Assembly (NCBI GenBank): GCA_963924555.1
Contig: OZ004593.1
Coordinates: 4,026,480-4,090,479, forward strand
Direction of reading: 5' to 3'
From: Crambe crambe
Taxonomy: Eukaryota > Porifera > Demospongiae > Poecilosclerida > Crambeidae
Length of the DNA: 64,000 nucleotides
The position numbers and the translations under genes are program-made. Numbering within the stretch: the stretch's first letter is position 1; every line of letters starts with the position of its first letter. Positions 1 to 64,000 of this stretch are shown here, piece after piece. Under the pieces are notes generated by a model. It saw only the letters and a program-made list of their open reading frames with translations. It searched no databases and had not been told where the DNA came from.

Positions 1-3000
1 ATTAGAGATGCATATGTTAAACCAAGCGATTTATCAAAATTCAATCAGTTGGTACAAGCACATGGTCTTGCTATCTCTCATCGGCAGAAGATGAAGGCAG
101 AAGAAAAGGGACATACTGATGGTATCCGTAAGGTAGAAGTGAAAAGGGATGCAGATGGGCAGTGGGGATTTAGCATTCGTGGTGGTTCAGAACATGGGAT
201 TGGAATCTTCGTCTCTTGGATAGAACCAGGCTCGAATGCTGAAAAAAGTGGTCTGAAAATTGGTGATCAAATACTGAAGGTTAATGATATCAATTTTGAC
301 AAAATCAATCATTATGATGCAGTAACGGTAAGAGAACACTAACCTCAAGACCTTCTTTATGTAGAAATCTTTATTATTGTTTAGCTGATGAGAAGTGCCA
401 AGAAACTTCGTCTTTTTGTGTTAGCTCATGGACGGATTCCAGGATCACGGATGGCCCACAAAGTTTATCACTGGGTAGATCCTGAAGGAAGGCCAGCATC
501 GCCTCCCCCTGACCCCTTTGAAATTCAGGATAATTCAAGGAGTGGAGAATACAAGTTTACTAATGAAGCCGATGAAAGAAAAGTAAGAAAACCATTGTAA
601 GCCACCCTAGAGGCTGTGAATCACCCCCACACGTCCACATAAACGTGTGAATTATGTTCACATTAAATTAGCCAGCGAATGAAGGTTGTTAGTTAGTTCG
701 TTTGTTTGTTATCTTTGGGGATTATACATGGCTGTCCAAGCATCAGCTGTTCATATTTTTGTTTGCATGTACAAACAGATCACATAATTGCAGATACCTA
801 ATTGGATGATGTGTGTCATACAACCCTGCATACAAGCTATCATTTATCTAGGTTACGGTGATGATAGATCAAGGAAAAGAGCTTGGCATTTCTATTCGAG
901 GTGGAATTGAACATGGTCTTGGTATTTACATATCAGCTGTTGAAGAAGATTCAGTCGCTGAATCTCATGGCTTGAAGGTAAAAAAAAACTTGATGATTGT
1001 TAGCCTATGTACTAGCTATGATGCAGGTTGGTGATCAAGTACTGGAAGTGAATGGCATTAGTTTTCTTGGAATAGTGCATGCTGATGCTGCAAATGCTTT
1101 GCGTGCTCAACCATGCATGGTGATGAAAATCAAAGATGTGGGAAAACTCCCTCATTCACGAATCACAACATATGGTCAAACAAAATGGCATAGTCCTCAA
1201 CCTGAAGTAAATAGGCAAGTCAAAGAGAGAATGTGTAGTGATACATAATTATGCTTGTTCGTTTGCAGTCACGAGAGTAGGAGAGCAGAACCATCACCAG
1301 TACGTATGTGAAACATTCGTTATGCTCATTATTTACCATCACTCCTGCAGATCTTTAGGACTGGAATTGGTTCACAGATGATGCTGGGTCAACAGCAGGA
1401 TAATCTGCTGAGAGGGCATGGTCTGCTCAAGGATGTTGCCCAGTCTGTTCTCACTGAACAAGAACTAGCAATGTTTATGTATCACATAAACCAGTATCAG
1501 CAGTATGACTTGCCAGTGAATGAATTGTTACCACCAATTCTCAATTTATTGGATACTCCTGAAAAGGTAACGACAATTTTATCACTGCTTCCACCCTAAT
1601 ATATCAACAATTCTTGTAGCTTCAGCTATTGACGGAATTGAGAAGTTTGATAAAACCTCAAGATCTTGAACAATTCAATGAACTAACTGTTCACAAAGAA
1701 ATCATGGCTAAAAAGGTAAGATGGTAAGATATTAATAGTCATCATCATGCTAATTATTTTCTTTCTAGTATGGGAAATCTTCACAGACTGGTGATAGTAA
1801 CTTGGAGAGAGGTCGTGATAGGATTCCCCAGAAACTGGTAAATTGCAAAATGTTAATCTACTTTTGCTATTATGTCATGACCATATACTTTTGCAGTCTC
1901 CACAAATACCAGCTCATCAATTCAACCTTCCGCCTCCACCGACCAGGTACTATCCACCTATGCATCATTAATCTGTTATTGTCATATTACTACACCTTAG
2001 TACCCCCAGCATGCAATCTTCAGAAGTGGATAAAACAGTTGGTGGTGAAGATACATGGGATGGTCCTGATATGAGCTCAATTCACTTGCAACAAACTGTA
2101 AGTAAAACAAAAGGCAAGATAAATGCTTATAGCTACAATCTGCACCCTCTAGGGTGAAAAAATGGACACTTCAGTAATTGAAGCTCGTGTTCGCACTGAG
2201 ACTGAAACTCGTATGAAAAATGAATTTCTGGAGAAGGAAAAAATGATTGTCGAAAAGCAGCAGCGCCTGCTAGAAGAGGAACGTGCTGAAAAAGAGGCAA
2301 CCTTACAACGGGAACGTGATGACATGGAGAGACAAATGAAGGAAAGGGAAGAAAGCCTAAAAATTGAAGTTGAAGAAAAGATCAGAATTGAAACTGAAAG
2401 AAATATGAGTATACAACTTGAAGAAAAAGAAAGATTATTAAAAGAAGAAGAGGAGAGGTATGAACATAATGGTCAGGTGTGGCTAAATACCTAGTACATC
2501 TTTCCTTACATGCACTGTACAGCTAGTCAGAACATTGGTAATTTGTAACTTATCGCTACACAAGTAGCTATATATTTTGTAAGTAGTCGCTACTGTCATA
2601 CAGAAACCTTGATACTGATTATCATAGCCAGGTGAAAAGGACCTGTGTGGTCTTTGCTGTTGTGCATTAGAAAGAGTATTTATTCCACCCTCAGTTATTG
2701 ACTGGCACTGCCAGCTGTATAGTAATGCAACTCAAGCAAATGCACAGAATTATGCCTTAAGTAAATGTGTTAGTCCATTCTTCAAGTTCATGCTTAATTA
2801 ATGTTGAAGATCAACATTAATTATTAAAGTATACATCAACTGTCACACTTCTACAGAAAACACATCATAAAAAAACCACATGGTTAAGATTTTTTTCCAT
2901 GAATACAATGCTGGTTTCATGACAATAGGAGGCTTGAAGAGGAGAAAAGGAGAGAAGAGGAAATAGCTCAATTGCAAGAAAAAATGAAGCAAGATTTAGA

Positions 3001-4760
3001 AGAAAAAATATGGAAAGAAGCTGATGAACGCATCAGGGAGGAGTATGAACAAAAGCGTCAGCAGGAAAAAGAGGCCTCTCTGCAAAGAAAAACAAAAGTC
3101 AGTGAGAAGGCAGCTGCCTGGGATGTTGAGGGTAGAATTCGACGGGATTTGGAAAATAGAATTCGGAAAGAATATGAAAATAAACTTAAAACTGAGCTAG
3201 AAAAATCAAAATATCAGGAAGAAAGAGAAAAAGAAAGGCGGGAAGAACGTGAACGGGAAAGAAGAAAAGATGAAGTGGCCCAACTTGAAGCGGAAGAACA
3301 AGCAAGAATTGAAATGGAAGAAAAAATTAGAAGGTAAATTAGGCAGATGTTATGTGAAACAGTTTGACCAGCTCAAGATGGCATGCTTAATGTGATTTCG
3401 TATTGAACAGGGAAGCAGAAGCAAAAGTTAGGGCTGAATATGAAGCACGTCTTCAGCATGAAACTGAGGAAAGAGCACGTTTGGCAGAGGAAGTCAAAGC
3501 TCGCAAAGCTGCTGAGGAAAGGTTGCAAAAAGAAAGAGAAAATCTTGAGAAAAAGAGGAACGAAGAACGACGACAAATTGAAAGAGAACGAGAACAAGAG
3601 AGAAGAGACAGAGAAGCAGAGAAGGCAACTCTTCAAAGAGAAAAGGAAGAGCTAAAGAAAACATTGAAAAATGATGTGAGTTTGAAAGACATATCTTAAA
3701 TTCCCACATTAATGATTACTATTGTGCAGCAAAAACAAAACTACTCACAAGATGATGAGGAAGAAGAAATCGTTGATAAATCCCCAGTTGTATCTTCAGT
3801 CCAATCCTTATCTCCTGCTCAGCAAGAAGAAGAACGGTTTCTTGAGCAACAACGTCGTAAACGAGAAAATGAGGAAAAGGAAGAGGAAAGACAGAGGCAA
3901 CAAGAACTTATTGCACTTGAAAAGGAAAGGAAGAGTCAAGAAGCAGAACGAAATAAAAAGAAAGAACTTGTGAGTTAATTTTGCCAGTTATTATAATCCA
4001 AATATTGACTGCTGTAATTCAGGAGCTTAAGAGAGAAGAGAACTTGCGGAAGCGAGAAATGGAAAGAAAGCAAAGAGAAGAGGAGAAAAAACAAGAGGAA
4101 GAAAAGAAACATCAAATGATCCAGGAACAAAGCAATGAACACCAAAACCAGCACAATGGCATCGAGGAGAGGGAAAAGAAGAGAAAGGAAAACGAACGAA
4201 TTGCAGCTATTACAGCTAATTCTCAGAAAGTGAAGGTCAACTTTGGAGATGACGAAGGGAGTCTAAAGAAGAAAAAAATAAAGAAGAAGAGAGAGGAATC
4301 AGTTGAAGAAGAAAGACGTAAAGCAGAAGAAAAACTAGAACGGAGACTCAAACGATCACAGGAAAAAAAGAAAGCGGTTGTAAAATCTTATGGCGGGTAT
4401 ACAAATCTAGAAGGGAATATTCTGCATATTGATGTGACCAAGGTGGTGAAAAAATTGGGAATTGCTATTGATGGTGGAGCAAATACAAAGCAAAAGGCAG
4501 TCATTATCAGAGAGATATCTGTAAGTGTTAAAACAGCATGATTATGTGGTTATGGTTGTATTTCTTTATCGTTATAGCCTGAAGGAAGTGCCGCTATGAC
4601 TGGAATGGGGATGGCTGTGAACCAGCAAATACTAGCAGTTGGTGGAAAGAGTCTATTTGGTCTCAAACACAGGGAAGTAGTCATGGAAGTTAAATCTGCA
4701 TTTGAAGGACCTATGAATAAAGTTATCGAATTTGTGGTGCTTGATCCACTGGATAAGTAA
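1..4760 (+). CDS. WHRN: Whirlin-like PDZ scaffold protein (5' truncated by window)
   Basis: The reading frame is open from base 1, so the start lies upstream. Visible domains in order: end of a first harmonin-homology domain (motif KPSDLSKFNQL), PDZ1 with GFSIRGGSEHGIGIF (exons 1-327 and 385-582, then the whirlin-type linker WVDPEGR), PDZ2 with GISIRGGIEHGLGIY (852-977 and from 1027), a second harmonin-homology domain (about 1352-1715), a long charged Glu/Lys/Arg coiled coil spread over exons from about 2154 to 4380, and a last PDZ (GNILHIDV..LGIAIDGG) ending at the stop 4758-4760. HHD-PDZ-PDZ-HHD-PDZ is the whirlin order. In vertebrates whirlin scaffolds stereocilia and photoreceptor cilia through actin-associated partners. 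The linker before PDZ3 is proline-rich in vertebrate whirlin as I know it, but here it is a coiled coil. Exons are separated by short GT-AG introns, the longest being 2457-2928. Whirlin is preferred over harmonin because of the second HHD between PDZ2 and PDZ3. Confidence 0.88.
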
Positions 4761-4800
4761 CATGACCCCTTAGTATTATAGCTCATTAACCATTACAACA

Positions 4801-6665
4801 TTATGAAAACTTCCATATTTTTATAGTATTATCATCTGAACAAGTTGCTAAAAAAGTAGAGTCTTTAGGGTTCCACTTGACACAATTAACATCTCCATCA
4901 TGGGCCTATATATTATATTATATCCATTTTCACATAATGCCATTGCACCTTCACCTTGGGCTCCTTCCATACAAGATCAAAGTTGGTTTCACTTCCTGCA
5001 ACACTTGAAGCCTGGGGAGAAAACAACTGATCACTTTTTCCCTTCTCTCTAATCTTAAGTCTAATTGATGCACTTCTCTGAATATCCTCAATGTGTCGTC
5101 ACCACCAGCTGTTGCTATATAATCAGATAGTGACCTAATTGATAACAGCATATGCACATTATTAACCAGAAAGCAGTTTTTGACAATAAACAACATACCA
5201 ATCTATATCATACACATCCCTCTGGTGATAACCTTGCAAACTGCAAACACATTTCCACATTGCTTCTTCACCTACCACAAAAACGGAAACAAATGTGTTG
5301 ACTCAAAACAGATTTGGACCTGAACCGTCACCTTCGACCTTGTACCTCTGCCATACTTTGACTGATTTATCAGCACTACAGGAAGCTGTAGAAATGATTC
5401 ATCACTCATTTCTTTGTACAAAATACAACTAATAATACCTAATCTGTTTCCTGATGGATCAAATGATACCGACCAAACCGTTGAATCGTGGCCCTCCAGT
5501 GATGAAACACAGGTCCTAATATCAACAATTTCAAGTAATACATAAGTATGTAACTATATATTACCAGTCATCATCATCTTCTCTATAAACCTTTATGGTA
5601 TTATCGTAACTTGAAGATATAAGTAGCTAAAGGAAAGAAATAGCAATCACAAAACAGAAGTAAAGCTTCATACATACCTGCTCAATTGGATGCCACCTCA
5701 CATATTTTACATCCTGAGTATGGTGTAAGATTACACTGGCACATTCATATTCTTCTCCATCTTCCAAAACGTCCCAAACCCACACACTTTTGTCTCTACT
5801 ACAAGTGGCCAAGTAATTTCCACAGCTTGACCAGGCAGCACACTTGACTTCATTCTCATGGCCTTCCAGAGTGCTAGTGCACTGAAACTCTGTAGATTTA
5901 AACATTCTTATACCTTCCAAGCCTTGTAACCAGGGGCATGGTTTTTTTGTTTTTTCTAATCTAAAAAGCAGGCCTGGGTACCTACGAGGCTAGGATACAC
6001 TAAAACACACTAGCTACATAAAAAGTCCAAAAGGTGAATTTCAGCTGTCACTGCAGTGAAATCAGTCAGCTGTTATCTCTGCCTATACAGGAGACATGCT
6101 ACATGAAGTGAAACACTTGCCTCCACTTCTTTTGTCCCAAATGCAAGTAGTCCCATCAAAACTAGCAGATGCCACAAAATTTCCACAAGGTGACCAATTC
6201 ACTAAAATAACTTACAATAGCAGCAGCAATAGAAAATTAAATGATGGGTAGGGTACCTGATCGTATTGTCCTCTGATGTCCATCAGAGAGAATAACTTTA
6301 CATACCCACTTCTCTCCTTCTAAGCCCCATATACGAATTTGTAGTTTTACAGTTAAGGGTGCATAGTCTATTGTGATTATATCAAAACTGACACCAGAAT
6401 TTTGGTCATGAAATGAACACTCCCTTGTGACCCTCACATGATCAACTCCCAACAAAAAGGATATTGATTTATCTGCACTACAACTAGCCAGTTGTGTTCC
6501 AGTGGGATTCCATGCAACATTCCAGACACGTTCCTGGTGACCTGAATGTAGAAATGATAGCTAGATGACATAATTATATCGATCCTTGGACCTTTCCTTC
6601 TGCTATCCGAGAACCAACCTACCTTCTAAAGTAGCTTTAAGTTCAAGAAGATGGTCATGGTCCAT
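4801..6665 (-). CDS. CIAO1: CIAO1-like WD40 protein (cytosolic Fe-S assembly)
   Basis: CIAO1 is the WD40 propeller of the cytosolic iron-sulfur targeting complex (with CIAO2B and MMS19). The minus-strand exons read as successive WD repeats: start ATG at 6665 ([15 protein letters not shown]), then [47 protein letters not shown].. [24 protein letters not shown], later GGDDTLRIF, and a last exon [30 protein letters not shown] ending with a TAA at 4803-4801. The phrases [10 protein letters not shown] and HxxDVNCVxWNPK are typical of CIAO1. The stop lies 40 bp from the whirlin stop on the other strand (convergent pair), and the start is about 156 bp from the PI4KB start (divergent pair). Around 6330-6450 no clean acceptor AG is visible before IRIWG, so either an insertion of about 40 residues is translated or a nonstandard intron is present. 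Confidence 0.93.
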
Positions 6666-6821
6666 AATAAGCGCCACGTGGGTCACGTGAGTCACATAAT
6701 AACAATATGACCTTCGACCTTAGCATATATATCTCTGCCCAACCAACCACCCTGCAGGTAACTTTAAGATGGTACTTGGCTATGCTAAGCGGCCTAGCTA
6801 GACATATCGCTGCAGAAAATA
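6666..6821. promoter_or_regulatory. Shared CIAO1/PI4KB intergenic region, probable bidirectional promoter
   Basis: The two start codons point away from each other with only about 156 bp between them. The stretch contains an inverted CACGTG-type motif cluster (gccacgtgggtcacgtgagtcac, about 6671-6693) that would fit E-box binding factors. Promoter activity is inferred from geometry and motif only. Confidence 0.5.
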
Positions 6822-15445
<8,624 letters not shown>

Positions 15446-15773
15446 ATTTTGTTTTATGATCAATCATCTTTCCATCTCCCTTTCATTGTCTTGTATAATA
15501 CGTATGCAGTATGTATGTACGTACAGATCAATGGATGTGCGCGAACGATTATTATTATGTAACATTATAACGGGTGCGCACTGTTGTGTTGTGCTGTGCC
15601 AGTTGCGATAAACAAGAGAACGACTAGAAGCTTGCCAACAACGTCACCCGAGATAAGGAGGTAATTTATGCATGGTGACCTTTTAGCCCTGAACTGTGAC
15701 CGCCGATAAAACCGCACTTAGCTACCTATAGAGCCTCGTACCAGGGCCTATTTTCTAAAGATAATACCACGCT

Positions 15774-15813
<40 letters not shown>

Positions 15814-15816
15814 TAG
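15446..15816. other. PI4KB-ABCB intergenic spacer with an ATTT microsatellite
   Basis: The spacer is 371 bp. It holds a TTTA/ATTT tetranucleotide run at about 15775-15812 that ends a few bases before the ABCB start codon. Nothing else is recognised; the promoter or 5' UTR of the transporter must lie here or in the PI4KB tail. Confidence 0.7.
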
Positions 15817-18800
15817 ATGGAAAGTACAGTGAAGAAACAGCGAAAGTTATCTCATCTTCCTTTACTGAGATTTACTTCAGTTATTATTGTATTAGTTGCC
15901 TTGGAGAGCCTTATCTGTATCAGCTTATGGATTGCTGGTGGTGATACTCTATACATGGAAAACAGTGTGAAAGAATTCTCCTTTCTTCATTCAACTTTTG
16001 ACCTTGCATGCCTGTCTGCAGTGAGATGCCTCATTCTTGTTGCTTGCTTCTATTACCTAGAATATTATAGTTTATTGCAAGTATCAGTAGGACAACATGA
16101 TTTGCAAAGAAGTAGTAATCGAATGGCAAGGCTGTGTCAGATTTTAATCTTCATTGTTTCTGGAGTGTCGATGATATATGCTGTAGTGAAAGGGGCACTG
16201 ATAATTCAGAGCATAGTAAGGGGAACATGGAATAATGTTGACCAAGAGACTACTATGCACACTACATACAAAGTGCTGTGTATAGTAGCGGTGATATTTC
16301 CTGCAATTGAAATCTTATTTTGTCTGTTGAGTTCATGGTGCCTTAGAAGAATGATTCATACTAGAAGACTACGCCTACTTGTGAATCTGGAAGGAGGTGA
16401 TGAGAAACCAATAAAAAAGAAACCTGATATCAAGAGAATATTGCTTCTTGCTAAACCGGTTAATATTATTATTTTATTTTTTATTGACTTGATGCTTGTA
16501 TGTTACATAGGAGTATCCTATGTTGCTTTTTGGGACCATTTGCTTGGCGATATCTTCAACTTCCCTTTCTCTAGCCCCATACTTCTTTGGAAAAGTGATC
16601 AATTATGCAGTACCAGGTCAGAGTAATTGGTGAGTTATCATTTTATTTAAAAAGGAATGTGGACAAACCCTCTGGTGGGAAATTTTCACTATAGACCTTG
16701 GAGTCTTGGTGCAAACTCCATCCGCTGAAGGGCACTCAGTATATAGAAAGTGAATGATCACAAGATTTTTTTTTTCCTAGCATAATCACCTGTGAGTTCA
16801 CATAAGGATTGTTTTTTAATTACTTAACATACAGCACTGAAAAATATGGACGAAACATACCGTTGAATGCTACCTGTGTTCCTTTCGGCATTGGTATTGA
16901 CCTTTTTCAACAAAAATAGCTTTTATTATTGTGGATTCATTTATGCAGAGCGTATGAACCATGAAGTACTCTATCTTGTTGGAATATTCACTGTGGGCTG
17001 TATTGCTATTATGTTTAGAGCTATCATGTTCAATTGGGCTGGAGAAAGATTTGTTGCAAGACTAAGGAGTCAGGTAGTTTCAGTTTATGTGTAGGTACAT
17101 TAATACAACCTTGTGGCAATGAGCTGTAAAAATAACATGCAGATGAAATAATGTAACAAAACCAAGCCAATCCACAGTATCTTTTTAACAGTATAATCCT
17201 TGACAGATATTTGCTGCTATCATCAAGCAAGAGATGGGTTTCTTTGATAAAAATCGGTAATATATTATTAGCAGATTCATACTGTGTGAAATACATCTAT
17301 ATCATTATAGAGTTGGAGAGCTAACAAATCGTCTGTCTGCTGACACTCAAGTGATTCAGAGTGCTGTGACAGAAAACTTATCAATGCTGGCTAGATACAC
17401 TATGCAAATGCTTATATCAATCGGACTGATGTTCTACATCAGTGCAAAGTTGACAGCAGTTCTTCTTTCTGTAGTACCAATTATTGCTATATCTGCTGTG
17501 CAGTATGGTGAGTATAGTTGAAGTTAGATACTGCTATTCAATCAAGCTTATTTGACACGTTTATTGTAGGTCGTTTCTTGAAGAAGCTACGTAAGGAGTT
17601 CCAAGATGAACTTGCACGTGCTGGTAGCACTGCAGAAGAGTCTTTTGGAAATATAATAACTGTTCGATCATTTTCCAATGAAGGAAAGATGATTCAGAGT
17701 TATTCCAGAGATATAAAAAATAGTTATAAACTTGGGAAGAAACTAGCTATTTTGATAGGTGTTTTCATGGGAATAGTCAGCCTCCTTATGTATGTGAGTA
17801 TTTCTTGCCATCCTTGTATTCATGTGAGGTAGTAATACACGCTACAGGGTGCATCTTCTTTGGTACTATGGTATGGTGGATACCTTGTGTGGCATGCAAG
17901 TATCCAAGCTGGAACTCTAATATCATTGATGTTGTACACTCTCAATCTTGCAATGTGCTTTGCTTTCTTAGCAAATGTGTATGGAGAATTTATGCAGGTG
18001 TGTCATGATTCATTGAGTGCATTAATGATTGTGTCAATGTATGTTATAGGCTGTTGGAGCTTCAGTACGCATTTTCGAACTTCTTGATCGTGTGAGTGAA
18101 GTTAAGGATGGGGACCAGATATTGGAAGTTCTAAAAGGAGGTACATGTATGCAGCAATTTTTGTTTGAGGTTGATGTTGTGATGAAGTTTTGGATGATAG
18201 AAATTATATTTGATCAAGTATCTTTTAATTATCCATCTCGACCTGAGGAGCAAGTCCTGAAGGTATATCTTTGTTATTATAGAATAAAACTTGCTCACCT
18301 GTGTTTAATATAAATCAGAACATATCCTTCAAAGTACTTCCTGGACAAGTTGTTGCTTTGGTTGGGCAGTCTGGAGGAGGAAAGTCGACTGTTGTTAAGC
18401 TAATAGAGCATTTCTATGAACTATCTTCTGGAAGAATTTTATTAGGTAAGAGTATAATGAAATATCATGTCCCAAATTTAGAGAGTAGCTGGACATTAGC
18501 TACTTGTAAGCTAGCCTCGTTATAATTATATCTTCCAATGGGGTGCATAGGATTTTAAGAATTTTCTGTCCGAAAAAATAACCTCCAGTTCCCCATCTTT
18601 TTTGTTGATGTTATAATTATATTAAGTTATTAATTGTTAGGTGGGTATAATGTCCGCCAGCTTGATCCAGTGTGGTTCCGGAGACACATAGGACTGGTAA
18701 GCCAAGAACCAGTGCTCTTTGCCAGTACTATAGCTGAAAACATATCTTATGGTAAAGATGATGCTACTCCCAGCCAGGTAAACATCTATCATTGATTACT

Positions 18801-19455
18801 TGGATATTACAATTATTGTGGCTGCAGATAGAGGAAGCTGCAAAGCAGGCCAATGCTCATGACTTTATATCATCATTTGAGGTGGGCTGTGTTTGACTTT
18901 CAAACTGATTAATAGTGTATAGTCTAGTCCTGATTTTCAATTTCTTTGCAGCAAGGATACAATACCATGGTAGGTGAACGTGGTGTTCGGTTATCAGGTG
19001 GTCAGAAACAGCGTGTTGCTATTGCAAGAGCTCTTTTACTAAATCCTGATATACTGCTTCTTGATGAGGTGAGATTGATTGTTTCAGTTATTTATTTGTT
19101 TACTTACCTTTGCCTGAAAGGCTACCAGTGCATTAGATGCTGAGAGTGAGTATTTGGTTCAAGAAGCTATTGATAGAGCAATGAAAGGAAGGACAGTATT
19201 AGTGATTGCTCACCGTTTATCCACTGTAAAGAATGCTTCTCAGGTAAGTGCCAAACAAAAACAAACAAACAAAAGAAGAGAAACTATTAATAGGCCTGCA
19301 TGCTAGCATTTATGGTGAGCTGCATTTTTTAGGTTATTGTTATTGATCACGGAACTGTGGCAGAGCAAGGAACACATTATGAATTGTTGGAACGTGGTGG
19401 AGTTTATAAACAATTAGTTATTAGACAGCTCACACATAGTGATATGAACATGTAA
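15817..19455 (+). CDS. ABCB-type half ABC transporter (TAP-like/ABCB9-like)
   Basis: An ATP-driven exporter half-subunit. Exon 1 (15817-16458) encodes an N-terminal extension with about four hydrophobic spans, like the TMD0 of ABCB9. The core transmembrane domain starts at [13 protein letters not shown] and [10 protein letters not shown] (16511-16616) and continues through [42 protein letters not shown] and LWYGGYLV. The nucleotide-binding domain has Walker [10 protein letters not shown] (about 18370), Q-loop [10 protein letters not shown], signature LSGGQKQR (about 19000), Walker B ILLLDE, D-loop SALDAE and H-loop IAHRLS. It ends [15 protein letters not shown] with stop 19453-19455. The strongest resemblance is to ABCB9/TAP; mitochondrial ABCB8/ABCB10 is the alternative, but no transit peptide is evident. 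Intron 16459-16510 must be removed to reach the true frame. CCDC13 begins 86 bp downstream on the same strand. Confidence 0.88.
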
Positions 19456-19541
19456 TTTTTGAGCATAATAATTATTAATTTTATTATCTGCTATTATGAG
19501 GGTGGGGGGTCGTAGTCATGGATACAGATGCAGAACTTTAA

Positions 19542-21194
19542 ATGGAGACGGTTTCTATTCTAATGCAACAGCGAGAGGAGTTGCGGAGTATCCAAAGTCA
19601 ACAACAGGAGCGGTTTCAGTCCAGAAAACAATATTTGAAGAAATCAGACTCGCTTAATTCAAGTACAGACCAGTTGAGTCTCGAAACCGTAACACAGACA
19701 CTAAAGAAAGGTGTGTCAGAATGTGTCAGTGATGAAACAGATTTTTCGAGATCAGCGTGCAGTTCTTATGAGGCTCCAGATGAGAAAGATCTCTGCGCCT
19801 TGGATTCTCTACAGCAAGAAAATTCGAAACTGAAGTCTCAATTGAGAGAGCTTGAGCTAAAAATATTGGACTTGAAGAAAATTAGAGAAGATGGGGAGAT
19901 CATTGGGAAATTAGATACAAACCCAGCACAAAAAATAATTGAAATGTCTAAGAGGAACAGGGAGCTGAATTCAATGCTCTCAGCAGAGAAAAACAAGGTA
20001 CGACAACTATCTAAGAAAATGAAAGATCTTGGAGAGGGTGAGCAAAAAACTGCTACATGTACTCAATCAAAAGAAGACTATGGAGTAGAAAATGATGGTA
20101 CTCTAAAAATTCTTAAAGCGCAACTGGAACAGTGTAATATGAAATTGATGGAGTACCGAAACAACAATCAAATCATTAAACAAGAGTTGAAATTGGCACA
20201 GAAAGTGATTACCAGAGAGGTGGGGGAGGTGAACATAAGTTCACTCCTCATTGGAGCTAGCGGTTGGAGAGGAAGAGCCCAACAAATAATCAACTTGCAA
20301 AATAAAGTTGCAGAAATGAAAAAGAAATTGGCAGCTGCAGATGGACATGAGATAGGCAGTATCCAAAAAAGCACATGTGCATTTGATTGCAGTGATGCTA
20401 GGCAGAAAGCAACTTTGCAGAGAATAGAGCAGCAAAAAAAACTCAAAGAAACTCAACTGGAATTAGATTCATTACGTGATAAATATGCAAGTCTGCAACA
20501 GCAGTGCAAAGCAATTAAGGCTCGAAACAAAACTCTCACTTCTGCATTGAAACATGCAAAATCTGAATCAAAACTTGCTGCAGAGAATCCCTCTACAAGA
20601 TGTGCAAGTTCCAGCAGTAGTACAATGATTAATAGTGCTGATTTTCATGCTCAACTGCGATTGGAACGTCATCAATGGGAGAAAGAAAGAACAGAGTTGA
20701 AGATAGAAAATAAACTTATAAAACAACAACTAGACAACTGTTTATCAAAGCTTCGTGAAGTAGATAATTCTGTTGATGATAATGAAGAGAGGTTAAGTGA
20801 TTCTTCAAAACATCACAGTTTACTGGAATCGAATGCATTACTGCAGGTGTCTAATCTTGAAAGGGATAAGCTGTTTGAACTCTCTAAATCACTCCAGCAA
20901 CGATTAGATTCCACCACCAACAGAGCAATGAAATTAGAAACGGCAGTCAGGGATCTGAAACACTGTACCACTGTGCCACTAAGGAAACGAAGTCAAAAAA
21001 AAGCCAGTATTGCAGTAGAGGATGAATTGTGTTCTGATCTTGAGTCTCAAGTTATTCTTCTACGTAATGAAAATGATGTTTTAAGAGAAACACTTGAGCT
21101 GACAAGACATGAAAAGTTAGAAGACATTTTGCTTTTAAATTCCATGGTACAAGAAGCTAAACAAGTATTTATGGACAATATTAAAAGGACTTAG
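19542..21194 (+). CDS. CCDC13: CCDC13-like coiled-coil protein, single exon
   Basis: A 550-residue, intronless ORF. It is almost entirely coiled coil, with the family hallmark LKLAQKVITREVGE then GWRGRAQQIINLQNKV at residues about 209-255, an upstream KIIEMSKRNREL block and a C-terminal MVQEAKQVFMDNI block. All three blocks have counterparts in vertebrate CCDC13, a centriolar-satellite protein tied to ciliation and genome stability; vertebrate CCDC13 is about 715 residues, so this copy is shorter. The start at 19542 is the first ATG in frame, 86 bp after the ABC transporter stop. Lack of introns is unusual beside the many-exon neighbours. Confidence 0.85.
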   Translation: METVSILMQQREELRSIQSQQQERFQSRKQYLKKSDSLNSSTDQLSLETVTQTLKKGVSECVSDETDFSRSACSSYEAPDEKDLCALDSLQQENSKLKSQLRELELKILDLKKIREDGEIIGKLDTNPAQKIIEMSKRNRELNSMLSAEKNKVRQLSKKMKDLGEGEQKTATCTQSKEDYGVENDGTLKILKAQLEQCNMKLMEYRNNNQIIKQELKLAQKVITREVGEVNISSLLIGASGWRGRAQQIINLQNKVAEMKKKLAAADGHEIGSIQKSTCAFDCSDARQKATLQRIEQQKKLKETQLELDSLRDKYASLQQQCKAIKARNKTLTSALKHAKSESKLAAENPSTRCASSSSSTMINSADFHAQLRLERHQWEKERTELKIENKLIKQQLDNCLSKLREVDNSVDDNEERLSDSSKHHSLLESNALLQVSNLERDKLFELSKSLQQRLDSTTNRAMKLETAVRDLKHCTTVPLRKRSQKKASIAVEDELCSDLESQVILLRNENDVLRETLELTRHEKLEDILLLNSMVQEAKQVFMDNIKRT

Positions 21195-22183
21195 CAATGA
21201 TGGTTGCCTGATGATTGAAGGGGGTGGGGCTAGCGCTTCTTATTTGGTCGACCAATACCAGGTCGTCACACGTCAGGGCAGTAGCTGTGTGAAGGTAAGT
21301 TGCCCTTTGATTGAGATCTTGCTAATTAGTTAACTACTGTATAGTTTCATGATGCTAGTCGTATTCCAGAAGAAGGGGGGGAATATCTGGTCATACCAGG
21401 TTTTCATGAACTTTGCAAAAATCTTAGCAGCCAATTGTATGGCATCTGCATGAAACCAGCTAGTAGAATTTATAACTTAGCTGTGAGAGTGATGATCTGT
21501 GCAACATATTGTATTGGTTTATAGTACACAAAATGTAGCAGTGTAGAAGCTAGTGTGGAGGTGAACCATAACCCTGAATATGTAAATAAAAAGCTGTATT
21601 TGACCTCAAAAGTGCATAACTCTTCATGCATTTTGGATCACATACAAAATGAAATGCATTATTATTTCAGTAGGTCTTGAAAGCCTGGCATGCCATATTT
21701 GCCATTTCTTTCATAAGACATCTGGCTCATAAGATCATACCATAGATTTTCTAATTAACGCACCAGAATCAATTTTCAATTGGAGTGCTATTGGAGTTGC
21801 GAAATTAATCTCTATGGTATTTTGGCACCATTATCAGAGTGGCACCTTGTTGATAGAACAAAATTGGATGACAGTTGCTGTGCTGCTGGTGGGCTGTGCA
21901 ATTTCATTCTAATTATCAAAGCGCCAGAAAAAATATAGCAATATTGATTTTGGTCAAAAAAATTAAAGTGTAGTTTTGATGCTTATTTTAAGAATGACTT
22001 GCTGATTAGAAAATCTACAGTATCCAGAGGGTAACTTATATAATTTGGTTAGTATAAGAGGCAGCATCAAAAGCAAATCTAAAAAAGCACTTAAACTTGT
22101 TACATTGGATACAAAAGTTCAGATATCCTAGTCTCTGATCACTGAGAGATGTAGAATTAGGGCTCTGATAACTCTGCTCACAG
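21195..22183. other. CCDC13-cytochrome c spacer, possible 5' UTR exon
   Basis: No coding exon is recognised with confidence. A possible untranslated first exon of cytochrome c ends at about 21295 (tgtgtgaag|gtaagt). The rest looks like intron. Confidence 0.4.
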
Positions 22184-22813
22184 ATGAATGATGAATGTAC
22201 GATAAAGGATGATACTGGTGGACCTGGTGATCCATCTAAAGGAGCAGTCATTTTCCGACAGAGATGTTCTACTTGTCATAGTTCCAATCAGGTAAGTAAT
22301 GACTTAGAAAATGAACACTACACAACCATGTGAAGTTTTATGCATTTGCCCTATACTAGGGGGAGCATTCTGCTGAAGGTCCAAATCTGCATGGTCTATT
22401 TGGTCGCAGAGTTGCTAATGACAACAGTTTTCAATCATATTCAGTAGCTGTATTGTACAAGGACATTGTCTGGACAGAAGATAACCTATTTAAGTTTCTC
22501 GAAGCTCCAAGAAAGTTTATCCCTGGAACTAAAATGATCTTTCCTGGGATTAAAAGTAAAGATGATAGAAAAGGTGAGCATTCAAGTGTGGTGTCAAAGG
22601 ATAATCAGGTATGCATTGAGATACCTTTTGCACTCATAGTCATGAACTAGTTGTTATAAAAATAATAGGTGTGATAGTTAGAGTTACCCACAATGTCATA
22701 ATTCACCATGGTGAATCATATGAAGATGTATTGCACACAATAAAGTGTACTTTTTTCACAGTATTTTGCCTTCTGCAGATCTCATTGCACATTTAAAACA
22801 AGTCACTAAGTGA
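22184..22813 (+). CDS. Cytochrome c
   Basis: Mitochondrial intermembrane-space electron carrier between complexes III and IV. Three coding exons, 22184-22291, 22360-22573 and 22779-22813, join in phase. The haem-binding motif CSTCH lies in exon 1, GPNLHGLFGRR and the Met80 motif PGTKMIF in exon 2, and the tail DLIAHLKQVTK in exon 3 with stop TGA 22811-22813. The donor must be the earlier one (AAAG|GTGAGC at 22573) because only that restores the conserved tail; reading on gives a nonconserved extension. The N-terminus MNDECTIKDDTGGPGDPSKG is about 10 residues longer than in vertebrates, as in several invertebrates. An ATG right at the exon border is used as start; an upstream noncoding exon is likely. 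Confidence 0.93.
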
Positions 22814-23045
22814 GCAGCCAATTGTATATTATCACATTCAACAACAAAACAGTCCATTATTTTGTTATATCATTTTAAAAATATTACTGTAAGTGCAAAT
22901 GAACATCTCCAAACTCAGACCAAGTTTAGCGATAGAAAACTGTAGTGACGTAGTTTCTTTAATTGTTCTGGAGTCCCTTATGTTTAATTCCAAATTTATA
23001 AATGATACAATTCACACATTCAAACAAAACAAAAAATAATAATAC

Positions 23046-26000
23046 TCATAGCCGTTGAATGTCACTCATGTACCCTGCATCATATTTAGTTTGGACAAGA
23101 TCACTCATTCCAAGTTCCATGGCCAGTTTTTGCTTCAAGGTCAAATTTTTCAATTCTGTCAGGAATCTTTTCATATTGGTTGTGGCTTCATATGGTCTTT
23201 CTCTATCTCGCTGATACCTTAAAAAGAAAGTTTTAATTATTTTGACAACTAGTACACATATTTGAGCTACTCACTTGGTAGCCATTTCTGAGAATAAAGT
23301 CGGTGTTAAAGGGAATGCAGTTCTGTATTCACTTAGATAGCGAAAATCACCGCCAATTACAACACGTTTATACAGTGGGTTCACCCAGTCTGCCCAAATG
23401 CATTGTTTATAAGCATCTGAAACAATAAGAGCCTGTAGGTATACCAATTAAAATACTTATGATGATAGAGCACTCATTCAGAGAGATTAGCTAGAACCCA
23501 GCCTCTGAAGTCCCATTATATTACTAATACCCTCTATTCTTACCTCTGTGAATGGTTGCTCTTCCATGTACTTGAGCACTGCTCTTGGTTCAAGATTAAT
23601 CACTTGTTTGCCCTGGTTTAAAACAGAGAGTTGCAGAGCTACTAATCGAGCTTGAGAAAGGCAGTGTTCAGCATTATTCAAGCAGTCTTCCTGTAACATG
23701 ATAATCACGACTATGATTGTATGCTTGTACCAGATATATAAACTTTCACAATAGTGACATTCTGCATCTGAATATTGAGTGAAAGTAACCATTAACTGAC
23801 CTGTGAATAAGTACTGGCAGCATCTTTAAAATAGTCAAAAATCACTTTCAATTTCTTCACAGTTTCTGCATTGTTGCTAGCTATAAAAAAAAAAAAATTA
23901 CTTTTTGAGAGTGGGGATAAGGCTAGGCTAATGTACCCAAATGCTTTGGTTTGATGGTTGCTAAATTTCGCCTTGCTTGTTCTTCATTAGTCTTAGCCAA
24001 CTCCCGTAGCATTCCAAACTTTAGAGCCACCATCTGGAGCTTCTCAGTATCACCCCCGTGCTTACGCAGGTACTCGATGAGTGCTGCGCGAAGCTGTTCT
24101 TCCTATTAGTATTAAGCAGAACCACAATACAATGTATACACAGTATTGTGCATGTACTATATTTGTAACCTTTTCAATTCCTGTGTGTACTAAACTTTCA
24201 AACTGATCATGATCGATCAGCAACCCTATTATATAACTCATTTCGTGATAACGGCTGATTCCAGTCAACATTCGCACCTGAAAACGAATCCTAAATTACA
24301 TGATAGTAAGAAAAGAGATCACCTACCATAAGTCTATAGTGTTTTCCTTTAACAAATTTCTGAACCCAATCGTGGGCAACCACCAGAACATCACCAATTC
24401 CTTGCAACATTGAGAATTGATGTATAGTAATCATTACAAAATATACATTCAACACTCACCATCCACAGAGCAACCTAATGTGTAGCTGTCGTGAGCACGA
24501 ATAAGAAGCTCCACCTGAATTGACTTATCTACCGAGGGACGAGGGAGGAACATGATAACTATGAAAGTTAAACCTATTTACAAAAATTAACATCAAGCAT
24601 GCAAATAGATTCTACAAAGCAGCAAACATCAACAGGACTATCACAGCTACATCTGATTGGTTACCATAGAGTTCAAATTACAATGGGAAAGTGATAATGA
24701 CAGCTAGTATCAACCTACTCTGTTTTGATTCATCTTCAGAGGAGCCCAGAGACTTGGCCATTTCAAGCAGAAGATTTCCAAGTATTGTGGGGTCTGAAGT
24801 CAATTGCGCCAGTTCATGAAACTGACTGGATGACATTTCATGCTGATAGACTCGAGCTTTAGGAGAATCTGTGTGATTACCTGGAAAATTTGAAATACAT
24901 GCATCTTTAAGACAACTGGAAGATTAGTTAGTGAAGTGGGAGTTAATACAAAAAACAACAACAACAAAAACAATAAACAAACAAAAAGAGCAAAAAAAAC
25001 AACAACAAACAAACAAACAGGAATAAGAATTTATCAACTCATGATGTGCATAATTATACCTGTTCTTCCATGCTGGGATTGCAGAGATGATGTTATACAC
25101 TCCAAGAGGAACCTAGCAACCTGAACACAAATTTATCAAGCAGTCTCATGTGCCAGTCACATGATGAACATTACCATGGGTATTTTTATCAACTGCCCTT
25201 TTAAACTTTGGGCTCACTGATTATTAAATCAACGGACTTACCTCCTTAGGTTCCAGGTTGCAAGTGATTATCAATTTTGAAGCAAGAACGAGACAGTCAG
25301 GAGTTTTACTACTCAAAAGTTGACTCAGAATGTCAAAAGGTTCAGTGGTTACAATTGAGACATAAGAGAGATTCAATGCCTGCAGTGATAATTATAATGG
25401 GGAGTCTTAGATGCAAGTAGGAGCTGTGTGGGTAAGACTTGCGTACCAATGCTATTCGGAAACATGTAGTGATACAGTCACAACATGTCCGAGCATATTT
25501 GGCACGATCAGACAGGTTATTCATCATCCGTATCAACTCAGAGACTTGGGGACTATGGGTTTGGTCATCCAATGAGGAGGAACTGGGATCATTGAGATGA
25601 CGAGGTGGACGGGCAGAGACTAGCGACAATACACCTTTAGTGAGCTGGGAAGGGGTCAGTTTGCCTTGACAGAGTTGAATGCAGCACTACACACAGATAT
25701 GACTTGATAATTTTGTCTCTCTTCTTTAATAACTTACCAGCACAATGGTGAGATCAGGACTATCATGCTCAAAAGTAGCTGCTAATTCTCTGGCTTGGGA
25801 GAGTAAACCAGCATTCATCAGACGACCAAGCATCATGTCAAAGGCCTCTCCTTCCTATACAACCACACATAGGAAATGCAACACGCTACATCAGGTTCTA
25901 CTTTTAGGAAGGCAGCCTACAGCTATACTAGCAGGGCTCACAGTAACACTCTAGTATTGTCTGGACATGATTATCTAATAGCAATTTTAAGAGTATAGCT

Positions 26001-29000
26001 ATAATAGTTGGACAAAGGCAGAAAATGACCAGACAAATGAAGAAATTGACTGGAAAATGTCCTGTAACTGACTGTTATTGTGAGCACTGTACTAGACAAC
26101 TCGCACATACAGTTATGCACACATTCCAAATTTATGCTTTCAGCTATAATTATTCCAATGGCTGGACTTACTTTGCGAGTGAGTGTTGTTCTGCTTTTTC
26201 CCTCCAAAGCTACTGACACATTATCCGGTAACATGAACTCTGAGAGCTGTCTACGTCCCTTAAAGTGTTCTTGTGCAGAGATAGATAAAGACGAAAGAAG
26301 GGAGGTGTGGCCAGGTTGGAAAGAAAACAATGCTGAGGGTGACTGATTCACTTGAGAGACATATGGCAATGGGGAACCATTCAACTTTGATTGATTCTAT
26401 GAAAATAGAAAGTACTCGATGAATTCGTAACACACTTTGCCAATTAGTACTCACAGGACTCTCCATATCCTCCATTGCAGATCGAATGTGTGAGAGCCAT
26501 ATTTCTCTCTCAAAATCCCTAATCTGTTCAGAAGTCAAATTTTCTCTTTCCTTGCGCCATTTAAGAGCTAATGCCAGCAAAAGAGCTCTCTCCATGGGTG
26601 TGATGGATGTTGGAGCCAATTTTTCCTTCTCAACTGTTTCTTCAGAGTTAACTACCACAGACTATAACAGATGGAATATCCAACCAGAAGTACTGATCAG
26701 ATGTCGTGACTTACATGAAAGAACTCTGCTGCTGATTCTGGTTGAACCCCAGCTTCATGGAAGGTAGAATTACACTGGTGCCAAAAATTAAGCCTAGCAT
26801 GCTCATACTCCCAGTAGCTAGACTTTCTCAGCTGCTTAAGATTGTACTCAGCCTGTCACACAGATCATTAGTTTATACATAATCATCTGATCTATGTTAT
26901 AGTCTCACCTCTTTTACTGTTACTTGACTGGCTGTTGACTTCATTACAATGGAAGCATATTTTCTTGCTATATCGAACTGACCTCTCTCCAGTAGCAATT
27001 CCAAAACATAATCTGTATCCACACGCACTCTTACTGAATATATCTATAAGATATAAATGTATGCACTATGTAGTGAGTTATAACAACAAAACTCACTTCA
27101 CTGAGCGATTTTATTGAACCTTGGGGAGTTGAGAAATGCTCACTGACAGTAAACGCAGCATCAGAAGATAAACCTGCTTCACTTAGAACTTGACTCATCT
27201 GGTGAAGGTCTGAAAAATCCAAGACTAGAAAATGAAGTAGTAAAGGCATTATAATTTTATAACTTTATCTTTGGTAAATAAATTGCCCATTACCACTGCA
27301 TTTGAAGTGTTCCCCAAAACTAGACTCTGAGAGAAGTTCAAGGAGATGAGATCGTTCAAAGGGCGTTGGACACATGACAAGCATGTGAGAAGCCATAGAG
27401 CTAGTCACCTGCTCCACCCAACACACATCACCAATTAGGCCACCAAATCCATATGATTTACACTGTTAAAAATCAACACCACAGCAGTTATTCAATCGTA
27501 CAATTATGGCTAAGGAGTATGAATATGGCTAAGGACTGAGCTTTTTCCGGCTATAAATTGTGATCAACGAACATTGTCCATGCGAAGTCGAAACTCTTGT
27601 AAATACTTCTTGCAACTCTCATAATCATTCCTCAATACAAACTCTTCATGAAACTTCAAGAAACTGACAAGTGGAGAGTTTTCATCAAAGTAGTGGAATG
27701 CCAGTGAGAAGTGTGCAGCAGGGCTTGGGGATTGCTGCATGGCAGATATCAACATCAGAGAAAGGTCCAAAGTACTCCAAACACGCCACTGGATTTCTGC
27801 AAGTAATAATTTATGAACGATGACTCTACGCATGCCTTATCATCTTTAAGAAAATTTGATATTCTATAGAATGGTATAATATTGTACCCAAAAGCTTACT
27901 TGCACAATATATCAGCTGGTCTTCTGGTTCAGAAATTTCACCATTTACTACAAGGAAAATAATGGAATAGTCTTTGTGTCATATTATCACACACATATCA
28001 CTGCACTGTGATCATTGAGATAACACTAGTGTACCTATAAGCAGGTTGATCAATTTTTCAAACATCGAAGAGCCCAAGGTAGAGAATAACCAGGCACAGG
28101 TACAGTCTAATGCTGATGAATCCTGTATAAAAAGATTTAGTCACATTATGCATGAAGTCACTCCAATACATTACTAAAATACTGCAACAAATTAGGGGAA
28201 ATCTAAAATTTAAAGAAATGCGATATTGCCAGCTATAGCAGGAGAATATCAAATGCTGCACGTGATGCAGCCACAGAATTTATTTCAACCAAGTTAAAAC
28301 TGCTACAGTATATTGGTTCAACCAACCTCATAACATGCAGCAAGTATTGCAAGCAGGGGTCTCTGTAAGGCTATGCTGTGAGCAAGTAAGGACTGCCATT
28401 GGCAGTCATGAGACTGAGACTTGAATATAGCAGAAAATAAATCAGTGGGCAAGTCACTCTCCAGCAAAGGAGGAGGGAGAACTCTCTCTGGAACTGGAGA
28501 AGCTGCAATGTAACACATTAAATGAAAAGTAAATACATGTGTGTCATGGCATTAACATTTCACCACCACATGATAATATGTACAGACACAGTAACTAGAG
28601 TGCAATATCAAAACAAGTTATGTAGCTTTAATACTGGCAGGGTGTCATAATAATATCTTCCATATCACAGAATCTACAATTTTCATTCTGGGATAAAGAT
28701 ATTTAGTTGAGTAGGAACAATGTTTGGAGGAGTGCTAAGGTTTGATACGCCTTTACTTTGGGCTATAGGATTTGTATTTTTATTTACTTTAGGAGTCCAC
28801 ACAATCTATGTCTCATGAGTTCCCTTTTCATTCTGTACCACGAAATCCAGTACAATTTATATGATCTACCTGCAGCTCTCTCCTGTCCAGTGCTGATTGG
28901 AACTTGAGTTTTAGGTTGTCCTTCTTCCTCTATCTCTCCTCCTTCTTGGGATTGCAGGGGATCAGGCTGAGGTGTCACTTCCTTCTGAAGTCCAACCTAA

Positions 29001-32000
29001 AAATGAGTACCATCACAGCATATCAGCTATCAGGGGTACACTACATACTAATATTAAGGGCTTGTAATAAAGATTAAATAGACTAGTTCCTTGAAAAAAT
29101 GGTCAGATGATTGCTTACCCGGGAATAGAACTTGGCTCGTAGATCTGGCTGAGTGCTAACTATGGTGTTTGCTTTTTCTACAACTGGATTCCTAGAAGAG
29201 GAAGTGGACCTTCTCTTACGAGATCTTGACTTTTCAGTCACATTTTCCCCCTAATAAATAAATATCGTTATTGGGCTGAGTGAATCTCCAGTACATGCCC
29301 AGTAGAAAAAAATTACATACCCAAGTAGAAAAATTAAAATGTACTGTGGAAATCACCAGAACTAAGATGCCCAAGGGTAAGCTTACATTTGAAAATATAA
29401 ACTAACTAAGCTATATTCGGTATCTTGTTGCTCTTTTCCCAGGGGTTTAGTTGGCGCTTCATAGTGCCAGGAAAGTTCTTATGTAAGTTCGAAACTCTGT
29501 CCACAGATACAGGTGTGACTGGAAATCGCTTTTTCTCTAAAATGATTAACATGCGGTGGCACTCGAGAGCTTTATTCCTCTCACCAGTACTTATGTAGGC
29601 ATTTATTGTTTTTCTTCTTTGTATGTGGTTGGCCCTTGAAAACAACAACAACAAAATATAACATGCACGTACACGCAGCAGTGTCCCACTGCCATGCATA
29701 TTAACTTATTATCCAGTAGAAAAAGAACACATACATGGCAGAAGCTTTATTTACCACTGAAATGAAGCACATTTTCCCTCCCTGGGTGTCTGCATCAAGA
29801 AATTTGTATACGTGAACCTATTCTTATGATCTCCGATAATGAATGGCCACATTCCACTAGTTACACTCACCATTTATAATACATTGGTACAAACGTTTCA
29901 CTTTGCAATTTCATACCTTCACAAAGAGTGGAGAAGAAGGCTGTTCTGTGGTGTCCATTGATGAAATAGCAAGGATTAGATGTTCTTTCACACTTGGACT
30001 GGTAAAGCTCTTATCCACTACCATTAATACCTAGAAATGAAAAGGAGGGTCACTTTTGTGATGCTTCTTGTACCAAGATTTAAATTAGTACATGCACACA
30101 AATAATAGTTACATGTTGAGACCAAGGGATATATGGTCTATTTAGAAACCTGAGAGCCCTGGGCTGTAGCATCCCAAGTGCAGTGATGGCACTACTAAGG
30201 GCCCGAAGGTTTCTGAATAGACTGTAGGTTGTATACCCAATCACTGGAGTTGTTTATTTTATCACATATCCCACCTAATACATTTACTCCCATAGAGAAA
30301 AGTGCTCTTACTGTCATAAATTCCCTCCCTTAGGGTAAAGTGCGTTTATGACTCATAAACGCACAGTTCCCCATGCTATGAATAACAACAAATTTAGGTT
30401 TTCTGAAGCTGACTGTTGGAAGAAGATGATAATGAAGATAATGATATAAAATTGTTATCTATTAGCTACTAAAGAGTCTATTTTCTGTCTCTGTATCTAT
30501 GTTGGTAGTTTATAGCTGACTGTTGGAAGAAGATGATTATGAAGATAATGATCAGAACTAGAATCTATTTCTGTCTCTGGGTAGTTCATAGCTGATTGTT
30601 GGAAAATGAAGAAGTCATCTAGTAGCTACTGGGTCACAAGGAAATTTCATATTTCTTGCAATTTTCCACTGGAATAAATTATTGTCTAAGGCCCATTTGG
30701 TATTTTTCAGTATTTTTTGGCGTCATACCTTCCGCTAGCTTAGCTAGTTCACTGTCGCTAGCAAACGCGGGTGGAGGAACTCGTTAATAGCTGGGTGTGG
30801 TGGGCATGGGAGGAGTTCTAGTTGAACCTCATAGTCGTTGTAGTCTTCGCAAACAGGCTCGAGAGCACGAAGCTCTGTACTGTAGAGTTGGCGTCTGAAC
30901 AACCGCACATCCCGAAACAGGGACAAGCCTTGGCAGGAGTTTTCGTTTTGTTTCGTAACTAAGGGGTAGCTAGCTAAAACTACAGACCGACCAATGAAAT
31001 CGTGCGCCCTGGGGATATATAACAGTTAGAACACGGTAGTCCTGGTGATTATGGCCAAATAAACAACCTTATCCTTGGGCTGCGCCCTCGGATTCGGTTG
31101 TTTATTGGCCATAATCACCAGACTACCGTGTTCTAACTATTACTTAACACACACTTGGGAAACAATAACCACAGTTTTTTAAATGTAACAAACTTGAATC
31201 AGAGTGCACCTAGAAACAATAACTGTGTGATGCGTTGCTAGAAAAGGAATGACCATCTTTAAGCACCTGCACCACTTAGAAACCTGCTCGGAAGGGCCCT
31301 ACGGAATTTAGAAACCCCTTAACTGACCAATCAGGTAACTGGTATGTGACTAGCTATAGTACACACCTATCAAGGCAATCAGGGAGGGGGGGGACAAAAC
31401 TGGGATAATAAGGAGCATTATGTGGCAGCATATTAATTCCACTATGCCTCTTAAGCATAATTATGTGGAAATACACAAATAAAAGGCCAGGTCTGTGCCC
31501 CTCCTAAAAGTTATGAATAGAACTGCTAACATATGACGTAGCTAGCATGCATGCATACAGGGGAATCCAAGCAGGGGAATCCAAGCATGCATCACAAAAA
31601 ATTGAGGTGGTTACTAGAGTGTTGAGGGGTAAGGGAGAACAAATAACAGAAATGACACATTTTTGCAAAGAGCTAAAGGCTATGAATGTCATCAGTATGT
31701 TTCATATGAACCTGATATCTTCATACACATCTTTACTCAGAAAAGGGCTAACTGTGAATTTTACTCTATAGTAAATTCATTGAACACACTGAATATTGTT
31801 GATATATATCTGATTATCTCTATATTAGTGAATTAGCACTGTAGAATTATGAGTATTTACAAGAAGTTAGTAGGAATCCTGAAGTTTATCACTAGCATGT
31901 GACAGGAAAATGATTCTGGGACCGATGAATATTGTGTGCGTAGGGGGGGAGGGGTACTACAGCACCCCATGAACTTCCCACGAACTCAATAAAAAGCGAC

Positions 32001-35000
32001 ACAAGAAGCATACCTCAATTGACAGGGAATTTAAGTTGACTAAAACAAGGAAAATCAAGCTCCAGAGTACAAGTAAGTCTACTGATAAATATTCTTGTAA
32101 AACTTGATTTTTGTTAAGTGAATAATACATAACTACCAGTACTATCAACAACAGAATGGATGGTAAACAGAGCAAGACACCTATGAATGAAGATGCCAAG
32201 CGTCGCATTATGAGTGCTGAAGGCAATGTTCAGAAAGGCAGCTTTGAAGCTCGGGCACAGTCTGCAGCAGATAAGAATGCTAACAAGAAATGATAATCCT
32301 ATACTTCATGGATGAGATGAACGATAAAGAGATAGTACCGTAGAACTAAACCCATAACTAGAGTAGTATTATTATCTTATATGAATCTTGGTATAAGAGA
32401 ATTAGTTTTTCTGAAAAAAAAGGAGAAGCTGTATCTTATTTTCCTGGCAATTTTCACAATGTCTATAGAAAGAGACTTATTCTTAAGAGTACCAGTCAGT
32501 ATGCACTCATAAAGTGGTTCTTCCCTCCCCTCAGGGACCTCAGTAAGGTCAGTTAGCATTATAGGCAGGGGTACTAGCTCAGGAATATGGGGTGGGGTTG
32601 GCAAAGGTCAGTGTAGTCACATGTTACACCTTTAGGCATAACTGAGAATTTGAATTCTCATCTGTAAAGTTATGCCATCTTCTTCCCTAAGTACATTATC
32701 AGATGCTATTTTATGACAGATTCATTGGAGAATTTGTTGCAAAAGGTATATAAAACAGTAGCCTTTAGAACCTTTAGGTTGTAACTTTATCACCAGAAAA
32801 AATAACAAAAAAAACAAACAAAAAAAAACAACACTATAGCTAGTAAGAAAATAAAATTCATGCCTCATTGGCTGTGGAAGTTGCTATGTAACATTGCTTT
32901 ATTGAGATACTCTGTTTCACCTATTATCTATTATGATTCATAACTGAGAAGTATCATAACCACACAACTGTGCAGCAAATTAGGGTATGCCTCCATTACC
33001 ACTTTGAGAGGTGTGCATGAAACCTTGGGGTCAAGAATCACAATAAATATAGTGGTTACCCTTTGTGTTGAAATGCAGTGGAGTTGGGCATGGCAGAGAA
33101 GTGGCAACCACTGACTATTCACAGCACACACACTGAGAAAGGCTACAGATGGAAGTAGCTGATGACAGTGACAAAAACTTTGGACTAACTGCCAACATTC
33201 TTCAGCTTCTAGTCCACAACTGCATCAGATACAAACAGTACATTATTACTGGCAGGTGAAATATGGTATAGGCAGGTCCATATCATTAAATAAAAGTATG
33301 ACTACATACTCTTCCACTCCACTCTCAGTGATCATAACTTCAGTGGATGATTCCAGTTGTTGCAAGAGCAGAGAAGCTATTGTCTTGTCATTTGTTTGAT
33401 GAAGCCGACAGAAGTGGTGGACTACAATAATATGATCACAACGTCAAGGTTCTAGAACTGGGTGAACTCTCATATAAGTTTTGATGCATAAGAACATGAA
33501 TTGAATAGATCCAGGGTGTTACTGGTATATGCAACATACCTATTTTTTTATACTGACTATCTTCAGTTTGAGATTTGGAGAAATCTGCAATAGAAAAAAG
33601 AATATCAAGGGGTAAGGGAGATGGAGGGAGGAAAGAAAGAGATACCTATGGTCTTCTGCTCTTGTCCATACTTAGCAATCCTGTTGGCACACTGCAAATC
33701 AACTCTAAGACATGTAGAGTCCCTTCCAAGCATTTCCATAAGTGCTGCACATGCTGATCCAAGACGCAAGATGGTGAAGTCATGCAGAGCTAGTCTGTAC
33801 ACTTGAGATTTCAGGCAATTGATTCTATAATAGACAATGATGAACAACTCTACCCATGCATGGCTTGAAAATACAAGAAACCAACCAACCTTTTTTCAGT
33901 GTTAGAGCGGCCTAGTAATTTTGAAGCCACAAAATTAGCAAATGCAAAGGAAGGCTGTCCCCGACGAAGATAATAGACATAGTCCAAATGCTCAGAGAGT
34001 GCAAACTTCTCTGTAAGAGCAGCAGAAGAAAAGTGAGGCATCTCAAGAGGATCTAAAAAATAGAAGTCAAGCATATCATTAAGTTCAGAGACTGCACGTG
34101 TCTCACTTATTATTGTTTCATCATGTCCACATGTTACAGTATTGGTATCCTGCCACTTGAAGAGATGACTGATATCAAATGGAACATTGTCCTAATAAAA
34201 CACAAATATGGATGTCAGTATGAGCACAGGCAGTTTGGGTTTGTCACCTGCAATAGTTCATACACAGATATGTCCTGGGACTGTGCTGGTGAAAGAGAAG
34301 TTGGAGAGGGAGGGAAAACAGCTGCTTGTAGGGAAGGATATGCTGCAAATGCCAGTTGGAGAGTTGCCGATTCTGCATACCATGGCTGATTGCTGTTGTT
34401 CTTGCTAGTGGCCTACACAATACAGAAGCATTATACTGATGAGAATATCATGAGAGATATTTCCAATTAACACTAGCAGGTACACTATACCTCTTCTACA
34501 GGAACAGGAGCAAACATCAGTGTAGCAGCAGCCATAAGAGTACGACCATTGCGAAGCATCCCCATGACAGTTGGTTGGTGCTGGATGTTATCAGATGAAA
34601 GAAGTAAGTGGCCACATGAAAGACTTGCTTGGAAAATAACACTTGGATCTAAAAATATAAACATAAATTATACTTATAAAATTATGTTCTTTAGGTGACT
34701 CACCAAGAGGATTTAGTGCTGCTCGTCTGTACTGCAGTAACACGTCTACCCATGGGTGATGCTTATCAAGTCCAAGCAGAGTGATAGATGACTCACTCAA
34801 ACCAAGTCTGAATAGCACAATAACCACCACTGTTAGTATGGATCTCCCAAACATGATGTGTTGCAAGAGCTCAGAATTATATACATAAAATATTATGCAA
34901 ACATCCATGCAAGCATACATACATACATACATACATACATACATACATACATACATTCATACACTCACCCATATGAATCCAGGTAATGGTACATCAAGCT

Positions 35001-38000
35001 ATAAAATCTGTTATCGATGAGATACAGCAGGAATTTTCTGTGAAAGGATTCAACTGATATAATTGCAGATTCATTTGGAGCTTGGTTATAGTCCTCGTCA
35101 GTTTCACACTGAGTAATTTGACCAGCAGTTTTAGAGAGAGGGTGTGGTGCACTGAACAGGCTGTGAACTCTGCCCAAGCGGTAGAGAAATTGAGGAAAGT
35201 CATTCAGCTCAGATGGTATAAACACTCCATTTCTAGGTGTCATGGTAGAGTCGTAAGTGACATTAATTTTAATTCTAACATTTCAAGACCATTATTCTAA
35301 GCATGTCAGAAACCTCAGCACTTTAAAAGTGTCAGAAAATAGCCCACCATCACATTTACTATCAACCTAATTATTCCTAATTAATGGGAGCCAAATCAAC
35401 TATCACTTGTGTGAGGAATAACCAATATCACTCAAAATTTTTATGACGATCTTTCTAATAATAGCACCACCCTAATTTATGGACCAATTTTCATACTGGC
35501 TGGGTGTATAGTTGAAGTTTAAATTGCTTGATATTGTATCGACTCAGATATTCCATTTGGGGTCCATGTGGCAAAAATGAATCATACTGCTCCTTTTAGT
35601 GTACATTATGGTTGGGGGGGAGGGCGCCTCCCTATTTCTACACAATTGCACACACCTAGTTATAGCATTTATGTATGCCATACATCACATGCGCACACAC
35701 AGGTGATCTTAAGCACATCATTGATGTTGAGAGAGCTGGCTCAGGGTATGTGACCTACCCCTTGAATGTGGGCCTTCTGGCAGATCTTGTGGTATGCTAA
35801 AACTCCTGAACTTTCAGTCCTTTTTTTGGCAATTTGGTTATCCTTGGTGATGAGCCCACTTTCTATCAGTTCACACAATTGATCTAACTGTGATTTTTAA
35901 GTCGGCCCTAAAGAACCTATCTGAAAAGATTGTTTGTGATGCTCAGGCACTGAATGTGAATGTGTTTGCTTTTTGTTTGATGTGTGCCCATTATTCACTG
36001 TGAGCCAGCCCAGACTTTTAGTACATACTGCATAATCAGTGTTGCCAGGTTGCTCTCTTAAAAAATCCACAGACAGAAAAGTATACTATAGAGATCCATA
36101 GACAATTTTCTTATCCAAAAATCCACAGAATTGAACCTGGCATGCAACACTGCGCGCTCAAGCGCGCGCGTATTTCTCGCGCGAGGTTTTGACATGCGCT
36201 CTATATGGAATAATTCCCGTCGGCCTTATCGCTTCGATATGTCGTCTGGATGTGTGAGTCATGTTCAAATCGAAACTGTTTCTAGTACCTTAGTCAAGAA
36301 GTGATGGAAGAAAGTAGTTTAGTGGAATATCTGTACGAAGAAGGAGGCATAAGACCTTACAAATGTGGTTACTGTAAATCACAAGACAAAAGCTACACTC
36401 AGGGTGTGTGGGGGTTCAAAATGACCTGCCAGGACTACCAGAGTCTAGTAGACAGAGGGTTTCAGCGATCAGGAAATTTTGTGTACAGACCTATGATGAA
36501 GACAACTTGCTGTCCTCAATACGTGATAAGAATGGATGCTGCTAAATTTAAATTATCAAAATCTCAAAAATCTTCCATCAAAAAGTTTAAACGCTACTTG
36601 GTGGAAGGCAAAAAATCTGGTGAAGAATCTGTAGCACAAGTGGATTCTAAGATGGATGATATGCCAAGTTCTTCAGCTGAGGGTGCTTTATTAGACATCA
36701 ACCAACTTCCTGACCACCTGAATGAATCTTCTATGAAGGCAAGCAAGCCTAAAAAAGTGGTAAAGCCTGGCGTAGGTCCTGATCCAAACAAACCTCCTTG
36801 TAAGAAAGCTAAAGTGATCAGAAAAGAAATGAGAGCACAGAAAAAATTGGCAAAGAAACAGGAAAGGGCAGTTTCACAAGATTCATCAAAGCCATCACCA
36901 TCTTCCATAAGTACTTCTCAAAACCATGCCAGCTGTAATTCCAAGCAAGAGGTAGCTAAAATTTGTCAGAACTTGAAAGATTTCTTGGCATTACCAAAGG
37001 ATAACGAGTGTATTCACAAGTTTAAAACCCGGCTTGTTCGAGTTGAAGGATTCTGTGATGACTTCTCTGACACATACAATGAAAGCTACCAAGTCTTCAA
37101 AAAGTTTCAAATGACTATCCACCAAGAAACTGAAGAGGACTCTGGTGAAAAGCAGTTCAATGAATTTCTAGTTAACTCGCCTCTAATATACGAAGAAGCG
37201 GGGAATGGTATTGAATATGGCACATACCACCAACAATACATACTTGATGAGAAAATATTTGCAGTTGGGGTGCTTGACATTCTTCCAAAAGGGGTGCTCT
37301 GTGAATACTTGTACTATGACCCTGATTATCGTTTTATAGCTCCTGGAGTAATAACTGCACTGCAGGAAATATCACTGACTCAGGAGTTGTACCAGCAAAA
37401 TCCAGAAATGCAGTATTATTACATGGGATTTTATGTACAGAGCTGCCCGAAAATGAACTACAAAAGTAGGTATGACAGTTCTGCTCTCTTGTGCCCAGAG
37501 ACATACACCTACATCTCCCTTGAACAGTGCATTCCTAGATTGAAAGCTTCCCCATATTGTCGATTGGCATCACCTGATGTGAAGAACCCACATGAAGGTT
37601 GCACACCAGCCGAAATGGACTCTATCCCAGTGTGGGCAGACTCAACTGAGATGCAGTACCATACGTACAGGACCTTGAATGGAGATCATGCTAAGCAGTC
37701 GATGGAAGAGTATGTGGAGTTGGTGGGTCTGGAGGTGGCATACAGAATGAAGATATATCTTAGCAAAATGTAACCTATTTACTGTAGGATAATTTTAACA
37801 CTTTATAGTTGTTTTGTATGATTATTTTTTATTACATTTCAGTTGTGACCTTTTTTGAGTGACTATACTTTACCAAACTAATGTGCAAATTATAGGTTGA
37901 TTCCATAAGTGAAATTTGTAAGCATGGAGCAAGATTCAGAATAATACCTGCAAGAATTCACTTGTGCAGATTGATATCAGCAGATCCCAATCATGCAATA

Positions 38001-41000
38001 ATCCAGCTCAGTAAACTACTAGCCTAGCTATGGGCAGGTAAGTAAATCTCAGACAAGAAGGATGATCTGTGCCAACATTAAACTTTGGTCTTTGGTAAGT
38101 GATCATCATGCAGGTTGTTTTATCATAATAATCCAATCATTTTTGTGGCTCCACAACATATACAACTAATCAGCTATAGAATTTGACCACATTTGAGAGA
38201 TGCCTTACCTAGCCAATTCATCCAGGAGAGTATTATGGAGGTATGGTGTAGCATGTGGCATGGCTGAGCAAAGAGAGATGATGAATGGAGGGCAAAGAGT
38301 TGGATTCTCCAGTGTAGGAATCTTGCTTGCCAAGAAACGGACTGTACTAGCAACATCACTATGACTGACATAGTAGTCAAATATGTGCCTTCTATTAACA
38401 AGTCTCTCACAATCTGTACCTATTGAAGATGGTAAAGGAGAAAAAATATTCAGTATACGTATAGGCATAGGAACAGGGGGTACTGCCCATAAATTTGCTA
38501 TAATAAAGACTATTCCCTGGAGAAAGAACATCTTGGCGGAATAATAGTTCTGTGGCTAAATAAACGTCACTAAGTCATTATCACTAAGTCATCAACAGTG
38601 GGGGACTCCATGACTAGAGAAGTTAGTCAGGTGTGCTATTGTACACTTCCTTTATGAAGTTTAGTAACTGTACTTTTCTGAGAAAAAACAATTACGGACA
38701 CAGCAGGTGTATCCCTTCCCCTACACCAAAAAAAAAAAAAAAAAAAAAAAAAAGGTAGTGAAGTTACCCTCAGCTTGTCCATTAAGGATGAAACCTTCAA
38801 ATAGCAATCTTTGTCTGGTAGCATTGTCCCAACTCAGAACAGCAGCTAATGGAGCTTGGAGATACAAGGCTGTTTGAGATGTTGAAGAGTGCACTGGAAG
38901 ATCCCAACTGAGGGTGTGATCCTATAACCCAACAACAAGCATATCATTTGAAGGCTCCCTTTTTGTGTGTAATGAATGGAGGCCTATAATAATCATCTAT
39001 CAAATTACATAACAAATACTTCAAAATGGGAGCTACATCATAAACCCTGAAGGTGAGGAGGCTTTACTTGGTTTCTAGCCAGAAGCGTCTCATGACAGGG
39101 CATGTCCCCCTCTCCTCATTGACTGGCTCACAGCTATAACCCTTACACTGTCATTTATCATTCATGCTAATTTTGGTCTCACTAATCACCACACGTGCCT
39201 GGTCCCTCACTCATCAAAGTTTTCAGTTATCAGACTGAGTGAGGCACTTAAAATAAAAGTATCCTGCATAGAAACAAAAACAAGTGCCACAGGCTAAAAC
39301 CATCAGTAATCACTTCAAACCCACATGACAACAACATGATGACATGTGTGACTTCAATTTGGTTGCAGACTTGGGTCATAAGATAAACACTACAAGAACA
39401 GGATATTGCTACAAGCCAAGTCTGTCTCACTGCTAATTTGGGTGTGGTACATGTCAAAAGGACAATATTAACCCTGAAACAACTATATTATGGAGGGACT
39501 AGCTATGAGCTTATTTGGCATTAACAAAGGTGAGCATAACCAAAATGTATAACAATGTATATAACTTCCAATGAGTTCCTTGCCAAAATCCTGAAGTCTA
39601 CAAATCAGCGAGTACTAGTTAACTAATCAAATAAGCGCTTCACAAGGCAAAGAAATATTTCTTGACCCAACCCTATGTGTTATTATGACTCCTCCCCTTT
39701 TTTTACATTGGAGGGTGGCATAGGGAATCCTACCAAAGATCATTTGTCCCAAGTTGATGATGGACCTGGTTCCATTTGTCTCAAGTTGAGTAATTCCCCA
39801 GAAGTCTTTATTTTTTTATACACATGGAATGGGTTACTGTGTATTGTTTACTGATCTCAAGCTGTTCACAGGCTTGGGTAGCACTGTACTTCGGCTTGTA
39901 CTTTCAAGATAACTCATTATGTAAGTATTAATCATAACTGTTGCTTATGTCACTTTGAAGATTCAAAATAGCCAGCCATTATATTAATGAGTGTAGTAAA
40001 CTGATAGTAATTAGGGGATTTCAGCACCCTGATAAGGGAAAGGAAATAGGAAAAAATAACACCTGTGCAGCACGTGGACTACTCTTGTTATTAAACATGT
40101 CAATATTGTTTCAATACAATGCCTGCTATGTTTAAGCCATTATATTTAGAACTTAATAAGTGTAAATGAGTCCTATTAATGTACTTACTCCACCAAATGT
40201 CTCAGGATAAAGATCCTGGAGATTTCCAAGCGATGGAATGGCTGTGGTTTGCTTCATAATGCCTGGCATGACAGGAAGAACAGTAGCTTGGAAGACCATC
40301 TTTGTACTGTCAAGGTACAAGCATAAAGTAAAGAATTAATAGAGATAAAGGTGAATAACAGACCTAGATGTCTGCTTTGAGTGTAGCTCAAGGGCTTGGT
40401 CATAAGACTGAAAAGGGTAGTATCTCTCCAGGATATGCAAGTACTCCAAGGCAGTCATTTCTGGTTCAGTCATTTGCTTCTGTATGTTCAATTCCTTACT
40501 CTAATAAATAAAGTCTCCATTAACAGACACCCTGGGGCACATTGCACAAAAAGTTGACCTTCTTACTTAAGAGGAAAACATTACTATGGTCAAATGCATT
40601 ATACTTACCAAGAAATCCCGGAGATCTCTGTCCAGAGTATAAAAACACACATGTCTCAAACTGGAATATACATCCAAACCCTGCATACATGTGATTCACA
40701 ATAGCATAATAGAAAGTGCAGTCTATACATGCACATAACATACCAAGTGCACAAGGATGGATTTAGCAAGTTTTATATTCCTCTTCTGAAGTGACTCAAT
40801 CATATAGCCAATAGCAGTGACTTGCATAGACCTAAAAGAGGCATCATAGCTGAAAGCGAAAGACAAGTCAGGAGAAAAAGGTTTGTTGTGGCCATGAGGG
40901 TGATCATCTAGGGCTTCTGCTATGCTAACTCCCTGGTGAGCAGCTGTGCTGAAACCATAACCTTGAGAACCCTAGGAAAGAAATAACATACACCATTAAA

Positions 41001-44000
41001 AAGTCTTGAGTTGTAAAGCACCCATACTAATCTTTCTAGTAAGGTTCTTCCCCTCAGTAGTAATTCTTCAGTGTTACCATTGGTTGTCTGTCGAAATCTT
41101 CTGGCTTTCTATGAAAGAGGTAGGCTTGTGCTAGAGGTAAGCAACCTCGAAGTAGAGCATCTTTGATGACCTCCTAATGGATATAATGATAACATTCACT
41201 ATAACACATGACACTGATGTGCTTTACACAACGTTGAAGTTAGCACCTTTGGATTGAGCTTATCCCAATCATTCACGATAGCTTTATCCAAGAAGGCTGC
41301 TACATAGTCTTCACACTCTGTGTCTCCTCTTTGTTTCTCCCTTACTTCTTCTTCATCTCTCTTTGCAATGGCTATCATTCCTTTAGGAAGAAAAGATCGA
41401 AGTTGCTGGATGTAAGATGCCAGGTTCGTGAGAGAAACAGGACCATTCTCATCAGTACTCTTTTGTTCTGATGCCACTGAACCTATTTTCATGTATGTAA
41501 TGCACACTCGTTATAGCAGCACTATTGTCTGACATTACAATACCAATGGATCTGTGTGCTATTATAAAGCCCAGGAGCACAGGATGTTATAAGAACACAG
41601 CAAACAAGGGGCACATTGAACTACAAATTAGTAGTTCCATGGTTCTCATAAAGCTTTACAGAGTAACAGTAACTACAGTCTCACCTGCAGCTGAGAACCC
41701 CTCACGAATCACCTCACTTTTGATCATACGAATGATAAATCCTAAAGTCATAATAAGCAGCTGACTGGCAAACTGACAGTGATGCTCTTCTTGGCAATTA
41801 CGACGTATAGCTCCAGTCAAAAGCTATTAATTAAAGACATAATTTTGTAGCATACTGACCATCTGTGTACTAGAAATATTGCATAATGGGTGATTCTAGT
41901 TAATATAACTCACCTGGACAACTGTGTCCAATTGGTCAGGGGGCAGTGGAGGTAAGGAAGGGATGTCAGTTTCTTGGTTATGGTCTTCATTAGAGTCTAA
42001 GATGGAAGAGGGAATGACCTTTCTCACAAAACATTTTTTGTATATATTTTTTAGCAGTTAAACCATAATTATATGTTGCTCAGCAATTACAGAATATCAT
42101 ACTATTCAAGTGCAAAAATTCTATTGCTGATAAATTTTTTCTTCTGGAAATATCCGACTTGGCTTGTTGAGTCTCACAAAAAGCTTTTGATCAAAGTAGT
42201 ACTGAAGGACATAGCAACTGGCAAGCATCCAACCTCATTTGTTCTCTGTTTCAATAGGGAGTGCAGGGAGTGGGCATAAACATCTGGGACCATGTACCTA
42301 CGCAAGAAACTATCATGCTCTAGTCCTTAAAAGGACCAAAGCCAAAACAAAAGTAGCCACAATATTGAAAGTTTATACTTTGTCCGCAGATTATAATTAT
42401 TACAGCAACTAGTTTATCGCTGTGCAAAAGGAGTTAATTACGTTTAATGACAAAGACAACCACTACTAGCCAATATAAACCATAGAAGGTACTCTGATTG
42501 TTCTCTACAACACCACATCCTGCAGCGCAACCAATAAAATTGAGACTCCCGTAAGGCCATTTAGAAAACTAGTACTGAAGAAAAATGGCAAGAATAACAG
42601 TTAGACTAATTGTGATTTTTCTGTTGGCTCTTCAGATTTGGGATACACAAGCTCAAGGTAAAATTTAGCAATGCATGGGCTTCTATGGCTACCTGTTAAT
42701 TAATAGCTGGATGTTTAGCGTCATTATATTCAATTTTCACTCCAGAGCCTGCATGTCAGAAATTTCTTCCCTCTCAATATGCTTATGAGACACTTTTAGT
42801 GGAAAGTTCTGGAAATGAAGGTGCAAATTGCAATAACACTATGATAGATGGCACTCAGTACACACATTGCATTCATCCGGGAAGACTGACTGATAATGAC
42901 CTTGGACCTCTGCAGTTTCAAGGCAGCAACTCCACAGCTTATTATCACTGGAGGCAAGAGGAAACACAAATCTTGTTTACCTTCCCTTCGAGTATAATAC
43001 TTACTTCGATGCGGTTCTTTTACTATATTGACACCAGAAATAATATTGGAAGACCTAAAATCAGGATATTTCTAGTGAATGAGAACTTTAGGGTGTCAGA
43101 TACTACGATGGATGGTATAGAATCAATAACAGTGGATGATTCTAGTCAAGAAGAATCGGATGGTCGGGGGAACATCACAACAAACTTATCTCTGCTACAG
43201 TCCAGCACAACCAAAGTATTACTGATAGTGGGAATGCATAAACACTTCCGTCTTGCTCTCAGTGAAGTAGAATTTTGCATAGCAGGTGAGGGTAAAGAAA
43301 TCTCATGGGGTTGCCTGTCACTCAACGTGTGTAGCTACATACCTATATAAGCCAAAATACTGTCAATCTTATGTAGCACACCAAGTATATCTATTCATGC
43401 TCTTTCTAGCAGTTATTAGGAGCTATTACCACAATAGGTAGTCTTATCACATGAGTACACCAAAAAAGCAATGCATGAATAGAATGAACATTTCCAATAA
43501 CAGAAAGGTATGTATTGATGTAACAACAGGGACCCATTGCTTGATTCTTAGCAAAGTCTATATTAATATTTTCTCTAAACAGGAGAATTAACCTCTTCAA
43601 CTGATGTGACAGTATCTACTGGCTCTACTGGCACTGTTGGACAGCCCATTTCCAGTACCTTGCCAGCCACAGCTACTGGTTCAACGAAGGCAAATAATAG
43701 TACTGGACTAGCAAGTTTTGTAACTACAGTCTCTAGTGCATTGGGACAGACGCACTTACAAAGCAGCATTGCATCAACTATTTCACTCCTTGTACTAATC
43801 TCGCTTGCATTTCTACTTAGATGACCTGTTTGTTTCAATGTTACAATTTATTTTTGTATAAATTTTTGCACTAATAACTAGGTACTACTGGGTACTACAG
43901 AGGATTGCACGATCTTTGCAACAGGAAAGCCAAAAGCGGAAGTAATTGAGACCTACTGATTGGTCAGATTCCTCATATTGATCACGTGACTGGCTTTTTG

Positions 44001-47000
44001 CAAAGATCGTGAAATCTTCTGTAATAAGTGCTAGCACAATTTGCCAGCTGTTGTCAGGTGATTGCTTAGACAGCAGCAAACCAAAGCTTTGTTACATCAC
44101 AAACCATGATAACCAGAATGTTACCTAAAATGGAATCGTAGCACAATCTGTAGGTTCCATAATTGTGGGTGAAACTGCCTCTCAAAATGTAATGGGGGAG
44201 TGGACATGCTCAGTGTACCCAAGCTTGTCATGAAGCTGCAACATTAGAATGCACACAGTAGAGTTCACTGTGCTCACCCCAATTATTTCATCCCTGTACA
44301 TTTGCTGGAGTTGGATGTTAGTGACACAAATGAAGTGTCTGCCAAGAAATAGGAAAGTGAAACCAATCCATATCTAGTGCTCCATTCCATAAAACACTGG
44401 TACCATAATATGAAGCTGACTTAGTGTTTTCTGTTGGACATAACTAGGGACTGGCACATTATGCTTTTTTGCTTCCCTATTATTCTATTCTTTAATTCCA
44501 GCTTTATAAAGTCAGTATTCTTTTTTTACTGACCTATTATTCTTTGATTATGCTTGTACCTGATTGTATTAAAGACCACATAAATAGCTATTAGCAGACA
44601 AGTTTGGTTAAGCAAGTGTAGGCACACATGATAAATACATTCAAGATCAACCATGAAGTTCACTTTCGATACTCATAGCCTATTATGCCAGCATTATGCT
44701 TCCTGCTTTGATAGACCTATTATTCCCAAAACTATGCTGGCAGAATGTGCCAGTCCCTAGACATAACCCTTCAGAACCTGTTACTAAGTCCAAATTAAAA
44801 ACTTGGGATAGATAAAGGGAAACATTGAAAACACAAAGTCATTATTGTGTGCAATGCAGTACCAAGAAGTTTAGTTTAAAATGCACCTATTTACAGACCA
44901 AAGTTCAAGTTTCAATACACAGTCAAATAGGTCTTCAGGCTTCACTGTTACTAGAAATGAACCAGTCTTTGGGTCTTAGCTGTTGCTGTTTTGCTAAGCC
45001 TTTTGCAGAGTCTCCAGCCAGCTTAAAGATCACCATTTCTCGCTGTGGGACCCAAGAGTGTTTAAGTGCACTGTACCTCTTCTCATCCCCTTCCATATAG
45101 TTAACTAAATATCGAGGGAGGGGGGGGGGGGCACTGAAGGCATGAGCACTTCCTGTAGATTAAACCTCACAAAGTTAGACCTAACAGATTCTCAACAGAA
45201 AGAATTTTATAGAAGGGGCCAGTGTGAACTACTTGAATTTTGACTTGTGAAGAACTCTGGCACAAAAAATTAAGGGGGAGTCTCATATTATTCTGAAAGG
45301 TCTCCTGAAAAACACCACTAAAAAGCCAAGATACATCTGCATATTAGGTACTCCTCTTGTCACACCTGTAAAGCATGCCCATTTTCAGTGGACACTCTGG
45401 TAGTAACCCACCACATTATGATACTTAACATAATATAGCAGGACCAGAACCTGAAATGACTTGACTTCCTAGACAGCTTGTCAAGTCATCATTCAGTTGT
45501 AGTGAGTTTCTTACATATAAGGGTAGAGCTGACTCTTCACGGCACTTTGGGTGTAAGAGCAGGTGTACTTACATCCTGGCACAGATGTAGTACTTACATC
45601 CTGGCACACATGTAAGAGCAGGTTTACGTGCAGTACTTACATCCTATCCTGGCACACATGCTTGATTAAAAATGGCATAGCAATCAGACTGTGCTGTAGC
45701 CATCATTCAAGGCTAATAATATAACAATCACAGTTGATCTGACATCAAATGACATACATAAAGATTCATTGTGTGCAATGACTAGCTATGATGTAAACAT
45801 CTCCTCTATTAAGACTAGGACATTTCACACATCCACATACATAAATGAACAAATTACACTGGTAAACAGCCTGTCCATTAGTGGTTGAAAGTGTCTTTAT
45901 GGAAACAGTAATACTCAGTTTCAAGATTCATGCACACACAATCATGATAATTCACTCCCACACTATCTCCAGGAAGAGAGTACAGTGTGAACGACAATAG
46001 GACACAATATTCAACAAAGGACAACATCAAAGCACTGAAGGAAAGCCTGTACAAATGCCTCAGCCTATTGGTTAGAGGTTCCAGGCTGTTTTTTCAAATC
46101 ACAAATTAGTCATAGAGATAGTAGGTATGGATACACATACATTTGGGTAACAATTACTGTTGATTCTGAGCATTTCAGGGATCACTTATAGCAATAAGAC
46201 TACTTATACAGAAGTTTCCCAGTGATGTGTTTAAGGTAATTTGAATCCCCAAATATGTGAATGTATCGGAAATGTAAGTTGTGATGCCCTCAATTGGTAT
46301 CATGCAGTGCTACATACTCCATGTCTTTAATTGGCATCAGAGTAGTGAGTTGGTTCAGTAAGTCACCTGATTACTATAATAGTGGCAAAGGGTATACTAA
46401 TTGCGCAATCACCAATTGAATCAGCACTTAAATATGTAGTAGTTGTACATAAGTACACAATGAGTCAACATTTGAGAAGGCTCGGTGCAAAGGAGAGGGA
46501 TGAGTGGGATGGTTCAGATGGGGAGGGGGTGGGCTAATGCTATGAACTGTGTTAGAATGAAGGACAAAGTTTAATTTACGGAATATTCAATAGCAGTATA
46601 GTTAATAAAGACTGAGGGTGATGTATCACTGAGGCGAAGCCAGACAGATTATCAGAGAGTACGACAGTACTCTCTAAGTAGGGATGGCACGGATTGCCCC
46701 ATTGGACTAATATTTAGTATTTTCTTTCATAACTCCAGAATACTTCCCTCCTACACTCTAACTTGAAGACAGAAGCAGTATCATCTTACAGCAACTTCTA
46801 AAATCGCCGTTTTTATCTGGTCGTTCATCATCATCAACAATTACTTCAGAAATCGTTCGCTATACTACTACTAAAAACTGACTGTGGTATAACCTTTACT
46901 TTTAACTCGACATGTTCAAAAATAACACGTCATTTTCCAACTTGCTTTCAACCTACAACGTGGCAGAGATTTTTGTCCCGGCCCCATATACGTGGACCTT

Positions 47001-50000
47001 GACCTCACAACAACTGACTAGTGAATCTGTCATTAGCTTTCTCCCTTGATGTTAGTCTCTCGATGCTCAGAGCATAAACCCTACACACTAGTCTGATTAT
47101 GAATAAAGCCTTGATGCAAGTATATCAGGTACACCAGTAAAGGCAAAAAACAAAATAGGTCATGGGAATTATCATTATAGATATGAGCTCCATCAGTATT
47201 AGCCCTTCCAGATCAGATTCATTTCGGCTCATACAATATTAGGATGAAACCTCCAATGAACACAGCATCCAGTTGCCTATAATAGACAAAAAATGGTAAA
47301 GGAAAAAAAGTGTGGTTCAGCAACAAGAGAGTTAATTAAAATCAATATTACCAAACTACGAGCTAACTATTCCTACTTCACTCCCTTTATATCTCATCTT
47401 GGCCTGTCACGGGAGTGAAGTTGGAATAGTTAGCTCGTAGTTTGGTAATATTGGTTCACTCTCTTGTTGCTGAACTTTTTTGAACCATCCTTTTTTTTCC
47501 CTTTACACAATAGAATGGAGAAGTCCATGAAATATGCTAAGTTGTCTTATCAGATACCTACTGCCAAACAACCATTATGAGTCTCGTCATAGTTTTCATG
47601 AGGAAATCATGTGATAGAGCTGATGATTATCTTTTCCATAATTAGATTATGTAGTACTATTTAAAAAAGGAAAATCCACGCTAGTTGCATTTTCTACTTA
47701 GATAGAAGTGTCAGTAGCTGTTATGAATTTGATACCTATAGTCATGATATTGCCACTAGTCACAGCAGTGACAACACTACAGGCCGAATTTTGCAATGTT
47801 CGACCCTTGAGATACTCATACAGAAATGGATCCTTCACTCATGGTGAACCAATGACTCAGTGTACTTCACTACCTAATAATTACTTGGATTGCCCTCCTT
47901 CGGTTATAACTGATGGAAATACAGGACCAACTAACTTTGATGACTCAATTCAACAACAGCCATACTTCATATGGAACAATACTAGATCAGAAGAAATACT
48001 GTTCACATTCCCAAGAACTTTCAACCTTACAAGAATTGTGATATTCTTTTACCTCAGATATTCTGACATAGGACTGCGAAAGCTGAGATTTTATCTAGTG
48101 GATGATGATTTTGATATTGCCACAAATGAATCCATTGATCGGATACCTGGACGCACTGTGGGACCTTATCCTTCCAATTCAACAATGAAGAAATCAAGCA
48201 ATATACTACTGACTGGGTCAACATCTAAAATACTCATGCAAGTAGAGACGAACAAGAAATTTAAAATGGTGATGAGTGAAATACAGTTCTGTACAAATGG
48301 TAGGTATGATTACCTAAATTCAAAAAGTAATACTAGTGTCCACGTTTACAATAAGTAGCCAATAGTGACTAATGATTGAGTCACATGATAAAGTACTTAA
48401 GATATAAAATTAGCATTGATGTCATCATTTTTAATACTCAGACACCACTACTGCTACTACTCATATTGCTACAACCAGCACCACTGATATGCCAGTGACT
48501 TCAACTGAAACTGATGATGGTATTACTGATGGAAACACCACATATACAGAGTCAGGAACATCTTCTACTAAAAGTGAACCTTTAAGGACTCTTTTTAGTA
48601 TCAATATGTACTTCATCATTATTTCAGTCATTCAACCATAATTGAAACCTACATTCCAACAGTATTATAGTATTGTTTTTAGCAATCATATTACACTGAT
48701 TTCCATGAGTAGTTAATAAAGATAAATAGTTGTTTCATCCTGATAGAAAAGCAAGCAGGCAAAGGGAGAGATCATGTGCAATGGAATTACCAGTTGGTAA
48801 TGATCATCACAAGAGGAAATTTGAAAAGAACTAGCTGGTAAGGGGTCATCACAGTAAAAAGTATCGTAAAACATTCATGCACACTATTCATTCACTTTGA
48901 TCTGGTCAAAAACTGTTGGGAGAGAACAAACTAAAAGAGCTTGATCGAAAGAATCTTTGATGTGGTCAAAAGAACAATATTAACATGGAGGAGGTCAAGG
49001 AAAAAATTATGATTGACGTAGACAGAATAGAATGGCTCTTAGGACAATGCTCCAACTCTAAATTAAAGATTAGATAAATGAACGTCTCATGAATTTGTGT
49101 GTCATCCTTGCACCCAGTCTCGCACTTGAAAATTGAAACACACAGACATCAAATTGAAACACTAGCCTGTGCACACGAAATTGAAATATCAAGCTAATAT
49201 GGGTGTGGTTAAAGATATTAGGTAACTAACTTGTTACACACTGCCATCCCTATTTGTCTATTTTACTTCAATACTGGCCTCTGCCATAATTTTTCTTCCT
49301 TCCTTTTTTGTTTGTTTGTTTATTTGTTTGTTTGTTTGCTGTTCTTTAGGCCAAGTTCATATAAAATGACCAGGGATCTGGTTATTAGCTGCTAATTTCC
49401 ACTTGGGGTTACACCTCCTCTGGGAAGGTCGCTAGTAAATGGAGGAATCTTACTCACACTTTGTATCAGTGGTGCTAAGTCATGTGCAACTCCCTTTAAA
49501 ACATACATTCACTAAACCATGACCATACCATACTAGGAAATGGTGCTGCATATGTATCAAGATACCGCTATTCAAAAATACGAAGAGAATGCAGATATTC
49601 ATGGATTACTTCTTAGGTAAATTTTACATACCATTGTCCCGACTGCGAAGGAAGAAAGCTAGAGTATCAAGCTGGCGTAACTCAAGGGCAGTCTCCAAAG
49701 CATTAATAGGAAGAGAACACTTGTCCCAGCGGTTAAGATGACACACTTCTTCTGCCACACTTGCACTGCCAAACATTAGCACCTGGAGTCAAGAGAATAT
49801 TTTTACATACAGAAACTATTTGGAGTTGAAAAAAATTTTACTGGGACAATTTATTGTCATAGCTACCTTTCCAACAAATTCTTCCTGTGAAATGTTGAAT
49901 GTCATCACTGAAAGAGATTGTTCATTGACAAAATATATCAGCTGATCTGGAAGGCTGGTTCTTACTAACCAACTGAGCTGAGGCAATCTGAAAAAACACA

Positions 50001-52322
50001 ATGCAATAAACAATATAAATCAAGCTAAACACTGCCCTATGTAACTGCAAGATATTATGTGTGAATAGATTACCTGGCATAAGAGTAGCTCTTAGATTCT
50101 GTATGGTAAACTGCTATGTCATTTACAGGTGATTGAGGCTCTGGGACAACTTTCACATGATCTTCACTACCACCTGGACGGTGACTGTAATATGCCACCA
50201 CCAATCCTGACACAAAATCAACTTGAACTACAGAAGAATTTTCTTGGTTGACTGCAGGCAGAATGCAATGATTCTGATACTGTTTGGATGAAGTTAAACG
50301 CTCCTCACTCAATTCTTTATTCTGCATATCCGAAGAAGACTTACTCATACCTGTGATGAATTGTGTGGATGAAGAATCCTGTGTGTTCTGTCCCCCAAAA
50401 GTGATGGATTGGGGTTCTTCATACCAAGCTTTTATGGTGGGCAAAGCATTCAAAAGTTCCACACCAGTTGGCTGACTGCTCTCCAGCTTATTCAAGTGAA
50501 TAGCAACATTACTGGACTCTGCAAGTTGAGTAGATTGCTGAAAGTTCAAATACTTGGTCATATCAGGGTTGAAGTTGTCAATAGTCTTGTTCAGTTTCTC
50601 TAGCCTGCATGTCCAAGCATGGTTTCCTGCAAAAGGACCGGAAAACTTCACTGCATGTTGGTGAGGTAAAAGCCCCCCATACATCCTCTGATCATCCTCC
50701 TCTTCTTTGGATAAGTCTATGCTACTAAACTGTGACATTGTCTTTGAACCACTACGAGTTTTAGCAGGACCAGCAGAGAAGTCAGGGTGGTAGTGATGGG
50801 GGAAAGTCTGCATTGATTAGGAAATATGTACTCTACATAAATAATTGGGTGACAGTGGTGATGAAAAGCTTACAGGGTATGTGCTACATTGAGTGTAGTA
50901 GCATTAAAGTTACTGAAAGGACAAGGCCAATGAAGCAGTGTCCTATTATTACAGTGGTAGCATGCATGATTGGAATACTTACACTTCTAATGGTGGACAT
51001 TATTACCTGAAAATAATCAGGAAGATTAACTAGAAGGATATGGTTGGCTGATGAAGAGACAGCAAGATGGTTCAGGTCAGGAGAGACAGACAACCGTTCA
51101 AATTCAGACGTCGCAACCTCGGATAACAATTCATTGGAATCTATGAGATAAATTATACAGGTAAGTTGATTATGTTATAATATTCTAGCTCTTCACCTGG
51201 TTGCCTGCTGGAACTGTACTGGCAGTAATCCAGTAGATTAACCACACCAATGGAAGCACCATTACTAGCACTGTATATAACTACGTGCATATTCAAGGTC
51301 AAGGAAAACAATCAAATAATTATTACAAAAAAACTGCAACAAATGGTCCATTGACTGTAGAAAGGATACAAACTATACCATCAGTAGTTAGAGCAAAGAG
51401 AAGTGGACTGATAAACACATGGCTGACTACAGGACCAAGTGAGCTAGGTAAGTAAGTATCTTGATAGTGATGGAGGGAGACCTGAAGGACATAGCAGCCA
51501 ACCAAAGCAATACGACCGAACTCCTGATCCAAAAGAAAATGACACACCAAGAAAGAGTTGAAAAGAAGTAGGATTTTGCCACCTTCAGATCCCAGCATGG
51601 CAACTGACTCCAACACATCAGCTGCATTAATGAAGAGTATCAGCAGTGTTTTGTTTTGTTTTGTTTTTTTGGTTTTTTGATCTATATGAACTCACGAAAA
51701 TCTAGTTTCCTTAATTTAGTACTCAAGTCATCCTTCTTCAAACTGGCTAGCAACTCCACTTTCATAACTCCAGAAACCTCATCTTGTCGCATCTCGTTGT
51801 CAGCAAGTGAAGATGGAGGAGATCCACTACTAACACTGTACCAGTGACAGTCAAGGGTGGATGTCACTGCTACCAGCTCACTCTTGCATTCCAGCTTCAA
51901 TTCCACTACTGACTCTTGCTGTGTTCTGCAAGGCACTATCCATTGGGATCTGCATGAGATTTGTCATTTTAATACACAGACGAACACTCAAGGAGCATCC
52001 TGCTACGCCTATGGATTGATACCACCTCCACACGTGTATAAAATACGTGTAGAGTTATGATAAACACTCACTTGATGAGCTGATTGCTCTCTACCACAGC
52101 ACTCTGGCTATCATCAGAGAGAAGATGAATAATCAAGTGTCTAGACGCGTCTATAAAACTGATAAACTTTTCTCTAGGGCATATTTCTCTTTGCAGAGAG
52201 GAATGACTGCTTAAACTATCTATGAAAGGACGCCCTTTCTTCAAAATAATTGGTAAACACTCCATCTCTTGGTTCTCTGATGTTGCTGACGATGCATTAC
52301 CAATTTGGGGGCGTGGGGGCAT
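23046..52322 (-). CDS. SPG11: Spatacsin
   Basis: A large protein (about 2,400 residues in human) working with spastizin and AP-5 in lysosome reformation. Minus-strand exons run from a likely start at 52322 ([10 protein letters not shown]) to stop 23048-23046. Conserved stretches in order: [17 protein letters not shown] and [15 protein letters not shown] (49631-49780), [12 protein letters not shown] (about 41400), [20 protein letters not shown] (about 40650), [13 protein letters not shown] (35243 down), [20 protein letters not shown] (34074-33880), [15 protein letters not shown] (33800), [13 protein letters not shown] (33400), and the Spatacsin_C region [17 protein letters not shown] (24277 down), [20 protein letters not shown] (23690 down) and a final [11 protein letters not shown]. 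Nearly all introns are short; four long ones (about 42.0-49.6, 35.3-38.2, 30.0-33.3 and 38.9-40.2 kb) stand out, three of them housing opposite-strand genes. The first exon is the least certain: an upstream exon could exist beyond the poly-A tracts. Confidence 0.92.
30118..30240. repeat. Imperfect inverted repeat in spatacsin intron
   Basis: The phrase gggatatatggtctatttagaaacct on the left pairs imperfectly with aggtttctgaatagactgtaggttgtatacc on the right over about 120 bp, a MITE-like hairpin. Directly after it (about 30400-30610) a unit of roughly 100 bp containing ctgactgttggaagaagatg is repeated two to three times. Confidence 0.6.
31025..31138. repeat. Hairpin with 43-bp arms
   Basis: The left arm begins gttagaacacggtagt and the right arm ends actaccgtgttctaac; the arms match except for one indel, around a GC-rich centre containing gggctgcgccc. 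It is in the 3-kb spatacsin intron, a MITE-like foldback. Confidence 0.85.
32156..32293 (+). CDS. SMP-like miniprotein, 45 residues, nested in spatacsin intron
   Basis: ATG at 32156 in the context acagaATGG opens a 45-codon ORF ending in TGA 32291-32293. The product reads [20 protein letters not shown] then [20 protein letters not shown] and a lysine/asparagine tail. The pattern DA..RI.SAE....[14 protein letters not shown] resembles the short SMP (seed maturation protein) motif known from plant LEA proteins and from small fungal and bacterial proteins; the assignment is from memory and unverified. Transcription is opposite to spatacsin. An upstream noncoding exon is possible because cag precedes the start. 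A chance ORF with this composition and repeat-free sequence is unlikely but not excluded. Confidence 0.6.
   Translation: MDGKQSKTPMNEDAKRRIMSAEGNVQKGSFEARAQSAADKNANKK
34914..34957. repeat. (CATA)n microsatellite
   Basis: About ten tandem copies of a four-base unit in a spatacsin intron; the neighbouring apparent ORF starting with repeated MYVC is produced by it. Confidence 0.95.
36038..36300. promoter_or_regulatory. ATE1 upstream region: inverted repeat plus CpG-rich block
   Basis: An imperfect inverted repeat (cagtgttgccaggtt near 36040, aacctggcatgcaacactg near 36137) encloses two copies of aaaaatccacag. It is followed at 36150-36200 by a short run rich in CG dinucleotides (gcgcgctcaagcgcgcgcg), rare in this AT-rich window, 100-150 bp before the ATE1 start. 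A promoter is inferred. Confidence 0.45.
36304..37773 (+). CDS. ATE1: Arginyl-tRNA--protein transferase 1, intronless
   Basis: Transfers arginine from Arg-tRNA to N-terminal Asp/Glu (and oxidised Cys) of proteins, feeding the N-degron pathway. The ORF of 489 residues starts at ATG 36304 (the codon just before is GTG). The N-terminal Cys motif CGYCKSQ (residues about 20-26) and TCCPQY (about 62-67) are the conserved cysteines; [11 protein letters not shown] follows; the central region (about 95-215) is lysine/serine-rich and variable; the C-terminal catalytic half has [26 protein letters not shown] and [19 protein letters not shown]. All conserved blocks are intact and the length is close to human (518). 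It is a single exon on the + strand inside a 3-kb spatacsin intron (35.25-38.2 kb), suggesting an ancient retrocopy or an ancestrally intronless gene. Confidence 0.96.
   Translation: MEESSLVEYLYEEGGIRPYKCGYCKSQDKSYTQGVWGFKMTCQDYQSLVDRGFQRSGNFVYRPMMKTTCCPQYVIRMDAAKFKLSKSQKSSIKKFKRYLVEGKKSGEESVAQVDSKMDDMPSSSAEGALLDINQLPDHLNESSMKASKPKKVVKPGVGPDPNKPPCKKAKVIRKEMRAQKKLAKKQERAVSQDSSKPSPSSISTSQNHASCNSKQEVAKICQNLKDFLALPKDNECIHKFKTRLVRVEGFCDDFSDTYNESYQVFKKFQMTIHQETEEDSGEKQFNEFLVNSPLIYEEAGNGIEYGTYHQQYILDEKIFAVGVLDILPKGVLCEYLYYDPDYRFIAPGVITALQEISLTQELYQQNPEMQYYYMGFYVQSCPKMNYKSRYDSSALLCPETYTYISLEQCIPRLKASPYCRLASPDVKNPHEGCTPAEMDSIPVWADSTEMQYHTYRTLNGDHAKQSMEEYVELVGLEVAYRMKIYLSKM
38727..38753. repeat. Poly-A tract
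   Basis: About 26 A residues in a spatacsin intron. Confidence 0.9.
38930..40190. other. Spatacsin intron without recognised content
   Basis: Lies between exons encoding [13 protein letters not shown] (minus strand, about 38765-38925) and [14 protein letters not shown] (about 40190-40310). No ORF with family resemblance or clear repeat was seen. Confidence 0.4.
42585..43824 (+). CDS. Predicted secreted, GPI-anchored surface protein, paralogue 1
   Basis: Three exons, 42585-42657, 42746-43285 and 43583-43824, join in phase. Exon 1 is a clean signal peptide ([20 protein letters not shown], then TQAQ). Exon 2 encodes a cysteine-containing ectodomain of about 180 residues with [20 protein letters not shown], then [13 protein letters not shown] and [13 protein letters not shown]. 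Exon 3 is a Ser/Thr/Gly-rich stalk ending in a hydrophobic stretch ([14 protein letters not shown]) with no cytoplasmic tail, as in GPI precursors. The ectodomain pattern (beta-rich, paired hydrophobic strands, FC near the end) is loosely like a galactose-binding or discoidin fold; I do not recognise a named family. Homologous to the gene at 47723-48641. Nested, opposite strand, in the 7.6-kb spatacsin intron. Confidence 0.75.
43825..47722. other. Gap between the nested surface-protein genes
   Basis: No coding exon is recognised. Present are an inverted repeat at 43908-44011 (cacgatctttgca / tgcaaagatcgtg), a poly-G run near 45120, an imperfect tandem repeat at about 45548-45660 built on gtacttacatcctggcacac, and a dispersed repeat copy at the right end. 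Confidence 0.5.
46640..47480 (-). repeat. Dispersed repeat, copy B (inverted relative to 13.1-13.8 kb)
   Basis: The reverse complement of 46740-47465 follows copy A at 13110-13830 over most of its length. Copy B additionally has an inverted repeat at about 47350-47453 (ctaactattcctacttcact / agtgaagttggaatagttag), so one end forms a hairpin. The other end (46640-46700) has tctctaagtagggatggc, a phrase shared with several intronic repeats in the window. Confidence 0.75.
47723..48641 (+). CDS. Predicted secreted, GPI-anchored surface protein, paralogue 2
   Basis: Two exons, 47723-48299 and 48442-48641, join in phase 1. ATG 47723 gives a signal peptide ([20 protein letters not shown], then AEFC). 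The ectodomain contains [49 protein letters not shown] and [15 protein letters not shown], aligning block for block with paralogue 1. Exon 2 is a threonine-rich stalk ending [16 protein letters not shown], a short hydrophobic tail compatible with GPI attachment. AATAAA at 48715-48720 is a plausible poly(A) signal. In paralogue 1 the signal peptide is a separate exon, so an intron was lost or gained. Function unknown; a cell-surface recognition role would be inference only. Confidence 0.72.
48642..49630. other. Remainder of the 7.6-kb spatacsin intron
   Basis: Apart from the poly(A) signal at 48715-48720, a short repeat phrase (gccatccctatttg, about 49246) and a TTTG-rich run at 49308-49338, nothing is recognised. 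Confidence 0.5.
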
Positions 52323-52395
52323 GGGCTCGCGCCTGTTGGCGGGAACTTTAAAAGCTGTATTAGAGTAAAAAAAAAAAAAAAAAAAAAAAATCAAA

Positions 52396-52427
<32 letters not shown>

Positions 52428-52431
52428 AAGT
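52323..52431. other. 110-bp spacer with two poly-A tracts between KH fusion gene and spatacsin
   Basis: The stop of the upstream minus-strand gene is at 52432 and the predicted spatacsin start at 52322. In between lie two A runs (about 52366-52390 and 52397-52426 on the + strand, T runs in the sense direction). It must hold the 3' end of one gene and the 5' end of the next, unless spatacsin has an upstream exon. Confidence 0.6.
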
Positions 52432-55400
52432 TTAAGATATCACACAATTACTGCTTGTATCTTCTTCATTCAGGTCCATTCCTACTTTTACCATTAATGC
52501 TGCAATTCTAGCGTTAGTAACTATATCTTCACCAGAGAGCACCTGGGTGATAAGTTTTACTGCCTTTTCAATTTGCTCATCAGAGCCTGTAATAGTACAT
52601 TCTCGCTCAGGATTCAAAATTGCAGCCAAGCCTGTAGCTCTGTCAGATATTTTGATATCATGTACACCCGATAAAGATTTAATCATTTCTATGGTGACAC
52701 CATTCTTCCCTATGACTCGACCAACCATATCCAGTGGAATTTTGATAGTCTTGGACGTTGCTGTGTGCATAGAGACTTTATGCTCTAGTTTCTTCAATAT
52801 CATCAGTACAGCTTTCTTGCAGTTTTCTTCACTGCCCATGATTTCTCCAGCTCTCTTGCCGTTTGAAGCATAAGATCTGTCCTTGAGCTTGATAATAGTA
52901 TTAGTAGCTCTTTCCACTTCAAGGATATTCTTTCCTTCCTTCCCTATCACTAATCCAGCACGGTCTTCAGGGATATAAAACATTAATCGCCCACTGGGAC
53001 CATCTACCAAAAAGCAATACTTTTTATTCTGTCTTTAATCCCTGCTAGCTGTGAGCATACCTGATAATTTCTTTTTGCTCATTTCAGCATGTGTTTTACC
53101 ACAAAAATCATGAATTTGTCCATTTTCAACACATTTAGGCTTAGAGCAACCTGGATACTTGCACTGCTCCTCTATACTTGGTACATTTTGAGGTGTATCT
53201 GAAGTAAATTGCATATCAACCCACACATACATAACTAGGCTAGATTATGGAATAATGGGGCACATTTTGCAAACTTGAAAACACTACACTATCTAGGTGC
53301 TACACTGTGATAGTGCTGACTCACCACTTGTACTCAACTCAGCAAAAAATTGTTGAAATAGTTGATTCTCATCATATGGGACACTTTTACTTGCTGCTGA
53401 TGTTGAATCAAGAGTCGAAGAGGTAGATGTTGAAGAGTCATCTACCAAAGTTTCTGACTCTGTAGACTTTACTTCAGCAGGTAAAAACCGATCATCACGT
53501 TTCAGTTTCTCGTATGGGAGAAATAAGCCGCAACCACGATCAGATGTAAAGTAACTTGTGCCACCAAAGTCACCACAACCACCTCCAGGAACGATTTTTT
53601 CCTAAGTAAGGAACAAATACAATAACATACACTTGGCAGAAAAATTCACCTCACAAATTCAATGCCAGCGATGAGCTGGTTCTTCAATTCTCCCAGCCAC
53701 TTGACAACACCATAACCTAAAGAGTCCACCATCACCATGTCACCTTCTTCAATGGGTTTTTCACCCGTGTTATCAGATGAAAATCTTGCTAGTCTCTTTA
53801 TCCTGATTTTTCGGCGTTTTTCATCTTCAGGGCTCAGCTGGGGTATTAGCTTTGTTCTGGCCTCATCTGGTTCAACATCTCTAGTATCTTCTTCTGCAGT
53901 ATCTAGTAGTTTAGGGGGTGGAGGTGGTAATTCAGACTCTTGAATAAGAAGATAACAGAAGTGAAATGATCTTATTCTTAAAAGTATTTTCAACATTCAC
54001 CTGGAAGTTTAAGGCATGGGGGAGGTGGTTCAGACTCTTGAATGGGGTATCCATGTCCACCTATCAATAATCATAAAGTGAAATAGACTCATTCTAAATC
54101 ATGATAAAAATTCTACCTCGATGTTCAGTGGGTAGAGATATTTGAGACACTTGAATAGGACGACTGGCACCTATTGATAATAATTATGCAAGAGTTTTCT
54201 GTCAGTTAATTACATTACCTATATTTTCAACATATCCATCCCTTTCCATAGACTGAAGTATATCAGTAAGGTTTTCTTTCATCAAACCATTCACCAAAAC
54301 CTGAGGAGTTGCTTCCAATGGCCCCTCAGTCCTCTCCCAATGGATAAACAGCTGTGCAATTTGTTCATTCAGACTCAACCGGTTGTCGTACTCAATTGCT
54401 GCTATTTCAGTAGTGGTTAGACTGAGACCCCTAGCTAGTGACTTCCATTCATGGCCAATCTGGTTTTTTACCGTTTTAATCACGTCGGAAAGTTTGATGT
54501 CTTTCTTGACTGCAGTTGAAAAACAATTATAATGTAGCATTTATCGTCTCCTTTATGCAAGCATCGTCTATTTGAGTAGCACAACCAAGATAGTCTCACA
54601 TCCATTTTTGCCCCCACACAGAGGGAAAGGGTCTGGCACAATCCCCATAAGAATTTCAAGATCAGTGAGTAAGTTTGAAGTTAGTTTTTCTTGTGGTCTT
54701 GTAAAATCAGCAGAGTGTGTAGGGCTGCTAATTACCAACAGAGTAACCAAAGCACTAGTCTCGCGTTGTCAGACCCTTTCCCGTTTTCTGGCACGAGGAG
54801 GGAAAGGGTCTGGCCCACTGACGTTAGGCGTTTTGTTCTGGCAGGATATAGGGTAATTGCGCAATTGCATCACATGCACTTAATGAGATTCATTGACTAC
54901 CGGGCCACCCTGCATCAGGTGGAGCTCAGAACTTAATGCCTAACGTCAGTGGGCCAGACCCTTTCCCTCCTCGCGCCAAAAAATGGGAAAGGGTCTAGCT
55001 ACGCGAGACTACTTTAGACTGGCTTCAGAGAGAGATAAAGCATAAATGCTTATGTGTGTAAAATAAGATCTTGAAACTCTTAGTAATCTTGAAGCAAGAT
55101 TGAAATATATAACTTCAGTATCTGGATCAATATGGATCCTGCAGGGGCAAGCGCAGCGAGTGTTAGGTGTACGAGACATACTATTCACACACAATTGTGA
55201 CTCCAATATTTGCCCAGCTTGCAGTGTGCGCCCCAAAGGGCTCCCTAAGGCAGCCAAAGAGAGTTATAATAGTAGAGTGGGGCTGTTTTGTAGATACTAA
55301 TTGTAATATAAAGGAAGATTTTGTGGATTTTTTTAGTGTAGAAAGAACTACTGGTGAAATAATAGCTTCGAAACTTAAAAAGAAATATTAGCAAGATGTA

Positions 55401-55739
55401 ATCTTGATCTTCAGGACTGTCGAGGGTTCATCCATATTGCACCCCACTTTACCTTACCCTGGCCATAGATACTACCTATGCCCTGACCTAGTTCTGATTT
55501 CAAGAGCCAAGTATTCATATCTTTCTGTTTATGTGTGTGTGGGAAGGGTTTGGTTTGCGAGACCTAGTCCAGATGGAGCTTATGGGGATGCCAGACACTT
55601 AGAGGGGGACTAGACTAGGGATAGAGGGCATGCCGATGTTAATTCAGAAGCCTTAACTAAGTCAATTGGTGTAAGCTATGATTACAATATCTACTGGGGA
55701 CTTACCTTTCCAATCATGGCCTCGGGCTTCCATAGCCAT
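52432..55739 (-). CDS. Death domain - CAP-Gly - Cys/His cluster - KH - KH protein with CaaX end
   Basis: The exons join in phase throughout. Exon 1 (55739-55706) MAMEARGHDWK; exon 2 (54509-54219) a death domain with IGHEWKSLARGLSLTTTEIA and IEYDN; short exons near 54170-54115, 54062-54001 and 53945 with proline-rich text (ESEPPPPCLKLP, SELPPPPPKLL); a CAP-Gly domain GDMVMVDSLGYGVVKWLGEL then AGIEF|EKIVPGGG and GGTSYFTSDRGCGLFLPYEK (donor is GTGAGG at 53655, which restores the fold); a Ser/Thr-rich linker; CKYPGCSKPKCV..HDFCGKTHA (Cys/His cluster, likely zinc); then one exon (53009-52432) with two KH domains carrying canonical GKEG and GKNG loops. The protein ends CVIS, a CaaX prenylation box. 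Death domains build signalling assemblies, CAP-Gly binds microtubule ends or EEY/F tails, KH binds single-stranded RNA. I know no characterised protein with this combination. Confidence 0.85.
54756..55012. repeat. MITE-like inverted repeat in intron 1 of the death-domain gene
   Basis: Left arm 54756-54830 (tagtctcgcg..., two copies of the agaccctttccc motif or its complement, ...gacgttaggc) and right arm 54937-55012 (...gcctaacgtc...acgcgagact) are reverse complements with minor indels. Another copy of gagggaaagggtctggc lies at about 54621. Confidence 0.85.
55167..55391 (+). pseudogene. Probable hAT-type transposase relic
   Basis: The reading frame ends with KEDFVDFFSVERTTGEIIAS, resembling the segment after DUF4371/TTF-type regions of hAT-family transposases, where an acidic EDF.GF followed by TTGE or SGE is common. 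A neighbouring frame supplies ESYNSRVGLFCRY just upstream, so at least one frameshift is present. Embedded in intron 1 of the death-domain gene. Confidence 0.35.
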
Positions 55740-55824
55740 TACGATAATTTTCGGCCGGCCGGCTGCATACCGGACGGTTCAAATTATTTGGGCGGTTTGT
55801 TGCATGCATGCGGTCGATCGAGTT
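55740..55824. promoter_or_regulatory. 85-bp divergent promoter between the death-domain gene and the hnRNP gene
   Basis: The first ATG of the minus-strand gene (55739) and that of the plus-strand gene (55825) are separated by 85 bp containing a GC-rich palindromic block (cggccggccgg, about 55753) and gcatgcatgc. Shared promoter inferred from spacing and composition. Confidence 0.55.
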
Positions 55825-58800
55825 ATGGCTGATCTTATTCAGGCTACTGCTGCCCCTGTTACCGGAGTTTTAGGCGAGGTAAAAAAGCTGGGCCTAGTGG
55901 TGTATTAGCTAAGTTGTCGCTAGAAGGGCAAGAATATCATGTGTGTCCAACGGACTAGCTAGCTACAGATTCCCATAATTCATCCTTCTATTGGTGTGAA
56001 ACACAAGGCATCCAGACCCATTCTTCCTTTTTTATGGGGGGGGGGGGGGTCTGGTCAATTCCCCCCACCCGATAAAAAAAGAAAGAAAGAATTGTGAGAC
56101 TATTCTCTTTATATTTATGTATGCAGCCCACCCACCCGAATGATACTGGTGGGCCATACCAAGTAAAGTTGAAAGGAATTCCTTATGAAGTATCAAAAGC
56201 AGAGGTCCTTCAATTTATGTCAGACTGTTCAATTTCTGATGGAGAAGAAGGAATTCAGATTTTATTAGGAGAAGATGGTCGACCATCTGGGGAGGCACTA
56301 GTGGTGCTGTCAAGTCATGAAGACATGGTTAAAGCACTTAATCATGACAGGGATCATATGGGAACACGCTATGTGGAAGTTATGTTCATATCGAAGGAGC
56401 AATTTGATGATGATATGAGGTCCCAGCCTGGAACTGTAAGTTTATTGTAGTGTGCATTATATGGAATTGGTGCCATTAGCCATATTTCCTAGCTAACTCC
56501 TGGTATTATTTCCCCCAAGAACATGAGTTAAATGAACATAATGAAGTGACCTGCACACTATTAGTGGGGGAAAAAGTACTTCACTATTATGTGATATGTG
56601 GACAGGTATGTGCATACAGAATTCAATGCATTGATACTGGGGGTCACTCTTGTTGAAAAAACTTAATCAAAATGGATGTGCTTTACAGAACTGATTAATG
56701 ACATCTGATGAAATGGAAATTACGTGATACAAAACTAGATAATGATAGTGCATAAAGTACAGAGGTCAAACAGTACATAGTCTGATAAGAGTGTCCATAT
56801 TTCTCTCCTCGTTCACTGCCAGACAATTGTTCCGGCTGTTTGTCATAATGCTGGCCTTTGGTTAACATGTCTGCAATCATGTTTGTGGGGCAATGCTTTA
56901 GCTTCACTACTCATGTGATCTCGAATGAAGTGGTAATTTATCATGATGCGCTTTGAGCAACGATGAAATAGTGGATTTTTTGCCATGCTGATGGCTGTCC
57001 TTATACATTGTGATGGCTTTGGACAGAGTATAACTGTTGATTCCCAACTCACTGATAAGTTGCTTCATCCACACAGCTTTTTTGGGTTGTGCCTACTAGA
57101 GTGATGTACTTGGCATCTGCAGCAGAGAGAGCCACACAAAACTATTTTTTACTTCACCAACTGACTGCACCTCCACTGACTTGGAATAGGTATCCAGAAG
57201 TAGATGTTGTCTCTGTCACCTCCCCAGTCTACATCTGAGTATCCTATATATTTTCTGGGGACTGAAAAACAGTTTCTTGAAGATATCTCACAATTTGCTT
57301 TACCAGTCAATGCTGCTTGCTGAGAACTTAGCTGGATTGCTATTGGCAACTATATCTTGCCTGGTTGCAATTGAAAGATACAGCAAGCCTCCAATCGCTA
57401 ATTTATACCTGATCAAAACATTCATTGTTGTCTGTCATCTTGATAAGTTTGGTCCCAGGGTTTTGATGTCTCCATCCCGAACTTCTGTAGGAGGCTGTTT
57501 GTGTAATTCGGCTGGCTAATCCACCTTTCCTGTTGCATTATTCTGAACAATTTTCGTATCAAGGTAATTTTTCCAATCCTTGATATCTCCACTTCTTCCA
57601 GCTTTCCATTGCTTCTTGCGACTAATACAATGTCATCCACGTACATTTCAAGTAAACAGGGCTCTCCTCCTGAAGGTGTGTATATGCATGGATCGCTGCT
57701 GGATTCCAGTGTAGTATTCCAACATTGAGAGGACTGCTTGAGTCTGTTCTCTGCCAGGAGAAACAAACCCTTCTGGCTGATTCATGTACACTTCTCAGGG
57801 TTTCATACAATGGAGGGAGATCTCCCTCTGATTGAAATCTCCCCCCCCCCCCCAAACCAATTACTGAATGTGTTCTATATAGCACATCCTGAAAAGGAAA
57901 ATATCTCTTTGACACATAAGTCATGGAAAGTAATTAAAGTGGGTATGATAACCTTTTTTTCTTCTTTCTCACACAAGCACTCCATATGCATAGTCCCCTT
58001 GGCCCTCTATCCAAAATTCCTGTATGAAACCCTGGCTCTTCCTCCAGTTGGCCATTGTGGTCGCATCTATCTGATGGGGCTGAAAACCATATTTTACTGA
58101 TAACGCAATGAGGGTACAGACAGATTCCATTCTCACATGGTTTCATTATAATCACTGCCAAATTTTTGTGAGAATCCAACATGCTTTGTAACGTTCAATT
58201 TTTCTGTCCTCATTCCTTTTTATAATTTTAAACCCATTTGCTACAACAGTCCAGGCAATTTCTCACCAGATCCCAGATGTCGTGGGAATCCATCTCCTTT
58301 TGCATGCTTTTAGCCAGTATTTCTTCTCAGGAGTACACATCACTTCTTTCACAGCATTTAGGGATTAGGTTGGTTCAACTGCTGGCTCAGCAGGTGTGGG
58401 ATTATTTGATTCTGATTCAACTGCTGCTGGTTTTGAGTTTAATTCTGGTGATTGCTCCTCGTACAAGAAATCTGATTTCCACACTCTGCTCTTCTGTGGT
58501 ATCATTCTGTGCATCACACTTATTTTCATTGAACACCATATCTCAATTTTGGCTTCATGTTGGGTCATATAGTCAACCTTAGTCTCTTCACCATAATATA
58601 CCTTTTTGCTTTGGCATCAAGCTTCTTCCTTTCATTTTTTGGTTATGCATCACATCCAAAAACATGGAGATGCTGCCTTTCTTTGTCCATGCCTCAAAGG
58701 GGGCCATACTTTTGACAGCTTTTGTGTGGCTTCGATTTCTAAGGTACAGTGGACCCTCACATATCTGAACCCATCGGGACCGACCCCTGTTCGTATATGC

Positions 58801-61800
58801 CAAAAATTCGGATATGCGAAATCATGAATATCATTAAGTACAATGTATATCTTTTAAATGCAGGAAGTGTCAGGATGACTTGTTCATCTTCAACCCTGCC
58901 AGTTTGGCACCCTCCAGAGCCTTCCAGACCTCACCCCCTTGTCTTGAAAGGCCAAACACAGTGACTTTGACATCACAGACTCTATATCCATGCCTCATAC
59001 TGGTCCCTGCTCTGGAATATGGCAGGGATGTCACTGTCCTGTAATTAAAACTTATTTTTATACCTGTAGGTATACACTTATTGTTATAATTTACCCAGAT
59101 GCCTGCAAACCACTACTTAGTAGTGGAGACAAATAAACAGCAGCTTCTCTAGCCAGATTGCCAAGCTTTCTTGCTGAACCAGAACCTGTAACCCAGATTG
59201 AAATACAGTTGCTGTCCCACTCATTATCTGGCTCCAGCTGGAAGTTCAGCAGATCTCCAACAGCAATCTCTGATGTTTCCACTTCATAGAACTTTATGCC
59301 TCTTGCCTGGCAGGAGAAAGATGCTAGCTCACATGTCATCATCAATGCAGCTGCTAATCCAATGTTTAAAAAATGATAATCGGTAAAGAATGGCTATAGG
59401 TTGCAAAATAATTCAGTGTGTGGAAAATGTACTTCCTAGAGTCCTTTGCTTGAGGTTATGGAACCGCTTCTTGCATGCTAGATCTCTTACTCCCTTTAAA
59501 ACCATAAGAGATGTAGGAGTTGCCTCTTCTTGCTTTTCATACCATTTCAGACACTCTCCTAGCATATCTGCAGCTTGGCTACTTGTAATGCTACTCTCTG
59601 TCGAAACATCCTCATCGTCTTCTTCGTCAGAGGATTCTGGTTGCGCTGTTTGTGAGACTTGTTGAACTATCTCTTCATCAGTGGCTAACTGATATCCAGG
59701 ATCTTCTGAATCCACAGACATCCACTGTGCTATCTCTTCAGAAGTGAGAGTGCCATCCAACTGCTGCATGAGCTGTGCACACGTCTCACCAGGTTGACTT
59801 CCATCTTCAGAAGACTGGTCAGAACCTTCAGGTAGGCTGCCTGGTGAGGGTACAGTAGCTAAGAGTTTATACCAAGATTTACACAGGGTAGAAGATGGAA
59901 TATCCTCCCAGGCGTCAGCGACCATATAGACAACGTGTTTGATGTTTATAGTCTTTACGAAAGTAACCATCGACTGACCTTCTCCATCCACCATCAGCAG
60001 CTTCCGCAACAATGACTTCCTGTATCGCCGTTTCATAGCTTCCAGCACACCTTGATCCATTGGTTGAATCAGAGCTGTTGTATTTGCAGGTAAAAACATC
60101 ATAGTAATCTTCTTATCCTTGCTAACCAGCACAGTTTCACTTGGGTGTGAAGGGGCATTGTCCATCAACAAGAGAGCCTTAGGCTCTAAACCCTTATCGT
60201 TTAGGTGCTTGGTCACTGCGGGAACAAACTCAGCTTCAAACCACTTCTTAAAAATGTCGGAATCCATCCAAGCATTGCGTTGTGAGTAATATTTCACAGG
60301 TAGTGCACTTTTATTCAAGTTTTTGAAACACCGAGGGTTTAAAGACTTGTGTATTAAAACCAGAGGTAACTTATGACTTCCACTAGCATTAGAACATGCC
60401 ATGATAGTGACCCTATCTTTCTGCTTCTTCATACCTTTGGCTCCTTTTTCTGCTCTAGCAGCAAGCGTCTTTGTTGGTAGCATCTTATAACACAAACCAG
60501 TTTCATCACAATTGTATACTTGTTCAAGTGTCAGCGATTCTTTTTCCATTATCTCCTGCAGCCTCTTCTTGAAAGTAGCAGTAGCACTTTCATTGGATGA
60601 CAGCTGCTCACCTTGAAGAGAAAGCTGATGGATTCCATGCCGTTTACAAAATCGCCACAGCCATCCTGCACTAGCATTGAATGATGGCGGGTCTGCTTCT
60701 CCCTCATGTAGCATATTGTGAAATTCCAAAGCCTTTTCTTTCAGTAATGGTCCACTGATAGGAGTATCTTGTCCTCGTTTCTGAGTGAACCAAAGGTAAA
60801 GAGCAGCTTCTACTTGTTCATCTTTTGCAAGGCGCATGATTTTGCGGCTGGAACTCATCCCCTGATCTTCCAGACTGCTAGCAAAGTCTTTAATCTTGGC
60901 TTCATTTTTCTTTAGATCACATACTGTGGCCTTTCCAACACCATATTCCTCTGCAAGACTTCTTTGCGTGCATCCATTGGCCATTTTATCGAGAATAGCC
61001 AGCTTTGCCTTCATTGTTAGAACCACTCGCTTCCTTTTCAGGCTTTTGGTCGCCATTCTCGATCAGCTAGCTACTCAGATCTATCAGATCAGCTAGCTGC
61101 AGCTGCAATTCCAAAGAGCAGCTTGGTGCGCATGCGCGGGTACAATAACATGATAGGTTATTATAATGACGATCATTACCCAGTCAACTTCAATTCTCTG
61201 TTTGGATAATCCGGGCGTTCGGATGAACGAGGGTCCACTGTACACAGCTGTGGACAGTGCCTCAACCCAATTTTCAGCATTGAACATACCATCTTCAAGG
61301 TCATTCATTTTGCGACTCCGTTCTGTTCTGGTGTCTTTGGTATTAGTGCATTCATGGTGTACTCCCTCATATGTGAGAAAATTTCAAAGATGTCCACCAT
61401 TGTCGGTATGGAGCACTTTTAATTACTTCCCACTTTCGAGAGCTTTTTTCCATACTTGAACACTTAACTCTTGTTCTTCAGGACATATATCCATGTGCAA
61501 TCATCAATGAAGGTAATATTTTTCCCTGCCCATTCATCTTGCTGCAGATATCACTATGAACAAGATCGCTGCTCGCTTCGATTGACTGAGTTGAAATAGA
61601 GTCTTCTTGTGTTTGCCTTCGATACAGGTTTCACAGAAATCAAGACCCTTTACCAGGCTGTCCTGAATGCGCTTCTGCAGATTTGCATACATAGATGTGC
61701 CACACGCTTTCTTTTGATTCTTGTCGTGAAAGGTTTGCCTGCTTTGCAATTCAGATAATCACACCTGGTTCCTTAGCGATTTCGAATTTGGGATCTGACA

Positions 61801-63052
61801 ACCATCATTGCAATTTTCAGCTGCCTTCAACGTGCTTAGCAGATTGTATGCCAGTGCGAAAAACATCCATCAACTCGCACCTTCTTACACTCCTGTCAGG
61901 TAACAACAACGTCCATCTCCAAGTGTCACTTGTTTGACAGGTCATAGCTCCACAAAGAACTTCTTGTTGCCACACATGTGACATGTCGCTCCTCAGTTGC
62001 CCTGGTTTCATTGTCTGAATATGACCACCTTTTTGAAACTTTGTTGGCTATTCTTCTTTTGAGGTGGCAGCTTGGGCCTTTTCTCATCACCATCTGGATG
62101 AGTATAATTTTATTTGATGTGCCCAAGCAGTGGCAAGCAGTTCAACTTTCTTCCATGTAAGATACTTCAACTTGGCTAATAAATTTGACACATAAGATTC
62201 AGAGGCTAGCTCAATCACCAGATTCCAGCTTTTGGGTTTGCCTTTGTGTATACCAGAACCTTAAGAAAGACAGCAGAAAAGAAGTGTATTACATGTGATA
62301 GTACTTGAGTGCGTGATATAAATATAAAACCCCTTTTCTCTAGTACTATTGCATATTGTGTATGTGTTAGATGTGTGATTTATTATGATCCCATTGTTAT
62401 ACCAGGATTCTTCCAATGATCACATTGTTCGTTTACGTGGATTGCCATACTCAGCCCAAGTAAAAGACATTTTATGTCTTTTGGGTGACTGTAAAGTCCG
62501 AAATAACGAGAAAGGTGTGAAATTCACATTCACTGCAGATGGACGACCATCAGGGGAGGCCTTTGTGGAACTTTGGTCTGCTGAGGATGTTGAGAAAGCT
62601 CTAGCACATAGCCATGAACATATGGGGAGGCGGTATGTTGAAATATTCAGGGCCTCCAGAAGTCAGATGGAGTATGATTGTCGCAAGGAGGACAGAATTG
62701 GTGGTGGAGAAGGCTCTGGTGTAGTCAGACTCAGGGGCTTACCTTTTGGGTGTACTGAAGAACAAGTTCAAACCTTCTTCTCTGGTGAGTCATGCAATAT
62801 GATATGGACACAGGAATCAGTTGTATAAGTCCAAAATTTCTAGGGTATGCGGGTCTCATGACTATCACTATTTTATGGCTACAATATTGTATTTTATGGT
62901 CTATAGGAATAAATATTGTCCCTGGTGGGATAATACTACAGAGAGATGTGGATGGTAGAGAAACAGGAGAGGCTTTTGTAGAATTAGCCTCGAAAGGTGA
63001 TGTAGACCAGGCGCTGGCCAGAGACAGAAAAGAAATCCAACATAGGTACATC

Positions 63053-63137
<85 letters not shown>

Positions 63138-64000
63138 AAATATTAAAATATCACATTACCATCAACTCTCAAAATGTTTAAGGTGGCAGGTCACCCCAGG
63201 CTAAATTAAATCTTTTCACTAAACATGGTGTGACCTGCTCCCTTGATGTGCATTATGTTACTTTTATAATTATATTTTGTAATGTGGGTAACAGGTACAT
63301 TGAAGTTTTTCGTAGTTCTCATTCTGAGGTGAAACCGTACAAAGGTGGTCGGCCAACCCCTTACAGTCGACCGGGAGGCAGGGGCGGGGGGTTCGCGGGA
63401 TACGGGAGCTATGGAGGGGGAGGGGCCAAGTACGGTAGTGGGTACGAGAGGAATTATCGAGGCGGTCGGGGAAGGGGAGGTGGGCGAGGCGGAGGGTATG
63501 GGTATGGAGGAGATGGAGGTATACGTATTATTATATATTAAGTTACCATGTGGGTTGAAAATTTTAAGGGTCAAATTTCATTTCCTCTCAGCACGACTTT
63601 AGTACATATTTTGTATTTGCTGCTTCTGGAGAGGGATAGAAATAGTCACTTTCTCTATCTGAATTAAGACCCTCAAAATTTACTACCTATTAATACAGTA
63701 GTAGTAGTAGTAGTGATAAAATTCTATTGCATTACTAATGCATAATAGAATGCTCGTAAGAGTTATCCTTATCCACAGTGAGTATCAAATCTAGGTTATT
63801 ATGATGATCCTGGTTATTATCATGATCCCGCACCTCATGGTCCACCCCAGCATGGCCCCCCACATGGAGAGGACCCAAATCTGATAGCATATCCAATGAT
63901 CCGCCAGAGTCATCCTTCTAGAGGAGGTTATGGTGGGCCCCCAGGGATGGGTGGACCTCCAGTCAGTAACCACCGTGTGCGCATGAGAGGTCTTCCGTAT
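55825..64000 (+). CDS. hnRNP H/F-like RNA-binding protein with an extra qRRM (3' end outside window)
   Basis: Exon 1 (55825-55878) encodes MADLIQATAAPVTGVLGE; exon 2 (about 56127-56432) a first quasi-RRM (YQVKLKGIPYEVSKAEVLQF, MGTRYVEVMF). After a 6-kb intron, the exon from 62405 begins the canonical hnRNP H array: qRRM (HIVRLRGLPYSAQ, GRPSGEAFVEL, MGRRYVEIF), qRRM (GVVRLRGLPFGCTEEQV, continued at about 62907-63045 with ETGEAFVELASK, and from 63294 YIEVFRSSHSEV), a Gly/Arg/Tyr-rich region (63340-63520), a further exon around 63790 rich in Pro/His, and the beginning of a fourth qRRM (VRMRGLPY) at the window edge. Family members bind G-runs and steer splicing. The 56-kb exon joins the 62-kb exon in phase 0, supporting a single gene. 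Human hnRNP H has three qRRMs, so the N-terminal one is extra. Confidence 0.85.
59091..59345 (-). CDS. HIRAN-like ORF inside the Tigger element
   Basis: An ORF of about 80 codons, downstream of the transposase on the same strand, reads GIKFYEVETSEIAVGDLLNF, then LEPDNEWDSNCISIW and RKLGNLAREAAVYLSPLLSS. The pattern GD.L....EPDN..D.N.I.IW....KLG.L.RE....L.PLL is that of HIRAN domains, DNA-end-binding modules known from HLTF/Rad5 and some bacterial proteins. It may be spliced onto the transposase (the stop there is at 59413 and a cag acceptor lies at about 59353-59355) or be a separate exon carried by the element. Confidence 0.55.
   Translation of the reverse strand: MMMTCELASFSCQARGIKFYEVETSEIAVGDLLNFQLEPDNEWDSNCISIWVTGSGSARKLGNLAREAAVYLSPLLSSGLQASG
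59413..61056 (-). CDS. pogo/Tigger transposase (TIGD-like), intact 547 residues
   Basis: Catalyses cut-and-paste transposition. Residues about 10-60 form a psq/CENP-B-type helix-turn-helix (KLAILDKMANGCTQRSLAEE), about 75-150 a CENP-B/Tc5-type HTH (FTQKRGQDTPISGPLLKEKA), and about 190-375 the DDE_1 catalytic core, with the three acidic positions apparent in VYNCDETGL, LLLMDNAPSHP and IQPMDQGVLEAMKRRY. The acidic, Ser/Glu-rich tail (SSDEEDDEDVSTESS) is usual for the family. No stop or frameshift, so the copy may be young or domesticated; the intact TIRs argue for young. Confidence 0.93.
   Translation of the reverse strand: MATKSLKRKRVVLTMKAKLAILDKMANGCTQRSLAEEYGVGKATVCDLKKNEAKIKDFASSLEDQGMSSSRKIMRLAKDEQVEAALYLWFTQKRGQDTPISGPLLKEKALEFHNMLHEGEADPPSFNASAGWLWRFCKRHGIHQLSLQGEQLSSNESATATFKKRLQEIMEKESLTLEQVYNCDETGLCYKMLPTKTLAARAEKGAKGMKKQKDRVTIMACSNASGSHKLPLVLIHKSLNPRCFKNLNKSALPVKYYSQRNAWMDSDIFKKWFEAEFVPAVTKHLNDKGLEPKALLLMDNAPSHPSETVLVSKDKKITMMFLPANTTALIQPMDQGVLEAMKRRYRKSLLRKLLMVDGEGQSMVTFVKTINIKHVVYMVADAWEDIPSSTLCKSWYKLLATVPSPGSLPEGSDQSSEDGSQPGETCAQLMQQLDGTLTSEEIAQWMSVDSEDPGYQLATDEEIVQQVSQTAQPESSDEEDDEDVSTESSITSSQAADMLGECLKWYEKQEEATPTSLMVLKGVRDLACKKRFHNLKQRTLGSTFSTH
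63057..63136. repeat. (TC)n microsatellite beside an hnRNP splice donor
   Basis: About forty TC units begin 11 bases downstream of the exon end at 63045. Confidence 0.95.

Follow-up and report, generated by a model that had tools for sequence, protein, structure and literature searches.

The window analysed here is a stretch of 64,000 nucleotides from the Crambe crambe genome (143,139,886 bases in 119 contigs; window at C16:4026480-4090479). On its minus strand, eight exons lying between 55739 and 52432 splice into a single open frame, predicted to comprise 1710 nt and to encode 569 amino acids (Table 1). Splice sites were placed by hand from the sequence; GT-AG borders are present at all seven introns, whose phases are 1, 1, 1, 1, 0, 1 and 1. 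The first-pass annotation had proposed that a death domain, a CAP-Gly domain, a Cys/His cluster and tandem KH domains are carried here by one predicted protein and that the exon phases connect all of them. Each of these modules was found at this place on the minus strand, the introns of matching phase yield one 569-residue frame, and a search of the spliced product for stop codons returned a single one, at its end. Pfam recognises Death (7.7e-11, residues 27-101), CAP_GLY (4.5e-9, residues 212-274) and KH_1 (1.2e-27, two stretches) in this product, all above the curated cut-offs; NCBIfam gives weak matches below cut-off, for example to KH-bearing families. The same exons are recovered by a six-frame search of the whole genome (Death, C16:4080720-4080944; KH, C16:4079022-4079459). 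A donor for exon 5 placed 5 nt further on (GTGAG/GTGAAT) was rejected, since it breaks the frame that TTT/GTGAGG preserves. An alternative start is offered by an in-frame ATG directly upstream of the death exon (open frame to 54540).

Table 1. Parts of the predicted gene, in window coordinates.
Feature	Position	Strand	Description
Exon 1	55706..55739	-	start codon, MAMEARGHDWK; donor G/gtaagt, phase 1; 5' end inferred
Intron 1	54510..55705	-	1.2 kb; contains foldback element
Exon 2	54219..54509	-	death domain; Pfam match 54241-54465
Exon 3	54117..54170	-	short linker, phase 1-1; splice sites from sequence only
Exon 4	54001..54060	-	proline-rich linker, phase 1-1; splice sites from sequence only
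Exon 5	53655..53938	-	proline-rich/acidic linker; KRRKIRIKR; N-terminal CAP-Gly half from about 53744
Exon 6	53325..53601	-	C-terminal CAP-Gly half to about 53503; Ser/Thr-rich linker
Exon 7	53061..53198	-	Cys/His cluster, residues 346-370, about 53089-53163
Exon 8	52432..53003	-	KH1 52795-52980; KH2 52543-52752; C-terminal tail, stop
CVIS, CaaX (prenylation-type) box	52435..52446	-	sequence; C-terminus

The foldback element in intron 1 has 85-nt arms (54756-54840 and 54927-55011) that are 89% complementary. From 55825 onward, the plus strand carries a gene in head-to-head orientation, its start codon placed by reading, whose RRM-like domain scores 19.0 bits against a Pfam cut-off of 20.7 and so falls below it; the start codons of the two genes (ATG 55825 on the plus strand for the RRM-like one) are 85 bp apart and a two-way promoter between them is likely. 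Further on, at 59413-61062 on the minus strand, there is an open transposase frame of 549 codons (DDE_1, 8.6e-48; HTH_Tnp_Tc5; CENP-B_N), presumably pogo/Tigger-like.

Whether the exons belong to one gene can be judged partly from a copy on contig 21. The copy (C21:1079046-1080404, or L025:3046-4404) repeats window positions 52273-53683 in two pieces, and a death domain at C21:1073118 is about 6 kb away from its KH exons. The death exon is absent from the copy, as is the greater part of exon 5, whose tail is present together with exon 6. Its exons 7 and 8 match those of the gene at 96.4% and 96.3% identity and contain no indels. Exon 6 has 84.5% identity; it is 19 bases short and carries frame-breaking changes, and its donor has changed from GT to AT. 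Identity is 59.6% in intron 6, over the 57 of 126 bases that can be aligned, and 88.1% in the 3' flank. Introns 5 and 7 reach 94.3% and 94.7%, so high identity alone is no proof of coding constraint. Within the KH exon, 11 nonsynonymous and 10 synonymous changes separate gene and copy (dN/dS 0.31; binomial P 0.009), and the zinc exon has four nonsynonymous changes and one synonymous, too few to judge. There is another fragment at L027, and contig 12 has one that has diverged. It is also worth noticing that L027:7535-8545 and L025:3046-4404, both in a death-domain-rich region of contig 21, are separate repeats of parts of window positions 51458-53683, apparently split by other sequence.

The copy bears on the possibility that two adjoining genes, one encoding the death and CAP-Gly domains and the other the zinc cluster and the KH pair, are joined here by a chance reading frame. 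Such an arrangement would fit the ATG within intron 6, which is in frame with the zinc exon, the stop codon reached after 10 codons when the exon 6 donor is read through, and the copy's possession of zinc and KH exons without a death exon. The last point, together with the broken exon 6, does show that the KH part can be retained independently of the other modules. However, the gap between the supposed genes is of intron size (126 bp), with GT-AG borders and matching phase. In addition, an in-frame ATG before the zinc exon was sought in the copy and none is present, yet the exon 7 acceptor is kept, and the copy spans the tail of exon 5 and exon 6, so that both parts lay in one duplicated block. 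Two genes are thus improbable in our judgement; the interval from 52432 to 55739 is, on its sequence, very probably a single gene, for which we infer one mRNA.

The domain encoded by exon 2 combines the Pfam match with a helical death fold and is a death domain. Its closest relative depends on how it is compared. By sequence, the best match in the PDB is THOC1 (1.3e-10, 44.6 bits) and the best outside THOC1 is RIPK1 (1.6e-5, 28.2 bits); in the structural ranking, FADD and RIPK1 are nearest and THOC1 stands at rank 18. When the human THOC1 death domain is searched against the genome, exon 2 is the best of the 97 matches listed (E ≤ 1) with 5.9e-9, the next being 1.6e-5. These data raise the alternative that the single gene encodes a nuclear RNP factor, in which a THOC1-like death domain, neither apoptotic nor immune in its role, would cooperate with the KH pair in mRNA processing or export. 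The head-to-head RRM-like neighbour agrees with this proposal, and so does the basic stretch KRRKIRIKR in exon 5 (about 53793-53819), which is NLS-like in its motif. Against an identity with THOC1 speak the structural rank of 18 and the controls: two of three other death domains likewise rank THOC1 first among death domains, with the limitation that two of the control domains were drawn from the highest-ranking Pfam and THOC1 matches, which biases them to THOC1, and the third is a 61-residue piece. The THOC1 match is therefore kept as a resemblance of sequence only. A nuclear RNP factor is considered unlikely.

For the CAP-Gly domain, the three top matches in the PDB are CYLD chains (5.7e-7, 7.1e-7 and 7.6e-7), followed by CLIP-170 (Restin) with 1.9e-5; the CYLD chains were taken as CAP-Gly3 from entry 1IXD and from construct lengths in the accessible part of PMC8511506. 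When 17 CAP-Gly domains were compared, 16 from the Crambe crambe genome and one human, the four CYLD CAP-Gly3 sequences were the four best of the 17 by pairwise Z (15.3-19.1; next 12.5). In a tree, the domain groups with CYLD CAP-Gly3 with support of 92/88, below the program's threshold of 95/80. The domain is interrupted by a phase-0 intron directly after AGIEF, and in three CYLD-like loci of the same genome an intron of this phase follows AGIE[ML]. In CAP-Gly1 of the CYLD-like loci and in the kinase genes, the phase-0 donor is about one residue further on, so the AGIE position marks the CYLD-type group and not CAP-Gly3 alone. Two of the three CYLD-like loci compared, L042 and L043, contain NSCYLDATVFGLFAL, a sequence typical of the CYLD catalytic domain; the third, L048, owes its name to the CAP-Gly sequence alone. 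CYLD appears to be expanded in the Crambe crambe genome, where several loci whose CAP-Gly exons are of CYLD type (L042, L043, L046 and L048) lie at 3.7-5.05 Mb of contig 21. An unusual architecture, CAP-Gly fused to a protein kinase (recognised by eye) with a coiled coil, was seen at L051 (contig 13) and L052 (contig 6).

The first-pass annotation had coupled a death-fold signalling assembly to binding of microtubule plus ends or EEY/F-type tails. The death-fold domain of that proposal stands; its microtubule part is not supported, because GKNDG, given as the tubulin-binding motif of CAP-Gly domains in the accessible text of PMC3806363, reads GGGCG here in the alignment and the domain groups with CYLD CAP-Gly3, not with the CLIP type. 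A microtubule plus-end protein carrying RNA, in favour of which the Pfam CAP_GLY match could be cited, is for the same reasons highly improbable. CYLD CAP-Gly3 binds ubiquitin and NEMO, and its ubiquitin contacts, as given in the available portion of PMC8511506, are Leu475, Val487, Arg488, Glu507 and Phe545, with a sixth, Val551, which the authors regard as possibly stabilised by crystal contacts. The first five align with M, V, K, E and F in the predicted protein and are identical or conservative, when mapped through the numbering of chain 7owc_B (467-565) with the arginine taken as 489 against the printed 488; at the position of Val551 there is K. In the other CAP-Gly domains compared in that portion of the paper, the Leu475 position is Pro or Arg, except for the non-binding KIF13b (Phe) (PMC8511506). 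In our alignment, this column has M in the predicted protein, L, L and F in the three CYLD-like CAP-Gly3 domains, R in seven of eight CLIP-type domains and Q in the remaining one. The three CYLD-like loci all have D in the Glu507 column, and Y, Y and N in the Phe545 column, so that even among them these contacts are not constant. On its sequence, the domain is of CYLD CAP-Gly3 type, located outside CYLD, and its binding to ubiquitin or NEMO is predicted from the contact positions.

Ahead of the KH pair there is a Cys/His cluster, C-x4-C-x14-C-x3-H (C346, C351, C366 and H370), which presumably binds a metal, zinc. It matches no Pfam family and has no PDB match better than E 0.1. Its nearest relatives in the genome are repeats in one stretch of contig 5 (L054; four matches, one on the opposite strand). 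At L054:1564-4065, such C-x4-C...C-x3-H repeats adjoin an open reading frame with a PARP catalytic match (5.4e-9), and the stretch possibly encodes a zinc-cluster PARP. Both KH_1 domains have intact GxxG loops, GKEG in the stretch from residue 396 and GKNG in that from residue 474; the best PDB matches of the pair are IGF2BP1 (1.3e-11) and NOVA-1 (1.2e-9). The protein terminates in CVIS, a C-a-a-X box that the first-pass annotation had overlooked and for which prenylation is predicted; it is retained in the contig-21 copy. Among 1241 distinct C-termini of six-frame open reading frames of at least 60 aa in the regions examined, most of them surely not genes, the strict form C[VIL][VIL][SMQAC] ends two, this gene and the copy, and a looser CaaX form ends 10. 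According to the accessible part of PMC8568172, ZAP-L likewise ends in CVIS, is farnesylated and needs this for its antiviral activity, and OAS1 p46 is also prenylated.

The genome-wide domain search gave at least 150 scored death-domain matches (965 candidates), at least 26 CAP_GLY and at least 44 KH_1 matches, counts that are lower bounds; domains split between exons are missed. The gene's own CAP-Gly is absent from the exon-wise matches because an intron divides it. Inspection by eye of the matches listed revealed no second locus at which a CAP-Gly domain and a KH pair have a death domain within a few kb. The full-length protein, compared with about 5.8 billion proteins, had no homologue at E 1e-3 among 7999 candidates scored. 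With the zinc-KH part, 1807 candidates yielded one match at E 0.01; it is a protein with four KH domains, encoded on a contig of 1.6 kb with no Death or CAP-Gly match, which indicates homology of the KH domains only. Pattern scans of genome_contigs and viral_contigs gave 18 and three matches, none of them confirmed. By their descriptions, the collections searched are prokaryotic, viral and metagenomic, and the results say nothing about sponges. As judged from titles and the beginnings of abstracts, an architecture of death domain, CAP-Gly and KH was not found in the open-licence PubMed Central literature; the parts are known, and their combination, including the CYLD CAP-Gly3-type domain and the CaaX box, was not found there. 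Since the same architecture was not met in another genome, conservation cannot serve as an argument for a chimeric adaptor. It could be supposed that the gene is a product of domain shuffling, expressed without an integrated function or as a scaffold unrelated to RNA sensing. The genome does mix these domains, as seen from the CAP-Gly domains beside by-eye kinases at L051 and L052 and from the several CYLD-like loci, it abounds in death-domain matches, and no close relative was found apart from decayed, partial copies. However, neither the two KH loops nor the CaaX box is damaged, the residues at the main CAP-Gly contacts are identical or conservative, and amino-acid changes between the KH exon and its copy are fewer than expected under neutral drift. 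We regard a merely shuffled gene as unlikely.

The explanation we prefer, a tentative one and in its full mechanism short of an even chance, is that the gene encodes an adaptor that is anchored to membranes, binds RNA and couples it both to death-fold assembly and to ubiquitin/NEMO signalling. It is proposed that the CaaX tail would be farnesylated and would hold the protein on internal membranes, where the KH pair would bind RNA. Clustering on RNA could then drive the death domain to assemble with certain others of the numerous death-domain proteins that the genome encodes, and the CAP-Gly domain might tie this assembly to ubiquitin chains or to a NEMO/IKK-type partner. In this way the protein would connect RNA, at a membrane, with innate or cell-death signalling. 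The NLS-like stretch suggests a nuclear site, which would be hard to reconcile with internal membranes other than the nuclear envelope. A farnesylated membrane-bound RNA sensor-adaptor in an early-branching animal, whose KH domains would read RNA and whose CAP-Gly would read ubiquitin while the death domain nucleates assembly, is a doubtful proposition at present. If the gene is real and its product is expressed as a single chain, then RNA binding, ubiquitin reading and death-fold assembly are fused in one animal protein. This would be a compact, testable connection of RNA recognition to innate signalling that lies beyond the sensor families known so far. Among the CAP-Gly domains tested in PMC8511506, ubiquitin binding seems, from the available part of that paper, to be restricted to CYLD; our finding suggests that ubiquitin-binding CAP-Gly domains may occur outside it.

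Each part of the protein can be set beside a known system. With CYLD it shares the CAP-Gly3-type domain, in which the five main ubiquitin-contact positions, as far as the source describes them, are identical or conservative, and the phase-0 intron position common to the CYLD-like loci of the Crambe crambe genome. CYLD has three CAP-Gly domains and a USP, whereas here Pfam detects one CAP_GLY and no USP, and death, zinc and KH domains are added. The death domain is closest by sequence to that of THOC1 (33-37% identity); unlike THOC1, the protein has no match in Pfam to the THOC1 body efThoc1 (PF11957), carries its death domain at the N-terminus instead of the C-terminus and contains KH domains. 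The KH pair is of type I and tandem, as in IGF2BP, NOVA and KSRP, but there are only two KH domains and they are fused to signalling domains. Adaptors of the MAVS type resemble the protein in mode of action, as membrane-anchored death-fold proteins, with no homology claimed; in MAVS the death-fold domain is a CARD and the tail is transmembrane, and, unlike this protein, MAVS has no KH domain. ZAP (PARP13) has CCCH zinc fingers, and Pfam gives no zf-CCCH or PARP match in the predicted protein. What it shares with ZAP-L and OAS1 p46, antiviral RNA-recognising proteins as presented in the available text of PMC8568172, is the C-terminal CaaX box, identical in ZAP-L; it differs from them in binding RNA, as predicted, through KH domains and in its added death and CAP-Gly domains. 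The likeness of the CaaX box is likely convergent. If the proposed mechanism is true, one chain would do what in vertebrates is divided between antiviral RNA-binding effectors, ZAP-L for example, and death-fold adaptors that are distinct proteins.
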